From positions 1-64,000 of the forward strand of contig JAQGOG010000148.1 in NCBI GenBank assembly GCA_028293765.1: DNA of 64,000 nucleotides, given 5' to 3'. A program made the position numbers and the translations under genes. The stretch is from Gammaproteobacteria bacterium. GTDB taxonomy: Bacteria; Pseudomonadota; Gammaproteobacteria; Steroidobacterales; Steroidobacteraceae. Under the pieces are notes generated by a model, which was not told the origin of the DNA, ran no database searches, and was given only the letters and a program-made list of their open reading frames with translations. This document shows, one piece after another, positions 1 to 64,000 of the stretch (positions are counted from its first letter, which is position 1; every line of letters begins with the position of its first letter).

Positions 1-993
1 CATCGTAATGGCCGCGGTCCCGAAACCAAACAGCACCGGGATCATCAAGGATTCGAGCCGTGAGGCGATTCCGTAGCCTGCGATCGCGGCGACCCCGAAG
101 GCCCCAGCGGCTCCGGTGAGCGCGATGACCGCTAAATTGGCCTGCACGGTGCCGATCGCTGACAGCGCACCCACGCCAAGAATCGCGCGAAAATGCTCCC
201 ATCGAAGCCGGTGTCGGCGCAGCCGCAGGTTCGTGCTCGCGGAGCGCATGTAGAGGATCACGAACACGACGGCGCCGGCGTTGCAGAGGACCTGGGCTAG
301 ACCTGCCCCGGCGATGCCTAGCCGCGGCAGCCCGAGCCAGCCCAGGATGAGTGCCGGCGAGAGGAGCAGGCACACCAACACGCTCGAGAGAATCACCGCT
401 GCGGGCACTCGAACGTTTCCAGCCCCGCGCAGAGCGGCTTGCAGGAGTGTCAGAACCCACGAAAGTACGGCAGTGCCGAACAGGATGTTGGAATACAGGA
501 GCGCCTGTCGAAGGGCTTCTCCTCTACCGCCCAGCATGCGATATAGAGCGGGGCCAAACGCGACGACGGCGGCCGAGAACACTGCACCAATGGCAATGGC
601 AATGATGAGCGCGTGGTAGGCCAGACTTTCCGCATCTTCCTGTCGTCGCGCCCCGCGCGCCCTCGCAATGGCCGAGGAGACACCGCCGCCGATGCCGCCA
701 TTCGACATCATCGTCATCAGCATCAGGACCGGAAGCACGAGTGATGCACCGGCGATCGCATCGGTGCCCAGAGAACTGACGAAATAGATTTCGGCGATGC
801 TCAAGACGGTCATCATGAGCAGCACGACGACCGTCGGCAGTGCCAATCGAACGAGCGTCGGTACGATGGGTCCGTGCAAGAGTTGATCTACAGACCCCGC
901 GCTCGCCCGCCCTCCTGCGCGATCGCCCTTTCCGACGGCTGATTCGTGCGTAGCAACGGATCCCGAGCGCAAGTCACCGTTTGACGTTGACAT
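1..993 (-). CDS. MATE family multidrug exporter (partial, C-terminus outside window)
   Basis: Reading the minus strand from an ATG at 993 gives an open frame of 331 codons that runs off the window start. After a polar N-terminus of about 45 residues it has repeated hydrophobic segments typical of a MATE (NorM/DinF-like) sodium- or proton-coupled drug exporter, including the family-like stretch RLALPTVVVLLMMTVLSIAE and QAALRGAGNVRVP. An ATG at 999 is also in frame, but an AGGAG at about 1003-1007 is spaced 8 bases from 993 and only 2 from 999, which favours 993. It overlaps the end of the upstream channel gene (974) by 20 bases, so it is very probably the last gene of the marR-adaptor-RND-channel operon. 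Only about two thirds to three quarters of a normal MATE protein is visible. Substrate unknown. Confidence 0.85.
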   Translation of the reverse strand, partial: MSTSNGDLRSGSVATHESAVGKGDRAGGRASAGSVDQLLHGPIVPTLVRLALPTVVVLLMMTVLSIAEIYFVSSLGTDAIAGASLVLPVLMLMTMMSNGGIGGGVSSAIARARGARRQEDAESLAYHALIIAIAIGAVFSAAVVAFGPALYRMLGGRGEALRQALLYSNILFGTAVLSWVLTLLQAALRGAGNVRVPAAVILSSVLVCLLLSPALILGWLGLPRLGIAGAGLAQVLCNAGAVVFVILYMRSASTNLRLRRHRLRWEHFRAILGVGALSAIGTVQANLAVIALTGAAGAFGVAAIAGYGIASRLESLMIPVLFGFGTAAITM

Positions 994-2422
994 AGTCATT
1001 TCTCCTGTGCGGTTGGGCAGCGGCGGTCGAGTTCTGCTCGCCCCAGCCGCCGCCGAGGGCGCGATAGATGGACACAACGGAGAGCTCAAGAGCGGCGTCC
1101 GCAGAAATGCGGCCGTCTTCGGCCTCCAGTGCGTCCACCTGCGCGACCAGTCGCCCGAGGTCATCGATCCGACCGGCCGTGTAAAGACGCTCCGCATCCG
1201 TCGCGGCCCGGACGGAGGACTTCTCGGCATCGAGCCACTGCTCTCGAGCCGCCTCGGCCCCGATCAGGCCGGCGCAGGCGTTGTCGACGTCTTCCAGCGC
1301 GGTGAGCAGGACATGGTTGTAACTGAACGTGGCCTCGGCGAACTGCGCGCGGGCTCCTCGAAGTTGCGCGCGCAGCCGCCCGGCGTTGAAGATCGGCAGA
1401 ACGGCACCGGCACCGAGGGCAAACACGTTCGCTGCGAGCGTGGGCTGAGATCCGGGCGTCACCCATTGGTGGCCGCGCGCGAGTCCGATTGAAAAGAGCG
1501 GAAAGAATTCCGCTTTCGCAGTGCCGACGGCCGCCGCAGCCGCCTGCACCCGAGCGTGGGCCGCGCGCAGGTCCGGCCGCTGCAGGAGCAACTGACCAGG
1601 CAGGATCTCCGGCCGATCCGCCAGGGCCACGAAAGAAGCCACCGCACTCGATCTCGGCGGGGCGAACCCCTCGGGGTGATTTCCGGTGAGTAAGGCGAGA
1701 TGATGCCGATACACCTGCTGTTGCTGCTCCAGCGGTGCCAGTCGCGCGCTGAGCGCCGCAAGGCCTGCGTCCGTCCCATCTCGATCAGCGCGCGTTGCGA
1801 ATCCGATTCGCACGCGAGCGACCGTGAGCTCAGAAATTGCCCGCTGAAACCCGATGGTCCTCTGGAGGACTCCGATATGTGCCAGCCCCGCCTGGTAGGC
1901 CACGTATGTCGCCACCGTGTCGGCGGCAACAGCCACGGCAACAGCGTGGCGACGCTCGGTCGCGGCTGCAGCCATCCAGCGCACGTTGTCACGCTCGCCC
2001 CGTAGGGCTCCAAACAGGTCGAGCTGCCAGCTCGCCGCCAGATCGACCTCCTTGTCCGTCGCGATCGGCGGAAACGGCAGGCGCTCGAGATTCTTGTTTC
2101 GGCCCGCTTGACCCAGAAGGTTGATGGACGGTAGCAAGGCTGCGCCCACCATGTGGGCATCGGCTGCGACCGCAGCCTCGTGAGCCCGCGCCAGGGCCAG
2201 CTCGTCATTCCCATTCAATGCTCGCGACACGAGTTCGGTGAGCTGCGGATCATCGAACTGGCGCCACCAGGAGGCGAGTTCAACGGCATCGGCCGTGTGA
2301 CCCGGCCTCGCGGTGGAAGGAAACAATCGATCGCCCGGATCGGGCGACACCACCGTCGGGGATCGAAGCATGCTGCATCCGGCCAGAGTGCCCACGAACA
2401 GAACCATCCAAGGACGCATCAT
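974..2422 (-). CDS. RND efflux outer-membrane channel lipoprotein (OprM/NodT family)
   Basis: 482 residues. The N-terminus MMRPWMVLFVGTLAGCSML carries a lipoprotein signal peptide with lipobox LAGC, so the mature protein should be lipid-anchored in the outer membrane. The rest matches the TolC-like NodT/OprM family: two repeats rich in alanine and long helices, with motifs such as ASWWRQFDDPQLTELV near the N-terminus and LLQRPDLRAAHARVQAAAA in mid-protein. It forms the outer-membrane duct of a tripartite efflux pump. Its ATG-ATG start overlaps the stop of the RND gene by 4 bases, indicating translational coupling. The length is normal for the family. Confidence 0.93.
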   Translation of the reverse strand: MMRPWMVLFVGTLAGCSMLRSPTVVSPDPGDRLFPSTARPGHTADAVELASWWRQFDDPQLTELVSRALNGNDELALARAHEAAVAADAHMVGAALLPSINLLGQAGRNKNLERLPFPPIATDKEVDLAASWQLDLFGALRGERDNVRWMAAAATERRHAVAVAVAADTVATYVAYQAGLAHIGVLQRTIGFQRAISELTVARVRIGFATRADRDGTDAGLAALSARLAPLEQQQQVYRHHLALLTGNHPEGFAPPRSSAVASFVALADRPEILPGQLLLQRPDLRAAHARVQAAAAAVGTAKAEFFPLFSIGLARGHQWVTPGSQPTLAANVFALGAGAVLPIFNAGRLRAQLRGARAQFAEATFSYNHVLLTALEDVDNACAGLIGAEAAREQWLDAEKSSVRAATDAERLYTAGRIDDLGRLVAQVDALEAEDGRISADAALELSVVSIYRALGGGWGEQNSTAAAQPHRRNDYVNVKR

Positions 2423-5400
2423 GGCGACACCTCCGCTGCGGGCGCTGCACTATTCAACGCCGCGAGTGTGCTGCCGCCTCCCTTTTCGACCGGGTTTCGT
2501 ACGCGAAACCAGATTGCATACAGGGCGGGCACGAAGAGAACGGTCAGAACCGTTCCAACCACGAGGCCCCCCATGATGGCGAGTGCCTGCGCACCGAAGA
2601 AATCGCTGCGCGACAAGGGAATCATCGCAAGCACCGCGGCGGCGGCCGTCAGCATGATCGGCCGGAATCGGCGCACGGTGGATTCGATGATCGCGGTCCA
2701 GGTGTCATGTCCGCTCAACTCCTCCTGGCGGATCTGATCAACCAGGATCACCGTGTTGCGCATGATCATGCCTCCCGTGGCCAAGATGCCTAGCAGGGCG
2801 ACAAACCCGTAAGGCCGGCCGAATAGGAACAGAAACATCGCAGCGCCCACGAGAGCGAGGGGGCCCGTCACCGACACGAGTAACGCCCTCGACACGCTCT
2901 GCAGCTGTACCATCAGGAGGAACAGGCTCGCGACGATCGCGACCGGCAGCCAGCGAAAGATCGAGCGCTGGGCGATCTTCGACTGCTCGACGGCGCCGCC
3001 TTCATCGATGAAATACCCGAGCGGCAGCCGGGCGCGAACCGGCGCGAGCGCCTTGTCGAGTTCAGCGGCCACATCGACGGCCTGCGCGCCCTCGCGCAAA
3101 TCCGCCTCGACGGTGATAGTTGGTGCGCGATTTCGGCGCCAGAGAATGTTGGGCTCGAACCGGGGGGTGACCCGCGCAACCTGGCCCAGCGGAATGCTCG
3201 CACCGCGGGAGCTGCGGATCATCGCATCCGCAAGTCCGGAGGCGATCTCGCGCTCGCCGTCCTGCGCGCGCCAGACAATATCGATCAACTTGTTTCCCTC
3301 GCGGTACTGGCCGACAGTTATGCCCGTGAAGTGCGCCTGAAGCGCCTGACTGATCACCGCCGAGGTGACACCGAGCGCACGTGCACGGTCCTGATCGACA
3401 TCCAATGCGGCACTCAGCACACGCTCGCGCCAGTCATCCACGACATCGTGCGTCTTGGGGTTCGCAGCGAGAATCTTCGCCACCCGCGTAGCGATGACGC
3501 GGACGACGCCCGGGTCCGGTCCAGTGACGCGATAGGCGATCGGATAGTCAATGGGTGGCCCGACGGCCATCCGCTGCACGCGGGCGTGTACACCGGCGAA
3601 AGTCCGCTCCAACAGTGGTTGCAGCCGCGAGCGCACGCGCTCCCTGGCCTGGTTGTCGCGGGCAACCACGACGAACTCGGTCAGATTCTCGTTGTTGAGC
3701 TGCTGGTTGATCAGGAGGAAGAAGCGCGGTGTGCCGCCGCCGATATACGCCGTGAAGTGATCGATGTCCGGGTCGGATCGCAGACTCGCTTCGAGCCGGC
3801 GCGCCATCTCATCGGTTGCCGCAAACGAGCTGCCCTCCGGCAGCCAGAGGTCCACCAGAAGCTCCGGGCGATTGGATTCCGGAAAGAACTGCTTGGGAAC
3901 GTAAACGAATGCCAGCACGCCGAGCAGGCACACGACGAGCGTTCCACCCGATGTCCACCACCGGTGGCGAACGCAGAGTTCGACCAAGGATCGCAAGCGC
4001 CGATAGAACCCCGATTCATAGGGCGCGTGTGCTTCACCCGCATGGGCCCGCGAACGCAGCAGTGCGTACCCAATATGCGGTGTGAACAGCACCGCGCAGA
4101 TCCACGAGAGAATCAGGCTGATGCCAGTAACCTGGAAAATCGCGCGCGTGTATTCTCCGGCGTTTGATTGCGCCAGGCCGACCGGCAAAAATCCGGCAAC
4201 AGTGACGAGCGTTCCCGTCAACATCGGAAGCGCCGTGCTGCGATACGCGAAGGTCGCAGCCCGGATCCGATCGACGCCCGCCTCCAGTTTCCGGGACATC
4301 ATCTCCACGACGATCATCGCATCATCGACCAACAGGCCGAGCGCAAGGACCAGAGCACCCAGGCTGATGCGATGCAGGTCGATACCGGCCACCCACATGA
4401 CGAGAAACGTCGCCGCCAGTACCAGTGGCACCGTGATCGCCACGACCGATCCGGCACGAAGTCCGAGGCTCAGAAAGCTGACGATGAGCACCACCGTGAG
4501 TGCCTCGAAGAACGTGCGTTTGAACTCTGCGATCGCGCTGTGCACGACCCTGGGTTGATCGGCGACCTGAACGAGGGACACACCGCCCGGCAGGCTCGCC
4601 CTCAAGGGGGCCATCACCTTCTCGATATCACCGCCGACTTCCAAGATATTGGCGTGCTTGTCGATCGTCACGCCGATGCCGAGACCAGGCCGGCCGTTCA
4701 CGCGCATGGCGAAGGCTGCCGGCTCGAGCGTGCCGCGTCGCACGGTAGCCACGTCTGCGACCGCGAAGGTCACCGCGCCCACCCGGATCGGAAGTGAGGC
4801 AATGGACCCCAGGTCGATCAGGCGCCCGGAGGGTCGAAGATAGAGATCCCGCGTATCGGTCGTGAGCACGCCAGACGCGCCAATGCTGTTCTGACCCTGG
4901 AGCGACGCGGCGACGGCGGTGGCATCCACACCGAAGCGAGCGAGTTTCGCGTCGTCGAATTCGACGTAGATCTTCTCGTCCTGCTCGCCGAAGAAATCGA
5001 TCTTCTCGACGAATGGCACCCTCAACAGCTGTTGCCGCACGTCATCGGCAAGATCCTTGAGCTGCGCGAAAGTGGCACCATCGGTCGCCAGGAAATAGAC
5101 GAGGCTGTAGGTATCGCCGAACTCGTCGTTGAAGAATGGCCCAAGCACGCCCGGCGGGAGCGTGTTCCGGACGTCGCTGACTTTCTTGCGGACCTGGTAC
5201 CAGAGCTCCGGGACCCGAGCGGCCGCGGAATTCTGTCGTAGATGCACGAACAGATTGGCCTCTCCGGGCCGGGAGTAGCTCTCGATGAAGTCGAGCTCCG
5301 GCAGCTCCTGCAGCTTCCTCTCGAGGCGATCGGTGAGCTGCGCCTGCACCTCCTCGGCCGTGGCGCCCGGGTAGTAGGCCTTTATCGCCATGACGCGGAA

Positions 5401-5532
5401 CGTGAAGGATGGATCTTCCTGCTGCCCAAGACGGAAATAAGCGAGCGCACCGCCTGCAACAAGCAGGACCATGAGGAACGCGTTGAACGGCCTGTGGCGC
5501 AGTGCCCAGTCGGAGAGGTTGAGCGAATCCAT
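2419..5532 (-). CDS. RND multidrug efflux permease (HAE-1/AcrB-like)
   Basis: About 1037 residues, the usual length for a hydrophobe/amphiphile RND pump, which exchanges protons for drugs across the inner membrane and takes substrates from the periplasm. The N-terminus has TM1 (ALRHRPFNAFLMVLLVAGG) followed by porter-domain sequence GQQEDPSFTFRVM and PGATAEEVQAQLTDRLE. TM4 has the proton-relay pair in GLLVDDAMIVVE. In TM10 the position of the AcrB relay lysine is arginine (IMRNTVILVDQ). The C-terminal half repeats the fold and ends FVPALYAIWFRVRNP. A GTG at 5535 is possible, but the ATG at 5532 overlaps the adaptor stop as TGATG and is preferred. Second structural gene of the efflux operon. 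Confidence 0.95.
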   Translation of the reverse strand: MDSLNLSDWALRHRPFNAFLMVLLVAGGALAYFRLGQQEDPSFTFRVMAIKAYYPGATAEEVQAQLTDRLERKLQELPELDFIESYSRPGEANLFVHLRQNSAAARVPELWYQVRKKVSDVRNTLPPGVLGPFFNDEFGDTYSLVYFLATDGATFAQLKDLADDVRQQLLRVPFVEKIDFFGEQDEKIYVEFDDAKLARFGVDATAVAASLQGQNSIGASGVLTTDTRDLYLRPSGRLIDLGSIASLPIRVGAVTFAVADVATVRRGTLEPAAFAMRVNGRPGLGIGVTIDKHANILEVGGDIEKVMAPLRASLPGGVSLVQVADQPRVVHSAIAEFKRTFFEALTVVLIVSFLSLGLRAGSVVAITVPLVLAATFLVMWVAGIDLHRISLGALVLALGLLVDDAMIVVEMMSRKLEAGVDRIRAATFAYRSTALPMLTGTLVTVAGFLPVGLAQSNAGEYTRAIFQVTGISLILSWICAVLFTPHIGYALLRSRAHAGEAHAPYESGFYRRLRSLVELCVRHRWWTSGGTLVVCLLGVLAFVYVPKQFFPESNRPELLVDLWLPEGSSFAATDEMARRLEASLRSDPDIDHFTAYIGGGTPRFFLLINQQLNNENLTEFVVVARDNQARERVRSRLQPLLERTFAGVHARVQRMAVGPPIDYPIAYRVTGPDPGVVRVIATRVAKILAANPKTHDVVDDWRERVLSAALDVDQDRARALGVTSAVISQALQAHFTGITVGQYREGNKLIDIVWRAQDGEREIASGLADAMIRSSRGASIPLGQVARVTPRFEPNILWRRNRAPTITVEADLREGAQAVDVAAELDKALAPVRARLPLGYFIDEGGAVEQSKIAQRSIFRWLPVAIVASLFLLMVQLQSVSRALLVSVTGPLALVGAAMFLFLFGRPYGFVALLGILATGGMIMRNTVILVDQIRQEELSGHDTWTAIIESTVRRFRPIMLTAAAAVLAMIPLSRSDFFGAQALAIMGGLVVGTVLTVLFVPALYAIWFRVRNPVEKGGGSTLAALNSAAPAAEVSP

Positions 5533-6674
5533 CACGGCAACTTCGCAAGTCGCGCGTGCGCTGCCGCAATCGCGGCCTGGGAAGCGAAGGTGTCCGTAGG
5601 CGGGATGTCGAGCAGGGCGACGCGCTCGCCGGCATGCAGGCGCTGAACCCCGGCCGTCACAATGCGGCTGTGCACCCCAAGTCCACGCACCGCGACCTGC
5701 TCATGAGGAAGAAACTCCAAGATCTCGACTGGAACCGCTCGCACGCGTTCGGCCGAATCGACGATCCAGACTTCTGCGCCGCGCGGCGTTGGGGTCTGCG
5801 GCTGCAAAATGGCCGAGGCCGGTACGCTCACCGCACTCGCTGCTGTTGTAGCCTCGACGTACGCCGTCGCGGACATGCCGAGGCGCGCTGGAGCGTTCAC
5901 CGGAAGAACCGCCTTGATCCGGAAAGTGCGCGTCGCGCTGTCCGCCAGCGGCGCGATGTCGCGAACTATGGCGGCGAAGCTCTCCCGCGGAGCCACCCAG
6001 AGCGAGACCCGGATCGTCGCACCAGCGCTAAGGGCAGCCACCAGGTTCTCCGGAATATCGAACTGCACCTCGCGGTCAGCCGCGTCCGCGAGAGCAATGA
6101 CGGGCTGTCCTGCCGCGACGACCTGACCGGGGTCTGCAATGACATTCGTCACAACACCGTCTCGGTCGGCACGCAGCGTCGCGTAGCTCGAGGCATTGCG
6201 GGCGGCGTGTAGCTGCGCCTCGAACGACTGCGTGCGCTCATGCGCTTGGCGACTCTCCGAATCATGTCGGTCGAGTTCAGCCTCGCCGATCAAATCGCGC
6301 GTGCGAAGATCGCGGTAGCGCTCCAATTCGCGTGCGAGGAAGTCGTCGGCGCTCCGGGCGGCTTTAAATTGCGAGGCAAGACTCGTCTCCTCGAGCGCCA
6401 GGTCGAAGGAATCGAGCTGGGCAAGACGGTCGCCTTTGTGCACCAGGGTGCCCAGCTCGACCAGGCGCGCCAAGAGCTTTCCTGGAACGCGGAATCCCAC
6501 GAGCGCCTCGTGATGCGGGCGGATTTCTGCAGCGAACGCCCGGGTGGTGGCTTCGGCCGATGACGCGACGACCATCGAATACACGGGAACCCCAGGAACC
6601 TCGTCGGCAGTGCTCGAGTGACCGCATCCGGACAGCGGCACGAGCAAGATGCCCAGTGGCGCCCACAAAAACAT
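5532..6674 (-). CDS. RND efflux periplasmic adaptor (membrane fusion protein), lipoprotein
   Basis: 380 residues from the ATG at 6674. That start gives a clean lipoprotein signal MFLWAPLGILLVPLSGC with lipobox LSGC. An in-frame ATG at 6692 would add MYIHRQ and cannot be excluded. Family features: barrel-sandwich/lipoyl sequence GFRVPGKLLARLVELGTLVHKGDRLAQLD, an alpha-helical hairpin (about residues 100-160), then GVVTNVIADPGQVVAAGQPVIAL and a beta-barrel domain. It bridges the RND pump and the outer-membrane channel. It is preceded by a 60-base AT-rich leader containing a perfect palindrome and a 10-base motif also present ahead of the marR gene. Its stop overlaps the RND start. Confidence 0.93.
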   Translation of the reverse strand: MFLWAPLGILLVPLSGCGHSSTADEVPGVPVYSMVVASSAEATTRAFAAEIRPHHEALVGFRVPGKLLARLVELGTLVHKGDRLAQLDSFDLALEETSLASQFKAARSADDFLARELERYRDLRTRDLIGEAELDRHDSESRQAHERTQSFEAQLHAARNASSYATLRADRDGVVTNVIADPGQVVAAGQPVIALADAADREVQFDIPENLVAALSAGATIRVSLWVAPRESFAAIVRDIAPLADSATRTFRIKAVLPVNAPARLGMSATAYVEATTAASAVSVPASAILQPQTPTPRGAEVWIVDSAERVRAVPVEILEFLPHEQVAVRGLGVHSRIVTAGVQRLHAGERVALLDIPPTDTFASQAAIAAAHARLAKLP

Positions 6675-6680
6675 TTGTCT

Positions 6681-6711
6681 ATGTATATACATATATTCTA
6701 GCTTGCATGTA
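6681..6711 (-). promoter_or_regulatory. Candidate MarR operator region before the adaptor gene
   Basis: The AT-rich gap between marR and the adaptor gene holds the perfect 12-base palindrome ATGTATATACAT (6681-6692). It also holds the motif CTTGCATGTA (6702-6711, plus-strand reading), which recurs exactly at 7175-7184 just upstream of marR. MarR proteins often bind such AT-rich palindromes in their own promoters. The palindrome includes the alternative ATG of the adaptor, so binding here would affect an internal promoter or the leader. Inference from sequence symmetry only. Confidence 0.45.
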
Positions 6712-6734
6712 CAATCATGTATCGTGCGTTGCGC

Positions 6735-7163
6735 TCACGCCGGCGCGAGCCTGCTGGCTACCTGGAACGAGGCGCGCTTGATGGCGAGCGCCTTGGTCCG
6801 CCCCAGTCGCCGCTCAAACTCCGCCTGGGCGGATTCCCATTTCGGCTGCAGCTTCCGGAAGGTGGATTCTCCCAGCGATGTGAGATTCCATCTGCGCTCC
6901 CGGCGGTCGCGTCCACGGGTACTCGCAATCAGTCCGCCCTTTTTGATCAGCGCCAGTGTTCGCGTGGCTGTGGTCTGATCGATGCCAATAACATCGGCCA
7001 AATCCGTCGTCGTGAGGTTGGGAGCAAGTTTCAGCGCCTGCAGTACGGTGTATTGCGTGAGGTGCAGCCCGCTGTCGGCAAGTGCCGCCTCATAGAGCGC
7101 GGTCGCAGCCCTCGCGGCTTGTCGCAACGTTGCACAATAGCAAGGTAGTGACTGGAGTTTCAT
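6735..7163 (-). CDS. MarR family transcriptional regulator
   Basis: 142 residues from the ATG at 7163 (MKLQSLPCYC). Longer in-frame starts at 7181 and 7217 exist, but none has a clear Shine-Dalgarno sequence. The winged helix is seen in LTQYTVLQALKLAPNLTTTDLADVIGIDQTTATRTLALIKKGGLIAST, followed by the wing residues RGRDRRERRWNLTSLG that are diagnostic of MarR (D-x-R-DRR). Long helices at both ends would form the dimer interface. It lies 60 bases upstream of the adaptor gene on the same strand, so it probably represses its own operon and releases it on binding a drug or phenolic ligand. Confidence 0.9.
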   Translation of the reverse strand: MKLQSLPCYCATLRQAARAATALYEAALADSGLHLTQYTVLQALKLAPNLTTTDLADVIGIDQTTATRTLALIKKGGLIASTRGRDRRERRWNLTSLGESTFRKLQPKWESAQAEFERRLGRTKALAIKRASFQVASRLAPA

Positions 7164-7174
7164 GGGCGAGGAGT

Positions 7175-7190
7175 CTTGCATGTATATGCA
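7175..7190 (-). promoter_or_regulatory. Candidate MarR autoregulatory operator
   Basis: CTTGCATGTA at 7175-7184 is identical to 6702-6711 and overlaps the inverted repeat TGCAT-GTAT-ATGCA (7177-7190). It sits about 12 bases upstream of the preferred marR start. Two identical copies, one before marR and one before the first structural gene, suggest a shared operator. Confidence 0.4.
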
Positions 7191-7280
7191 TGCGTCGTCA
7201 AGACATTCACGCGCCACGTACGCCCAGCCCGAAGGTTCGTTCGAATCGCCTGCTCGAGTCCGCCCGGCTTTTGCGGACGG

Positions 7281-7640
7281 TCAATTTCGCAGCTGCAAAC
7301 CGAATTCGGTGGCGACAGTCGAGAGCCGTTTATCGATCGTCCAGAAGGGAAGCTTCGCCAACATCGCCGCAGCCAGCAGGTGGACGTCAATCCAGCCCAG
7401 GCCCCGCCCCATCAGGCGCCGGGCCTCGACAAACGCGAGCACTTCGTCGTGAGTAACCACCGGCACGTGCGGTAGCGCGATGAGCGAGCTCAACAATTTT
7501 CCGCGCTGGGCGAGATTGCCGCAGGCCAGTTCTCCGATCACGAACGAATGGGTCCAGACCTGCGCCTGCTCCAGCAGTTCCACAAGCGTGGCGTTGCGTC
7601 GGCGCAGATGATCCACCCAAACCGATGTGTCGACCAGCAC
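7281..7640 (-). CDS. vapC: VapC-type PIN-domain toxin ribonuclease
   Basis: 119 residues with a GTG start. The PIN fold is recognisable from MLVDTSVWVDHLR at the N-terminus (first acidic residue D4), the mid-protein ELACG (second acidic residue), GLGWIDVHLLAAA (third, D) and FWTIDKRLSTVATEFGL near the end (fourth, D). PIN toxins cleave RNA, commonly initiator tRNA or rRNA, with magnesium held by these acids. It follows the antitoxin gene with a 5-base gap, the standard order for vapBC. The pair lies directly upstream of marR but is probably a separate unit. Confidence 0.92.
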   Translation of the reverse strand: MLVDTSVWVDHLRRRNATLVELLEQAQVWTHSFVIGELACGNLAQRGKLLSSLIALPHVPVVTHDEVLAFVEARRLMGRGLGWIDVHLLAAAMLAKLPFWTIDKRLSTVATEFGLQLRN

Positions 7641-7645
7641 GTGGG

Positions 7646-7846
7646 CTATCGGCCGACGCGCGTCCGCCGACGGGGAATCGGCTTGAGTGCCCGCTCGGTG
7701 CCGCCGAGTGCAGCCAGCCGCCGCGCATTCTCACGCGCAATCAGCGCTTGCAGTCCTGCGTGCAGCACGGCGGTTTTTTCCCGCAGACCGCTCAGCTCTT
7801 GCGCTTTCGCCAGCAGCTCGTCGTCTATGATCAGGGTCGTTCTCAT
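7646..7846 (-). CDS. vapB: VapB-type antitoxin
   Basis: 66 residues from the ATG at 7846 (MRTTLIIDDELLAKAQELSGLREKT). Starts at 7852 (ATG) and 7855 (TTG) are also in frame and none has a strong ribosome-binding site. The N-terminal beta strand plus two helices match the ribbon-helix-helix DNA-binding antitoxins of the type II family that pairs with PIN toxins. The basic C-terminus (ALKPIPRRRTRVGR) should wrap the toxin. It neutralises VapC and represses its own operon. Confidence 0.85.
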   Translation of the reverse strand: MRTTLIIDDELLAKAQELSGLREKTAVLHAGLQALIARENARRLAALGGTERALKPIPRRRTRVGR

Positions 7847-7848
7847 AT

Positions 7849-7877
7849 GCATCAATATGGCTCATTCATGCAGATGC
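7849..7877 (-). promoter_or_regulatory. Possible vapBC operator
   Basis: A short inverted repeat, GCATC at 7849-7853 and GATGC at 7873-7877, flanks an AT-rich stretch just upstream of the antitoxin start. Ribbon-helix-helix antitoxins usually bind such sites in their promoter. The arms are only 5 bases, so chance occurrence is possible. Confidence 0.25.
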
Positions 7878-7977
7878 GTCAAGACGATCCGTGATCCGCA
7901 GCCTCCTCAATCTCAGGGAGGAACCGCACTCGATCGGCTGTCAGGTGATCGTCTATCTGGAGCTGGCGCTCACGACC

Positions 7978-8181
7978 TTATTTCCCGGCACTGGCGCGAT
8001 ACCCAGGCGGAGATTTGCTTCCTGCCGAAATTGGCGCTTCGCTCGAGGACTCGGTTCCGTCCTCAGATGGATGTTCGTCGGGGGTGTCCGCGGGGTCTGG
8101 ATCGTTGATCGGCACCGGTGGCTCGGGCGGCGGATCGTGGATCGTCCACGGGGTGTGTCGCTTAGGTAGCTCGTGTGCCAT
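7978..8181 (-). CDS. Hypothetical small proline/acid-rich protein (doubtful)
   Basis: 67 residues from the ATG at 8181 (MAHELPKRHTPW); a longer reading to 8349 is open. The composition is striking, with DPPPEPPVPINDPDPADTPD followed by a Ser/Glu-rich tail, and resembles small proline-rich disordered proteins common in Proteobacteria rather than a random frame. There is no clear ribosome-binding site, no signal peptide and no recognisable domain. It fills most of the otherwise empty stretch between vapB and the AsmA-like gene. It may not be a gene. Confidence 0.35.
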   Translation of the reverse strand: MAHELPKRHTPWTIHDPPPEPPVPINDPDPADTPDEHPSEDGTESSSEAPISAGSKSPPGYRASAGK

Positions 8182-8367
8182 GAGCGGGTCGGCAGCATCC
8201 CGTGTTCCCGCACGGCCGTACGATAGCGTCCCGCTCGTGCGGGAGAGCTGACTCTCGTGTGAAACACGACCGCTGACCGCAATGCGCATGGCAAGCTCCA
8301 TCCCGCGATGAGTATCCGCTTCCGGACTTCGCTTTCGGGAGCAGGCCATACGATCGGTCTGAATCGC

Positions 8368-9690
8368 CTACTTGCCCTTGGCAAATACCGGCTTATCGAT
8401 CGTCCCGCCGACATGGAACGGGAACGATAGCTTGCCATCTTTCAGCGTCCCGCCGGCCAACCGCGCGAATAGATTCGTCACAAATCCCTGCTTGGAGACG
8501 ATTTCCGCCACGCCCTGATAGTTCAACTCGTCCGAGCCGGATAGGCTCACACTCCCTGAACCATCAACATCGACTCCATAGCCGTCGATGTCGATCACCT
8601 TGCTCGAAATTCTCTCGTGATCGAGCTCCAGGTCGGTCGAGACAAATTTGAACGAGGAAGGATCATTGCTGGCGGGCCCGAGATCATTGTAATGCGCCAG
8701 TTTCATCAAGTTCGCATTTAGCTTCAGGCTTGGTACCTGCCCGTCTCGCACCGTCAAATGCCCACCGCCGTGCAATCCCTCCAACGGATGCAGAGAGTGC
8801 CCGATTTCTCCGGCGATATTCAACTCGCCTTCCATCCTTCCCGTCATTTTGCCGCGGGCATTTCGAAACGCGCTCAGTAGTTGCGCCACATCAATTCGTT
8901 TCATCGTTGCATCAGTCTTGAAGCTCGCGTTCTTTCCCGATAACTTGATTGAGAGCTCTCCCGTCGTGTTTCCCCCATACGTTTCCGCCTTCGCGTCAGT
9001 GAATAAGACTCGCCGCGCCTGCAGTCGGATATTGGAGCTCAGATTTTTCGCCTCGATCGATCCAAACCGCAGCACGGCCGCTTTCAATGTTCCCTGACCG
9101 TCGAGTGTCGTGGAAGCAGGATCGGCGATGGCGTCCGCATCCACGTTTTCCAATTCGCTGGAGACTTCCTGTGCCTCGAAAAAGACGGGGCCGGCGGCGT
9201 CGGAGGGCAGAAGATTCGACGCAATTATGCGGCCCCGCTTGATCTTCACCAGCGAGATCACCCCGATCAGAAGCGGGTTTGACCTATTTTTCGCCGCTGG
9301 ATTCTCGAAGTTCCACGGACCATCCGGATCTGAAACCAGATTGATGACCGGCTGTTCCAGCACCAGCGACGTAACCACTATCTGCCCGTGCAGGAGTGCC
9401 CACGCCTCGATCTGAGCGTCGATTCGCGCCACTTTCAGGATGTAGCTTGGCGGAAACAACGGCGGGCTCTTGACTCCGAAATCGTCTACGTGAACCGTTA
9501 TCTTGGGAAAGAACGTCACCGCCAGCCGGCCAATCTCCACCTTCTTGCCGGTGCTCTCTTCCAAATAGGAGATCGCCTTCGGCCGGTAGCGATCCGCATC
9601 AAGTAGGAGTGGCACAAGGAAAACGGTCGCAATGAGCGGCGCTGCGGCGATTCCTACCAGAACAAGCCCGGTCCTGCGGTGGATAGTCAT
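8368..9690 (-). CDS. AsmA family protein
   Basis: 440 residues from the ATG at 9690, where a GAGG lies about 7 bases upstream; the frame is open further up, but without a signal. The N-terminus MTIHRRTGLVLVGIAAAPLIATVFLVPLLLD is a signal anchor, followed by the AsmA hallmark DADRYRPKAISYLEESTGKKVEIGRLAVTFFPKITVHVDDFGV. The C-terminal region (TMKRIDVAQLLSAF, then GHLTVRDGQVPSLKLNANL) is the conserved AsmA end domain. AsmA-like proteins are periplasmic beta-groove proteins tied to the inner membrane and implicated in lipid transport to the outer membrane. It appears monocistronic, and its wording is visibly more AT-rich than its neighbours. Confidence 0.85.
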   Translation of the reverse strand: MTIHRRTGLVLVGIAAAPLIATVFLVPLLLDADRYRPKAISYLEESTGKKVEIGRLAVTFFPKITVHVDDFGVKSPPLFPPSYILKVARIDAQIEAWALLHGQIVVTSLVLEQPVINLVSDPDGPWNFENPAAKNRSNPLLIGVISLVKIKRGRIIASNLLPSDAAGPVFFEAQEVSSELENVDADAIADPASTTLDGQGTLKAAVLRFGSIEAKNLSSNIRLQARRVLFTDAKAETYGGNTTGELSIKLSGKNASFKTDATMKRIDVAQLLSAFRNARGKMTGRMEGELNIAGEIGHSLHPLEGLHGGGHLTVRDGQVPSLKLNANLMKLAHYNDLGPASNDPSSFKFVSTDLELDHERISSKVIDIDGYGVDVDGSGSVSLSGSDELNYQGVAEIVSKQGFVTNLFARLAGGTLKDGKLSFPFHVGGTIDKPVFAKGK

Positions 9691-10073
9691 GGCAGCCTCG
9701 GCATGCATCACATTCCTGTGGATTGTGAGATTGTGCCCACGCTGCTCGCAAGGCCCTTGCCGATCCTCGTGAATAGCCGCTCTCGGGAAGCGCGCTGATT
9801 CGCTATGGTGCGGCGAGAACGAGCTTCGGCGGATCGTTACGCTGAGGCGAAGACTGCGACGGCTGGGGCTCGCTTGACCCACGTGCAGCTGCATCGTTAC
9901 GTCAATGCATACGGTCGCTCGCGAGTCGCGAAGCACCATTCGCACTTTTCACGCTGTCTTCTGCGGCTGGTTTGGGACTAGAGAGGGACTAAGGTGGGGA
10001 TTTCGGAGTCGGCCATATCCGGGACCGGCCTTCGCCAGTCCTCGTAACGACTCTGCTTACCACCGGGACTCGA
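9691..10073. other. Intergenic stretch without recognised gene
   Basis: About 380 bases between the AsmA-like gene and the end of the GGDEF/EAL gene. Open frames here are extensions of neighbouring frames without start signals. It should hold the AsmA promoter and the end of the regulator transcript. I see no tRNA, repeat or clear terminator. Confidence 0.5.
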
Positions 10074-12017
10074 TTACCGAGGTCGATACGCGGCGAGCTT
10101 GCTCTGCGTCAGATCAGCCGCCGACTCGCACGCGAGCCCTGGCTCCTTGCGCGAGCTACGCATCAGAGCCGCGAAATCACTAGCGGGCACCGCAGGACTG
10201 AAGCAATAGCCTTGATACTGATCGCAACCCAATGCCTTGAGTACATCGAGTTGTTCAGACGTTTCGACGCCCTCCGCCACGACCTTCAAACGAAGGCTGT
10301 GGGCCAGCGAGACGATCGCCGTGACGATTGACGCGTCATCGGGCCGCGACAACAGCTCACTGATGAACCCTCGATCGATCTTCAATTTGTCGATTGGAAA
10401 GCGCCGCAGATAACTCATGCTCGAGTAGCCCGTGCCGAAATCGTCCACGGATACGAGCACCCCCATTCGACTCAACTGCTCCAGAATTCCGACCGACTGC
10501 TCGGGATCGCTCATCAGCGCACTTTCGGTAATTTCGACTTCCAGCAGCCGCGGATCGAGGTCCGCCGCCTGCAGGGCGCCCCGGATCATCTGCAACAGGT
10601 TGCCGTTGCGGAACTGAAACGCCGAAAGGTTGACTGCGACGCGCAGGTGCGCCAGACCTTCGAGCTGCCACAGCCGTGCCTGCCGGCACGCTTCGCGCAC
10701 CACCCACTCGCCGATGGAATCTATCAAGCCGCAGGCCTCCGCCAACGGAATGAACTCTCCGGGAAGAATGAGGCCCTTCTCGGGATGCCGCCAGCGTACC
10801 AGGGCCTCTGCTCCGTGGATCGCTCCCGTCCCGGTATCAACCTTGGGCTGATAGTGCAGTTCGAATTGCCGCAGTCCCAGCGCCGCGTGCAGTTCGCTCT
10901 CCAGCTTGACCTTCTCCTGCGTCTCGGCATTCATTCCGGGCGCGAAGCACTGGATGTTATTGCGGCCCCGCTGTTTCGCGCAGTACATCGCCGCGTCCGC
11001 GTTTGCGATCACCGTTTCAGCGGTCTTGCCGTCCTGCGGAAACAAGGCAATCCCGATACTGCAGGACGTACGGATGTCGACATTGCCGAGCCTGATGGGC
11101 GTCTGCAGCGATTCCATAGCTCGACGCGCGATGTCCTCGGCATCCTTCGGGTGCGCGATCCGGTCGATGATGAGAAGGAATTCATCGCCACCAAATCGCG
11201 CCACGGTATCCGTACTCCGGGCAACGCCCGCAAGGCGCTGGGCTACCTCCTTGATCAGCTCATCACCCGCCCGGTGCCCGAACGAGTCGTTGATGACCTT
11301 GAAGCGATCGAGGTCGAACATTGCGACTGCGAACGCGTGCCCGTCCCGCTCGGCGTATGCGATCGCCTGCGTCAGACGATCCTCCAGCAATACCCGGTTG
11401 GGCAGACCAGTCAGCATGTCATGGGTCGCGAGTTGCCGCAGTTGCCGGTTCGCGGCCTCCAGGCCCTGGGTGCGGGCTTCGACGACCCGCTCGAGATCCT
11501 GCACCTGACCGCGCAGCATCGACTCGTTGTCCCACTTGCGTGTCAAGGCGTTCGCACACTGCAATACTTCAATGGGCTCGAACGGCTTCTTTATCACGAG
11601 CAGCTTGTCAGAATGGTCGAGGCGGCCGACGACCTCGGTCCAATCGTAGTCGGAATGCGCCGAGCAGATGACGACCTGGACGTCCGGGTCAACCGCCCAC
11701 AACCTTTGAATCGTCTCCAAACCATCCCAACCTGGCGGCATGCGCATGTCGACAAACGCCAGCGAGTACGGTTGCCCCTCATCGAGCCCTCGCTTGATCA
11801 GCGCCACGCCCTCCTGCCCCTGAAATGCCACTTGCAGATCGAAGGCCGGACGCGACGACGGCACGAGCGTTTCGCCCAAAAGCAGACGTTCGGCCGCCAA
11901 CAGCGTCGTGTGCGAATCCGCCTCGCCAGCCAGGATCTTGAGAAAGTCCTCGTGAATGGCCCGATTGTCATCGATGACCAGTATTCGATGTCTACGCGGG
12001 ACGGAGGTGTCAGCCAT
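10074..12017 (-). CDS. Response regulator with REC, GGDEF and EAL domains (c-di-GMP turnover)
   Basis: 647 residues from the ATG at 12017, which has GGAG 8 bases upstream and overlaps the kinase stop by 8 bases. The REC domain (about 1-130) has ILVIDDNRAIHEDF, phospho-acceptor D in LAFVDMRMPP and the conserved K in VIKKPFEP. A short coiled coil leads to GGDEF (about 190-350) with an intact RFGGDEFLLI active site and an RSTD inhibitory I-site five residues before it. The EAL domain (about 365-615) has GAEALVRW, EITESALM, DDFGTGYSSMSYLRRFP and VVAEGVET, all catalytic residues apparently present. It can therefore potentially both make and degrade cyclic di-GMP under control of the adjacent kinase. 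Confidence 0.95.
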   Translation of the reverse strand: MADTSVPRRHRILVIDDNRAIHEDFLKILAGEADSHTTLLAAERLLLGETLVPSSRPAFDLQVAFQGQEGVALIKRGLDEGQPYSLAFVDMRMPPGWDGLETIQRLWAVDPDVQVVICSAHSDYDWTEVVGRLDHSDKLLVIKKPFEPIEVLQCANALTRKWDNESMLRGQVQDLERVVEARTQGLEAANRQLRQLATHDMLTGLPNRVLLEDRLTQAIAYAERDGHAFAVAMFDLDRFKVINDSFGHRAGDELIKEVAQRLAGVARSTDTVARFGGDEFLLIIDRIAHPKDAEDIARRAMESLQTPIRLGNVDIRTSCSIGIALFPQDGKTAETVIANADAAMYCAKQRGRNNIQCFAPGMNAETQEKVKLESELHAALGLRQFELHYQPKVDTGTGAIHGAEALVRWRHPEKGLILPGEFIPLAEACGLIDSIGEWVVREACRQARLWQLEGLAHLRVAVNLSAFQFRNGNLLQMIRGALQAADLDPRLLEVEITESALMSDPEQSVGILEQLSRMGVLVSVDDFGTGYSSMSYLRRFPIDKLKIDRGFISELLSRPDDASIVTAIVSLAHSLRLKVVAEGVETSEQLDVLKALGCDQYQGYCFSPAVPASDFAALMRSSRKEPGLACESAADLTQSKLAAYRPR

Positions 12018-13857
12018 GTGCATTCTCCACAGGTGCCAGCGGCAGTTCCAACACGAAAGTCGCTCCCAGGCCGGCTCCATGACTCTCGGCTCGCAACGTA
12101 CCGCCGAGCTCCTTGGCGGCCAGAGCGCCGCTATGCAATCCAAAGCCATGCCCGGTCTTCTTTGTCGTGAATCCGTGACCGAAGATGCGCGTCATGTTCT
12201 CAGGCAGGATTCCCACGCCGGTATCCGCGACTGCAACCTGAACGCCGGTTCCGCACGCACCAACCCTTATCGTGACACTCTTCCTGTCGGCAGACTCGCA
12301 GGCATCCTTGGCATTGCGCAATAGATTGACCAGTATCTGCAGAACCTTGTGCTTGTCCACCGTGATCGCCGGGACCGGCGCAAATTCGCGAACGATCGCA
12401 ATGGCATGGCGCTCGAAGCCGCTGGTGTTGATGCGCAGACTCTCTTCCACGAGGTGCGTGACATCGATCGTGTCGGTTGCGCCGGAGAGCTTGGCGTATC
12501 GTTGTTGCATCGCCACGATTTCCTTGATGTGATCGATGTTTCCCTGCAGGGACTGGAGCTCCTGCAACGCCATCGCCTGGTCGGCGGCGAGTTGCTTGGA
12601 AAGTTCGGCAAGGTAACGGGGCAGCACCTTGCCGCGCTCGTCAAGCGAAACGAAAGCGCCCAGGTCGGTGCGATGTTCCTCCAGGAGCGACACGACGCGA
12701 GCAAGTCCGGCCGTCCGCGATCTCTTCAGACCGTCGGCCACCAGGGTCGCCGACACGTTTACACTGTTCAGTACGTTGCCCACGTTGTGCAGCACATTGG
12801 TGGCCACTTCGGCCATTCCTGCCTGCCGCGAAGCGTCCCGCAATTGTCGCTGCAGTACATTCTCGCGCGCGGCCGCTTCGATCCGTTCGGTGACATCCAG
12901 ATCGATGCCGACGAGCCTGGGGCCGCTATCGGAGCAATCGGCAATGACCGCCGCTATCGATTCCACATGTCCAGTGCTGCCGTCGGGCTTTACGATGCGA
13001 TACTGCGTGCGCAACTGCTTGCGCTCATGCAGTGCAGTGGTCATCGCCGCCCGGGCGGCTACCCGGTCGGCGGGATGAACCAGGTCCAGCCACTCATCCA
13101 GTGTGGGTGGGACGGCGCGGTCCGACCGGCCGTAGAGTTCGTTCATCGTCTCGCTCCACCACACTTTGCAGCCATTCTCGTAAACTTCGTACACGCCAGC
13201 CCGTGCCGCCTGCGTTGCCATTCCGAATCGAATCGAGATCGTTTCCAGCTCGGCACGGCGTCGGCGTTCGATCGCGGCGTCCGCCTCAATCCTTTCCTGC
13301 AGCCGTCGACGGGTTGCGAGGACGAATACGACAGTCAGTATCAGGCTGACGAACAGCGCCGCGGTCACCTGTTGCTTCTGCCGCCGCGCGGAATCGACTG
13401 CATCGCGGACAACTGCTGCGTCGCGCCGTTCGAAATCCTCGTCGATCGCCTTGGTCAGCCGGTCGGCAGTTGCGATCTGTGCCCGCAAAGGCAGCAGCCG
13501 CTCCAAGGTGGTACCGCTCGGAATCTCAACTGCGAGCCGCGCTACCAACCCGGGCGCCTCACCGAGCACCTGCGACTCACCCCGGGATTTCAGCGTAGCC
13601 AGGAATGTGGCAGTCGCACGCAAGGCCTCGGCCGATTGCCGGCTCAGCGTACCGGTATCGACCGCCGCGGCGGCGCCGTTAGTGAATGTCCTGTAATTGG
13701 CGCGAGCTTCATTGGCCAGATTGCGCAAGGGCCGTGAATAGTCGAGCGCTGTGGCGCGGCGTCCGTCCGCCATCAATTGCGCCACCAACACGAAAGCGAT
13801 CGGCACGACTACGGCCAGGAACTGTAACCCGATAAGACTGTCGGTCGAACGTTTCAT
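12010..13857 (-). CDS. Membrane sensor histidine kinase with PAS domain
   Basis: 615 residues from the ATG at 13857 (MKRSTDSLIG); an in-frame ATG at 13869 is less likely because this start aligns exactly with the chemoreceptor at 18297. TM1 (about 10-30), periplasmic helical domain (31-162) and TM2 (163-182, ending VFVLATRRRL) are homologous to the first 190 residues of that receptor. A PAS domain follows (about 205-325, GRSDRAVPPTLDEWLDLVHPADR). The kinase core has the H-box VLHNVGNVLNS, N-box LVNLLRNAKDAC, G1 VADTGVGI and GFTTKKTGHGFGLH. It should phosphorylate the REC domain of the overlapping downstream gene. Confidence 0.94.
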   Translation of the reverse strand: MKRSTDSLIGLQFLAVVVPIAFVLVAQLMADGRRATALDYSRPLRNLANEARANYRTFTNGAAAAVDTGTLSRQSAEALRATATFLATLKSRGESQVLGEAPGLVARLAVEIPSGTTLERLLPLRAQIATADRLTKAIDEDFERRDAAVVRDAVDSARRQKQQVTAALFVSLILTVVFVLATRRRLQERIEADAAIERRRRAELETISIRFGMATQAARAGVYEVYENGCKVWWSETMNELYGRSDRAVPPTLDEWLDLVHPADRVAARAAMTTALHERKQLRTQYRIVKPDGSTGHVESIAAVIADCSDSGPRLVGIDLDVTERIEAAARENVLQRQLRDASRQAGMAEVATNVLHNVGNVLNSVNVSATLVADGLKRSRTAGLARVVSLLEEHRTDLGAFVSLDERGKVLPRYLAELSKQLAADQAMALQELQSLQGNIDHIKEIVAMQQRYAKLSGATDTIDVTHLVEESLRINTSGFERHAIAIVREFAPVPAITVDKHKVLQILVNLLRNAKDACESADRKSVTIRVGACGTGVQVAVADTGVGILPENMTRIFGHGFTTKKTGHGFGLHSGALAAKELGGTLRAESHGAGLGATFVLELPLAPVENAHG

Positions 13858-13994
13858 CAAACCTGCCATTCCGGGTAGCTGCGCTGCAACATGACAAACC
13901 AGTGTCCGGCGCCGCTCAGGGCATCGGCCCGGGTCCGTGCCGGTTTAGCGCCCGGAAGCTCCGATGCCTCGGCATGAGACGTTGATCACGATCC

Positions 13995-15731
13995 GTGAGG
14001 CTGCGAGCTCGCGTGGCCCCGATACCGGCGGTCATTCGGTCAAGAAGTCGGGGGACCCCGCCGATAACGGCTGAACCGGCCGGCGGTCGGCTCACGCCCG
14101 CACGAGCACCCCTCTGTCACTCGGAACCCACTGCATTGGCGCGCCGCTGTCTCATTTTTCTCGTCACCGCTCTGCTGGTCGCCGTGCCGGCGCATGCAGC
14201 GCGCTTTGATTTCGCCGCCCTGCAGACGCTGATCCAACAGCACGACATTGGTACCGTTGAGGAATTGCTTGCCGCACTGCCGCAAACAGTCCGCTCCCGC
14301 TTCGCTTTGATGTTCGAGAGCCGCAGTTTGCAAGGTGCCACTTTCAACGCTCCGCGGGCCATCCTCTTTGGGCCCGACGCACGCTTCATTGTGACCTTCA
14401 ACGGTGACCCGGGCGAACGCGGCTACCAGACGATTGAGACGCTGGAATTCGACGCGCAGACGAAAGAATTCCGCTTTCGCGAGCTCCAGTTCCCGTCCAA
14501 CGGTGCGGGCGCTACTGGAGTCGTCACGTCTGCAATCAACCCGGTGCGCTGTACACGATGCCACGGAAATCCCGCCAGACCTGTTTGGGATACCCACCCC
14601 TTATGGCCCGGTGCCTACGGTGAGCGCTACCTGGCGGGTCTGTCACGCAACGAACTTGCCGGCCTGTCGATTTTCCTCGCGCGACAGGCGGACCATCCCC
14701 GCTATCGCCACTTGGTTGGCGCCCAGCGCTTCATCGACCCCGCCACGTTTCGACCGACCGCATCGAGCCGCTACGCGGCGACGCCGGCAGAAGCGCCGAA
14801 CGCCGAGCTTGCGACCTATCTGAGTCAATTCCAATTTGAGGCAATCGCGCGCGAGCTGGCCCGACAACCGGCTTTCGGCGTATTTCAATACGCATTGCTC
14901 GGCACTGCCGACGACGCCTGCGGCCCTGTCGCGGACTTCTATCCCGCCGCACTGTGGCGCGAGCAGGAGCCCCGATTTGAAGACTTCGTGCGCGGCACAG
15001 CAGTTGCCAATTCCCAGCAGACCCGATTCAAGGCAGTGCGCGCGGCGAACGCAGGAGGATCGCGAACCGCCCGAAGTGTCCCGACGCAAGCCAGCGCCCT
15101 CACCGGACTGCGGTTCGTGGTTGCAGCGGCTCTGGAGCTTTCCACCCGCGATTGGAGTCTGGCTCTCGAGAAGGGAACTTACGACTTTACCGTGCCTCCG
15201 GCCTCCAGGACCTCGATGCGAGAGGCGTTGCTCGAGGAAGTGATGCGGCGTGATGCCACAATCCGGGAACTGTTCCCCTACGCCACTTCCTCGGATGGCG
15301 ATCGCTACTGCACGTATCTGAAAAGGCGCAGCAAGGCCGCCCTGCGGGAATTCATGCGCAAGACGGCCGTCGCCGGGGGCGCCGGCGCGACCGCCGGCTC
15401 ATCCTCAAACGAAGGCGCCGCGCAGCCGGACACCCGCAGCGAGTCGCCGCCCGGAACTGCCGCTGTTCCTGCGGCTCCTACGGCGCTGCAGCGGTGTAGC
15501 CAATGTCACGAGACGGGAATAGCTCCGTCCCTGGCCTTTTCCAACGCCACTGAACTCAAACGCGACCTGCGGGAAAGGCCGTCAGCGCACGGCGCCTTGC
15601 TCGATGAGATTCGATTCCGCCTGTCGGCCGCTGCCGGCGCGCAAACAATGCCGCTTGGTGTGGCACTCCCGGAAGCCGAGCGGCGCGCGCTGGAGGCCTA
15701 TTTCATCGCATTGGCGGCCTCGCCGGACTGA
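13995..15731 (+). CDS. Diheme c-type cytochrome-like exported protein
   Basis: Up to 578 residues. The first ATG in frame is at 13995, but the signal peptide (RRCLIFLVTALLVAVPAHA) begins some 48 residues later, so a TTG at 14136 may be the true start. Two heme c attachment motifs are present, CTRCH at about residue 186 and CSQCH at about residue 500, with a conserved-looking stretch RPVWDTHPLWPGAYGERY after the first. No methionine ligands could be assigned. The protein is probably periplasmic and does electron transfer or redox sensing. I do not recognise a named family. It is divergent from the kinase operon and 210 bases upstream of the SCO gene, so it may head the rightward operon. Confidence 0.7.
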   Translation: MRLRARVAPIPAVIRSRSRGTPPITAEPAGGRLTPARAPLCHSEPTALARRCLIFLVTALLVAVPAHAARFDFAALQTLIQQHDIGTVEELLAALPQTVRSRFALMFESRSLQGATFNAPRAILFGPDARFIVTFNGDPGERGYQTIETLEFDAQTKEFRFRELQFPSNGAGATGVVTSAINPVRCTRCHGNPARPVWDTHPLWPGAYGERYLAGLSRNELAGLSIFLARQADHPRYRHLVGAQRFIDPATFRPTASSRYAATPAEAPNAELATYLSQFQFEAIARELARQPAFGVFQYALLGTADDACGPVADFYPAALWREQEPRFEDFVRGTAVANSQQTRFKAVRAANAGGSRTARSVPTQASALTGLRFVVAAALELSTRDWSLALEKGTYDFTVPPASRTSMREALLEEVMRRDATIRELFPYATSSDGDRYCTYLKRRSKAALREFMRKTAVAGGAGATAGSSSNEGAAQPDTRSESPPGTAAVPAAPTALQRCSQCHETGIAPSLAFSNATELKRDLRERPSAHGALLDEIRFRLSAAAGAQTMPLGVALPEAERRALEAYFIALAASPD

Positions 15732-15940
15732 GAAATGCCGCACGCCGACCCGTGCGCCAGGGCATGTCACGCACGCTTGGCCGCCAACTCGCAACAGTCT
15801 GTGTGACGGGCTTCGCATTTGACAGAACTCCTGACGATGACTCCTCAAGGTTTGTTGTAAAAGGTCGAGACTAAAGTCGTGTGAGTGAACTTCATACACG
15901 ATGTTGGCTCGATCCCTATTTCAGCGCGGCGCGTATTTAC

Positions 15941-16489
15941 ATGAGCAGAGCATTGACGATGTTGGCCGCGGCGCTGGTCGCCTTCGGACTGATTCACGAA
16001 GTGCATTCGGCGAGCACCGCGGGCGCCGCAACCCGGTTGCAACAGCTCCCGGCGGCATGGCGCGACGATCAAGGTAACGCGTTCGATCTGCACGGGCTCC
16101 TGGGGCACAACCTCGCGCTGACCATGGCTTACGCAACGTGTCACCGGATTTGTCCGCTGACCATGCAGCAGCTGCAGAGACTGCAACGGGACTTCGATGC
16201 TCGCGGCATCGACGCGCAGTTCCTGGTGATCGGTTACGACCCCGAGAAGGACGACTCCGCAGTCTGGCGTCAATATCGCAAAACGCGGCATCTCACACGT
16301 AGCAACTGGCATTTCCTGGTCGGGACACCCGCGACGGTCGAGCAGACTGCAAGACGACTCGGCTTCGAGTTCTGGCGCTACGACGAGCACGTCATGCACG
16401 ACTCCCGGATCGTCATGTTTGACGCACGCGGCAACCTGAGCACCGCCGGCGGGCTGGCGCCGCGGGACCGCAGCTGGATGACAGAATGA
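15941..16489 (+). CDS. SCO1/SenC family copper-binding thioredoxin-fold protein
   Basis: 182 residues from the ATG at 15941, which gives a good signal peptide (MSRALTMLAAALVAFGLIHEVHS); a GTG at 15881 is also open. The SCO copper site is intact: CHRICPLTM supplies the CxxxCP pair (ATCHRICP) and the distal histidine is in EHVMHDSRIVMFD. The rest, LVIGYDPEKDDSAVWRQY and WHFLVGTP, is typical of the family. SCO proteins deliver copper to cytochrome c oxidase or act as thiol/copper redox sensors. Here the neighbours are a porin, a binding protein and a chemoreceptor rather than oxidase genes, so a sensing or maturation role for this locus is possible. Confidence 0.85.
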   Translation: MSRALTMLAAALVAFGLIHEVHSASTAGAATRLQQLPAAWRDDQGNAFDLHGLLGHNLALTMAYATCHRICPLTMQQLQRLQRDFDARGIDAQFLVIGYDPEKDDSAVWRQYRKTRHLTRSNWHFLVGTPATVEQTARRLGFEFWRYDEHVMHDSRIVMFDARGNLSTAGGLAPRDRSWMTE

Positions 16490-16501
16490 GGCGGCAGGCG
16501 C

Positions 16502-17854
16502 ATGCAGTCCAAACAGCTTAGTGACAGCCACGGCATCCGGCGGTGGGCTGCGGTGCTCCTTTTGGGAGGTTGCTGTCACCCGTTTGTCGCCCGCGCGGCA
16601 CTCGATGACACTGACCGGGTCGCGGTGTTGGAGCAGAAGCTCGATCAAAGCCTGCGGTTGATCGGAGAGCTGTCGGCGAGGGTTCGGGACCTGGAAACGC
16701 AGGTGGCTGCCCAAAACTCGCAGGCGGTCACCGCCGGCGGGCCTGCGTTGGGCGGGGCCGCACCGGAATCGCAAACCGCAACCGAGCAGCGGCTGGTGGC
16801 GGTGGAGCAAACGGTGACCCAGATTGCGGCGGGAGCCGGCCAGCGTGCCGAGGACACCGGCCTGCCGTTGCACGGCTTCGCGGATGTCGGAGTCGGCAAT
16901 CACAATGCCAATTTCCCGGAGCACAAGGGAGCCGCCGTCGGCTCGCTCGATTTCTTCCTGACACCGCGACTGGGGACCCGCACTCGCGCCCTCTTCGAGC
17001 TCAATTTCGAGACCGCTGAGGATGGCGCCATTGGTGTCGACCTGGAGCGGGCACAGATCGGGTATCAGTTCAGCGATTCAGCTACCGTCTGGCTCGGTCG
17101 CTTTCACACCCCCTATGGTTACTACAACACGGCGTTTCACCACGGTCAGCAGATCGCCACTTCTCTCAGGCGCCCGCGCTTTCTCCAATTCGAGGATCAG
17201 GGCGGCATACTTCCGGCGCACACGGTCGGAGCATGGCTTACCGGCTCGGAACGGATCGGCGACGCAAGGCTCACCTACGATTTTTACGTAGGCAACAGCC
17301 AGCGGATTACCGGGCGCAGCCTCGACATGAACAATCCGGGCAATGCGCATGGCAGCGCGATCGTGGGCGGCAATGTGGGAGTTCTCTTGGGCGGCGCTCT
17401 GGATGGCCTGAAACTCGGAGTGCACGCGTTCACTACTCGGATCGAGGATCAGGATCTGATACCCGCATATGTCACGCGCGTCAGGAGCTACGGCGCCTAC
17501 GCCGTGTACGATACGGACCGCTGGGAGCACATCGCCGAGTTCTATGTCTTCGACGATGAGAATCTGTCTGGACCTGCCGGATCACATCGCAGCGAAGCTG
17601 GGTTCATACAGTTGGGGTACCGTGCCGGTCGGTCCGTCCCGTATGCTCGCTTTGAGCGTGCCGCCCTGCAGCAATCCGACAACTTCTTCGCCGCCCAGCA
17701 CTCGGGCACCTCTTACCACCGCTACGCCCTGGGAATTCGCTTTGATCTGGACCTCAAGTCTGCACTGAAACTGGAGCTGGCGCAGACGCAGGATTCCGAT
17801 CGGGACTTCATCAGCTACGACGAAGCGCTGCTCCAATACGCGATCCGCTTCTGA
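16502..17854 (+). CDS. Outer-membrane porin-like beta-barrel protein
   Basis: 450 residues. A signal peptide (about 1-33, ending VARA) is followed by a coiled coil with heptads (VAVLEQKLDQSLRLIGELSARVRDLETQV), an Ala/Gly-rich linker, then a beta-barrel from HGFADVGVGNHN to the terminal aromatic residue (LLQYAIRF). The ending in phenylalanine and alternating aromatic strands fit an outer-membrane porin of the phosphate-selective porin O/P or general porin type. It starts 12 bases after the SCO stop and ends 23 bases before the binding-protein gene, so the genes are co-transcribed. It probably admits the ligand sensed by this locus; the substrate is unknown. Confidence 0.8.
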   Translation: MQSKQLSDSHGIRRWAAVLLLGGCCHPFVARAALDDTDRVAVLEQKLDQSLRLIGELSARVRDLETQVAAQNSQAVTAGGPALGGAAPESQTATEQRLVAVEQTVTQIAAGAGQRAEDTGLPLHGFADVGVGNHNANFPEHKGAAVGSLDFFLTPRLGTRTRALFELNFETAEDGAIGVDLERAQIGYQFSDSATVWLGRFHTPYGYYNTAFHHGQQIATSLRRPRFLQFEDQGGILPAHTVGAWLTGSERIGDARLTYDFYVGNSQRITGRSLDMNNPGNAHGSAIVGGNVGVLLGGALDGLKLGVHAFTTRIEDQDLIPAYVTRVRSYGAYAVYDTDRWEHIAEFYVFDDENLSGPAGSHRSEAGFIQLGYRAGRSVPYARFERAALQQSDNFFAAQHSGTSYHRYALGIRFDLDLKSALKLELAQTQDSDRDFISYDEALLQYAIRF

Positions 17855-17877
17855 CGTGTGACTGCGGGAGCCGCTAC

Positions 17878-18282
17878 ATGTATGCACGCTCGATGAAGAC
17901 ACTTTCTGCGGCGCTGCTGTTCGTGGCGAGTGTCACGACGCACGCCGCAGATTTGTATGTCATCTGCAACCCGGGGGTGTCCATTGCCGCAGCCGATGTG
18001 CGCGATGTTTTCCTCGGCGACAAGCAGTTCTCCGGGACGGTCAAGCTGTTACCGCTCGATAACGCCGGCGCACAACAGATGTTCCTGCAAACTGTATTGA
18101 AAATGGACGCCGCGAAATATTCGACGGCATGGACCAAGAAGTCGTTTCGGGATGGGCTGAATCCGCCAGCCGTAGCGGGAAGCGACGCCGAGGCCCTGGC
18201 ATACGTCAAACGCACGCCCGGCGCCTGCAGTTACATCAGTCTGGCGGCCCCCACTGGCGTGGTGGTCATCGCAAAGTATTGA
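17878..18282 (+). CDS. Short phosphate-binding-protein-like periplasmic protein
   Basis: 134 residues. The start at 17878 has GGGAG 7 bases upstream; the signal peptide is [24 protein letters not shown]. The mature part, [27 protein letters not shown] then [25 protein letters not shown] and TPGACSYIS, resembles the small PstS-like proteins annotated as phosphate ABC transporter substrate-binding protein. It is about 110 mature residues, far shorter than true PstS (about 320), and no ABC transporter genes are nearby. It lies between porin and chemoreceptor genes with a 14-base gap to the latter, which suggests that it presents a ligand to the receptor rather than to a transporter. Ligand unknown. 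Confidence 0.72.
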
Positions 18283-18296
18283 GAACGAGGGTCAGC

Positions 18297-20363
18297 ATGA
18301 AGCGCTGGACAGACAATCTGATCGCTCTGCAATACCTGATGGTCGTGTTGCCGGTCACGCTGGTCCTGATCGGTCAGAGCGTCGCGGATGCGAGGCGCGC
18401 AAATACGCTGGCGCGCTCGAGCCCCCTGCAGGCACTCGCCAGCGACGTACGTGCAAGCTACAAAGCGTTCGAGAACGGTGCGGCTGATGCGGTCGATACC
18501 GGAGCGCTGAGCACGCAATCCGTCGATGCGCTCGCGGCAGCTGCGACCCGCCTGAGGCAACTCGTGAGCGCTGATCCGGCTGGCCGCTTCGCCGCCACCA
18601 GGGATGCCGTTGCCAGCCTCGCCGCGGCGGTGCCGCCAGGCGCGACGCTCGGAGCTCTCATGCCATTGCGCGCCGGCATCAAGTCGGCTGACGCCCTGAC
18701 CCGGACGCTCGATGAGACCCTGACTGCCGAGAATCAGGCCGTCATTCAGGACGCCATCCGCTCAGCCAACCTCGAAAAGATTGTGGTTCCCCTTGCCATT
18801 CTGCTCAGCATTGCAGTCACCGCCGTGTTTGTCCTGGCTACTCAGCGTCGCTTGCGGGCGCGCCTGGAAGCCGAAGGGCTCGCGGCCTCGCAGACCCTGC
18901 GGATCAAGAATGCGCTCGACAACTGCAGCGTCGGCATCATGGTGGCCGATGCGGAGCGCAGCGTCGTGTACGCAAATCGTGCCGCCGTTGAACGCTTGCG
19001 ACGCTCCGAAGCGAACGGACAATCGTTTGCTCTGCCATTTTCGACCAGCACGTTGATTGGTACCCACCTGGACGTAATACTCGACAACCACGCTGCGAAA
19101 AGCCGCGCAACGAGCTCCCGGAGAGTGCGCCTCGAGCTCGGCGGGCGGATCTACTTCGTGAGCGAGGACCCGGTTCTGGACCCAGGCGGCCGACCTGTCG
19201 GTTGGGTCATCGAGTGGTCCGATCGGACCGAAGCAGTGGCTCTCGAGCAGGAAGTCGCCCGCATCGTCGCGGCTGCCGCATGCGGCGACTTCCATTATCG
19301 AATCTCCCTGGCCGCTACCGGACACGATTCGGTCGAGGACCAATTCATCACCGAGCTTGCAGGGAGCATCAACAAGGTAATGCAGACCAGCGAGACGGGC
19401 CTGAAGGACATCGCCCGTGTGCTGCAGGCTCTGGTGCAGGGCAATCTGACCGAACGTATTGAGAGCGACTACGGGGGTACGTTCGGTGAGCTGAAGAATT
19501 ATTCCAACCGGACGACTGCCCGCCTCCAGGAAGTGGTCGGACACATAAAGTCAGCGGCGGCGGCCATTGATGCGGCGACGGATGAGCTTATCTACGGCAC
19601 CACGGACCTCAGTGCCCGCGCTGAGACACTGGCCGCGCGGATCGAGGAGACTTCGAATGCAATGCGGGAGTTGTCGACGACGGTGCGCTCAAATGCCGAC
19701 GACGCTCGCGAGGCGGATCGGTTTGCCGCGGGCGCCGCTGCCGTTGCTTCCGAAGGCCGCACGGCCGTTGCGCGGGCCGCCACCACAATGGGGGAGATTT
19801 CCGAAGCCTCGCAAAAAATCGCCCAGATAATCGGCGTTGTGGACGAAATCGCATTTCAAACCAACCTGTTGGCGTTGAACGCCGCCGTAGAAGCTGCGCG
19901 TGCCGGGGAGCACGGCCGCGGTTTCGCGGTGGTTGCCTCGGAGGTCCGCAATCTCGCGAGTCGCAGCGCGGCTGCCGCCCGCGAGATCAAACAGTTGATC
20001 GGCGACTCGGTACGCAGAGTCTCCGAAGGCATGGAACTCGTGAAGACTGCCGGCACGACCATGAGCGAAGCGGCCACTGCGGTTCAAAGAGTTACCGGGC
20101 TGATCAGCCGGATCTCTGCCGCGTCACAATTGCAGAGCCGGGATATTGAAAGCCTGGGCGACGTCATGGGGCAAATGCACGAGGCCACGCGGAAGAACAC
20201 GGAACTGGTCAGTGATTCAGCCGCAGCGGTAGACTCGTTGCACAATCAGGCGGCAGCACTTGTCGCAAGCGTCGCAGTGTTCACGCTCGAGAGGGCTGAC
20301 AGCAACAACGTCCGCCCTGGAGACTCGGCGCCGTACCGGGACACGCAGGCCGCGATGGCGTGA
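18297..20363 (+). CDS. Methyl-accepting chemotaxis protein with PAS domain
   Basis: 688 residues. The ATG at 18297 has GAGG 7 bases upstream. TM1 (about 11-29), periplasmic helices (30-162) and TM2 (163-182) align without gaps to the kinase at 12010-13857. A PAS domain follows (about 203-315, [22 protein letters not shown]), then HAMP-like linkers ([15 protein letters not shown]) and a long cytoplasmic coiled coil. The hairpin tip has [19 protein letters not shown] and [15 protein letters not shown], the universal CheA/CheW contact. No C-terminal CheR-binding pentapeptide is seen. It should route the shared periplasmic signal to the chemotaxis apparatus; no che genes are in the window. Confidence 0.95.
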
Positions 20364-20480
20364 TTCGCAACCGACCGATGGCGAGAGTCGACGTGAGGCA
20401 GGGCCATCCAGAGGTCAGCGGCAAAGGAGGCCGGAGCGAGAGCCACATTGCGCCGCTGGGCAGCGGAACCGCGATCCGCT

Positions 20481-21986
20481 TCATTCCCCTGCCGCTGCGC
20501 CCCCATTCGCCATCTGCTTTCGTGTGTCAAGGGCACCGTGCAACGTGTCGCCGGCGTGTTCTATCGGCGGATCGCCCATCGATTCGAACAGCGCCGCGGT
20601 ATCAGCTAGCCGCGACGCCCGCGCGCGGACGTGCTGAACACGCGCGCTCTGACACTGCTGCCCTGCTGTCAACCTTGCATAGAACGGCGTCGCGCCGAGC
20701 TTGTAGCGCGACTCTGTATCGCGCTGGGTATCACAGGCTGCGGTCGCTGCACGGGCCGTCTGCACAAGCGTGTTCGCATCCTCATCCAGTGATACCAGGG
20801 TGTCGGCGACGTTCTGGAACGCGGCTAGCACGGTCTGCTTGTACTGGGCCACGGCGGCGTCATGGCTCGCCTCGTACTGGTGCTTGCGAGCAACCAGAGC
20901 GCCGCCGCGGAACAGCGGCTGCGTCAGCGACGCGCCGACGCTCCAAATGGCGCCAGCGGGTGACGTGAATGTCGACCAGTCGAAGCCACCGCGGCCGTAT
21001 GACGCCGACAGTGTCAAAGACGGAAACATCGATGCCGTGGCCGCGCCGGCCTCGTCCGCGGTCGCTCGGACGGCCGCCTCTGCAGCGAGGATGTCAGGAC
21101 GCTGGTGCAATAGGTCGGAAGGCACCGCGACAGGCACGGTGTCCGGAAGATGCAAAGCGTCGAGGGACAACGGTGTGGGAGCTTGGTCCGGCGTCCGGCC
21201 CAACAGGAGCGCTTGGGCATGACGCACGGCAAGGGCCTGCGCCCGCAGCGCCGGGAGCGTCGCGGCCGCATTCGCCGCATCCTGCTCGGCCGCCAGCATA
21301 TCGTCGTGAGACGCGCTGCCGAGCTTGTAGCGCGCGGCGACCTGCTGGGCACGTAGTTCGCCGAGCGCGACCATTTCTTCCGTCGCGGAGACCTGCTCGT
21401 GTAGCGAGGCCGCATTGATCGTCGCCGTTACGATATTTGCCGCAAGCGCACGCCGTGTCGACTCGAGTTGGAAAACCTGTTGCCGGACCTGACCGGCCAA
21501 CGCGCGGTCGGCAAGAAATGCGGCACCGAAGAAATCGAAGGTGTACGAAGTTTGAACCTGCGCCGCAAAGATGTTTTCGAGGAAAGTCTGCTGCGGCAGA
21601 ACCGGAATACCGAGGGCCCGTTGACGCGTCGGACTGAACGTGACGTCGACGCTCGGTAACATCGATTGGCCGATCTGCGAACGCAACGCCTCGCGCGCAG
21701 ACCTCAGTGTGCTCTGAGCGGCAGCCAGCGAAGGGCTGTGATTGAGCCCCTCTTCCACCAGAGCATCGAGCGCATCCGACTGATACGCCTGCCACCACTC
21801 CGGCACGGGCCGCACCCCGATAGCTATCTTCTGCGCGACCCCGTCGGCCGTCGGCAGCTGCACAGGCTGCCCTTCAACCGAATAATGCACCGGCGATGGC
21901 ATCTGCGGGGGATTGCGGTCGGGACCGAACGCGGTGCACGCGGACACAACGAAAGTGAGCCCAGCCAGCAGAACTTGCGCTTTCAT
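20481..21986 (-). CDS. RND efflux outer-membrane channel lipoprotein (NodT family)
   Basis: 501 residues. MKAQVLLAGLTFVVSACTAFGP is a lipoprotein signal with lipobox VSAC. The rest is a TolC-fold channel (PVPEWWQAYQSDALDALVEEGL; LLHQRPDILAAEAAVRATADEAG). An AGGGG lies 8 bases upstream of the ATG, which overlaps the RND stop by 4 bases. Last gene of the second tripartite efflux operon (adaptor, pump, channel). It is not closely similar to the first channel at 974-2422, so the two pumps are separate systems rather than a recent duplication. Confidence 0.93.
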   Translation of the reverse strand: MKAQVLLAGLTFVVSACTAFGPDRNPPQMPSPVHYSVEGQPVQLPTADGVAQKIAIGVRPVPEWWQAYQSDALDALVEEGLNHSPSLAAAQSTLRSAREALRSQIGQSMLPSVDVTFSPTRQRALGIPVLPQQTFLENIFAAQVQTSYTFDFFGAAFLADRALAGQVRQQVFQLESTRRALAANIVTATINAASLHEQVSATEEMVALGELRAQQVAARYKLGSASHDDMLAAEQDAANAAATLPALRAQALAVRHAQALLLGRTPDQAPTPLSLDALHLPDTVPVAVPSDLLHQRPDILAAEAAVRATADEAGAATASMFPSLTLSASYGRGGFDWSTFTSPAGAIWSVGASLTQPLFRGGALVARKHQYEASHDAAVAQYKQTVLAAFQNVADTLVSLDEDANTLVQTARAATAACDTQRDTESRYKLGATPFYARLTAGQQCQSARVQHVRARASRLADTAALFESMGDPPIEHAGDTLHGALDTRKQMANGGAAAGE

Positions 21987-24900
21987 CGTGCTATCCCCTT
22001 TTGCCCGGGCATTGCCCGCTCACCGTGGATCCTGGGTGGCCCTTCGTCCCGCCGGACACGGAACCACAAGGCATACAGCGCCGGCAGATAAACCAGCGTC
22101 AATACCGTTGCCACCGTGATGCCACCCATCAGGGCGGTCGCCATCGGACCGAAGAAGTTACTGCGCAACAGCGGAATCAGCGCCAGCACCGCCGCCGCCG
22201 CGGTCAGGGTAATCGGTCGGAAACGACGGACGGTCGCACCGATCACCGCCTCGAATCGACTGTGTCCCGCCCGAATATCCTGCTCGATCTGATCGACCAG
22301 GATCACCGAGTTGCGCATGATGATGCCGAACATCGCAATCGTCCCGAGCAACGCCACGAAGCCGAATGGCATGTGGAACAGCAACAACGCGATGACCACC
22401 CCGATCAGCCCGAGCGGGGCGGTGAGCACGACCAGCAGCACGCGGCTGAAACTCTGCAACTGAACCATCAGGAGCACCAGTACGGCGACCAGGAGCACCG
22501 GCATCTGTACGTTGATGGAGCTCTGTGCCTTCGCGTTTTCTTCGACTGCCCCGCCGATCTCGATCCGGTATCCGACGGGCAACTGCTCGCGCAACGTGGT
22601 AAGCGCCGCGTTGACCCGGTTCGTGACGTCGATCCCCTGTGCGTTGTGTTGCACGTCCGCCTGCACGGTGATCGTCGGCTGTCGGTCGCGTTCCCAGACC
22701 ACGCCATATTCGAGCCCGTAGGTAAAATGACCGAGTGCGGCGAGCGGCACCGCCGTCCCATTCTGCGACGGGAGCGCCAGGCGTTCGATCTGCGACGGGT
22801 CGACGCGGTCGTGTTCCGGCGCCCGCAGATCGACGCCGATGAGCTTGTCGCGCTCGCGGAACTGCGTGATCGTATAGCCGGTCAGCGACATCTGCAGATA
22901 GTTCGCGATCTCCTGCGACGAGATATTGAGCTGACGCGCCCTGGTCTGATCGACTTCAAAGTGGACCGAGCGTTCGGCCGGCTCATCCCAGTCGTACTGG
23001 ACATTGGCCGTATCGGGGTTGGTGCGCATCACCTTTGCAACCTGCTCGGACCATTGACGGACGGTGCCGATCTCCGGCCCGCTGACGCGAAACTGCACCG
23101 GGAAGCCGATGGGAGGGCCGTTCTCCAGCCGGCTGATTCGTGTGCGGACCGACGCGTAGTCGGTGCGCAGCACATCAGCCAGAACGTGGGCCAGCTTCTC
23201 GCGATCCTTGACGCTCTTTGCCGTCACGACGAACTGAGCAAAGTTCGGCGCCGCCAGCTGCTGGTCGAGCGGCAGATAGAAGCGCGGTGCTCCCGCACCG
23301 ACGAAGTCGATGAAGTGATCGATCTCGGGCCGTTTCGCGAGCGTAGCCTCGAAACGTTGCGCCTCGCGCAGTGTCGCCGCAAACGAAGCCCCTTCCGGCA
23401 AGCGGAGGTCGACCATCAACTCGGGTCGGTCCGAGCTCGGAAAGAACTGCTGCGGCACGAGTTTGAATGCCGCGAGAGCCACCACGAACACTGCCAGCGT
23501 GACGACCAGCACCAAGCGGCGGCGGTCGACACACCATGCGATCCAGCCACGCAGGCGGCGGTAGAATTTCGTGTCGTAGACGTCATGGTGCTCGGCATGG
23601 GCCGGCTCGGACTCCTGCCCCGCATCGTCGTGATGGCCGAATGCGCGGCGGGTGGGGTGCTCGGACATGATCCGGTAGCCGAGCAACGGGATCACGATCA
23701 CCGCAGCAAGCCACGACAGCAACAGCGCGATTGCCGAGACTTCGAAAATCGAGCGCGTGTATTCGCCGGTCGCCGATTTCGCCAGTGCGATCGGCAGAAA
23801 GCCCGAGACGGTGACCAGTGTCCCGGTGAGCATCGGGAACGCCGTACTGGTGTAAGCGAAGGCCGCCGCACGCAGCCGGTCGTAACCTTGTTCGAGTTTC
23901 ACGGCCATGGTCTCGACCGCGATGATGGCGTCGTCGACCAACAGCCCCAACGCCAGAATCAGCGTGCCGAGCGACACCTTGTGCAGCCCGATATTGAACA
24001 GATACATGCAGAGCGCAGTCCCGGCCAATACCAGCGGGATCGAAATGACAACCACCATCCCGGTACGAAAGCCGAGGCTGAGCAGGCTGACCACCAGCAC
24101 GATCCCGATCGCTTCGGCGACCGCCTCGACAAAATCGTCGACCGAATGCCCGACCGCCTGCGGCATGCTCGCCACCTGCACGAGCTTGAGTCCCGCGGGG
24201 AGCGCGGCACGCAGTCTCGCGGTCTCGGCGTCGAGCGCTTTGCCGAGCGCGATCACATCGCCCGACGGCACCATCGTCACGCCAATGCCGAGCACCGGTT
24301 TGTTGTCGAAGCGCATGTACTGCGTCGGCGGATCGGTATACCCGCGCTTGATCGTCGCAATGTCACCGAGCCGCAGCACCCGGCCGTTGACGCGAATCAG
24401 CGTGTCGCCGAGCTTCTCGATGTCCAGGAACTGGCCGCTCGGCCGGACGTAGACGCGGTCAGCGGCGGTCGTGAAGAGCCCGGCGCCGGCAACCGCATTT
24501 TGCGCGTCGACGGCGTCAGCGATCTGCTGCGGCGTGAGGCCGAGCTTCGCGAGTTGGGCGTTGGCAATCTCGACGTAGACGCGTTGTTCCTGATCGCCGA
24601 TGAAGTCGACTTTGTTCACGTTCGGTACGCGCAACAACTCGGTGCGCAGGCGTTCCGCATAGTCGTGCAACTGCGCGAACGAGAAGCCGTCGCCTTCGAA
24701 GGCATAGAGGTTCGTGTAGACATCGCCGAACTCGTCGTTGAAGTACGGCCCCTGGACTGCAGCCGGCAAGGTGTAGGCGATGTCGCCAACCTTCTTCCGG
24801 ACCCGGTACCACGTCTCAGGCACCTGCGAGGGCGAGGCGGCATCCTTGATAGTGAAGAACAGCGTCGACTCTCCGGGCCGCGAATAGCTGCGCAGGAAAT

Positions 24901-25207
24901 CGACATCAGAAGTCTCCTGCAGCTTGCGGGCGATCCGGTCGGTCACCTCCTCCTGGACCTGCCGCGCGGTCGCACCGGGCCAGAGCGTGCGGATCACCAT
25001 GACTTTGAAGGTGAATGGCGGATCCTCGGACTGCGCCAGCTTGCCGTACGACAACACGCCGAACAGCGTTATCAGCACTAGAAGAAAGATCACCAGCGCC
25101 TGGTGCTGCAGGGTCCAACTGGATAGGTTGAACCGATGATTTACTTCGGGCGGCGCGGCAGCCGGACCCGACATGCCACCCAGATGCTCTGGGTGCTCCC
25201 GGCTCAC
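21983..25207 (-). CDS. RND multidrug efflux permease (HAE-1/AcrB-like)
   Basis: 1074 residues from a GTG at 25207 with GGGAG 7 bases upstream; it overlaps the adaptor stop by 4 bases. It carries a polar N-terminal extension of about 28 residues before the first membrane segment. Family features: SEDPPFTFKVMVIRTLWPGATARQVQEEVTDRI (porter domain, quoted in part), TM4 proton relay GLLVDDAIIAVE and TM10 IIMRNSVILVDQ, with Arg at the AcrB Lys940 position as in the first pump. The cytoplasmic loop after TM6 is long and His/Glu-rich (HHDDAGQESEPAHAEHHD). It expels amphiphilic compounds; the substrate is unknown. Confidence 0.95.
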   Translation of the reverse strand: MSREHPEHLGGMSGPAAAPPEVNHRFNLSSWTLQHQALVIFLLVLITLFGVLSYGKLAQSEDPPFTFKVMVIRTLWPGATARQVQEEVTDRIARKLQETSDVDFLRSYSRPGESTLFFTIKDAASPSQVPETWYRVRKKVGDIAYTLPAAVQGPYFNDEFGDVYTNLYAFEGDGFSFAQLHDYAERLRTELLRVPNVNKVDFIGDQEQRVYVEIANAQLAKLGLTPQQIADAVDAQNAVAGAGLFTTAADRVYVRPSGQFLDIEKLGDTLIRVNGRVLRLGDIATIKRGYTDPPTQYMRFDNKPVLGIGVTMVPSGDVIALGKALDAETARLRAALPAGLKLVQVASMPQAVGHSVDDFVEAVAEAIGIVLVVSLLSLGFRTGMVVVISIPLVLAGTALCMYLFNIGLHKVSLGTLILALGLLVDDAIIAVETMAVKLEQGYDRLRAAAFAYTSTAFPMLTGTLVTVSGFLPIALAKSATGEYTRSIFEVSAIALLLSWLAAVIVIPLLGYRIMSEHPTRRAFGHHDDAGQESEPAHAEHHDVYDTKFYRRLRGWIAWCVDRRRLVLVVTLAVFVVALAAFKLVPQQFFPSSDRPELMVDLRLPEGASFAATLREAQRFEATLAKRPEIDHFIDFVGAGAPRFYLPLDQQLAAPNFAQFVVTAKSVKDREKLAHVLADVLRTDYASVRTRISRLENGPPIGFPVQFRVSGPEIGTVRQWSEQVAKVMRTNPDTANVQYDWDEPAERSVHFEVDQTRARQLNISSQEIANYLQMSLTGYTITQFRERDKLIGVDLRAPEHDRVDPSQIERLALPSQNGTAVPLAALGHFTYGLEYGVVWERDRQPTITVQADVQHNAQGIDVTNRVNAALTTLREQLPVGYRIEIGGAVEENAKAQSSINVQMPVLLVAVLVLLMVQLQSFSRVLLVVLTAPLGLIGVVIALLLFHMPFGFVALLGTIAMFGIIMRNSVILVDQIEQDIRAGHSRFEAVIGATVRRFRPITLTAAAAVLALIPLLRSNFFGPMATALMGGITVATVLTLVYLPALYALWFRVRRDEGPPRIHGERAMPGQKGIAR

Positions 25208-26478
25208 TGCGCAGCTCCCGCACCGGCCGAGCCCCCCGCACTGGTCGCCTTCGCCGGATCGGCCGTCGCGGCCACCCCACCCGCATTTGTCGCGGCCGGG
25301 CCTTCGACGTCACCGTCGCCATCAAACAGCGGCCTGACCGGCTTCACACGTTGACCCGCGTAAACGGTGTGCACGCCAGCCAGTACAACCGTGTCGCCAT
25401 CCTTTAAGCCTCCGGTCACAGTGGAAGCGTGCTCGCTGTAACTAAGCACGCTCACGGGCCGAAGTTCGAGCGACGAGTTAGTTGCGCCAACCACCCAGAC
25501 TGCGGGAGCACTCCCCTGATGGAAGATGGCGGTCGCGGGTACCGTGAACGTCGACGTAGCGTCGGCCGTGCCAACTGGAGCAGCGACGGGTGCCAGCGTC
25601 GCAGCGCCAGTCATGCCGAGCCGAACCACCTGACCGGGCTCGGTCACCGTCAGCTTCACGCGATAGGTCCTGCTTTGCGGATCGGCCGCCGGCGCGACCT
25701 CGCGCACACGCGCATCGAAGCGCCGACCGGGCACGGCCGGAAACGTGACGTCGGCAGCCTGGCCGATTGCAATCCGGCCCAGGTCGCTCTCCGCGGCGTC
25801 GAGGGTAACGTCAGTATCGCCGGTCCACGCAAGTCCATAGACCGCTTGCCCGGCAACCACTACCTGTCCTGTATCCGCGTTTTCGCTCGTGATCACACCG
25901 TCGTGGTCGACGACCAGCGTGTTGTATTGGAGCGTGTTCCGCGCGACGACCAGCTGGGCGGCCGCCTGCTCACGGCCGCCGAGCGCCGCGCTGTAGGCGT
26001 CCTGCGTCTGCTCGAGTTGATTCGGAGCGATCAGGTTTTGCGCCGCCTGCGCCTTATCGCGGTCGAGCTGCTGTTGCGCGAAGACCAGCCGGTGCTCGGC
26101 GGCATCGAGCGCGGCCTGGGCGCTGGCCGCTTGTTTCTGCGCATCGATGGGGTCCAGGCGCGCGACCACCTGTCCCTTCCTGACAGTGTCACCGAGTCGC
26201 ACGCTGCGTTCGATCAGCTTGCCCGGCACGCGGAACGACATCGCATTCGAGTACCTGGCGGCGACTTCGACCGGATAGCGAATCGCTTCGCGGCCACCAC
26301 CGCCACCGGTACCGGCGTCGGGATGCACCGCAACTGCAACCACCACCGCAGGCGGTGCCGACGGCGCTTCCGCTCGATGGCAGGCACTGATCGCGAACAG
26401 CGCAACGGCTACTAGCGCTGCGGACGTCGCAGGCATGGCGGGCCAGCGGGAGGCACGGTAATTCACGGCAATATTCAC
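25204..26478 (-). CDS. RND efflux periplasmic adaptor (membrane fusion protein), lipoprotein
   Basis: 424 residues from a GTG at 26478, which has AGGAG 5 bases upstream; the longer frame to 26628 would cross the operator. The signal peptide ends in lipobox ISAC (LVAVALFAISACHRAEAP). It has the adaptor domains: SFRVPGKLIERSVRLGDTVRKGQ and VVARLDPIDAQ (lipoyl), a helical hairpin rich in Ala/Gln, then GVITSENADTGQVVVAGQAVY. The C-terminus is an Ala/Gly/Ser-rich tail. First gene of the second pump operon, divergent from a TetR regulator. Confidence 0.92.
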   Translation of the reverse strand: MNIAVNYRASRWPAMPATSAALVAVALFAISACHRAEAPSAPPAVVVAVAVHPDAGTGGGGGREAIRYPVEVAARYSNAMSFRVPGKLIERSVRLGDTVRKGQVVARLDPIDAQKQAASAQAALDAAEHRLVFAQQQLDRDKAQAAQNLIAPNQLEQTQDAYSAALGGREQAAAQLVVARNTLQYNTLVVDHDGVITSENADTGQVVVAGQAVYGLAWTGDTDVTLDAAESDLGRIAIGQAADVTFPAVPGRRFDARVREVAPAADPQSRTYRVKLTVTEPGQVVRLGMTGAATLAPVAAPVGTADATSTFTVPATAIFHQGSAPAVWVVGATNSSLELRPVSVLSYSEHASTVTGGLKDGDTVVLAGVHTVYAGQRVKPVRPLFDGDGDVEGPAATNAGGVAATADPAKATSAGGSAGAGAAQ

Positions 26479-26575
26479 TACGACTCCTTCAACCGATTCG
26501 ACGGTCGACCATGGCGATTGCATTGCAGCGCGACAAAGGGCCACCCGCCGCCCAGCCCACATGCATATTAGTACC

Positions 26576-26595
26576 CAGATACGGTCCCGTATCTG
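26576..26595. promoter_or_regulatory. Palindromic TetR operator between pump and regulator
   Basis: CAGATACGG-TC-CCGTATCTG has perfect 9-base arms around a 2-base centre, and the outermost GTA (26571-26573) and TAC (26598-26600) also pair. It lies 98 bases upstream of the adaptor start and 50 upstream of the tetR start, in the divergent promoter region. This is the classic place and size for a TetR-family dimer site repressing both directions. Confidence 0.75.
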
Positions 26596-26644
26596 TATAC
26601 GACGATGAATTTCGATGGCGGGCCGCACGTGCTAGCATCGGCGT

Positions 26645-27295
26645 ATGACCCGCAGACGCCTCACCCGAGAAGACAGCCGCGAGCAGACGACCCAGCGCTT
26701 GCTGGACGCCGCGCAGAAGCTGATTGCCAAAAAGGGCTTGACGGCCGCCAGCGTCGAGGACATCGCGGCCGCCGCGGGCTACACGCGCGGCGCCTTCTAT
26801 TCGAATTTCAGCGGCAAGGGCGACCTGTTCATCGAGCTACTGCGCCGCGACCACCAAAAGAACACGGCGGAGCTCGATGCGTTGCGCAGCGACGAGCTGC
26901 CCCTCGAGGATATTCAGGTGCGTACGCGCGAAATGTATGCGCGGCTATACCGCGACAACGAATCGTTCCTGAACTGGACCGAAGCGCGCATGCTGGCGGC
27001 CCGGGATGCGAAATTCCGCGCCAAGCTCACCGCATTGATGGCCGAGAAGTGCGGCCAGATCGCCGGATTTATCGAATACTTTTACCGGCGCGTCGGGGTC
27101 ACGCCGGCCGTCCCGCCGGCAGCGATGGCGATGGGCTTCATGAGCCTGTGCGAAGGCGTGAAGCTATTCATGCTCTCGAGCCCGATGGATATGACTCCCG
27201 CTACGGTCGAAGGGGTGCTGAGGTTGTTCGTCGACTCGATCATGCAGTTGGCGCGCCTGCAGGGTGAAGCATCCCCCCAATCCTTGAGTTCCTGA
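26645..27295 (+). CDS. TetR family repressor of the adjacent RND pump
   Basis: 216 residues. The N-terminal helix-turn-helix is clear: TTQRLLDAAQKLIAKKGLTAASVEDIAAAAG then YTRGAFYSNFSGKGDLFIELL. The C-terminal ligand-binding part is all helical. It is divergent from the efflux operon with a strong palindrome between them, so it most likely represses the pump and itself and is induced by a pump substrate. The arrangement is that of AcrR- or TtgR-like regulators. Ligand unknown. Confidence 0.93.
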   Translation: MTRRRLTREDSREQTTQRLLDAAQKLIAKKGLTAASVEDIAAAAGYTRGAFYSNFSGKGDLFIELLRRDHQKNTAELDALRSDELPLEDIQVRTREMYARLYRDNESFLNWTEARMLAARDAKFRAKLTALMAEKCGQIAGFIEYFYRRVGVTPAVPPAAMAMGFMSLCEGVKLFMLSSPMDMTPATVEGVLRLFVDSIMQLARLQGEASPQSLSS

Positions 27296-27489
27296 GACCT
27301 GCGCGGAAATCGGCGCCAACAGTGATCGAAGTCGGAGTCGTAAACGAACTCCGGCATACGCTTCCTCCCATCCCGAACCTAGGTAGGACAATTACTACAC
27401 CCGATGCTGGCGAGCTCTGCTGGTCGCCGCCCTTAGCCGTTTCTATCGTTCAATGGGCGCCAGCGCCAGCGAGACCGCAAGGGGTCAGC

Positions 27490-28206
27490 ATGAGGCCATT
27501 TAAACAATGGAAAGTCTTGCCGCACGGCAAGCTTTCCGAGGTCGATGCCAACATCCTGACCGTGACGGGCGAAATCCACATGCCGCTCACGAATTTTCCG
27601 CGGCGCATGACTGTTGTACGTCTGCACGACTCGCGGCTGGTGGTGTATAACGCGATCGCCCTCGATGAGGATGAGATGGCCTGGCTGGAAGGGTACGGCC
27701 GGCCCGCTTTCCTGGTCGTCCCCAACGACCACCACCGACTCGACGCCAAGATCTGGAAAGACCGCTACCCGGCGATCCAGGTCATTGCGCCCGCGGGCGC
27801 AAGGGCCAAGGTGGAGCAAACCGTTGCAGTTGACACGACGATGCCCGATTTCGCTGACCCGAGCGTGGAGTTCGTGACTGTGCCCGGAACGCGCGGGCAC
27901 GAGGCGGCACTCGTCGTCCGCACGCCAAACGGCACTACCATCGTGCTCAACGACCTGGTGGGCAACATTCGCCACGACTCCGGTTATGACGGCTGGCTGC
28001 TGCGTCTGGCCGGCTTCGCCGGGGATGGGGCGCAGATTCCGAAGGTGGCGAAGATGACCCTCATACAAGATAGGGGCGCTTTGCGCGCACAACTTCTGGA
28101 ATGGGCCGAACGCGAGCCCCTGAAATGCATTCTCATGTCGCATGGTTCGCCGATCGAGGAGAACCCGCGTCAAACCTTGCGTGACCTGGCGACCTCGCTC
28201 GCGTAA
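27490..28206 (+). CDS. DUF4336-like metallo-hydrolase-fold protein
   Basis: 238 residues from the ATG at 27490, which has AGGGG about 5 bases upstream; the frame is open to 27322 but without a signal. Sequence such as LTNFPRRMTVVRLHDSRLVVYNAIALDEDEM and PAFLVVPNDHHRLDAKIWKDRYPAIQVIAP matches uncharacterised DUF4336 proteins, distant relatives of the metallo-beta-lactamase fold. The classical HxHxDH metal motif is absent, with only HH in NDHHRLD and a single H in GTRGHEAAL, so catalysis is doubtful. It is followed after 21 bases by the KTSC gene, probably co-transcribed. Confidence 0.65.
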   Translation: MRPFKQWKVLPHGKLSEVDANILTVTGEIHMPLTNFPRRMTVVRLHDSRLVVYNAIALDEDEMAWLEGYGRPAFLVVPNDHHRLDAKIWKDRYPAIQVIAPAGARAKVEQTVAVDTTMPDFADPSVEFVTVPGTRGHEAALVVRTPNGTTIVLNDLVGNIRHDSGYDGWLLRLAGFAGDGAQIPKVAKMTLIQDRGALRAQLLEWAEREPLKCILMSHGSPIEENPRQTLRDLATSLA

Positions 28207-28227
28207 CGGCGTTGTCTGCGCCGGACA

Positions 28228-28437
28228 ATGCCGTCGACCGTCATCCGCTCCTTCGACTACGACACTGCGAGCCAGCAGCTCTCCATCATTTTTCAATCAG
28301 GGCGCCGCTACACCTATCAGGACGTTCCCAAGGAAACGTTTGCAGCAATGAAGGCGTCCTTTTCCAATGGCGAGTTCTTCAACGCCCACATCCGGGGTAA
28401 TTTTCGCTTCGTGCGCAACTCCGGTTCAGCGACCTGA
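28228..28437 (+). CDS. KTSC domain-containing small protein
   Basis: 69 residues, almost entirely one KTSC domain: SFDYDTASQQLSIIFQSGRRYTYQDVPKETFAAM and then FFNAHIRGNFRF. The domain is found alone or at the C-terminus of some lysyl-tRNA synthetases and helicases and is thought to bind nucleic acid; its function is unproved. A perfect 14-base palindrome follows the stop codon directly. Confidence 0.8.
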   Translation: MPSTVIRSFDYDTASQQLSIIFQSGRRYTYQDVPKETFAAMKASFSNGEFFNAHIRGNFRFVRNSGSAT

Positions 28438-28451
28438 GCGCCACGTGGCGC
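28438..28451. repeat. Perfect palindrome after the KTSC gene
   Basis: GCGCCAC-GTGGCGC begins one base after the TGA. It could fold into a short hairpin (5 base pairs, loop ACGT) between convergent genes, but no T-tract follows on either strand, so it is not a standard intrinsic terminator. Confidence 0.5.
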
Positions 28452-28492
28452 CTGCCCCCCAATTCCGGCACACGCCCCGCTAGATCGCTCGT

Positions 28493-28508
28493 GCTCAGGA
28501 GCCTGAGC
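28493..28508. repeat. Inverted repeat downstream of the mscS-like gene
   Basis: GCTCAGG-AG-CCTGAGC has perfect 7-base arms, 30 bases past the stop of the MscS gene on the minus strand. It may help end transcription between the convergent genes. No T-tract is seen. Confidence 0.4.
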
Positions 28509-28537
28509 TCCAGCAGCGCAAACGGGGATTCCAGCTC

Positions 28538-29371
28538 CTACGAAAAGCTCGGCCGCTCCGGTCCAGACCCCAGTCCTGCCGCGGCGAAGCGTTGCGCCAG
28601 CTTTTGCAATAGCTCCGAACGCAAGGCATCCCGGCTCGCCGCATCGGCCGCCTGAATCCGCAGCTCCAACACCGCGGCGGTAGCTTCCACCTTCGTCAGA
28701 AAGCAACCGCCGACCGCTTTCTCCCCCGCGACATCCTTGGCAACATCGACGGCGAGCGTACGGGCCGCCGCTATATCCGCGTCGCGGTTCACGCGAATGA
28801 CCACCGTTATCGGCAGCGGCGCGTAAGTGGTGCTCAGATTGATCGTCACCTGGCTAGCCGCAAGGCTATTGGGCACTACGATAAAACGCCCATCAGACGT
28901 GCGAAGCGTCGTGTAGCCGAGCGAGATCGATTCGACCACCCCGATCTCGGTACCGGTCGGCGCGGCAACCTGCAGCGTATCCCCGAGACGAAATGGCCTG
29001 TAGATCGTAATCGAGAGCCCCGCCACCAGATTTCCGAGCGTGCTTTGCGCAGCCAGGCCGATGACGACCGAAGCAATGCTTGCACCGGCCAACAGGGCGG
29101 TACCCATCGAGCGCAACACCGGGATCAGGTGCGCGTAGAGAATGAGCATGATCACCCAGATCAGCGCAGAGCCGAGCTGCTGCATGAAGCTGATCGTCGT
29201 CCGGTCGATATGCCCTTGAGGCGTCATCGCCGCCCGCACAGCCACCCGCAGCGCACGCGAAATCAGCATCGCAGCCGTTATGAAAGCGACCAGGTAAACG
29301 AGCGCTCCCAACAGCGTGTCGGGGCTCAGGAACGAGAGTACATCGTACTCACCCACCTTTAGATCATGCAT
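28538..29371 (-). CDS. Small-conductance mechanosensitive channel (MscS family)
   Basis: 277 residues, close to the 286 of E. coli MscS. There are three hydrophobic segments (about 20-42, 65-88, 92-125). The pore helix is Gly/Ala-rich, GTALLAGASIASVVIGLAAQSTLGNLVAG, followed by the family motif YRPFRLGDTLQV and the beta domain (VVESISLGYTTLRTSDGRFIVVPNS). It opens on membrane tension to release solutes under hypo-osmotic shock. It stands alone, on the opposite strand to its neighbours. Confidence 0.92.
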   Translation of the reverse strand: MHDLKVGEYDVLSFLSPDTLLGALVYLVAFITAAMLISRALRVAVRAAMTPQGHIDRTTISFMQQLGSALIWVIMLILYAHLIPVLRSMGTALLAGASIASVVIGLAAQSTLGNLVAGLSITIYRPFRLGDTLQVAAPTGTEIGVVESISLGYTTLRTSDGRFIVVPNSLAASQVTINLSTTYAPLPITVVIRVNRDADIAAARTLAVDVAKDVAGEKAVGGCFLTKVEATAAVLELRIQAADAASRDALRSELLQKLAQRFAAAGLGSGPERPSFS

Positions 29372-29546
29372 ACCCGTTTACTTGCGGTGAAGGCCGTCAA
29401 ACGCGCCTGAGGCGCTCAGTGCTCCCCGTGCCCGACAGATGACGCAGTGCAGCGGTTCCTTAGCTGTATGAAGTCGCCAGCAATGGAGTCTTCCGGCGAT
29501 CAACTGCTGATCAGTATTCTGCTCTTGCATTCCGCGTCCTGCGAGT

Positions 29547-29565
29547 TGTATCGCGTGGAGATACA
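29547..29565 (+). promoter_or_regulatory. Operator-like inverted repeat before the higBA remnant
   Basis: TGTATC (29547-29552) and GATACA (29560-29565) are perfect arms with a 7-base spacer, immediately upstream of the GTG at 29572. This is where HigA antitoxins bind to repress higBA. The site has outlived the genes it served. Confidence 0.5.
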
Positions 29566-29571
29566 CTAGTC

Positions 29572-29775
29572 GTGATCAAGAGTTTTCGCCACGCCGGGCT
29601 CGAGCGGAAGGACGGCGGAATCACTGTTACGCAATTCGCTAAGCATTTGAGCATCTCGCGTGTGGCAAATGGCCGCGCGGCTGTTAGCGCCGAGCTTGCC
29701 ATCCGCATGAGCGCCGCGCTCGGCGGAAGTGCTGAATCGTTGCTTCGAATGCAGATGTCATATGAGGCTCCATCA
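29572..29775 (+). pseudogene. HigBA toxin-antitoxin remnant (toxin start fused to truncated antitoxin)
   Basis: The reading frame starts with MIKSFRHAGLER, the typical N-terminus of HigB (RelE-like host inhibition of growth toxin). After about 16 residues it jumps into HigA-like antitoxin sequence: TVTQFAKHLSISRV, then ANGRAAVSAELAIRMSAALGGSAESLLRMQMSYEA. Nearly all of HigB is therefore missing, and within HigA several residues of the helix-turn-helix between SISRV and NGRAAVS are absent. Beyond about 29775 the open frame only mirrors the cysB gene on the other strand. Inference: internal deletions have destroyed both genes. I have judged the missing parts from memory of the family. Confidence 0.7.
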
Positions 29776-29868
29776 CCACGGCTCCATCGCTACGCAAGGC
29801 TCGCGCGGGGTTCGTCGCTCCGCGGCTTCATGACTTTTTTCTTGGCAGCAGTTGCTGCCACCTTAAGT

Positions 29869-30843
29869 TCAGCGGCTCGCGAGTTGGACGTCTGCAAACA
29901 GCGCGTCCACCTCGTCCTGACTGTCGCAGTCGGCGGCGCGATCGACCAGATCACGCCCGATGTGAGGCGCCATGAGAGTGATGAAGTCGTACATATACCC
30001 ACGCAACAGTCCGTCACGGGCAAACCCGATCCAGGTCTTGTGGCCCGGAAACAAGTGTGCGGCGCTGATGGACACCAGATCCCGGTCGACCGTCGGGTCC
30101 AGCGCGACGCCCGCAATGATGCCTACCCCGAGGCCCAGGCGAACGTAGGTCTTGATTACATCGGCGTCTCGCGCCGTCAGCGCCACGTTTGCCGTGAGCC
30201 CAGCCTTCGAAAACGCCTCATGTAAAGACGACGGCCCCGTGAAACTGAACACATACGTCACGATCGGAAACGCCGCCAGGTCCTGCAGCGACGGTGCGCT
30301 CAGCGCCGCCAACGGATGACCCGCTGGCACGATGATCCGGCGATGCCAGCGGTAGCACGGCAGCAGGACGTACTTGCCGAACAGGTCCTGCGAGCCCGTC
30401 GCGATTGCGAAGTCGATGCGGTCGAACTCCGCCATCTCGGCGATCTGCTCCGACGTCCCCTGGTGCAAATGAAACTGCACGTTCGGGTACTTGTCGCGGA
30501 ATGTCTGAATCGCCGCCGGCAGCACGTAACGGGCCTGCGTGTGCGTGGTGCCGATCGAGAGTGTCCCCCGGTCCTCGTCCTCGAACTCCGCCGAGATGGC
30601 TTTGATGTTCTGCGCTTCGCGCAGCAGCTTCAGCGTATGCCGGATGACCCGCTCGCCGGGCGGCGTGATCTTGGTGAGCGTGCGCCCACGCCGCACGAAG
30701 ATATTGAACCCGAGCTCTGCTTCGAGGAGCTTCAGTTGCTTGCTCACCGCCGGTTGCGTCGTACACAGTTTGGCTGCGGCCGCCGTGATGTTCAGGTCAT
30801 TCTGCGCGACGGCAGCCAGAAAACGTAGTTGCTGTATCTTCAC
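29869..30843 (-). CDS. cysB: CysB-type LysR transcriptional regulator of sulfur assimilation
   Basis: 324 residues, the exact length of E. coli CysB. The N-terminus MKIQQLRFLAAVAQNDLNITAAAAKLCTTQPAVSKQLKLLE is the CysB helix-turn-helix. The effector domain keeps TTHTQARYVLP, HLHQGTSEQIAEM and TYVFSFTGPSSL, the CysB signature for the acetylserine/sulfate pocket. It activates sulfate and thiosulfate uptake and reduction genes when O-acetylserine or N-acetylserine accumulates. It is divergent from the phospholipase D-like gene. No cys structural genes are in the window. Confidence 0.93.
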   Translation of the reverse strand: MKIQQLRFLAAVAQNDLNITAAAAKLCTTQPAVSKQLKLLEAELGFNIFVRRGRTLTKITPPGERVIRHTLKLLREAQNIKAISAEFEDEDRGTLSIGTTHTQARYVLPAAIQTFRDKYPNVQFHLHQGTSEQIAEMAEFDRIDFAIATGSQDLFGKYVLLPCYRWHRRIIVPAGHPLAALSAPSLQDLAAFPIVTYVFSFTGPSSLHEAFSKAGLTANVALTARDADVIKTYVRLGLGVGIIAGVALDPTVDRDLVSISAAHLFPGHKTWIGFARDGLLRGYMYDFITLMAPHIGRDLVDRAADCDSQDEVDALFADVQLASR

Positions 30844-30915
30844 TGCCCGGCAGTCTAGGGCGGGACCGTTAGCAAGTCGGTCGCGCGACGGTCATAAATC
30901 GGTTATCAATCGCCC

Positions 30916-32334
30916 ATGAGCATGGCAACTTTCGGCCTCCGCAGACTCGCGGCCTCCGCGACCCTCGCCTCCGCACTCGCGTTGGGCGCCTGCGCCCATG
31001 TGCCGGTGATCGATGAGGCCGACCTGATCAACCCCTCCGGGGCCTCGCAGATCAAGGTCTACGGCGCACGCGGCCCACTATCGGCGCGCCAGTCCAGGGC
31101 GGTGCTGGGCCGGCTCGCCGCGCAGGCGCCCGATGCGGGCGCGCTGGAGCGCCACATGGCCGTGGAGCAGGTCGTCGCCGAGAGCCCCCTGTTTACGGGC
31201 AATCAGGTCGCCATTCTCCGGGACGGCGCGGAGACCTTTCCCGCGATGTTCGCGGCCATTCGTGGCGCCGCGCATTATGTGTACCTCGAGTACTACATCT
31301 TCGAGGACGTGAGCTGCGACGGCCAGGCCCTGAGCGATCTGTTGATCGAAAAGAGCCGGGCCGGCGTTCACGTGCGCGTTATCTACGACGGCATCGGCTC
31401 CCTCGCGACCGACTCCAGCTTCCTCGACAAGCTGCAGAACGCCGACGTGCAGGTGGTGGAATTCAACCCGCCCAACCCGCTGCGGCACCACTCCTCGTTC
31501 AACTCACGCGACCATCGCAAATTACTCATTGCCGACGGCAAACTCGTGATCCTGGGCGGCGTCAATCTCAGCTCGACTTATCAGAGTGCACCCTCCACCG
31601 GAGGGAGCCAGGCTGCCTCGTCCGGACAGGATCAGAAGCCGCAGGAAGTCTGGCACGACATCGATATCCAGATCAGCGGACCCGTGGTACCGGAACTGGA
31701 GAAGCTCTTCAGGGATCATTGGCGCGAGCAGGTTGGAGAACCGCTGGAGGTGGAGGTCGACGCGGACCTGCCGCAGGCCCAGGGCGATCAAGTGGTCCGC
31801 ATCCTCGGCAGCAGTCCCGTCCGCCTGAAATCCCGCTACTACGTCACCGTGATTTCAGCCATCCGCAACGCCGAAAGCAGCATCTGGATCATGGGCGCGT
31901 ATTTCGTACCCACGCACCAGGAGAAGGAAGGCTTGTTGGCTGCCGCGCGGCGCGGAGTCGATGTCCGCCTGCTGCTGCCCGCGCACAGCGACTCCGGGCC
32001 TGCCATGGCCGTACAGCATTCCCACTATGCGGAGCTTCTGCGCGCCGGCGTGAAGATCTACGAGCGCAACGACGGCATTCTGCACTCCAAGACCATGGTC
32101 ATCGACCAGGTCTGGTCCATCGTCGGATCCTCCAATTTCGACCACCGCAGCGTCCTGTTCAACGACGAAGTCGATGCGGTGGTGCTGGGAAAAGCAACCG
32201 GCGCGCGCCTCGCCAGCGACTTCGCGGCCGACCTGCAACACGCGCAGCCGATCGACCCGGAGCAGTGGAAGCACCGGTCCCTGCTCGAGCGCGCGCGCGA
32301 GAATTTCTGGCGCCTCTGGGAGCAGTTGCTCTAA
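30916..32334 (+). CDS. Cardiolipin synthase-like phospholipase D lipoprotein
   Basis: 472 residues. The signal peptide ends in lipobox LGAC (ALALGACAHVP), so it is probably lipid-anchored. Two HKD motifs are intact: SRDHRKLLIADGKLVILGG (about residue 200) and LHSKTMVIDQVWSIVGSSN (about residue 395), with YYIFEDVSCDGQ ahead of the first. Phospholipase D family transesterases of this type join two phosphatidyl groups to make cardiolipin. Unlike ClsA it lacks N-terminal transmembrane helices. It is therefore a ClsC-like or related enzyme; the exact reaction is not certain. Confidence 0.86.
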   Translation: MSMATFGLRRLAASATLASALALGACAHVPVIDEADLINPSGASQIKVYGARGPLSARQSRAVLGRLAAQAPDAGALERHMAVEQVVAESPLFTGNQVAILRDGAETFPAMFAAIRGAAHYVYLEYYIFEDVSCDGQALSDLLIEKSRAGVHVRVIYDGIGSLATDSSFLDKLQNADVQVVEFNPPNPLRHHSSFNSRDHRKLLIADGKLVILGGVNLSSTYQSAPSTGGSQAASSGQDQKPQEVWHDIDIQISGPVVPELEKLFRDHWREQVGEPLEVEVDADLPQAQGDQVVRILGSSPVRLKSRYYVTVISAIRNAESSIWIMGAYFVPTHQEKEGLLAAARRGVDVRLLLPAHSDSGPAMAVQHSHYAELLRAGVKIYERNDGILHSKTMVIDQVWSIVGSSNFDHRSVLFNDEVDAVVLGKATGARLASDFAADLQHAQPIDPEQWKHRSLLERARENFWRLWEQLL

Positions 32335-32378
32335 GCCCCGCTTGGACGGCAAGGCTGGGGTGTCCAACGCTCGCAGTC

Positions 32379-35300
32379 TCAGCGTCCTTCACGCCCGGCG
32401 GGCGGATAAGCCGGCAGTGCCGGCGGCGGCGGCGGCAACCCACCCGGATGCGCCTTCAGTTCCCCCAGAAGATAGTTCACGCCAGCCTCCAGTTGCACAT
32501 CATGTCCGGCCGCCCAGTCGGCCGGTGAGTCATCCACCGTCACGTCCGGATCGACACCGTGATTCTCGATGACCCACTGGGAGTCGAGTCCGTAGAGAGC
32601 ATCCTCCGGTATCGTGATGTACCCGCCGTCGAGCAGACTCCACTCGCCACGGATCCCGCGAACGCCGCCCCACGTACGCGTGCCGATGAGCGGGCCGAGC
32701 CCGTACTTACGGAAGAAGAACGGGAAAATATCGCCGTCCGATCCGGAGTAATGATTCAACAGACAGGCCTTCGGACCGTTGATCAGTTGCTGCGGTAGCG
32801 TCGTTGGCGTGCCCTCGCGGTTGACGTCCAGACCCACGAGCACGCGCCGCAGACGCTCCAACACGATCTGGTCGATGAAACCGCCGCCGTTCCAGCGCTC
32901 ATCGACGAGCAATGCCTGCTTGTCCATCTGACCGTAGAACTGGCGCACGAACTGCTCCATGCCGAGACTTTCCATGTCCGAGAGATAGACGTAGGCGATG
33001 CGGCCGCCGGAAGCCGCAGCGACCGTTTCGCGGTTGTGCTCGATCCACGCCTGCTCGCGTAACGACAGTTCGCTCTTGACGGGTTGCACCGTTATATCGC
33101 GACGCATGCTCCCGGGGGCATCGGCAATAGTCAGCTTGACCGTGCCGTCCTGCTTGCCAACCAGAAGACTGTAGGGATCGATGGGCGCCTTCAGCTCGAC
33201 GCCGTCAATGGCCAACAGGTACTGCCCGGCGTGCACGTCCAGGCCCGGGGCCGTGAGCGGCGCACGATATTTGTCGCGAGTGTTGTCTCCCGGATAGATC
33301 GTTGCAAGCCGGTAGCGTCCGGAAGCGCCGTCCAACGCGAAATCCGCGCCAAGAAACGCCGTCGGTACCCGCTCCTCGTCCGGCATGACATCGCCGCCGC
33401 CAACATAGGTGTGTGAGTTGCTCATCTCACCCAACATCTCGCCGATCAGGTAGTTCAGATCGCTCCGTGAGCCGGCCAGCGGCAGTAGCGCGCCATACGC
33501 GGACCGTATGGCAGGCCAGTCGACACCGTTCAGCTGCCTGATGAAGAAGAAATCCCGCTCGAGTCGCCAGGCGGAGGCGAACATTTCCGCCCATTCCTGC
33601 GTAGGCTCGACGCGCACGCGCAGGTGCGAGAGAGCCACTTTCTTTCTGCCATCGTCAGGACTCTTGCCGTCGCCCGCCCTGGCGTCGGCGATGAAGTAGT
33701 CGTTCTCGATCTTGTAGGCGACCTTTGTGCCGTCCGCGGAAAGCACATAACTGCTCAGCCCGTCCACGACCGTGGCATCCTTGCGATCCTTCATGTCATA
33801 GACATGCAGTGTCGGTTTCTCGCCCGGCAGCGGCCCCTCGATCATCGGACTCGGGCCGGTGAGGTAGAAGACCTTGCTGCCGCGCACGTCAAAGCCACCG
33901 ATCTCGGCGGGCGTAATCGGCAGAGGCACCGCGCGCTCCGTCAAGCCGTCGAGATCGATCTGCACGGGCCTGGAAGCTCCCGGATGCCACTTCGCTCTTT
34001 CCGGATCGGCTGAGTCCGCGCCTTTGTCCCCCTCGCCCTGCTTCGGTTCGTGCTTCCGGCCGCTGCCGCCATTCCTGTCCCGATCCGGGTGTTCCTTTTC
34101 CGCAGAGCTCACCGCGCCCTCGTCCGACCGCGGCGCGAATGGAGACGGCGCGCCGCGTTTCAGAGTGGCCACATAGATACCGGCCATCTTCAGCGTGGCG
34201 ATGTTGAACTCGGAGCGGCTCAAGGTCGGGTTCTCATGCCGGGTGGATATGAAATAGAGATACCGGCCCTCAGCGTCGAACGCCGGCCCGAAGTCATTGG
34301 AGCGCGGATCGCTGACACGCGTGACTTTGCGCGTCTCGAGATTGTAGAGCCAGATGCCGCTCTGCTGGTTCGCGCCCGTGATGACGTAGGCGACCCAACG
34401 CCCGTCCGGCGCCCACGTATAGTCGTGCACCTCGACGTAAGGGTCCTGGGCAACCTGCTGCGGCTCACCGCCAGCAGCGCCCACTACCCACAGCCGGTGC
34501 TCGTTGTCGGAGAAGGCCAGCCGGTCGCCGGCCGGCGACCAGCGCGGGCCGTAGAAGTAGCCCTGCGCGAAGTGAGTCAGAATCCGCTCCGGACCGCCCT
34601 CGGCGGGCCGCACCGCGACCTGTTGCTCGCCAGAAACATCCGTGGTGTAGGCGATCGTCTTGCCGTCCGGAGACCAGCTCGGATGGTCCTCGTCGGCGTT
34701 GGAGGTCTGCGTGAGGTTGCGAGTGTTGCCGTGCTCGGCTGGCAGCGTGAACAAGTCCCCTCTGGCCGAGAACACCAGGCGGTTGCCGTTGGGCGCGAGG
34801 TCGAAATTGGTGCGCTGTGCTGTGTCCTGTTCGCGAATCGACTGCTTCGCATCGATCCAGCGCGGCCCCGTCCGCGTGCCGTCGTCCGGCACGCTCACGT
34901 CGAGATCGTGCATCTGCTCCGATGGGAGGTCGAGCACATGCAACTTGCCGCCCTGTTGGAAGACGATACCCGCGGTGCCCTGCGCACCCTGACCGAGACT
35001 CGGAAAGTCGATGTCATAATCGGTGTAATGCGTGACCTGCCGGAACTGGTGGCTGCCGGTGTCATACGCCCAGATGTTGCCGCGCCGGTGCGCGTCGTGG
35101 TCGGACAGAAAATAGATCGTCTGGCCGAACCACATCGGGAAGGTTTCCGTGCCTGGCCAGTCGGTCACGTGAGTGAGCTTGCGGGTCTCGAAGTCGTACA
35201 GGTCGATGTCCTGCGCGAGTCCGCCGTCATAGCGCTTCCAGGTGCGGAAGTTCCGGAAGATGCGGTTGTAGGCGATCTGCTTGCCATCCGGGCTGTAGCT

Positions 35301-35834
35301 TAGGAAGCCACCGCGGTCGAGCGGCATCGGCTGCGCCAGGCCACCGCTCATCGGGACGGTGAAGAGTCGGTTGATCCAACTGTTCCACGCCGCGCGGCGT
35401 GACAGGAACACGATGCTCTTCGAGTCGGGAGTCCAGGTGACCACCATATTGTTCGGCCCGGAGCGGGGTGACGCCTCGGTCACGATGTCGGACGTGAACG
35501 TGAGGCGCTGAGCGGCACCGCCGCCGGCCGGGATCACATACACGTCGCGATTGCCCTGGTACTCACCAGTGAAAGCGATCCAGCGTCCATCCGGAGAAAA
35601 GCGCGGCATGACATCTCGCCCTGCGTCGGCGGTCAATCGCACCGCCGTGCCGCCGCTCCGCGGTACCGACCACAGATTGTCGTGCGCAATGAATACGATC
35701 GTGTTCCCACTGAGGGTCGGATAGCGCATCAACGTGTGGCCGGGCGCCTCGGCATGAGCGGCGGCGCCAAGGCATGCGGTAAGAAGACCAAGTCCAAACC
35801 GGTTCATACCCGTGAGCGAGAGCAGACGTGTCAT
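32379..35834 (-). CDS. Tricorn-like S41 family peptidase with WD40/TolB-type beta-propellers
   Basis: 1151 residues. Start at 35834 with GAGGG 5 bases upstream; a signal peptide precedes AHAEA. The N-terminal half is beta-propeller with TolB/WD-like repeats (FSPDGRWIAFTGEYQGNRDVYV; WSPDGKTIAYTTD; WAPDGRWVAYVI). A charged low-complexity linker follows (about 590-640, EKEHPDRDRNGGSGRKHEPK), then a PDZ-like region (DVHAGQYLLAIDGVEL) and an S41 protease core with the nucleophile serine in NHYSGSDGDIFP. Tricorn relatives degrade peptides into small fragments. The signal peptide places this one in the periplasm. It stands alone on the minus strand. Confidence 0.88.
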   Translation of the reverse strand: MTRLLSLTGMNRFGLGLLTACLGAAAHAEAPGHTLMRYPTLSGNTIVFIAHDNLWSVPRSGGTAVRLTADAGRDVMPRFSPDGRWIAFTGEYQGNRDVYVIPAGGGAAQRLTFTSDIVTEASPRSGPNNMVVTWTPDSKSIVFLSRRAAWNSWINRLFTVPMSGGLAQPMPLDRGGFLSYSPDGKQIAYNRIFRNFRTWKRYDGGLAQDIDLYDFETRKLTHVTDWPGTETFPMWFGQTIYFLSDHDAHRRGNIWAYDTGSHQFRQVTHYTDYDIDFPSLGQGAQGTAGIVFQQGGKLHVLDLPSEQMHDLDVSVPDDGTRTGPRWIDAKQSIREQDTAQRTNFDLAPNGNRLVFSARGDLFTLPAEHGNTRNLTQTSNADEDHPSWSPDGKTIAYTTDVSGEQQVAVRPAEGGPERILTHFAQGYFYGPRWSPAGDRLAFSDNEHRLWVVGAAGGEPQQVAQDPYVEVHDYTWAPDGRWVAYVITGANQQSGIWLYNLETRKVTRVSDPRSNDFGPAFDAEGRYLYFISTRHENPTLSRSEFNIATLKMAGIYVATLKRGAPSPFAPRSDEGAVSSAEKEHPDRDRNGGSGRKHEPKQGEGDKGADSADPERAKWHPGASRPVQIDLDGLTERAVPLPITPAEIGGFDVRGSKVFYLTGPSPMIEGPLPGEKPTLHVYDMKDRKDATVVDGLSSYVLSADGTKVAYKIENDYFIADARAGDGKSPDDGRKKVALSHLRVRVEPTQEWAEMFASAWRLERDFFFIRQLNGVDWPAIRSAYGALLPLAGSRSDLNYLIGEMLGEMSNSHTYVGGGDVMPDEERVPTAFLGADFALDGASGRYRLATIYPGDNTRDKYRAPLTAPGLDVHAGQYLLAIDGVELKAPIDPYSLLVGKQDGTVKLTIADAPGSMRRDITVQPVKSELSLREQAWIEHNRETVAAASGGRIAYVYLSDMESLGMEQFVRQFYGQMDKQALLVDERWNGGGFIDQIVLERLRRVLVGLDVNREGTPTTLPQQLINGPKACLLNHYSGSDGDIFPFFFRKYGLGPLIGTRTWGGVRGIRGEWSLLDGGYITIPEDALYGLDSQWVIENHGVDPDVTVDDSPADWAAGHDVQLEAGVNYLLGELKAHPGGLPPPPPALPAYPPAGREGR

Positions 35835-36117
35835 GAAACCCTCAACGTGAGCGCAAGAAATCCGACGGGCCAGGATGCCGCGCGACGCCGCGTCGCAGCG
35901 ACTAAGCGGACGTCCAATCCAAGGACGACTGGCCCGCCTGGCGCCGTTATCTTAGCAATGACCGTGCGCTGTTCTCGGGCGGCTCGTCGTACCAGAAATT
36001 CCTTTTGTCAGATGGCTTCTTAGTCGTCGCAAGGCCCGCAACCGCCGCGGACGCGAAGGGGCCCGGCGTCGCGACGTCGACAAGGGGCGGCCGCGCCCGT
36101 ATCCTCGCACCCGCATC

Positions 36118-36663
36118 ATGAACTTCTGCAATCAGTGCGGCGCCAAAGTCGAATTTCGCGTTCCCCCGGGCGATCTCGTTGCCCGCCATGTGTGCGACTC
36201 TTGCGGGACGATTCATTATCAGAACCCGCTCCTCGTCGTCGGCTGCGTTCCGGAGCACGAAGGTCGCATTCTCCTGTGCCGCCGGGCCATTGAGCCGCGG
36301 CGCGGTTTCTGGACCGTTCCAGCGGGGTTCATGGAGAACGGCGAAACGTTGCAGCAGGCGGCCGCACGGGAATCGCATGAAGAGGCGCTCGCGGAAGTCG
36401 AGATCGGCTCGCTGCTGACGGTCGTCCACGTCCTGCACGCGCACCAGGTCCACGTGTTCTTCCGTGCCACCTTGCGCACGCCGGACTTCGGTCCCGGACA
36501 GGAAAGCCTCGAGGTCGAGCTGTTCCGCCCGGAAGACATCCCCTGGTCCGACATCGCCTTCCCGAGCACGGACTTCACCTTGAGGCGCTATCTGGAAGAC
36601 CGGGTAGCGGGGCGCGAGCCGCATCACTTCACCGAAGTCGACCGCCGGCTCTCGCGGGGCTAG
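36118..36663 (+). CDS. Nudix hydrolase with N-terminal zinc ribbon
   Basis: 181 residues. The zinc ribbon CNQCG...CDSCG is at residues 4-30. The Nudix box follows as GFMENGETLQQAAARESHEEALAEV, fitting G-x5-E-x7-RE-x2-EE apart from the final residues. The pattern matches the ADP-ribose/NADH pyrophosphatase-like group, which hydrolyses nucleoside diphosphates linked to another moiety. Substrate not determined. It lies divergent from the S41 protease and 106 bases upstream of fdxA. Confidence 0.88.
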   Translation: MNFCNQCGAKVEFRVPPGDLVARHVCDSCGTIHYQNPLLVVGCVPEHEGRILLCRRAIEPRRGFWTVPAGFMENGETLQQAAARESHEEALAEVEIGSLLTVVHVLHAHQVHVFFRATLRTPDFGPGQESLEVELFRPEDIPWSDIAFPSTDFTLRRYLEDRVAGREPHHFTEVDRRLSRG

Positions 36664-36769
36664 CGGCCTTCCGAACGCCGATTCACTCGCCACCTCGGCG
36701 CGTGGCACAATATTCGGCCCGCGCGCCGTGTCACCCTCGGCCGTGCGGCTACTACTCTTAGGAAAATGA

Positions 36770-37093
36770 ATGACTTTCGTCGTCACCGAGAACTGCATCA
36801 AGTGCAAGTACATGGACTGCGTGGAGGTCTGCCCGGTCGACTGCTTCCACGAAGGCCCTAATTTCCTCACCATCGACCCGGACGAGTGCATCGATTGCAC
36901 GCTGTGCGAGCCCGAATGCCCGGCCGAGGCGATCTTCTCCGAGGAAGAACTACCCGCGGGGCAGGAGCACTTCAAGCAGCTCAACGCCGAGCTCGCCAAG
37001 CAGTGGCCGGTGATTACGGAGATGAAGGAAGCGCCCGCCGACGCCAAGGAATGGGACGGCAAGCCGGACAAGCTCAAGCTGCTGGAGCGCTAA
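36770..37093 (+). CDS. fdxA: 7Fe ferredoxin FdxA
   Basis: 107 residues, the standard length. [43 protein letters not shown] (quoted only as landmark C-positions 9, 12, 17, 21 and 40, 43, 46, 50) carries the cysteines of one [3Fe-4S] and one [4Fe-4S] cluster. The usual acidic C-terminal tail ends [13 protein letters not shown]. It is a small soluble electron carrier widespread in Proteobacteria, and its redox partner is unknown. Confidence 0.96.
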
Positions 37094-37095
37094 AG

Positions 37096-37109
37096 GGGTC
37101 TGGTCAGAC
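37096..37109. terminator. Short hairpin between convergent fdxA and dsbC
   Basis: GGTCT-GGTC-AGACC can form a 5-base-pair stem two bases after the fdxA stop. On the minus strand the hairpin is followed by CCTTT. With 16 bases to the dsbC stop, it may act weakly in both directions. Confidence 0.35.
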
Positions 37110-37125
37110 CGAGGCTCCCGGGCCG

Positions 37126-37884
37126 CTACTGTCTTTGCTCTTTCCTGAGCTGCTGCGCCAGCATGGCGGGCGGAACGTAGCCGGGCAGCATTTCGCCGCT
37201 CGCCAGGATGATGGCTGGCGTGCCCTGCAGGCCGAAATCCCTGCCGAGAGCGTAATCGCGGGCCACCGGGTTATTGGCGCAGGGCTTGGTATTCAGGTTT
37301 TGGCCCAGCTTGGCGCGCGTGAGCGCCTCATTTCGGTTATCCGAGCACCAGACCTCCTCGGCCTTAGTCCAGGATTCGGTGTTCGGCCCGGAGCGCGGGT
37401 AGAAGAGGTAGCGCACACGGATGCCGAGGCGGTTGTACTCGGCCATCTCGCTATGCAGCTGCCGGCAGTACGCGCAATCGACGTCCGTGAAAACGGTGAT
37501 GGTGTACTTCGGATCCTTGGGCCCGAAGATCAGCATCTCGCTTTCGGGAATCGCACCGATCGCCTTCGTGCGAGTGTCGCGCCGACGCTGTTCCGTGAGG
37601 TTGTCGTTCGCGGCGAGATCATAGAGATCCCCGCTGATTCCGTACTTCCCGTCCGTCGTCACGTAGGCGATTTCAGAGCCCCGCGTGAGCTCGTAGATAC
37701 CCGGAATGGGTGACGCACGGAACTCCTCGGGTCTTGTCCCGGGAATCTTGCTAGCAATCGCCACACGGGGATCGGTCTTGGCCGACATCTGCTGCGCAGG
37801 CGCGGGCGCTGCTTGGGCGGACGCCAGGTACGGAAGCGTAGCGCTCGGCAGGGCCAGCAGCAGTACATAGACTCTAGAGACCAT
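37126..37884 (-). CDS. dsbC: DsbC-family periplasmic thiol:disulfide isomerase
   Basis: 252 residues with a signal peptide (about 1-24, ending YLASAQA). An N-terminal dimerisation domain (IYELTRGSEIAYVTTDGKYGISGDLYDL) leads to the thioredoxin fold with active site CAYC in FTDVDCAYCRQLHSEM and the cis-proline loop QGTPAIIL. The usual DsbC site is CGYC, so the alanine is a mild variant. It repairs wrong disulfides in exported proteins, kept reduced by DsbD. It lies just downstream of xerD on the same strand, a neighbourhood conserved in many Gammaproteobacteria. Confidence 0.92.
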   Translation of the reverse strand: MVSRVYVLLLALPSATLPYLASAQAAPAPAQQMSAKTDPRVAIASKIPGTRPEEFRASPIPGIYELTRGSEIAYVTTDGKYGISGDLYDLAANDNLTEQRRRDTRTKAIGAIPESEMLIFGPKDPKYTITVFTDVDCAYCRQLHSEMAEYNRLGIRVRYLFYPRSGPNTESWTKAEEVWCSDNRNEALTRAKLGQNLNTKPCANNPVARDYALGRDFGLQGTPAIILASGEMLPGYVPPAMLAQQLRKEQRQ

Positions 37885-37964
37885 GAAATCTTCCGCTCAA
37901 GCGCAAGTTGGGATGTAGCGTTTGGACCGACCGCTAGTGTGTAGGTTCACGCACCTTGCTTGGT

Positions 37965-38016
37965 CGGCCGCACCTAGCCGGCCGCGCCTAGCCGGCCGCA
38001 CCTAGCCGGCCGCGCC
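37965..38016. repeat. Alternating 14-base GC-rich tandem repeat
   Basis: The unit CGGCCGCACCTAGC (37965), CGGCCGCGCCTAGC (37979), CGGCCGCACCTAGC (37993) and a partial CGGCCGCGCC (38007-38016) run head to tail. Position 8 alternates A, G, A, G, so the true period may be 28 bases. It lies between the end of xerD and the start of dsbC. No known element was recognised. Confidence 0.85.
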
Positions 38017-38076
38017 AAAAGTCTAGCAGAGCAGCCGTGACAGAACAGCGCGTCAGCTGTCGGCGACCCTATCGCA

Positions 38077-38982
38077 TCACCCTCGCGGATGATGCGTCGA
38101 GTGCAGTTCCTTGAGACGCTCGCGAGCCACGTGCGTGTAGATCTGCGTGGTCGACAGATCGCTGTGTCCGAGCAGCATCTGCACTACGCGCAGATCCGCA
38201 CCGTGATTGAGGAGGTGTGTTGCGAAGGCGTGCCGCAGCGTATGCGGCGAGAGTTCCTCGCCAATGCCAGCCTTGCGCGCATAGCGCTTGATGATGTGCC
38301 AGAACGCCTGGCGCGTCATTCGGTCGCCGCGCCGGGTCGGGAACAGGTAATCCGTCTGGCGCTCGAGCAGAATCTCACTGCGCGAGCCCTGCGCGAAGTC
38401 CTTCAGCCAGCGCATCGCCTCCTCGCCGAGCGGGATGAGCCTCTCGCGGTTGCCCTTGCCGAGTATGCGAATGACACCCGCGTTGGTATTCACCTGGCCG
38501 TGGCGCAGATTCACCAGCTCGGAAACGCGCAGGCCCGTGGCATACAGCACCTCGAGCATCGTGCGATCCCGATTGCCGAGCGGGTCGGTTACGACCGGGG
38601 CGCCGAGCAGGGACTCGACTTCCTCTTCCGTCAACGACTTAGGCAGCGAGCGCCCGATCTTGGGCATCGCGATCTGAGCGGTGGGGTCTTCGCGGATCAC
38701 GCCCTCGCGCATCAGATAGCGGAAAAAACGACGGAAACTGGAAAGCTGCCGCGCGGTCGAACGCGGACGCGCGCCAGCATGGACGCGGTATGCGATGAAA
38801 TCCTGCAGGTCCGCGCGCGTCGTGCGCATGATCGGCACCTGACGCTCAGTGAGCCAACGCGCGAGCGCGGTAAGGTCCGCCCGGTAGGCCGCGAGCGTGT
38901 TGGATGACAGCCCTCGCTCCATCCACACGGCATCGAGAAACCGTGACACGGCCGGGTCGGACGTGTCGGCGTTGGGGGTCAT
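38077..38982 (-). CDS. xerD: Site-specific tyrosine recombinase XerD
   Basis: 301 residues from the ATG at 38982 (MTPNADTSDPAVSRFLDAVWMERGLSSNT); XerD is normally about 298. The core-binding domain (about 10-95) precedes the catalytic domain, which has R in TGLRVSELVNLRHGQ, then HTLRHAFATHLLNHGADLRVVQ and LGHSDLSTTQIYTHV supplying H-x-x-R, H and the tyrosine nucleophile. With XerC and FtsK it resolves chromosome dimers at dif. The xerD-dsbC order marks it as the housekeeping enzyme, not a mobile-element integrase. Confidence 0.94.
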   Translation of the reverse strand: MTPNADTSDPAVSRFLDAVWMERGLSSNTLAAYRADLTALARWLTERQVPIMRTTRADLQDFIAYRVHAGARPRSTARQLSSFRRFFRYLMREGVIREDPTAQIAMPKIGRSLPKSLTEEEVESLLGAPVVTDPLGNRDRTMLEVLYATGLRVSELVNLRHGQVNTNAGVIRILGKGNRERLIPLGEEAMRWLKDFAQGSRSEILLERQTDYLFPTRRGDRMTRQAFWHIIKRYARKAGIGEELSPHTLRHAFATHLLNHGADLRVVQMLLGHSDLSTTQIYTHVARERLKELHSTHHPRG

Positions 38983-39208
38983 GGAAATTGCGGCAGCCTG
39001 GTTGGACAAATCCGGTCTCACTGGAAGCTCGTGCGCGCCGCCCGGCGCGCTCGCTGTGCGAGCCTCAAAGTCCCCGTAAACTAGCTGCCGCAGTATGGTG
39101 AGCAGAGGCGAAAAGCCGACGTGATTGTCATCACATCTGCGCCTTGGCGTTAACATAACGAGAACCAGTTCACATCCCCTGGGACGGCTGTTCGTCGATA
39201 CAAGTGGC

Positions 39209-40039
39209 ATGACATCGGAACCGACTGAAGATTCGCCCTCCGGGAGCAACCCCCTGCTAGCTCCGCTGCGCCTCATCTACGGAATCTACGCGATAGTGCT
39301 ATTCCTGGCGCTCGGCCTGTGCGGCCTCCTGCTGGTGCTGCTGTTGCCCGGCGTGGGCCGGCGCCGCGCGGTCGCGCGCGGGATGTCGCGAGCGTTCCTG
39401 TGGCTCGCCGGCATGCCGCTCACCGTAAAGTCGGCGGAACGGCTTCCGGTGGGTCAGTGCGTGGTGGTCTCGAACCACGCGAGCTACCTCGATGGCGTCG
39501 TCTTCACGGCGGCGCTTCCGGCACGATTCGGCTTCGTTATAAAACGGGAGATGAACGATGTGCCGCTCGCTGGCCTCATGCTACGCAGGCTGGGCTCGCA
39601 TTTCGTGGAGCGGGTCAACCGGAATCGAAGCGGTGCTGACGCACGCCGTGTGCTTCGCGACGCTATCAACGGCAATTCGCTCGTCTTTTTCCCGGAAGGC
39701 ACTTTCAGCCGCACTCCCGGGCTACTGAAGTTCCATACAGGAGCATTCGCCACGGCGGTACGCGCCGGATGCCCGATAGTGCCCGCGGTCGTACGAGGCA
39801 CGCGCGTCGCACTTTCACCCCGAGGCGGTCTTCCGCGTCCCGGACGCATCGAAGTGCAGATCCTGCCGCCGATCTTTCTGCAGCCGGAGTCACCCAGTGA
39901 CGCGGCGATCGACCTTCGCGACCGTGCGCGCCAGGCAATCCTGAGCGAGCTCGGGGAACCCGATCTCACATGTTCCGGCGATACTGCCCTCCCACCTCAT
40001 ACAGCGCATGAGAGATCTGCCCAAGCGAGCAGACCTTGA
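39209..40039 (+). CDS. 1-acyl-sn-glycerol-3-phosphate acyltransferase-like protein (PlsC family)
   Basis: 276 residues from the ATG at 39209; the frame is open to 39125. A hydrophobic segment (about 24-50, IYAIVLFLALGLCGLLLVLLL) anchors it in the inner membrane. The catalytic motif NHASYLD (NHx4D) is near residue 90, followed by VFFPEGTFSRTPGLLKFHTGAF (acyl-acceptor motif) and VPAVVRGT. It acylates lysophosphatidic acid or a related lysophospholipid. The last 74 bases overlap the 3' end of the convergent icmF gene. Confidence 0.9.
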   Translation: MTSEPTEDSPSGSNPLLAPLRLIYGIYAIVLFLALGLCGLLLVLLLPGVGRRRAVARGMSRAFLWLAGMPLTVKSAERLPVGQCVVVSNHASYLDGVVFTAALPARFGFVIKREMNDVPLAGLMLRRLGSHFVERVNRNRSGADARRVLRDAINGNSLVFFPEGTFSRTPGLLKFHTGAFATAVRAGCPIVPAVVRGTRVALSPRGGLPRPGRIEVQILPPIFLQPESPSDAAIDLRDRARQAILSELGEPDLTCSGDTALPPHTAHERSAQASRP

Positions 40040-43000
40040 CGCACTCCATGAGCTCCGAGAAGACATTCCCGCCGCTGGCGGCGGCCTGCTGGAGACGCTT
40101 GAGCGCGGCGGGCGACTTCGCGGCGTTACGGGCCTGAAAGGCACGCACGGCGGCGACCTGATCCTGCTTCTCCTGCTCCGTGGAGCGGATGAGCTCGGCA
40201 CCCTTGTGCTCCTCGGCGGCATCCCCTTTTGACAGGTAGGTGTTGATCCCGACGATCGGCAGGCTGCCGTCGTGCTTCCTCGTCTCGTAGTAGAGCGATT
40301 CTTCCTGGATCTTGCCGCGCTGGTACATGGTCTCCATCGCACCGAGCACGCCGCCGCGCTCGGAGAGCGACTCGAATTCCTTGTACACCGCCTCTTCGAC
40401 CATGTCCGTGAGGTACTCGATCGCGAACGAGCCCTGCCACGGATTCTGATTTTTGTTGAGCCCCAACTCGCGGTTGATGATGAGTTGGATGGCCACCGCG
40501 CGCCGGACACTTTCCTCCGTAGGCGTGGTCAGCGCCTCGTCGTAGGCGTTGGTATGCAGGCTATTGCAGTTGTCGAACAGGGCATAGAGGGCCTGTAACG
40601 TGGTGCGGATATCATTGAAGGATATCTCGCGCGCGTGCAGGCTGCGGCCCGAGGTCTGCACGTGATATTTCAGCATCTGGCTGCGCGGGCCGGCGCGATA
40701 CAGGTCGCGCATGGCGCGGGCCCAGATGCGGCGCGCCACGCGGCCGATCACGGCGTATTCCGGATCCATCCCGTTAGAGAAGAAGAACGACAGGTTGGGC
40801 GCGAAGTCGTCGATCTTCATGCCCCGGGCGAGATAGTACTCAACGATGGTGAAGCCGTTGGAAAGGGTGAACGCGAGCTGGGAAATGGGGTTCGCGCCGG
40901 CCTCCGCGATGTGATAGCCCGAGATGGAGACCGAGTAGAAGTTCCGCACCCGCTGATCGATGAAGTACTGCTGTACGTCGCCCATCATGCGAAGGGCAAA
41001 CTCCGTCGAGAAGATACAGGTGTTCTGCGCCTGGTCTTCCTTGAGGATGTCCGCTTGCACGGTGCCGCGAACCGCCTGCAGCGCTTCCGCCTTGATGCGT
41101 GCGTAAACCTCCGGCTCGACGATCTCGTCCGCGGTGATGCCGAGCAAAGCGAGCCCGGTGCCATCATGGCCCTTCGGTAATTCGCCTTTATAAGTCGGCG
41201 CGGGACAGCCACGCGCAAGCGCACTTTGCTGTAGAGCGTCGATCTTATGCTGCGCCTCGCTCCAGCGTCCCGCGGCTTTCAGATAACGCTCGACCCGCTG
41301 ATCGATGGCGGTATTCATGAACATGGCGAGCAGCATCGGGGCCGGACCATTGATGGTCATGGACACCGACGTCGAAGGCAGGCACAGGTCGAAGCCCGAG
41401 TAGAGCTTCTTCATGTCATCGAGAGTCGCGATCGATACGCCGGAGTTTCCCGTGCGCCCGTAGACGTCGGGTCGCGTGTCCGGATCCTCGCCGTACAGCG
41501 TAGTCGAATCGAATGCCGTCGACAGGCGCGCCGCGCCGTGATCGCCCGCGAGATAGTGGAAACGCCTGTTGGTCCTTTCCGGGGCGCCCTCTCCCGCAAA
41601 CATGCGCGTCGGGTCTTCCGCTTCGCGCCGATAAGGATAGACGCCGCCGGTATAGGGATACGCGCCCGGCAGGTTCTCGGTCAGGATGAAATGCAGGATT
41701 TCGCCCCAGTCGCGAAACTTCGGCACGGCAAGCTTCGGCACGCGCTGGTGCGCGAGACTCTGCGTGTAGTTGTCCCCGGTCACGAGCTGGTCGCGAACCT
41801 TGTACGAATACGTCTCGTCCGTCGCCGACCGCACTCGTGCCGGCCAGGCCTTGAGCTCGCCGACAGCCTCGGCGCCGACCTCGTCCAACGCGCGGTTATA
41901 GGCGGTCCGCAGCTCGCGCTTCGTACCGTCCGCCGCTTCCTCCACGAGGGCGGCTTCGGGGAACCGATCGAGCGGGCCTGGCAACTGCGCATCGCGCAGC
42001 ATCTTGAGAGACTCGAAGAGGCCGAATGCATGGCGCGCCGCGTCGACCTGCTGCTCGATGCGCTCGCGCAGTTGTCTTCCCTGTTGCGCGATCTCGGCAA
42101 GATAGCGTGTACGTGAGCCTGGAATGAGCGGCTCGCGCTTAGTCACCTCCGTGGGGCCGACATCCGCCACCTGCCACGAAGTCGTGCCGATCCGTTTCTC
42201 ACCCAGACTTCCGCAGATCGCCGCGAACAGGCGGTTGACGCCGGGATCGTTGAAGCGGCTCGCGATCGTGGGGAAAACGGGGATCTCGGCGTCAGGGAGC
42301 TTCGCGCTCGCGGGGTGATTGCGCCGCCATTGCTTGCGCACATCGCGCAGACTGTCCTCGGCGCCGCGCTTCTCGCTCTTGTTCAGCACGATGCAGTCGG
42401 CATAGTCGAGCATGTCGATCTTCTCGAGTTGGCTCGCCGCGCCATATTCGCTCGTCATCACGTACAGCGACAGGTCCACGACATCGACGACTTCCGTGTC
42501 CGACTGCCCGATGCCCGCGGTCTCCACAATGATGAGATCGAAGCCGGCCGTCTTATACAACTCGATCACATCTTTCAACACCGCGGACGTCGCGAGATGT
42601 TGCCTTCGGGTCGCCAGCGAGCGCATGAAAATCGTGTCGGCGGACAGACTGTTCATCCGGATGCGGTCGCCAAGAAGCGCGCCCCCGCTGCGGCGACGCG
42701 TGGGATCCATCGCAACGACGGCGATCTGCAGCTCCGGGAACGACCGCACCAGTCGCGACAGGAGCTCGTCCGTGAGGCTCGACTTTCCCGCGCCCCCGGT
42801 ACCGGTGATGCCGATCACGGGCACCTTGTGCCTGGATCGGGCTACAGCGCGGCGAATCTGCTCGGCCGCGGCTTCAGTGTCTGCCGCTCCCTCCAGCACC
42901 GAAATCGCTCGAGCGATGTGACCGTGAGCGCGGGCATTGAGCGGGCCAAACTCGTACTTGGGCTTCGCCGTCCTGCCCAGCCGGATGAAGACGTCGTCGA

Positions 43001-43427
43001 TCATGCCGTTGAGGCCCAGCCGCCGCCCATCCTCCGGGGTATAGATCTTCTCCACCCCATGCCGCTCCAGCGCCTCGATCTCTTCCGGGGAGATTGTGCC
43101 CCCGCCGCCGACGATGACCCGTATATGCTGGTAGCCGCGCTCACGGAGCATGTCCACCATGTAGACGAAGTATTCGTTGTGGCCGCCCTGATAGGAGCTG
43201 ACGGCGATCGCGTCCGCATCCTCCTGGATAGCGGCGCGCACGATGTCGGCCACGCTACGGTTATGGCCCAGATGCACCACTTCCGCGCCATGCGCCTGCA
43301 GCAGGCGCCGGATCATGTTGATGGCGGCGTCATGACCGTCGAACAGGGAGGCGGCGGAAACGAAGCGCAGCGGCGGCTTGGCGGGAAGTTGCTCGAGGGC
43401 CGCGCTGCTCTTGAGGCCGGCATTCAT
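39966..43427 (-). CDS. icmF: Fused acyl-CoA mutase IcmF (isobutyryl-CoA/methylmalonyl-CoA mutase type)
   Basis: 1153 residues in the IcmF order. The B12-binding domain (about 20-155) has LFDGHDAAINM and SSYQGGHNEY. A MeaB-like G-protein domain follows with P-loop GITGTGGAGKSS (206-217). The mutase barrel comes last (TGGVYPYRREAEDPTRMFAGEG; SVSISGYHIAEAGA; ITADEIVEPEVYA). It isomerises isobutyryl-CoA and n-butyryl-CoA, or related branched acyl-CoAs, with adenosylcobalamin, and the built-in GTPase guards the cofactor. The exact substrate cannot be read from sequence here. It is divergent from the TetR gene with two operator-like sites between them. Confidence 0.94.
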   Translation of the reverse strand: MNAGLKSSAALEQLPAKPPLRFVSAASLFDGHDAAINMIRRLLQAHGAEVVHLGHNRSVADIVRAAIQEDADAIAVSSYQGGHNEYFVYMVDMLRERGYQHIRVIVGGGGTISPEEIEALERHGVEKIYTPEDGRRLGLNGMIDDVFIRLGRTAKPKYEFGPLNARAHGHIARAISVLEGAADTEAAAEQIRRAVARSRHKVPVIGITGTGGAGKSSLTDELLSRLVRSFPELQIAVVAMDPTRRRSGGALLGDRIRMNSLSADTIFMRSLATRRQHLATSAVLKDVIELYKTAGFDLIIVETAGIGQSDTEVVDVVDLSLYVMTSEYGAASQLEKIDMLDYADCIVLNKSEKRGAEDSLRDVRKQWRRNHPASAKLPDAEIPVFPTIASRFNDPGVNRLFAAICGSLGEKRIGTTSWQVADVGPTEVTKREPLIPGSRTRYLAEIAQQGRQLRERIEQQVDAARHAFGLFESLKMLRDAQLPGPLDRFPEAALVEEAADGTKRELRTAYNRALDEVGAEAVGELKAWPARVRSATDETYSYKVRDQLVTGDNYTQSLAHQRVPKLAVPKFRDWGEILHFILTENLPGAYPYTGGVYPYRREAEDPTRMFAGEGAPERTNRRFHYLAGDHGAARLSTAFDSTTLYGEDPDTRPDVYGRTGNSGVSIATLDDMKKLYSGFDLCLPSTSVSMTINGPAPMLLAMFMNTAIDQRVERYLKAAGRWSEAQHKIDALQQSALARGCPAPTYKGELPKGHDGTGLALLGITADEIVEPEVYARIKAEALQAVRGTVQADILKEDQAQNTCIFSTEFALRMMGDVQQYFIDQRVRNFYSVSISGYHIAEAGANPISQLAFTLSNGFTIVEYYLARGMKIDDFAPNLSFFFSNGMDPEYAVIGRVARRIWARAMRDLYRAGPRSQMLKYHVQTSGRSLHAREISFNDIRTTLQALYALFDNCNSLHTNAYDEALTTPTEESVRRAVAIQLIINRELGLNKNQNPWQGSFAIEYLTDMVEEAVYKEFESLSERGGVLGAMETMYQRGKIQEESLYYETRKHDGSLPIVGINTYLSKGDAAEEHKGAELIRSTEQEKQDQVAAVRAFQARNAAKSPAALKRLQQAAASGGNVFSELMECVKVCSLGQISHALYEVGGQYRRNM

Positions 43428-43473
43428 GGGGGCTCTCGCTTGCGGTGCGCTGCCCGCCTTGCAGGGCTTGCTT

Positions 43474-43504
43474 TACGCACCAGTAAGATGACTACTCGCC
43501 AGTA
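43474..43504. promoter_or_regulatory. Two tandem TetR-type operators upstream of icmF
   Basis: TACGCACCAGTA (43474-43485) and TACTCGCCAGTA (43493-43504) share TAC-N6-GTA symmetry, differ at 2 of 12 positions, and are each followed by (A/T)GATG. Their spacing is 19 bases. They lie 47-77 bases before the icmF start and 126 bases before the divergent tetR start, where they could block the icmF promoter. Confidence 0.55.
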
Positions 43505-43629
43505 TGATGGATGCGCCCTTTACCGGTCAATGCAGGCTCTTAAGGCGGCATTTCAGGCGGTGTGCATTCCGTCCCGCACTGGCGGCCGCAGACAGTATAC
43601 TTGCCGTTTAGAAGCGTCGAGCGTTTCCC

Positions 43630-44565
43630 ATGGCCAACCGCCGAGCCGCACCGCCCACAGAGGGCAAACATAGCGCACCGCCCGCATCGCCCTGGAGGGC
43701 GAGTCGCGAACGGGTGCGCGAGCGCGAAGTGAAGCGCGAAGCGGTCATACGGGCCGCCGCCCATGCCTTCAACCGCAAGGGTTATCACAACACCTCCCTC
43801 GATGACATTGCCGCCGCGCTCGATGTAACGAAGCCGACTGTCTACTACTACGTTACGAGCAAAGAGCAGCTGCTGTTCGAGTGTTTCGTGGCGGGGGTCG
43901 AGCAGATCCGCACGGCGTTCCGCGCTGTAAAACAGCTGGAAGTGCCGGCACGCGAGCGGCTGAACGGGGTGCTGCGCCACTACGGCGAGGCGGTCGCCTC
44001 CGAGTTCGGCTGGTGCATGGTACGAGCCGAGGAGCAGGACCTGTCGCCGGCCATGAGCAGCCACATCAAGGCGTTGAAGTCGGAAATCGACCAGGGTATC
44101 CGCCGCCTGATCCGCGAGGGCATCCAGGACGGCTCGATTCACCCCTGCGATCCGAAGATGACCGCCTTCGCCCTCGCCGGCGCCCTCAATTGGATCGCCC
44201 ATTGGTATCGTGAGAACCAGTCCATGACCGGCGCCGAAATCGCCGGCGCGTTCGTTACCATATTCGAAAGCGGACTGCGGCCTCGCGAGGGGGGCGTCGC
44301 CGCCCCCGCCCGCGGCGACACGCGTCAGGCTGGCTCCCGCCAGCGGGCGGCGAGCCGGGCGACGCCGCGTCCCACCGCCCCCAGCTCGCCCGAGCCGCGC
44401 CAGGTCGGGTCATCACAGACCCGCCAACGTTCGGCAGTGGCGCGTCCGGGCGCGCCACACCCTACGGCGGCGTCGCGTCAGGCGACTCCGCGTCAGACCA
44501 GACCACGTTCGGCGGCACCGCGCCAAACCGGGGCACGCTCAGCGGCAACACGTGCCGGCCGTTGA
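43630..44565 (+). CDS. TetR family regulator with long basic low-complexity tail
   Basis: 311 residues, about 100 more than usual. The DNA-binding domain is at about 35-85 (VIRAAAHAFNRKGYHNTSLDDIAAALDVTKPTVYYY, in two parts). The ligand domain runs to about residue 215 (IRRLIREGIQDGSIHPCDPK; ALAGALNWIAHWY), a pattern common in regulators of fatty-acid and branched-chain acyl-CoA degradation. From about 217 the protein is Arg/Ala/Pro/Thr/Gln-rich with repeats of the RQT-x-x-RSAA kind and almost no acidic residues. The thiolase gene follows after 23 bases, so the regulator heads the catabolic operon and probably controls both it and icmF. Confidence 0.9.
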   Translation: MANRRAAPPTEGKHSAPPASPWRASRERVREREVKREAVIRAAAHAFNRKGYHNTSLDDIAAALDVTKPTVYYYVTSKEQLLFECFVAGVEQIRTAFRAVKQLEVPARERLNGVLRHYGEAVASEFGWCMVRAEEQDLSPAMSSHIKALKSEIDQGIRRLIREGIQDGSIHPCDPKMTAFALAGALNWIAHWYRENQSMTGAEIAGAFVTIFESGLRPREGGVAAPARGDTRQAGSRQRAASRATPRPTAPSSPEPRQVGSSQTRQRSAVARPGAPHPTAASRQATPRQTRPRSAAPRQTGARSAATRAGR

Positions 44566-44588
44566 GAACAAGTTGAAGAGGTTCAGAC

Positions 44589-45773
44589 ATGTCAGATCAT
44601 GATGTTGTTATCGTCGCTGCCAAACGCACCCCCATCGGCGCGTTCCAGGGCGCTCTCGCACCAATGACCGCCCCGCAGCTCGGCAGCGCTGCGATGAGGG
44701 CCGCCATCGAGGCCGCGGGCCTGCAGGGCGCGGATATTCAGGAAGTGATCATGGGATGCGTGCTGTCGGCCGGCCTCGGCCAGGCGCCCGCACGGCAGGC
44801 GGCATTGGGCGCCGGGATCCCGGTCAGCACGCCCAGCACCACGATCAACAAGATGTGCGGTTCCGGCCTCAAGGCCGTAATGATGGCATCGGACCAGATC
44901 CGCGCGGGCGACACCGAAATCGTGCTCGCCGGCGGCCTCGAGTCCATGACCAATGCCCCCTACCTGCTGCTGAAGGCCCGCGGCGGGTATCGGATGGGTC
45001 ACGGCGAATTGCTCGATCACATGTTCTACGACGGGCTGCAAAGCCCGTTCGACGGCAAGGCCATGGGGTCCTTCGCCGATGCCACGGCGAGCAAATACAA
45101 ATTCACGCGCGCGGCACAGGACGCGTACGCGGCCGAATCGGTGCGCCGCGCCGTGCGGGCAGTCGAATCCGGTGAATTCGATGCCGAGATCACACCGGTG
45201 ACGGTGAAGACGCGCAAAGGCGAAACGGTCGTAGCGCGCGATGAGACGCCGGGGACGTGCGATCTGAATAAGATTTCCACGCTCAAGCCGGCGTTCGGAA
45301 AGGACGGTACCGTGACGGCCGCGAGCTCCTCGTCCATTTCGGACGGCGCCGCGGCTGTGGTCGTCATGAGCGGTGCGGCAGCCAAGGCGCGCGGCCTGAA
45401 GCCCCTCGCCCGCGTACTCGCGTATTCAAGCCAGGCGCATGAGCCGGAATGGTTCACTACGGCCCCCGTCGGAGCCATCAAAAAGACGCTGGCCAAACTC
45501 GGCTGGCGGCCCCACGACGCCGATCTCTACGAGATCAATGAGGCGTTTGCCACGGTCCCGATGGCCGTCATGCACGACCTCGACATCGATCACGCCCGGG
45601 TAAACGTGGGCGGCGGAGCGTGCGCGCTGGGCCACCCGATCGGAGCGACAGGCGCACGCATCTTGACGACGTTGCTGTACGCACTCCGCCGCCAAGGCGG
45701 TAAACGCGGCGTGGCCTCGCTGTGTATTGGAGGCGGCGAAGCGGTTGCACTGGCCGTTGAAATGATAGGCTAA
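44589..45773 (+). CDS. Acetyl-CoA C-acyltransferase (thiolase)
   Basis: 394 residues, normal for a biosynthetic/degradative thiolase; GAAGAGG lies 8-14 bases upstream. The nucleophilic cysteine is in NKMCGSGLKAVM (about residue 90), the histidine in NVGGGACALGHPIGATGARI, and the second cysteine in SLCIGGGEAVAL. It cleaves 3-ketoacyl-CoA (for example acetoacetyl-CoA or 2-methylacetoacetyl-CoA) to acetyl-CoA plus a shortened acyl-CoA, and can run in reverse. Second gene in the tetR-led operon. Confidence 0.95.
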   Translation: MSDHDVVIVAAKRTPIGAFQGALAPMTAPQLGSAAMRAAIEAAGLQGADIQEVIMGCVLSAGLGQAPARQAALGAGIPVSTPSTTINKMCGSGLKAVMMASDQIRAGDTEIVLAGGLESMTNAPYLLLKARGGYRMGHGELLDHMFYDGLQSPFDGKAMGSFADATASKYKFTRAAQDAYAAESVRRAVRAVESGEFDAEITPVTVKTRKGETVVARDETPGTCDLNKISTLKPAFGKDGTVTAASSSSISDGAAAVVVMSGAAAKARGLKPLARVLAYSSQAHEPEWFTTAPVGAIKKTLAKLGWRPHDADLYEINEAFATVPMAVMHDLDIDHARVNVGGGACALGHPIGATGARILTTLLYALRRQGGKRGVASLCIGGGEAVALAVEMIG

Positions 45774-45793
45774 GGGGTTTCCAGGGGAGACTC

Positions 45794-46561
45794 ATGAAGA
45801 TCCAAGATGCTTGCGCGGTCGTAACGGGCGGCGCTTCCGGTCTGGGCAACGCGGTTGCCAAGCACGTCGTCGCGCAAGGGGGCAAGGTTGTCATTCTGGA
45901 CGTGCAGGAGGGCCCCGGCCGGACTGCGGCGGCGGCACTCGGCGCGAATGCCACGTTCGTCCGGTGCGACGTGACCTCCGAAGCCGAGGTCAACGCGTCA
46001 ATGGATAGTGCGCGCGACCACATGGGTGGCATCAACCTGCTGGTGAACTGCGCCGGCGTCGTCGGCGCGGGCCGTGTGCTAGGCAAGAACGGCCCGATGG
46101 CTGGCGACTTCTTCGCCAAGGTCGTACACATCAACCTCATCGGCACTTTCCTGTGCGATAAGGCAGCCGCGGCCATCATGCAGAACAACGCGCCCAACGC
46201 CGATGGCGAGCGCGGGCTGCTGATCCACACATCGTCCGTCGCGGCCTTCGAAGGCCAGATCGGCCAGGCGGCCTACTCCGCCACCAAGGCCGGACTTGCC
46301 GGCATGGTGCTGCCCATCGCGCGTGAGTTGGCGCGGTTTGGCATTCGCTGCATGGCGATCGCCCCGGGCATCTTCCACACTCCGATGATGGATGCCATGT
46401 CCCAGGAGCTGCAGGACTCGCTCGCGAGCCAGATCCCGTTCCCCGCGCGACTGGGCAAGCCGGCGGAATTCGCGCAACTCGTCGCCTCGATATTCGAGAT
46501 CCCGATGTTGAATGGCGAGACGATCCGCCTCGACGGCGCGATCCGGATGCAGCCGAAGTAG
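45794..46561 (+). CDS. 3-hydroxyacyl-CoA dehydrogenase of the SDR family (HSD10-like)
   Basis: 255 residues. The Rossmann motif is VVTGGASGLGNAVAKHV at the N-terminus, then NCAGVVGAG, catalytic Ser in HTSSVAAFEGQ and YSATKAG (YxxxK). The sequence around ARFGIRCMAIAPGIFHTPMM and the ending NGETIRLDGAIRMQPK match type II 3-hydroxyacyl-CoA dehydrogenases, which oxidise 3-hydroxy-2-methylbutyryl-CoA and short 3-hydroxyacyl-CoAs with NAD. It starts 20 bases after the thiolase, the next enzyme in the pathway. Confidence 0.92.
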   Translation: MKIQDACAVVTGGASGLGNAVAKHVVAQGGKVVILDVQEGPGRTAAAALGANATFVRCDVTSEAEVNASMDSARDHMGGINLLVNCAGVVGAGRVLGKNGPMAGDFFAKVVHINLIGTFLCDKAAAAIMQNNAPNADGERGLLIHTSSVAAFEGQIGQAAYSATKAGLAGMVLPIARELARFGIRCMAIAPGIFHTPMMDAMSQELQDSLASQIPFPARLGKPAEFAQLVASIFEIPMLNGETIRLDGAIRMQPK

Positions 46562-46643
46562 AATTTTCGCAAAAAGACAGGCATAGGGGCCGCGCCTGAA
46601 CGAGAGCGTCGAGCATCCATGACCGTAACGAGCGGGGCAGACC

Positions 46644-48275
46644 TTGAATAGCACTGGCGGCGAATCGGACGCGGTTGAGCGTGACGTCATGGAATATGAG
46701 GTCGCGATCGTCGGCGCGGGCCCGGCAGGGCTCGCCTGCGCGATCCGGCTCAAGCAGCTCAAGCCCGACATCAATATCTGTGTGCTCGAGAAAGCTTCCG
46801 CCGTAGGCGCGCACGCACTCTCCGGGGCCGTCATCGAACCCGGCCCGCTCGATGCGCTCGCGCCCGAGTGGCGCCAATCGCCGCCTGGAATCTGCGTCCC
46901 GGCCAAGCGCGACGAATTCCGCCTCCTCACCCGAACCGGCAGCCTGTCGCTGCCGATCCCGCCCCAACTGCACAATCACGGCAACTTCATCGTCTCGTTG
47001 GGTCTGTTGACTCCCTGGCTCGCGCAGAAGGCGGAAGGGCTCGGGGTCGACGTGTTCCCCGGCTTCGCGGGCGCGCAGACGCTCTTCAATACGGACGAAT
47101 CGGTGGCGGGCGTGCGCCTCGGCGACATGGGCATCGAGAAGAACGGCCAGCCGGGACCCAACTACGCGCCGGGCGCGGAAATCAGGGCGCGCACGACGGT
47201 CATCGCGGAAGGCGCTCGTGGGAGCCTCGCAAAGCAGCTCATCCTGCGCTACGGCCTGGATGCACGCGCCTGCCCACAGAGCTACAGCCTGGGAATGAAA
47301 GAGCTCTGGCAGCTGCCCGCCGGGCGTGTCGAGCCGGGCCTCATCCAACACAGCCTCGGCTGGCCGCTCGACTCACGCACCTACGGCGGCAGCTTCATCT
47401 ACCACCTCAACGACAACCGCGTGTACGTGGGCTTCGTGGTCGGGCTCGACTATGAAGACCCGCGGCTGTCACCGTTCGAGGCGTTCCAGCAGTTCAAGCA
47501 CCATCCGCGCGTGAAGCCGCTGTTGGAAGGCGGAGAGATCGTTGCCGCCGGGGCGCGCACGATTGCCTCGGGCGGCTGGCAGACGATCCCACGGCTGGAG
47601 ATGCCGGGCGCCATGCTCATCGGCGATTCCGCCAGTGGACTCAACCTGCCAAAAATCAAAGGCGTCCACCAGGCGATCCGCTCCGGCATGCTGGCGGCCG
47701 AACATCTGGTGGAGGTTGGTTCGCCGGAGGGTTTCGACGCCCGCTGGCGCGCCTCGGCTGGCGGCCAGGAGCTCAAGGCCGTGCGTAATTTCAAGCCCGC
47801 CTTCAAGCGGGGGCTGTGGTTTGGCATGGCGAACGCGGCTCTCGAAGTCGTGACCGGCGGACGCACGCCGTGGACGTTGAAGAGCCGAACTCCGGACTAC
47901 GCGCGGCTGAAGTATCTGGTCGACTATCCGGCCGTGAACCGGGAGTGGGTGGATCGCACACTGCCGCCGCGGGATCGCCTCGCCTCGGTATTCTTTGCTT
48001 CGACCACGCACGACGAGAGTCAGCCGGCGCATCTCAAAGTACTCGATACGAACATCTGTATCGATCGCTGCGCGAAGGAGTTCGGCAACCCGTGCCAACG
48101 CTTCTGCCCGGCGAACGTCTATGAGATCGTCGAGGACGACAAGGGTGGCCGGCGTTTGCAGATCAACGCCGCCAACTGCGTCCACTGCAAAGCGTGCGAC
48201 ATCAAGGATCCCTACGAGATCATCAACTGGACCACTCCCGAAGGCGGCTCCGGCCCCAACTACCAGTCGCTGTAG
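46644..48275 (+). CDS. Electron transfer flavoprotein-ubiquinone oxidoreductase (ETF-QO)
   Basis: 543 residues from a TTG at 46644; an ATG at 46689 would remove 15 residues and start closer to the flavin motif, so the start is uncertain. The FAD-binding site is VAIVGAGPAGLACAIRLKQ. Later ETF-QO marks are ALSGAVIEPGPLDAL, YGGSFIYH and GVHQAIRSGMLAAEH. The C-terminal [4Fe-4S] cluster ligands are in RFCPANVYEI and NCVHCKACDIKDP. The protein docks on the inner membrane and passes electrons from acyl-CoA dehydrogenases, via ETF, to ubiquinone. ETF subunits are not in the window. Confidence 0.95.
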   Translation: MNSTGGESDAVERDVMEYEVAIVGAGPAGLACAIRLKQLKPDINICVLEKASAVGAHALSGAVIEPGPLDALAPEWRQSPPGICVPAKRDEFRLLTRTGSLSLPIPPQLHNHGNFIVSLGLLTPWLAQKAEGLGVDVFPGFAGAQTLFNTDESVAGVRLGDMGIEKNGQPGPNYAPGAEIRARTTVIAEGARGSLAKQLILRYGLDARACPQSYSLGMKELWQLPAGRVEPGLIQHSLGWPLDSRTYGGSFIYHLNDNRVYVGFVVGLDYEDPRLSPFEAFQQFKHHPRVKPLLEGGEIVAAGARTIASGGWQTIPRLEMPGAMLIGDSASGLNLPKIKGVHQAIRSGMLAAEHLVEVGSPEGFDARWRASAGGQELKAVRNFKPAFKRGLWFGMANAALEVVTGGRTPWTLKSRTPDYARLKYLVDYPAVNREWVDRTLPPRDRLASVFFASTTHDESQPAHLKVLDTNICIDRCAKEFGNPCQRFCPANVYEIVEDDKGGRRLQINAANCVHCKACDIKDPYEIINWTTPEGGSGPNYQSL

Positions 48276-48316
48276 CGGTCGCAAGCCGGCGATGGATTGA
48301 AACGAGACTCATCATC

Positions 48317-50320
48317 ATGTCGGAAATCTGGCGCCCCTCCGCCGCTCGCATCGCCGATGCGAATCTCACGGGCTTCATCGATTGTCTGAACGCCCGCCGG
48401 AGCTTGAAACTGCGCGACTACGGCGATCTGTATGCGTGGTCGGTGTCGCACCCCGCCGAGTTCTGGACGGAGGTCGCACGCTTTGCCGACGTGCGTGCCG
48501 ACTGGGGAGCCGGGCCCGCGCTGGTGGATGGAGATTGGGGTGTCGCACCCGCAGAAGCGAGCGGCTCCAGGACGCCGGGCCGCCGAACGCCAGGCGCAGC
48601 CTTCTTTCCCACCGCCCGCCTGAATTTTGCCGAGAACCTGCTTCGCTACGACGACGAACAGCCGGCGTTGGTATTCCGCAATGAACGCGACACGCGGCGG
48701 GAGATCTCTTACCGGCAGCTGCGCGAGACCGTCGCGCGCATAGCCGACGGACTCCAGGCGGCCGGCGTCGTGGCGGGTGACCGCGTGGCCGGCTTCATGC
48801 CGAACATTCCGGAGACGATGATCGCCATGCTCGCGGCCGCAAGCCTCGGAGCGACTTGGACCTCGTGCTCGCCGGACTTCGGCGTGCACGGCGTGCTCGA
48901 CCGGTTTGGGCAGATCGCCCCGAAGGTGTTGTTTACCGCTGACGGCTACTTTTATGCCGGCAAGACGCTGGACTCGCTTGCCTCGATGGGCGAGGTCCTG
49001 ATGAGCCTCCCGAGCGTCGCACACGTGGTCGTCATTCCTTACGTGAATCCCGATCCAAACCTCGAGCGGCTCGGTGCTTCCGCCTCCATGGCGAGCCAAT
49101 GGGATGCCTTCGGCACGCGCGGACGAGCGCTGCACTTCGAGGCGTTACCGTTCAATCACCCGCTTTACATCCTATATTCTTCCGGCACGACCGGAGTGCC
49201 CAAGTGCATCGTGCATGGCGCGGGCGGCACGCTGCTGCAACACCAGAAGGAGCACCTGCTCCATACTGATGTGAAGCGCATCGACCGGCTGTTCTACTTC
49301 ACGACTTGCGGTTGGATGATGTGGAACTGGCTCGCGAGCGGACTCGCCACCGGCGCGACACTGGTGCTCTACGATGGAAGCCCGTTCCACCCGGATGCTG
49401 GCGCGCTGTGGCGAATGGCGGAAGAAGAGCGCATCACGATTTTCGGCACGAGCGCCAAATACCTTGGCGCGATGGAGAAGAGCGCCTTCGTTCCGGTCGA
49501 GGCGGTCGATCTCACGGACTTACGTACGATCCTGTCCACCGGCTCGCCGCTGCTCCCCGATGGATTCGATTACGTCTACCGTTCGGTGAAGTCCGATGTA
49601 TTGCTCGCGTCGATCTCCGGCGGCACTGACATAGCTTCCTGCTTCGCCCTTGGATGCCCGACACGACCGGTCCATCGTGGAGAAATTCAGTGTCGCGGCC
49701 TCGGCATGCAAGTGGAGATTTTCGACGATGCCGGCCGCTCGATCCGCGGCGAGCGCGGCGAGCTCGTCTGCACGGCGCCCTTTCCTTCCATGCCGGTCGG
49801 CTTCTGGAATGATCCTGACGGAAGCAAGTATCGCGCGGCGTACTTCGAGCGCTTTCCCGGTGTCTGGCATCACGGCGACTACGCCGCCATCACCGAAAAT
49901 GACGGACTCGTGATCTACGGCCGCTCCGATGCCGTGTTGAATCCCGGCGGCGTGCGGATCGGCACCGCCGAAATCTATGCGGCCGTGGAAGGCCTGGAAC
50001 AAGTGATCGAGGCGCTTGCGGTAGGCCAGGACTGGCGCGATGACGTCCGCGTCGTGCTGTTCGTGCGGCTGAAACCCGGCGTGGAGCTGGATGAGCCTTT
50101 GAGAAAGGAGATCCGGGAAACGATCCGCGCACACACGACGGTGCGGCACGTGCCCTCCAAGATCATTGCCGTGCCCGACTTACCGCGCACACTTTCAGGC
50201 AAGCTCACCGAACTGGCCGTGCGCAATGTCATTCACGGCAAGCCTGTCAAGAATGTCGATGCGCTTGCAAACCCGCAGGCGCTGGAGCACTTCCGCGACC
50301 TCCCGGACCTCGCGAGCTGA
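48317..50320 (+). CDS. Acetoacetyl-CoA synthetase (acetoacetate-CoA ligase)
   Basis: 667 residues from the ATG at 48317 (MSEIWRPSAARI), the usual length. It is an adenylate-forming enzyme: the P-loop-like motif is ILYSSGTTGVPKCIVHGAGG, preceded by the family stretch FPTARLNFAENLLR and followed by FYFTTCGWMMWNW, which distinguishes acetoacetyl-CoA from acetyl-CoA synthetases. The C-terminal lysine lies in TLSGKLTELAVRNVIHG. It activates acetoacetate with ATP and CoA for cleavage by the thiolase two genes upstream. It is 41 bases after ETF-QO, apparently the last gene of the operon. Confidence 0.94.
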   Translation: MSEIWRPSAARIADANLTGFIDCLNARRSLKLRDYGDLYAWSVSHPAEFWTEVARFADVRADWGAGPALVDGDWGVAPAEASGSRTPGRRTPGAAFFPTARLNFAENLLRYDDEQPALVFRNERDTRREISYRQLRETVARIADGLQAAGVVAGDRVAGFMPNIPETMIAMLAAASLGATWTSCSPDFGVHGVLDRFGQIAPKVLFTADGYFYAGKTLDSLASMGEVLMSLPSVAHVVVIPYVNPDPNLERLGASASMASQWDAFGTRGRALHFEALPFNHPLYILYSSGTTGVPKCIVHGAGGTLLQHQKEHLLHTDVKRIDRLFYFTTCGWMMWNWLASGLATGATLVLYDGSPFHPDAGALWRMAEEERITIFGTSAKYLGAMEKSAFVPVEAVDLTDLRTILSTGSPLLPDGFDYVYRSVKSDVLLASISGGTDIASCFALGCPTRPVHRGEIQCRGLGMQVEIFDDAGRSIRGERGELVCTAPFPSMPVGFWNDPDGSKYRAAYFERFPGVWHHGDYAAITENDGLVIYGRSDAVLNPGGVRIGTAEIYAAVEGLEQVIEALAVGQDWRDDVRVVLFVRLKPGVELDEPLRKEIRETIRAHTTVRHVPSKIIAVPDLPRTLSGKLTELAVRNVIHGKPVKNVDALANPQALEHFRDLPDLAS

Positions 50321-50431
50321 CACCTCCGTGAAGCAGGCGAAGCACCCTCCGCTCAAGAGCGACGCGCGGGTCCGCCTCACGGCACGCGCGGCGATTGGCA
50401 CCGCAACCACGGGCACGGGGACCGGCGCACC

Positions 50432-51559
50432 TTGACGACTGCGGATGACACCGTGCCCAGGGACCTGCGCGAGCTCTATACCCAACAGCTTGCCGAGCGC
50501 GACTTTCGTGCCGACCGGGCACAACTCGCCGCCGTGGAAAAGCTCGATGATCTGCGCCGGCGTCTCGTCGCCTCACGCGAGGCGAATTCGTCACCACTGC
50601 GACGCTTGCTTGGAGGGCTGGGTCGTAGTTCGGCGCGAGAGCCGGAGCGGGGCGTATACCTTTGGGGCGGTGTGGGGCGCGGCAAGACCTGGCTCATGGA
50701 TCTTTTCTTTCAAAGCCTGCCCTTCGTCGAACGCCGTCGCAGGCACTTCCATCGCTTCATGCATGACGTGCACGCCGAGCTCAAAGGCCTGCAGAATCGC
50801 GCGTCACCGCTGGAGCTCGTAGCCGAGCAAATTGCTCGCGACACGCGCGTGCTGTGCTTCGATGAGCTCTTCGTGACCGACATTGCCGATGCGATGATCC
50901 TCGGCAACCTCTTCGAGGGCCTGTTCAAACGCGGCGTGACCCTCGTGGCCACGTCGAACGTCCGTCCGGGCGATCTGTATAAGGACGGCCTGCAGAGGCA
51001 ACGGTTCCTACCCGCTATCGACCTCATCGAGCGTCATGTTGACGTCCTTGGTGTCGATGGAGGAACGGACTACCGCCTGCGCCAACTCAAGCAGGCCGGC
51101 ACGTATCTACTCTCGAACGCGCCAGACAGCGTACAGCGCCTCGAAGCGCTGTTTGCCGAGCTATCTGACCACGGCGGCTATACCAGCGGCAGCATCGAAA
51201 TCGAAGGTCGCGCCATTCCTGTAGTACGCCAGAACGGCAGCGCCGTCTGGTTCAATTTTTCCGCGCTGTGCTCGGGCCCTCGCAGTCAGGACGACTACAT
51301 CGAAATCGCACGCGAGTTCCAATCCGTGATCGTCTCCAACGTACCGGTCTTCGACTCACTTCGCGAGAACGAAGCACGGCGCTTCATCGCGCTCGTCGAC
51401 GAGCTGTACGACCGCAACGTAAACCTCATCATCTCCGCCGCCGCTCCCCCTACTGAGCTCTACTGCGGCGACCGCCTCTCCTTCCAATTCGAACGCACCC
51501 AAAGCCGCCTGATCGAGATGCAAAGCGAGGAATACCTCGCCCGCGAACACCGCCCGTAG
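50432..51559 (+). CDS. zapE: Cell division protein ZapE (AFG1-like ATPase)
   Basis: 375 residues from a TTG at 50432; a GTG at 50453 is an alternative start. It is an AFG1-type AAA protein: Walker A GGVGRGKTWLMDLFF, FHRFMHDVHAELKGL, Walker B VLCFDELFVTDIADAMIL, sensor VATSNVRPGDLYKDGLQR, and the family C-terminus NLIISAAAPPTELY. ZapE interacts with FtsZ at the division ring under stress or low oxygen. The 111-base gap suggests its own promoter. Confidence 0.93.
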   Translation: MTTADDTVPRDLRELYTQQLAERDFRADRAQLAAVEKLDDLRRRLVASREANSSPLRRLLGGLGRSSAREPERGVYLWGGVGRGKTWLMDLFFQSLPFVERRRRHFHRFMHDVHAELKGLQNRASPLELVAEQIARDTRVLCFDELFVTDIADAMILGNLFEGLFKRGVTLVATSNVRPGDLYKDGLQRQRFLPAIDLIERHVDVLGVDGGTDYRLRQLKQAGTYLLSNAPDSVQRLEALFAELSDHGGYTSGSIEIEGRAIPVVRQNGSAVWFNFSALCSGPRSQDDYIEIAREFQSVIVSNVPVFDSLRENEARRFIALVDELYDRNVNLIISAAAPPTELYCGDRLSFQFERTQSRLIEMQSEEYLAREHRP

Positions 51560-51820
51560 TCACCGCGCGTCAAGTCGCCGCGTAGAAGACGCGGCCAAAC
51601 ACGCCGAGTCGGCACCAGCAAAATGCCGTGCACACTGCAGCGCGGATGCGAGAAATAACAGGCGAATAGCTTGTATCCGCGGTGCGAGAAAACGTAACCT
51701 TCCTCCTCATGCATAACGACGTGTCGCAATTCAGCGCCCGTTTACGCAGTGACGAAGTTGCAATACGACGAGAGCCCACCACTAAACAAACATAAAAAGT
51801 GATCCGACTGGAGGATTTCT

Positions 51821-52234
51821 GTGCAGAAGACAGAGGAACAGATCACGGCGAATGCTTTTCGGTTTCCGGGAATTCCCGCTTGCGTTCAAGAATTCCTGCT
51901 TTGTATTCTGTTCCATCTGCTGCTGCCTTTCATGCCGCTGCTGATCGAAGCGGTCGTGTTGAATCACATAGAGCCAAAAACACTGCTGCTGTTCTTGTCC
52001 GTCTACCCGCTGACCATTGGAGTTTCCTCTCAAAGCAGACTGCTCTTTGGGCTTACCGTTGTAATCAGCCTCGTTTACTCCGTCTTTTTCGGTCTTGCCA
52101 CCGGAGGTTCGAGTGTTACGGCTGGCGTGTACAGGGTGGGTTATTCATCCGTAGCGACCGCGATGTTCGTGCATATGCTGGAGCGCTATAATCGCCACGT
52201 CGCGGGCCGCGAACTGTGCCTGGAATTCAAGTAA
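51821..52234 (+). CDS. Hypothetical membrane protein
   Basis: 137 residues from a GTG with GGAGG 7 bases upstream, a strong indication that the frame is real. Three or four hydrophobic segments are visible: about 23-47 (VQEFLLCILFHLLLPFMPLL), 52-70, 72-95 (LLFGLTVVISLVYSVFFGLA) and a possible one near 105-118. No family recognised. The local base composition is more AT-rich than the flanking genes, which hints at acquisition. A second hypothetical gene follows after 14 bases. Confidence 0.7.
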   Translation: MQKTEEQITANAFRFPGIPACVQEFLLCILFHLLLPFMPLLIEAVVLNHIEPKTLLLFLSVYPLTIGVSSQSRLLFGLTVVISLVYSVFFGLATGGSSVTAGVYRVGYSSVATAMFVHMLERYNRHVAGRELCLEFK

Positions 52235-52248
52235 GAGGTTCGAATCTT

Positions 52249-52623
52249 ATGGACGGGCAATTATTATTATCTGCTGTGGCTGCCGGCGCCGGGGTTGCTG
52301 GAGTAATCGTAAGTGTTCTCAGGCTAAAGCGAAAATTCGATGCCGAGCATATGTTTCTGAATCTGCTGATTTCGGATCCTGCCTTCGCGGGGCTGCAGGC
52401 ATTGCGCGAGCAAATGGTGCATGGCGGCATTGCGACTTCCGCGGAGATCCAGCAGCTTGTGGGGTCTCTTGACGGTGTCGCGCGGGCTCTGCCCGAAGAC
52501 TACAAACAGCTGATCGAGGAAAGCCTGCTGCAGCGATCGGTTCGCGGCCGCGCTCGGTACGCCGAAAAGCTAATGGATAAAGCGGGTATCGGCGCCGGAT
52601 CTCCGCCAATCGCAGTGCAGTAA
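52249..52623 (+). CDS. Hypothetical protein with one N-terminal membrane segment
   Basis: 124 residues from the ATG at 52249, with AGAGG about 10 bases upstream. The N-terminal MDGQLLLSAVAAGAGVAGVI segment should cross the membrane once, and KRKFDAEHMF then starts a cytoplasmic helical domain with LEQMVHGG-like turns (LREQMVHGGIATSAEIQQL). No family recognised. It is lower in GC, like the gene before it, and the two probably form one unit. It ends inside a perfect inverted repeat shared with the convergent hrpA stop. Confidence 0.65.
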   Translation: MDGQLLLSAVAAGAGVAGVIVSVLRLKRKFDAEHMFLNLLISDPAFAGLQALREQMVHGGIATSAEIQQLVGSLDGVARALPEDYKQLIEESLLQRSVRGRARYAEKLMDKAGIGAGSPPIAVQ

Positions 52624-52643
52624 CTAATTCGACTGTTACTGCA
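52616..52643. terminator. Bidirectional hairpin spanning two convergent stop codons
   Basis: TGCAGTAAC (52616-52624) and GTTACTGCA (52635-52643) are perfect 9-base arms around a 10-base loop. The left arm contains the TAA of the hypothetical gene and the right arm the TAA of hrpA. It could terminate both transcripts, although no T-tract follows. Confidence 0.5.
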
Positions 52644-55600
52644 ACGACGCTCTTGCGACGCTGAGTTGCTCCGCCAGGCGCTTCTCAGAGACACGCAGCA
52701 TCGTCTTGAGATCCTGCGCGAACAGCGAGACGCGGAATTCTTCGATCATCCAACGCAATTGCTCTAGCTCGGGGCGGACGCCCGCAATGGTCGGTTGCGC
52801 CACGAGAGTGCGCAGCGCGATGGCGAACGGTTTTACCTTGGCGGCGAGTTCCGCGTCCCGTCGCGCATTGGGGGGCAGTCGCTCAATGCGCCGCGTGATG
52901 GCTTTGAAGTAGCGTGCGAGGTAGTCGAACCACGGGCGCGGGGTCGATTCGATGAAATCGGGCGGCAGCAGCATCGCGAGCTGCGCGTTGATGTCGGCGA
53001 CGACTTCGGGGAAAGAGTCGGAGCGTAAGCCGTCCAACGCTGCGCGCGCGGCACGCCACTCCTTCAGTGTCGACAACGTCGTAACGGCAAGCCGATCTGC
53101 AACGTCACTCAGCTGAGCTCGACGCGCCTCCAGAAGAGCATTGAAGTCTCGCTGATTGCGCGGTAACGGCACCTCCACAGGCAGGAAACACTCGCGAAAC
53201 GCGCGCTGTGTCAGGGCGTCCGCCATGGATTGTATCAACGGCAACCCACGACTGAGCAGGACGAGCTCGCGATCGTCCGTTGCGCGCTTGCTGACGTATT
53301 TGGCCTGTTGCGGCAGAGCCAGAATCGCGAGACGGACCAAGCCGACACGTGAAATCGCTTCCGCGGCTAACGCATTACGCGCTTCGATGAACGCTACGCC
53401 ACTGCCGTGATCCTCCACCGCGGGATACACGACCAATCGCAACCGATTACGCTCGACTTCCCGGCTCTCCGGAAGATCGCCGAAATCCCATTGCCGATGG
53501 AGGACGATGGGTCCTGCCGACGCGGCTGCCGCAAGTCCACCCCTTGATCCAACGCTGGAGGGCAGGCTGCTCGCAGCGCCAGGCCCCACTGCTTTGCCTG
53601 CGTTGCCTCCCCGGCCAACGCCACTCGCGGCAGGGCCCGTGCCTCTCGAAGCCACCGTCGGTTTAATGCCGGCAGTACTGGTTGCAGGCGCTCTCGTAGT
53701 AGTGCTCCTCCAGTCGCCAGTCCCGCGCAAAGCGCCGAGATCATGGCCTGATGCAGCGACTAACGACCGAAGGGACTCCAGCCCGCTGACAGATCCGCGG
53801 CCTTTGGCAACTGCGCCTCGGCCAATATCATCAGCTCTAGTGGCAGCACCAGTTCCACCGCCGCCGCCTGTGGCAACGCTGCCACCGGTGCGAGCGCCCT
53901 CGACAGCGCCAGAGCGAACACCGTCGGCAACACCGGCGCCACTGCGAGTGCGGGCACTCACGCCAACGCCAGTGCGAGTGGCCCCGGCAATACCAGCGCC
54001 ACTACCACTGCGAGCGTTCGCGCCAACTCCACCACCGCCGGTCGCAGCAATACCCGCGAGCCCCGCCACCACAAACGGCCCCGGCGCCGTGGTCGCATAC
54101 AGCTTGCGCTTGATAGCGAGAAGGTCCCTCCCCTCCGCAAGTACGCCGTCGTCCGCGTCCACCACACGCAGATTCATCCGCAGGTGGTCGGGCAGCGGCA
54201 ACGCTGCGAGTTCCGCCGCAGTGACCGGCGCACCAACACGTTGCGTGACCCACCGGGCCAACCATTCGTAGAACCCGGGGAGGCGCCCAAGCCGCTCCGT
54301 CTCTTTGGGTAGGTCATCGAGCGCCATCTTCGCGTGCTCGGGCACCGGTACCAGCAGCTTGCGCTGCGCCTTTGGCAACGCCCGGAATACCGCGATCACC
54401 TTCTCCAAGCGCATCCCCGGCACGAGCCACGCGATCTGCTCCGCGCTCACCATTTCGAGGAGCGGTTCCGGCACGGTGAGCGTGATGCCGTCGCCCGCTT
54501 CGGCGGGCTCGAACTTGTATTGCAGCGGCAGTTGATTCGCGCCAACGGGCAGCTCATCCGGCAGCCGGTCCGGAGCGGCCTCCGGTACGTCCCGCTGCAC
54601 GAGGTCCGCGCGCGACATATAGAGAAGTCGCGGATTCCCGCGCTCCGCCTCGGCCCGCCATGTATTGAATGCCGAGATCGAATTCACCCGCTCCGGTATC
54701 CGGGCCGTGTAAAACGCGAGTTGCTGCTCCTCGTCCACGATCACGTCGCGGCGGCGGATCTTCGCCTCCAGGCCCTCTATCTCGTCGCGCAAGCGGCGGT
54801 TGGCGGCAAGAAACTCGCCTTGAACGACCGCCCGCTGCCTATGCATCCGGCGCGGGTCGCCCGTCGCCAACGCATCTTCGGTTGGTGCCGGCTCAATGAG
54901 CGCCTCGCGAATGAAAATCTCGCGTGCTTCCCGTGGAGCGATCGCGCCGTAGTTGATCCGCCGCTTCGACGCGAGCGTCAGGCCGTACAGCGCGACAGAC
55001 TCGTAAGCAGAAACGAATCCGCGCGTCTCCACCCAATGCGGTTCGCTGTAACTTCGTTTGAGAAGATGCGCGCCCGCAGCCTCGATCCAACCGGGATCGA
55101 CAGCGGCCACCATGCGCGCGTACAGCTTCGTCGTCTCGAGAAGGCTGCCCGCTACGACCCATTTCGGGGGCTTGGACGCGAGGGGCGTACCGGGTGCGAT
55201 CACGAAACGCATTCCGCGCGGCCCGTTGTACTCCCGCTTTTCGTCAAGCTCGCCAATCGAGCCCAGAAATCCCGTCAGAATCGCCTGATGCAGATCGGTG
55301 TAGCTCGCGACCACCTGGTTCGGCCGAAGCTTGAGATCGCCGAGGCTTTGCGACAGCTGGGTGTGCAGATCCTGCCACTCCCGCATACGCAGGAAGGACA
55401 GGAAATTTTCCCGACACCATTTGCGCAGCTGGTTGCGCGACAGCGCCGCCGACTGCTCATTGAAGGCGCGCCAGACATTGAGCACCGTGACGAAGTCCGA
55501 ACGCGGATCCGCGAACGCGGAGTGCTTCTCGCTCGCCTGCTGTTGAGCGTCCGTTGGACGCTCCCGCGGATCCTGCCCCTCCAGAAACGACACGACGACG

Positions 55601-57003
55601 AGCATCTCGGTGAGGCAGTTGTGGCGAGAGGCCGCCAGCAGCATGCGCCCCAGCCGCGGATCGACCGGGAGACCCGCGATCTGCTGGCCCAGGCTCGTCA
55701 CACGTCGCTCCTCGTCCATGGCCTTCAGCTCCTGCAGGAGCCGAACGCCATCGTTCACGAGGCGCGTATCGGGAGGATCCAGAAACGGGAAGCTCTCCGG
55801 CTCGCCGAGCCCGAGCGTCGCCATGCGAAGCATCACACTCGCCAGATTGGTCCGCAGCACTTCCGGCGGCGTGAAATCCTCGCGCTGTACGAAGTCTTCT
55901 TCGGAATAGAGACGAATGCAGATCCCTTCCGCCTCGCGACCGCAGCGACCCTTGCGCTGGTCGGCGCTCGCTTTTGAGACAGGCTCGATCGGTAGCCGCT
56001 GCACTTTTCCGCGCACGCTGTAGCGGCTGATCCGGGCCAGGCCCGAGTCGATGACGAAGCGTATGCCGGGCACCGTCAGGGAGGTCTCGGCAACGTTGGT
56101 CGCAAGCACGACTCGCCTCTGGGAGTGACGCTGGAAGATACGCTCCTGGTCGCTGGTGGAGAGACGCGCGAAGAGCGGCAACACCTCGGTATTCGGCAAG
56201 CGTGCGCGCTCCAGAGCGTCCGCCGCTTCCCGAATGTGCTTCTCACCCGGCAGGAAGACGAGGACATCCGCGCGCGACCCTTGACCGCTCCTTCCGGGGA
56301 CGTCCAGCTCACGCACCGCCTCGATGATGCCTTCCGGCAAAGACAGCTCCGCCGCATCCTCGTCTTCCGCCATGAGCGGGCGATAGAGGATCTCGACGGG
56401 GTAGCTGCGTCCGGACACCTCGATGACCGGCGCGCCCCCGAAAAAGGTGGAAAACCTGCCAGGATCGATCGTCGCCGAGGTCACGATCAACCGGAGGTCG
56501 GGGCGCTTCGGCACCAGCTGCTTGAGTACGCCGAGCAGCAGATCGATGTTGAGACTACGTTCGTGCGCCTCGTCGATAATCAGAGTGTCGTAGCGGCGCA
56601 GCTGACGGTCACTCTCGAGCTCCTTGAGCAGGATACCGTCCGTCATCAGCTTGACGCGGCAATCTGGACCGGTGCGATCGTTGAAGCGCACCTTGTACCC
56701 GACCGCGCCTCCTACGGTCGTTCCGGTCTCTTCCGCGAGCCGGTTGGCCAGCGCACGCGCGGCGATCCGCCGCGGCTGTGTGTGGCCGATCATCCCTGCC
56801 GTGCCGCGCCCGGCTTCCACGCAGAGCTTGGGCAGCTGCGTCGACTTGCCAGACCCTGTGGCGCCGCACAGGACGATGACAGGATGCCGCTGAATCGCCT
56901 CGAGAATCTCCATCCGATGCGCCGTAATCGGCAGCACCGGGTCGTACTCGAGCTTGAACGGGGATTTGGCCTCCTCCGGGACGCCGCGGGTCTCAACTTG
57001 CAT
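52636..57003 (-). CDS. hrpA: ATP-dependent RNA helicase HrpA (DEAH family) with low-complexity insertion
   Basis: 1455 residues from the ATG at 57003 (MQVETRGVPEE), against about 1300 in E. coli. It has all DEAH motifs: I GATGSGKSTQ, II DEAHERS, III TSATID, V TNVAETSLTVPGI and VI QRKGRCGREAEGICIRLY. The HA2, OB-fold and DUF3418 regions follow. Between KRKLYATTAPGPFVV and RQWDFGDLPESREVERN it has about 190 residues rich in Gly/Ala/Ser/Thr/Arg, where E. coli has a short linker. HrpA rescues stalled or colliding ribosomes and processes some mRNAs. It appears monocistronic. Confidence 0.94.
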   Translation of the reverse strand: MQVETRGVPEEAKSPFKLEYDPVLPITAHRMEILEAIQRHPVIVLCGATGSGKSTQLPKLCVEAGRGTAGMIGHTQPRRIAARALANRLAEETGTTVGGAVGYKVRFNDRTGPDCRVKLMTDGILLKELESDRQLRRYDTLIIDEAHERSLNIDLLLGVLKQLVPKRPDLRLIVTSATIDPGRFSTFFGGAPVIEVSGRSYPVEILYRPLMAEDEDAAELSLPEGIIEAVRELDVPGRSGQGSRADVLVFLPGEKHIREAADALERARLPNTEVLPLFARLSTSDQERIFQRHSQRRVVLATNVAETSLTVPGIRFVIDSGLARISRYSVRGKVQRLPIEPVSKASADQRKGRCGREAEGICIRLYSEEDFVQREDFTPPEVLRTNLASVMLRMATLGLGEPESFPFLDPPDTRLVNDGVRLLQELKAMDEERRVTSLGQQIAGLPVDPRLGRMLLAASRHNCLTEMLVVVSFLEGQDPRERPTDAQQQASEKHSAFADPRSDFVTVLNVWRAFNEQSAALSRNQLRKWCRENFLSFLRMREWQDLHTQLSQSLGDLKLRPNQVVASYTDLHQAILTGFLGSIGELDEKREYNGPRGMRFVIAPGTPLASKPPKWVVAGSLLETTKLYARMVAAVDPGWIEAAGAHLLKRSYSEPHWVETRGFVSAYESVALYGLTLASKRRINYGAIAPREAREIFIREALIEPAPTEDALATGDPRRMHRQRAVVQGEFLAANRRLRDEIEGLEAKIRRRDVIVDEEQQLAFYTARIPERVNSISAFNTWRAEAERGNPRLLYMSRADLVQRDVPEAAPDRLPDELPVGANQLPLQYKFEPAEAGDGITLTVPEPLLEMVSAEQIAWLVPGMRLEKVIAVFRALPKAQRKLLVPVPEHAKMALDDLPKETERLGRLPGFYEWLARWVTQRVGAPVTAAELAALPLPDHLRMNLRVVDADDGVLAEGRDLLAIKRKLYATTAPGPFVVAGLAGIAATGGGGVGANARSGSGAGIAGATRTGVGVSARTRSGAGVADGVRSGAVEGARTGGSVATGGGGGTGAATRADDIGRGAVAKGRGSVSGLESLRSLVAASGHDLGALRGTGDWRSTTTRAPATSTAGIKPTVASRGTGPAASGVGRGGNAGKAVGPGAASSLPSSVGSRGGLAAAASAGPIVLHRQWDFGDLPESREVERNRLRLVVYPAVEDHGSGVAFIEARNALAAEAISRVGLVRLAILALPQQAKYVSKRATDDRELVLLSRGLPLIQSMADALTQRAFRECFLPVEVPLPRNQRDFNALLEARRAQLSDVADRLAVTTLSTLKEWRAARAALDGLRSDSFPEVVADINAQLAMLLPPDFIESTPRPWFDYLARYFKAITRRIERLPPNARRDAELAAKVKPFAIALRTLVAQPTIAGVRPELEQLRWMIEEFRVSLFAQDLKTMLRVSEKRLAEQLSVARASLQ

Positions 57004-57223
57004 GCCGCAAATTGTACCGCGCCCGTGTGACGTGCCCGCACCCGTCATACGGACCTTCGCCCCGGGTGGAGGGCGCCTCGGGGTCGCACAGGCCGCTAAT
57101 GTATAATCCGGCGCCGCTCGCGGGGGGCCCGGAGCGAAGTCGAGCAGCGCGGGTCGGCCATGCGCGGAATCGCCGCCGGACTTGCCTCAGGCCCATGAAA
57201 CGAGCGTCCCGAGGGGGATCGAT

Positions 57224-58303
57224 TTGAAGACAGTTGCCGAGTTCGAGATCAAGTACTGCCAGTTTCTCGACGCCGAGGGAAACCTCGCCGCCTCCGCTCC
57301 GCCACTGGCACGTGATAGCGGCGAATTGCTCAAAATGTACCGCTTCATGACGCTGGTACGGGCATTCGACACCAAGGCCGTCAACCTGCAGCGCACGGGC
57401 AGGCTCGGCACGTACGCGTCCTGCCTGGGTCATGAGGCCGCACACGTCGGCGTCGCAGCGGCGATGCAAACGGACGACGTTCTCGCTCCCGTGTATCGCG
57501 AGTTCGGCTCGCAAATGTGGCGCGGCGTGAAGATGGCCAGCATCCTGCTTTATTGGGGCGGCGACGAGCGCGGCAGCGATTTCAGCGCGGCCCGACAGGA
57601 CTTTCCCTATTGCGTCCCGATCGCGTCCCAGATGCTCCATGGCGCCGGCGTCGCAATGGCGATGAAGATCCGCGGCGAGAAGCGCTGCTCGGTGACTTAT
57701 GTGGGCGACGGCGGCACCTCCGAGGGCGCGTTCTACGAAGGGCTGAACGTCGCCGGCGCCCGCGCGCTGCCGGCCGTCTTCGTCGTGGTTAACAACGGCT
57801 GGGCGATCTCTGTTCCGATCGGAAGTCAGACCGCCACGAAAACTCTCGCGCAGAAGGCCATTGCCGCCGGCATCCCCGGCATTCAGGTCGACGGCAACGA
57901 CGTCATTGCGGTCCGCCACACCGTTGGCGAAGCCCTCGAAAGAGCTCGTCGCGGCGAAGGGCCCACGCTAATTGAAGCAATCACCTACCGCCTTAGCGAT
58001 CACACGACGGCGGACGACGCGAGCCGCTACCGTGACGCGAGCGAAGTAAAGGAGGCGTGGACCAAGGAACCGCTGCCGAGACTTCGCGCATACCTCATGA
58101 AGCTACGCGTGTGGGACGAGGCGCACGAAGTGGCGTTGAAGGCCGAATGTACACGCGAAGTCGAAGCGGCCGTTGATGAGTATCTGAGCGCACCGCAGCC
58201 ATCGACTGACGCGATGTTCGACCACTTGTTCGCACGGCCGCCGAAGAGCCTGCTGGAACAGCGCGAACTCGCACGCCGTTATGCCGGCTCCGCCGGACAC
58301 TGA
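57224..58303 (+). CDS. 2-oxoacid dehydrogenase E1 component, alpha subunit
   Basis: 359 residues from a TTG at 57224, which has GAGGGGG 6 bases upstream; another TTG at 57182 would add 14 residues. The thiamine diphosphate motif is GDGGTSEGAFYEGLNVAGARALPAVFVVVNN in the GDG...NN pattern, preceded by YREFGSQMWRG and followed by RLSDHTTADDASRYR with the phosphorylation-loop type serine region. It decarboxylates pyruvate or a branched-chain 2-oxoacid and transfers the acyl group to the E2 lipoyl arm. Whether it prefers pyruvate or branched-chain substrates is not clear from sequence. It heads an E1alpha-E1beta-E2 operon. Confidence 0.92.
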   Translation: MKTVAEFEIKYCQFLDAEGNLAASAPPLARDSGELLKMYRFMTLVRAFDTKAVNLQRTGRLGTYASCLGHEAAHVGVAAAMQTDDVLAPVYREFGSQMWRGVKMASILLYWGGDERGSDFSAARQDFPYCVPIASQMLHGAGVAMAMKIRGEKRCSVTYVGDGGTSEGAFYEGLNVAGARALPAVFVVVNNGWAISVPIGSQTATKTLAQKAIAAGIPGIQVDGNDVIAVRHTVGEALERARRGEGPTLIEAITYRLSDHTTADDASRYRDASEVKEAWTKEPLPRLRAYLMKLRVWDEAHEVALKAECTREVEAAVDEYLSAPQPSTDAMFDHLFARPPKSLLEQRELARRYAGSAGH

Positions 58304-58318
58304 GCCGCTCACCCGTAC

Positions 58319-59296
58319 ATGGCAAAAGTCACGATGATCGAAGCCATCAACCGCGCGCATGCGTGGGAGATGGCGCACGACCCAACGGTGGTGGTGCTAG
58401 GCGAGGATGTTGGCATCAACGGCGGTGTCTTTCGCGCGACTGTCGGGCTGCAGGAGCAGTTCGGAAAAGATCGCGTACAGGACACGCCCCTTGCGGAAGG
58501 CATGATTGCGGGCCTGGCTATCGGCATGGCGACGCAAGGTCTGCGCCCTATCGCCGAGATCCAGTTCATGGGGTTCATCTACCCCGCCATGGACCAGATC
58601 TGCAGCCACATGGCGCGCATGCGCAACCGGACCCGGGGGCGCCTGACCTGCCCCGTGGTGATACGGATGCCGCACGGCGGCGGCATTCATGCGCCGGAGC
58701 ACCACTCTGAAAGTCTCGAGGCAATGTTTGCGCACCACGCCGGTCTGAGAGTGGTCTGCCCATCCTCTCCCGCACGCGCCTACGGCCTGTTGCTCGCGGC
58801 GATCCGCGATCCCGATCCTGTCATCTTCCTCGAGCCCGCGCGTTTGTACCGCCTCGTGAAGCAGGAAGTGGCCGACGATGGCCTCGCGCTACCGCTGGAT
58901 GTCTGTTACCGGCTGCGCGAAGGATCCGACGTCACGATTGTCACCTGGGGCGCCATGGTGTCCGACACGCTGCGAGCCGCGGAGAAGTTGGAAGGTGAGG
59001 GCGTGAGTTGCGAAGTGCTCGATCTCGCGACGCTCTCGCCGATCGACCACGACACTATTCTCGACTCTGTCGCGAAGACCGGCAGGCTCGTCATCGTGCA
59101 CGAAGCGCCGCGCAACTGCGGCATCGGCGCTGAAATTGCCGCCACGGTTGCCGAGCACGGCCTCTATGACTTACATGCTCCCATCAAGCGAGTGACTGGC
59201 TACGACACGATCATGCCCCTCTCCCGGCTCGAGAACGACTACATCCCGAGCACCGCACGCATTACGGACGCCGTGCGCGAAACCCTTGCGGAATAA
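58319..59296 (+). CDS. 2-oxoacid dehydrogenase E1 component, beta subunit
   Basis: 325 residues, 15 bases after the alpha gene. It carries the transketolase-like pyrimidine-binding region with VVLGEDVGINGGVFRATVGL (catalytic Glu), DTPLAEGMIAGLAIGMA, and MPHGGGIHAPEHHSESLEA. The C-terminal domain (VTIVTWGAMVSDTLRAAE; IDHDTILDSVAKTGRLVIVHEAP) is complete. It forms the alpha2-beta2 E1 heterotetramer with the previous product. Confidence 0.94.
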   Translation: MAKVTMIEAINRAHAWEMAHDPTVVVLGEDVGINGGVFRATVGLQEQFGKDRVQDTPLAEGMIAGLAIGMATQGLRPIAEIQFMGFIYPAMDQICSHMARMRNRTRGRLTCPVVIRMPHGGGIHAPEHHSESLEAMFAHHAGLRVVCPSSPARAYGLLLAAIRDPDPVIFLEPARLYRLVKQEVADDGLALPLDVCYRLREGSDVTIVTWGAMVSDTLRAAEKLEGEGVSCEVLDLATLSPIDHDTILDSVAKTGRLVIVHEAPRNCGIGAEIAATVAEHGLYDLHAPIKRVTGYDTIMPLSRLENDYIPSTARITDAVRETLAE

Positions 59297-59326
59297 ATTC
59301 ACACGCCGCCGTTCAACGGAGCGCAA

Positions 59327-60697
59327 ATGACGACTTTCAATCTCCCGGACCTCGGCGAAGGCCTCGCCGAGGCGGAAATCGTCCGTTGGCACGTCAACGT
59401 CGGCGACGTGGTCACGGTTGACCAACCGATGCTGGCTGTCGAAACCGCGAAAGCCATCGTCGAAGTGCCCGCTCCCTATTCCGGAATCGTGAAGACATTG
59501 CATGGACAGCCGGGCGACGTCATCGCAACCGGCGCGCCTCTGGTCGAGTTCGATCTCACGCAGGCAGCGGCGCCCGCGCACCGGCCGGCAACATCGGCGC
59601 CAACTCCAGCATCGCCAGCGCAAACAGCCGCCATATCAGCGCCTCACTCAGGCGCCGCGAGTGACTCGGGCACCGTGGTGGGCAGCATGCCTACGAGCGA
59701 CCATGAGCTTATCGAAACAGCGCATGCCGGGGGCAGTTCCGCCGCCAACGGCGCGATCAAGCTCCGCGCCGACGAGCGGCTACGCGCGGCACCGGCTGCT
59801 CGAGCTCTTGCGAAGAAGCTGGGCATCGACCTGACAGGACTGCGCGGGTCCGGCCGCGCCGGCGTAATCGTCGTTGAAGACGTCATCGCGAGTTCCGGCG
59901 CGGGCGTCGCCGCAGCCCCTGGCGCTGCCACGTCCAACTGGGGGGACGCCTCCGCCCCGGATGCCGCACTCGCATCCGCGCCCGCGGCCGGCCAGGCAGC
60001 GCGCCCAAGCACCGCATTCCGCCCCAGCCCGGCGCGATTGCCTGACACAAGCGCCCCCTTCACCGGTGGCGAAAAGCTGCGCGGACTGCGTCGCGCGATG
60101 GCGCAAAGCATGGGCCTCGCTCGCGACAACGTCGCCAAGTGCACGCTGTTCGATGACGGCGACCTGCATCTCTGGCGGAAGGACGAGGACTTCACCACAC
60201 GCCTGTTGCGTGCGATTGGCACCGGCTGTAAAGCGGAGCCCGCCCTCAACGCGTGGTTCGACGGCCCATCCCAGAGTCGTCGGCTGTTGACACAAGTCGA
60301 TGTCGGGATGGCGGTCGATACCACCGACGGCCTCATCGTCCCCGTGATCCGCGACGTCGGCAACCGCACAGCCGTCGAGTTGCGCGAGGATATCGATCGA
60401 TTGAAGCGTACCGCACGCGATCGCACGATTACGCCTGACGACCTCCGTCACGTCAGCTTCATGCTTTCCAACTTCGGCATGATCGCCGGCCGGTACGCGA
60501 CTCCCGTCGTGGTGCCCCCGACGGTCGCCATTCTCGGCTCAGGCCGCCTCAGCCGCGATGTCGTCGCGGTGAATGAGGCTATCGAAGTGCATTTGCGAAT
60601 GCCGCTTTCGCTCACCTTCGACCACCGGTGCGTCACCGGCGGTGAAGCCGCACGATTCCTGGCTGCCGTCCTGCGTGATCTTGAGAAGGATAACTGA
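59327..60697 (+). CDS. 2-oxoacid dehydrogenase E2 component (dihydrolipoamide acyltransferase)
   Basis: 456 residues. A single lipoyl domain (1-80) has the lipoylated lysine in VETAKAIVEVP. An Ala/Pro/Ser/Thr-rich linker is followed by the peripheral subunit-binding domain (RAAPAARALAKKLGIDLTGLRGSGRAG, in parts). A second flexible linker leads to the catalytic core, which ends in the active-site region LTFDHRCVTGGEAARFL (DHRxxxG). It accepts the acyl group from E1 and passes it to CoA. The E3 subunit (lipoamide dehydrogenase) is not in the window and must be shared or encoded elsewhere. Confidence 0.94.
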   Translation: MTTFNLPDLGEGLAEAEIVRWHVNVGDVVTVDQPMLAVETAKAIVEVPAPYSGIVKTLHGQPGDVIATGAPLVEFDLTQAAAPAHRPATSAPTPASPAQTAAISAPHSGAASDSGTVVGSMPTSDHELIETAHAGGSSAANGAIKLRADERLRAAPAARALAKKLGIDLTGLRGSGRAGVIVVEDVIASSGAGVAAAPGAATSNWGDASAPDAALASAPAAGQAARPSTAFRPSPARLPDTSAPFTGGEKLRGLRRAMAQSMGLARDNVAKCTLFDDGDLHLWRKDEDFTTRLLRAIGTGCKAEPALNAWFDGPSQSRRLLTQVDVGMAVDTTDGLIVPVIRDVGNRTAVELREDIDRLKRTARDRTITPDDLRHVSFMLSNFGMIAGRYATPVVVPPTVAILGSGRLSRDVVAVNEAIEVHLRMPLSLTFDHRCVTGGEAARFLAAVLRDLEKDN

Positions 60698-60699
60698 GC

Positions 60700-63600
60700 A
60701 TGCACGCGCAAGTTGCTCCCGATGACACTCGTCTCCTGCGCAGCATTCCCGCTGCGCGCGTCGCGCTGATCGAGCGCATCGCACACGCCATTTCTCCCGA
60801 GGGGAAGGGAGGGCGCGAGGGCCGCAGCCTCATGGAGCTGCAACAACGTTTCGTCAGAGCGTATTTCCGCGGCGTCGGAGAAGAGGATCTCGCCGAGCGA
60901 GCGCCGGCGCTCCTGGCCAGTGCGGCGCTCAATCACTTCGAGTTCGGCGCGAAGCGCGCCCCCGGCCAGTCGCTGGTGCGGGTTTTCAATCCAGACCCGC
61001 ACCGCGACGGATTCGAATCGCCCCACACGCTCGTGATGACGGTGACGGACGACATGCCGTTCCTCGTCGACTCGCTGGGCATCGTGTTCAGCCGCGCGGA
61101 GCTCGCGGTGCACCTCATCGTGCATCCCGTGCTGGAAGTCCGACGCGACGGCCGCGGCCGGATCGTGGAAATGGGCGCCAACGGCACCCATGCTGCCGGC
61201 GCCGAATCGTGGCAGCTCTACGAGATCGACCGGCAGACCGATCCGGCGCAGATCGAAAAAATCCAACGCAACATCGAAACCACGCTGGGCGATGTCCGCG
61301 CCGCCGTCGCAGACTGGGCGCCGATGCGGGAGCGGGTTCGCTCCCTCGTCGCCTCTCTCGAGAACAGTCCGCCGCCACTGCCCGCCGACGAGGTCACCGA
61401 GGCACGGCATCTCCTCAACTGGATGGAGAGCCGGCACTTCGTGTTCCTCGGCTACCGCCAATACCACCTGGAGCGGGGCGCTCAGGAAGACCGGCTCGTT
61501 CCGGACCCGCGCTCAGGTCTGGGGATCCTCCGTAACGGCAAGCGCAAGCCCAGGGAATCCGCTGCCACGGTGCTGCGCGGGGATATCCGGGCCCGCGCGC
61601 GCGAGCCGGAGCTGTTGATACTGACGAAGGCCAACTCGACCTCCACCGTCCATCGTGGCGAGTATCTCGACTACATTGGCATCAAGACTTTCGACCCGCG
61701 CGGCAGAGTCTCCGGCGAGCATCGCTTTCTCGGCCTGTGGACCTCGACGGCCTACCACGGCAGCCCGCGGGACATCCCGGTTCTGCGCCGCAAGGTCGAC
61801 CGCGTAGTGCAGTATTTCGGCCTGGATCCGCAAAGCCACGATGGCAAGGCGGTGTTGAATGTCCTCGAGACCTATCCACGCGACGAGCTGTTCCAGGCGG
61901 GAGTCGAAGATCTCATCCGCATCGCGCGCGGCGTCGTCAATCTCTACGAGCGTCGCACCGTGCGCCTGCTCGCGCGCCGCGATCCCTATCATCGGTTTTA
62001 CTCCTGCCTCGTTTATGTGCCGCGCGACCGCTACAACACCGAGGTGCGCCAGCGTATCGAGCAGATCGTACTCGAAGGTTTCGAGGGCAAGTCCGTAGAG
62101 AGCTACGTGCAGATCTCCGGATCGAACCACGCTCGCGTGCACGTCGTCGTGCGGACCGACCCCCAGCAACGCCGTAAGGTCGATCTCGCGGCGATCGAGA
62201 GCCGCATCGCCGAGGCCGCCCTGACGTGGACGGACCGGTTGCGCGAGGTGCTGGCCGAACGCAGAGGCGAGGCGGCAGGCCTCACGCTGGCGAACCGCTA
62301 CCGGCGTGTGTTTCCGATGGCCTATGAAGAGGACATCACCCCGAGCGAGGCGCTCGAGGACCTGGTGGATCTCGAGACTTTGCGCGAGCAGCCGCAAGCG
62401 ATGCGCCTGAAGCTGCACCGCCCGGCCCAGCAGAAGGCGGAGCGCGTGCATCTGAAGATCGTCAAGCTCGGCGATCCCGTACCCATCTCCGACCTGCTGC
62501 CCATGCTCGAGAACTTCGGCTTGCGGGTGATCTCCGAGCGGCCCTACGAGCTGGTCTGGCCCGAAGGCGGGGCCGCGTGGATCCAGGACTTCGAGCTCGA
62601 GCACCGTGAGCGCCTGGAGCTCGACAGCGCAAACCTGGAAAGCAACTTCAAGGAGGCCTTCGCCGCGACCTGGAGCGGCGAGGTCGAGAACGACGGCTTC
62701 AACCGTCTTCTGTTCGGCGCCGGACTCAACGCGCGCGAAATCGTCGTGTTGCGCGCGTACTGCCGCTATCTCTTGCAAACGGGCGTGCCCTTCAGCCAGG
62801 CGTACATGGAGCGCACCCTGGCGGCGAATACCGCCATTACGCGCAATCTCGTGCGCCTGTTCGAGTCGCGCTTCGATCCAGTTCTGGCCGGACCCGGCAG
62901 GAGCAAGTCCCAGAGCCTCACGAGCGCCACCGCGAAGGGCCCGGAGCGCAACGCCGATACGCTGGTCGCACAGATCCGTGCCGGCCTGGATGCCGTCGCG
63001 AGCCTGGATGAGGATCGCATCCTGCGCGCGTACCTGACTCTCTTCCAGGCCACGCTGCGAACCAACTTCTATCAGCCGGACGCCGCGGGCAGGCCGAAGA
63101 GCTACGTTTCCTTCAAGTTCGACCCGGGCAAGATCCCGGATCTGCCGTTACCGCGCCCGAAGTTCGAGATCTTCGTTTACAGCCCCCGCGTGGAAGGCGT
63201 GCACCTGCGGATGGGTTATGTCGCTCGCGGCGGCATTCGCTGGTCCGACCGGCGCGAGGACTTCCGCACGGAGATCCTGGGCCTCATGAAGGCGCAGAAC
63301 GTCAAGAATACCCTGATCGTACCGGTGGGGGCCAAGGGCGGATTCGTCGCGAAGCGCCTCCCGGGCGGCACCCGGGAAGAAGTGCAGGCCGAAGTCGTGT
63401 CCTGCTACCAGACTTTCATCCGCGGCCTGCTCGATCTCACGGACAACATCGTCTCCGGCCGTATCGCGCCGCCGCCGCGCGTCATCCGTCTCGACCCGGA
63501 TGATCCCTACCTCGTCGTCGCCGCGGACAAGGGAACAGCCACCTTTTCGGACACCGCCAACGCCATTTCGGCCGACTACGGCTTCTGGCTCGGCGATGCG

Positions 63601-64000
63601 TTTGCTTCGGGCGGCTCTGCTGGCTACGACCACAAGAAAATGGCCATCACGGCGCGCGGCGCGTGGGAATGCGTCAAGCGGCACTTCCGCGAGATCGGTG
63701 TCGATATCCAGAAGACGGACTTTACCGTGGCAGGCATCGGCGACATGTCCGGTGACGTCTTTGGCAACGGCATGCTCCTGTCGCGTCACACCTTGCTGCA
63801 GGCCGCGTTCGACCACCGGCATATCTTCCTCGATCCCACGCCGGACGCCGCGGTGAGCTTTGCCGAACGCGCCCGGTTGTTCGCTCTGCCGCGTTCGAGT
63901 TGGGACGACTACGATCGGAAAAAGATCGCGCGCGGCGGCGGGATCTTCCCGCGCACCGCGAAGTCGATAACGCTTTCGCAGGAGGCACGCGCCCTGCTCG
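60700..64000 (+). CDS. gdhB: NAD-specific glutamate dehydrogenase, large 180-kDa type (partial)
   Basis: 1100 complete codons are visible from the ATG at 60700, which sits 2 bases after the E2 stop with GAAGGA upstream; the frame continues beyond the window end, and the family is about 1600 residues. N-terminal ACT-like regions include [17 protein letters not shown] and [15 protein letters not shown]. The catalytic domain begins around [27 protein letters not shown] (landmark only) with the reactive lysine in PVGAKGGFV, and then [13 protein letters not shown]. It oxidises glutamate to 2-oxoglutarate for use as a carbon and nitrogen source. The gene may be co-transcribed with the E1-E2 operon. 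Confidence 0.95.
   Translation, partial: [1100 protein letters not shown]

Follow-up and report, generated by a model that had tools for sequence, protein, structure and literature searches.

What could bring a sensor histidine kinase and a chemoreceptor together with a porin and several exported proteins? The question is raised by a cluster of seven genes at positions 10074 to 20363 of the window, by which we mean the whole stretch of 64,000 nucleotides that was analyzed. The cluster encodes a response regulator, a kinase, a diheme protein, an SCO protein, a porin, a binding protein and a chemoreceptor, arranged as follows:

10074..12017, minus strand: response regulator, with receiver, GGDEF and EAL domains (Pfam)
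12010..13857, minus strand: sensor histidine kinase, with the shared sensor, PAS_3, an LHNVGNVLN box and HATPase_c
13282..13857, minus strand: kinase residues 1-192, the sensor module shared with the chemoreceptor and delimited by alignment with it
13995..15731, plus strand: exported diheme c-type cytochrome-like protein, with two CxxCH motifs (start codon uncertain)
15881..16489, plus strand: SCO1/SenC protein, with the CxxxC motif CHRIC plus a distal His (translation probably starts at 15941)
16502..17854, plus strand: outer-membrane porin-like protein, ending 23 bases upstream of the binding-protein gene
17878..18282, plus strand: small exported binding protein, with the predicted fold of one PstS lobe and conserved cysteines C30 and C117
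18297..20363, plus strand: chemoreceptor, with the shared sensor, PAS, HAMP_2 and MCPsignal
18297..18872, plus strand: chemoreceptor residues 1-192, the sensor module shared with the kinase, a predicted four-helix bundle

The four genes between kinase and chemoreceptor are those of the original prediction, which had listed a porin, a short binding protein, an SCO protein and a diheme cytochrome-like protein. The regulator gene starts at 12017, within the last bases of the kinase gene, and its product has intact GGDEF and EAL motifs with an RxxD site upstream of GGDEF; a kinase adjoining such a receiver-GGDEF-EAL protein is the arrangement of two-component c-di-GMP regulation. The chemoreceptor, for its part, has the MCPsignal domain, and the genome to which the window belongs (6.6 Mb in 211 contigs) has chemotaxis genes, with seven matches to CheW and two to flagellin. 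Only 14 bases separate the binding-protein gene from that of the chemoreceptor. The SCO protein matches SCO1-SenC (Pfam PF02630) above the cut-off (E 2.1e-15); for the porin, the binding protein and the heme protein of the window the Pfam search returned nothing above cut-off, and it revealed no part of an ABC transporter among the seven genes. Neighboring genes for RND efflux and OprM were considered and dropped from the cluster, as the RND proteins near relatives share only 22-24% identity with that of the window.

How closely are the two receptors related? The original prediction had counted 93 ungapped identities in the 190 N-terminal residues of the kinase and the chemoreceptor, and our recount gave the same number, with the quoted motifs at the quoted positions. 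Carried to residue 192 the count is 95, no identity is gained between residues 192 and 215, and the level after about residue 192 is that of chance, in keeping with the claim that the proteins diverge entirely past the sensor. The best of 2000 shuffled controls reached 36 of 190, the mean being 17.8. Over the first 570 bases the DNA sequences are 53% identical, and hence the two sensors are not a recent copy of one another. A search of the window's own genome recovered just these two copies (E 3.6e-45 between them) and found no third at E values up to 1.

An AlphaFold2 model of the sensor, built from an alignment of 22 sequences, predicts a four-helix bundle with a membrane helix on either side (mean pLDDT 81). 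When the 22 members were searched against Pfam at E values up to 1, 20 families were listed, none with a name that suggests a relation except for one weak four-helix-bundle entry, AppA_4HB (0.028, one member); TarH, 4HB_MCP, CHASE3 and NIT were absent from these 20, although distant kinship to them is possible. The best Foldseek match had an E value of 0.15, and NarQ was matched with a TM score of 0.62 over 201 columns (E 0.97). By VIA-align the highest score was for QseE (Z 12.6), which falls short of the level of about 13 set for helical bundles, and PcaY_PP (Z 11.4), NarQ (5jef_B, Z 10.8, 178 aligned) and the LytS sensor of the XylFII-LytS complex all fell in the range in which unrelated bundles also score. 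Because Z stayed below about 13 and the Foldseek E value was no better than 0.15, we assign the sensor to no family on the basis of its fold. A search of the sequences of solved structures produced nothing credible, the best match (E 0.0018) being a de novo helical protein.

The sensor has a narrow distribution. In the order, eight of 246 genomes have it (E up to 1e-5), and these belong to a single family and to four of 67 genera. Among 369 genomes sampled from the class only the window's own has it (E up to 1e-4), and 11 of 119 relatives match (E up to 0.001), one of these matches being doubtful. Genome G010, whose match is partial (63 residues, E 8.2e-4), was left out of the sensor genomes. 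A scan of genome collections identified at least 20 sensor loci, all in Gammaproteobacteria or Proteobacteria MAGs (L018/L050 is a contig-end fragment); this number is a lower bound because the scan used one peptide pattern. Every sensor genome of stated kinship belongs to one family, and none of the 22 members matches Pfam better than E 0.005. The sensor is not a ubiquitous annotated domain, a finding that the original prediction had named as one of two that would overturn it. We note that the host family is little known and consists mostly of uncultured bacteria.

Which neighbors stay with the sensor? Genes for an SCO protein, a porin and a binding protein were present in 15 of 17 sensor-bearing genomes (the window's, G039, G034, G041, G053, G658 [locus L037], G033, G066, G070, G284, G242, G655, G656, G657 [the same as G277] and G659); the binding protein was not seen in sensor genomes G047 and G051, which are 82 and 81% complete. 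The sensor itself is carried on three outputs. A kinase with a GGDEF-EAL regulator accompanies the heme protein, SCO protein, porin and binding protein in G034, G041, G053 and at L037. A chemoreceptor accompanies the SCO protein, porin and binding protein in G070, G284, G242 and G659, and at G659 the heme protein as well. Finally, a hybrid kinase some 950 residues long adjoins the SCO-porin-binding protein genes in G066 and G033 (domains checked for G066), and G034, G041 and G053 have an additional hybrid kinase of the same sort elsewhere in the genome. No diheme gene was seen in the cassettes of G066, G070, G242 and G284.

All seven genes were seen together in the window and in its closest relative identified, G039, where a contig break separates the porin gene from that of the binding protein; the sensors of G039 are 87 and 90% identical to those of the window. 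In G656, G657 and G659 the kinase and its regulator lie apart from the SCO-porin-binding protein genes, which are found elsewhere in the genome; the same may hold for the kinase and binding protein of G655, a fragmented assembly of short contigs. G659 holds its kinase and chemoreceptor sensors at two separate places. Thus, the SCO protein, porin and binding protein do stay with the sensor in relatives, so that neither of the two findings named in the original prediction as able to overturn it was obtained; the pairing of kinase and chemoreceptor in one cluster, however, was limited to the window and G039.

The association between sensor and binding protein extends to unlinked genes. In the order sample of 246 genomes, the binding protein was detected in nine at E < 1e-50 and in 13 at 1e-8, and all eight genomes with the sensor, in the same four of 67 genera, were among those with a binding protein at E < 1e-50. 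Fisher's test gave 3e-14 by genome and 1.3e-6 by genus, both values being inflated by kinship. Among 15 genomes picked for a sensor match, 12 had the binding protein, the misses being G047, G051 and the doubtful G010. Conversely, G216 has the cassette and no sensor match.

We compared 22 sensors, the chemoreceptor of G659 not being among them, in a maximum-likelihood tree. Here the sensor of the window chemoreceptor groups with three kinase sensors (96/94), and three other chemoreceptor sensors form a separate group whose support is not strong (94/50). The well-supported branches can be reconciled only if the chemoreceptor label was gained or lost at least twice, and so, as judged by this tree, receptor outputs have been swapped on one type of sensor.

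We turn now to the binding protein. Its predicted structure (mean pLDDT 88) aligns to one stretch of PstS, the remainder of PstS being absent. The match to PstS 4lat has a Z score of 11.6 with an rmsd of 2.5 over 107 aligned residues, and in 9k3x (9k3x_E) the model matches residues 77-208 of E. coli PstS, which we take to be the second lobe. The two-lobed fold of PstS and solute-binding proteins is not found here: the protein is 134 residues long and a single lobe in the model, and it could not clamp a ligand in the manner of PstS unless paired with something. By sequence the resemblance is faint, with a weak match of the family profile to S. pneumoniae PstS (E 0.042), no alignment obtained with a complete PstS gene at L024, and PBP_like_2 (Pfam) recognized in only two of 18 family members.

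Relatives of this half-PstS protein are common in the class. They occur in 82 of the 369 class genomes (E up to 1e-6), with up to eight copies each, at 150 places, from which we examined 63 copies in 60 loci, mostly the best ranked, besides the window's own. Among 53 upstream genes Pfam recognized 25 as Porin_4, six as OMP_b-brl and three as Porin_O_P (overlaps unresolved), these porin matches being confined to the wider family. Downstream, 28 of 44 same-strand genes of at least 250 residues encode receptors, as compared to three of 55 control genes at the same loci with such domains by the same BLAST. The 28 comprise 12 GGDEF-EAL proteins, three GGDEF proteins, seven MCPs and six kinases; 27 were found by BLAST with the domains of the window and one kinase by Pfam, whose counts agree (the empty Pfam result for L072, read one base out of frame, is disregarded). 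The other 16 of the 44 were not recognized as receptors. Three of the 44 are from the window's own genome, which has three more porin/half-PstS/kinase clusters (L111, L112 and L113). For 19 of the 63 copies no gene of that length follows on the same strand, some of these copies lying at contig ends and several having an MCP gene upstream of the porin or on the opposite strand.

The family also occurs on plasmids. Of the relatives listed there, 11 of 15 are annotated as phosphate ABC transporter substrate-binding protein and four as hypothetical. We examined six loci of 25 matched records: an MCP or EAL gene lies within two genes of the binding protein in four (Pseudoalteromonas, Caballeronia, P. 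aeruginosa and Ideonella) and was not seen within that distance in Alteromonas and Saccharobesus. Given that the wider family forms porin/half-PstS/receptor clusters well above the control frequency, the cluster of the window represents one branch of a modular front end in the periplasm whose receptors can be swapped. The original prediction had offered the composition of the cluster as undescribed. We found no description of it, or of porin/half-PstS/receptor clusters, in the PMC literature, to which our search was confined, but clusters of porin, half-PstS protein and receptor are common in the class.

What, then, does the cluster do? We lean toward the view that its products form a sensing cassette that faces the periplasm and whose outputs are interchangeable. 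A solute would enter through the porin and be bound or presented by the single-lobe PstS-like protein, which would dock on the four-helix sensor common to the kinase and the chemoreceptor. Phosphorylation of the receiver-GGDEF-EAL regulator by the kinase would alter c-di-GMP, and swimming would be biased by the chemoreceptor; the SCO protein, together with the diheme protein in kinase-type clusters, might add control by copper or redox state. This view is favored by the shared sensor and the SCO-porin-binding protein genes alongside differing outputs, by the co-occurrence of sensor and binding protein in the order even where the kinase is unlinked (G656, G657 and G659), and by the swapping in the tree together with the excess of receptors in the wider family. 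It is further supported by a paper (PMC9602780) in which the activation of several kinds of receptor by solute-binding proteins is presented as general and widespread, chemoreceptors, sensor kinases and c-di-GMP enzymes being the named targets. Against it we count the single lobe, the separate kinase in three genomes and perhaps G655, the lack of a sensor match in G216, and the wider-family copies with no downstream gene or with one not recognized as a receptor. That a single cue sets both swimming and c-di-GMP is plausible from the gene content, since the genome has CheW and flagellin genes.

Alternatively, the four-helix sensor might bind a small ligand itself, with the porin and the binding protein just raising its periplasmic level. 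Helical sensors that bind directly, such as NarQ and PcaY_PP, are indeed among the structural neighbors, but helical bundles attain such Z scores through their arrangement alone. Moreover, a role in uptake is unlikely for the binding protein, since no ABC-transporter part is encoded by the seven cluster genes and just one by the 44 genes that follow wider-family members, and the binding protein accompanies receptors of differing outputs across the class. We consider this alternative unlikely.

Equally improbable, in our judgment, is that the sensor reads a state rather than a solute, the SCO and diheme proteins setting the thiol or copper state of C30 and C117. The SCO proteins of the cassettes retain CxxxC and the C-terminal His in 16 of 16 cases, and the bacterial SCO protein PrrC has been linked to redox signaling. 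Among 81 aligned binding proteins, both cysteines are present in all 12 that have an SCO gene directly upstream, and the pair is absent from 68 of the 69 with none seen there, the exception (L019) being cut by a contig end. The cysteine clade is also distinct at position 66, which is Gln in the window protein and in 13 of 13 members and Arg or Lys in most relatives (47 of 68 others). However, adding three relatives brought the count of cysteine pairs with SCO to 14 of 15: G659 carries the sensor together with an SCO protein, a porin, a heme protein and a binding protein from which both cysteines are missing, and we therefore rejected a strict rule. In addition, at L113 in the window's own genome an SCO-like match lies 3.5 kb from a cysteine-free binding protein (not counted as directly upstream), SCO is missing beside most of the wider family, and the diheme gene was not seen in four cassettes. 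The cysteine clade may be a single lineage, and the correlation may thus represent one event.

Shared inheritance without joint function, though the sensor genomes of known kinship lie in one family and kinship inflates the counts, is very hard to credit, given that the cassette accompanies different output genes in different orders and co-occurs with the sensor even when unlinked.

Returning to the sensing cassette, we tentatively extend it as follows, though we think the extension rather doubtful as a whole: the porin and half-PstS protein would be a class-wide front end that fits any adjacent receptor, to which an SCO protein (mostly with the cysteine pair) and a private sensor have here been added, such that one copper- or redox-gated cue might drive the kinase, c-di-GMP and chemotaxis at once.

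Receptors activated by solute-binding proteins include TorT-TorS, LuxP-LuxQ and NspS-MbaA. The cluster resembles these and XylFII-LytS in that a binding-protein gene lies beside that of a membrane receptor, the linkage typical of such systems, and differs from them in its single PstS-like lobe, in its porin and SCO protein, and in the use of one type of sensor for several outputs. With PstS the binding protein shares the predicted fold of one lobe, whereas it has neither the other lobe, nor a transporter gene in the cluster, nor a Pfam match. Like NarX/NarQ and other four-helix-bundle sensors, the sensor is predicted to have two membrane helices flanking a helical bundle; unlike them, it has no credible sequence match and no Pfam family. 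In the PrrBCA redox system the SCO protein PrrC is encoded with a sensor kinase, as here. To our knowledge PrrBCA has no porin, binding protein or chemoreceptor, all of which the window adds. Binding proteins that activate such receptors are known in general (PMC9602780); a form that is single-lobed, linked to a porin and swapped among outputs did not turn up in our search of the PMC literature.

Binding proteins that feed receptors have so far been known singly; the single-lobe form travels with a porin and swappable outputs. If our interpretation is correct, it would amount to a general rule for how a bacterial class wires outside cues to behavior. A probable role would follow for many genes currently labeled phosphate ABC transporter substrate-binding protein, along with a testable route to the ligands of orphan receptors.

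Convergent to the chemoreceptor operon, the window carries OprM-like and RND efflux genes (20481-25207), and no close counterpart of them was found in the flanks of the cassette (SCO, porin and binding protein) that were read in relatives.

A kinase and regulator similar to the window pair (51% in the kinase core and 47% in the receiver part) are present at locus L077 (4132-7382), less than 1 kb from a cluster of porin, half-PstS (the small exported binding protein) and MCP genes; the sensor of this pair differs from that of the window pair. Outside the window, the genome from which it comes (G000) harbors three more clusters of porin, half-PstS and histidine kinase genes (L111, L112 and L113), the kinases of which are of the HAMP-HisKA type and lack the window's sensor module.

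Genome G300 has eight half-PstS copies in total, and on a single contig (L131) three of the genes lie in tandem, interspersed with genes for proteins of about 390 residues. An Alteromonas mediterranea plasmid (L194) encodes a half-PstS protein followed by a hypothetical protein, and the genes for both are located less than 2 kb from the type IV CRISPR genes csf3-csf1.

Finally, comparison of the window's binding protein (17878-18282) with its relatives revealed that position 66 is glutamine in all 13 members of the cysteine clade, whereas it is arginine or lysine in 47 of the 68 others, a substitution that hints at an altered ligand in the cysteine clade.
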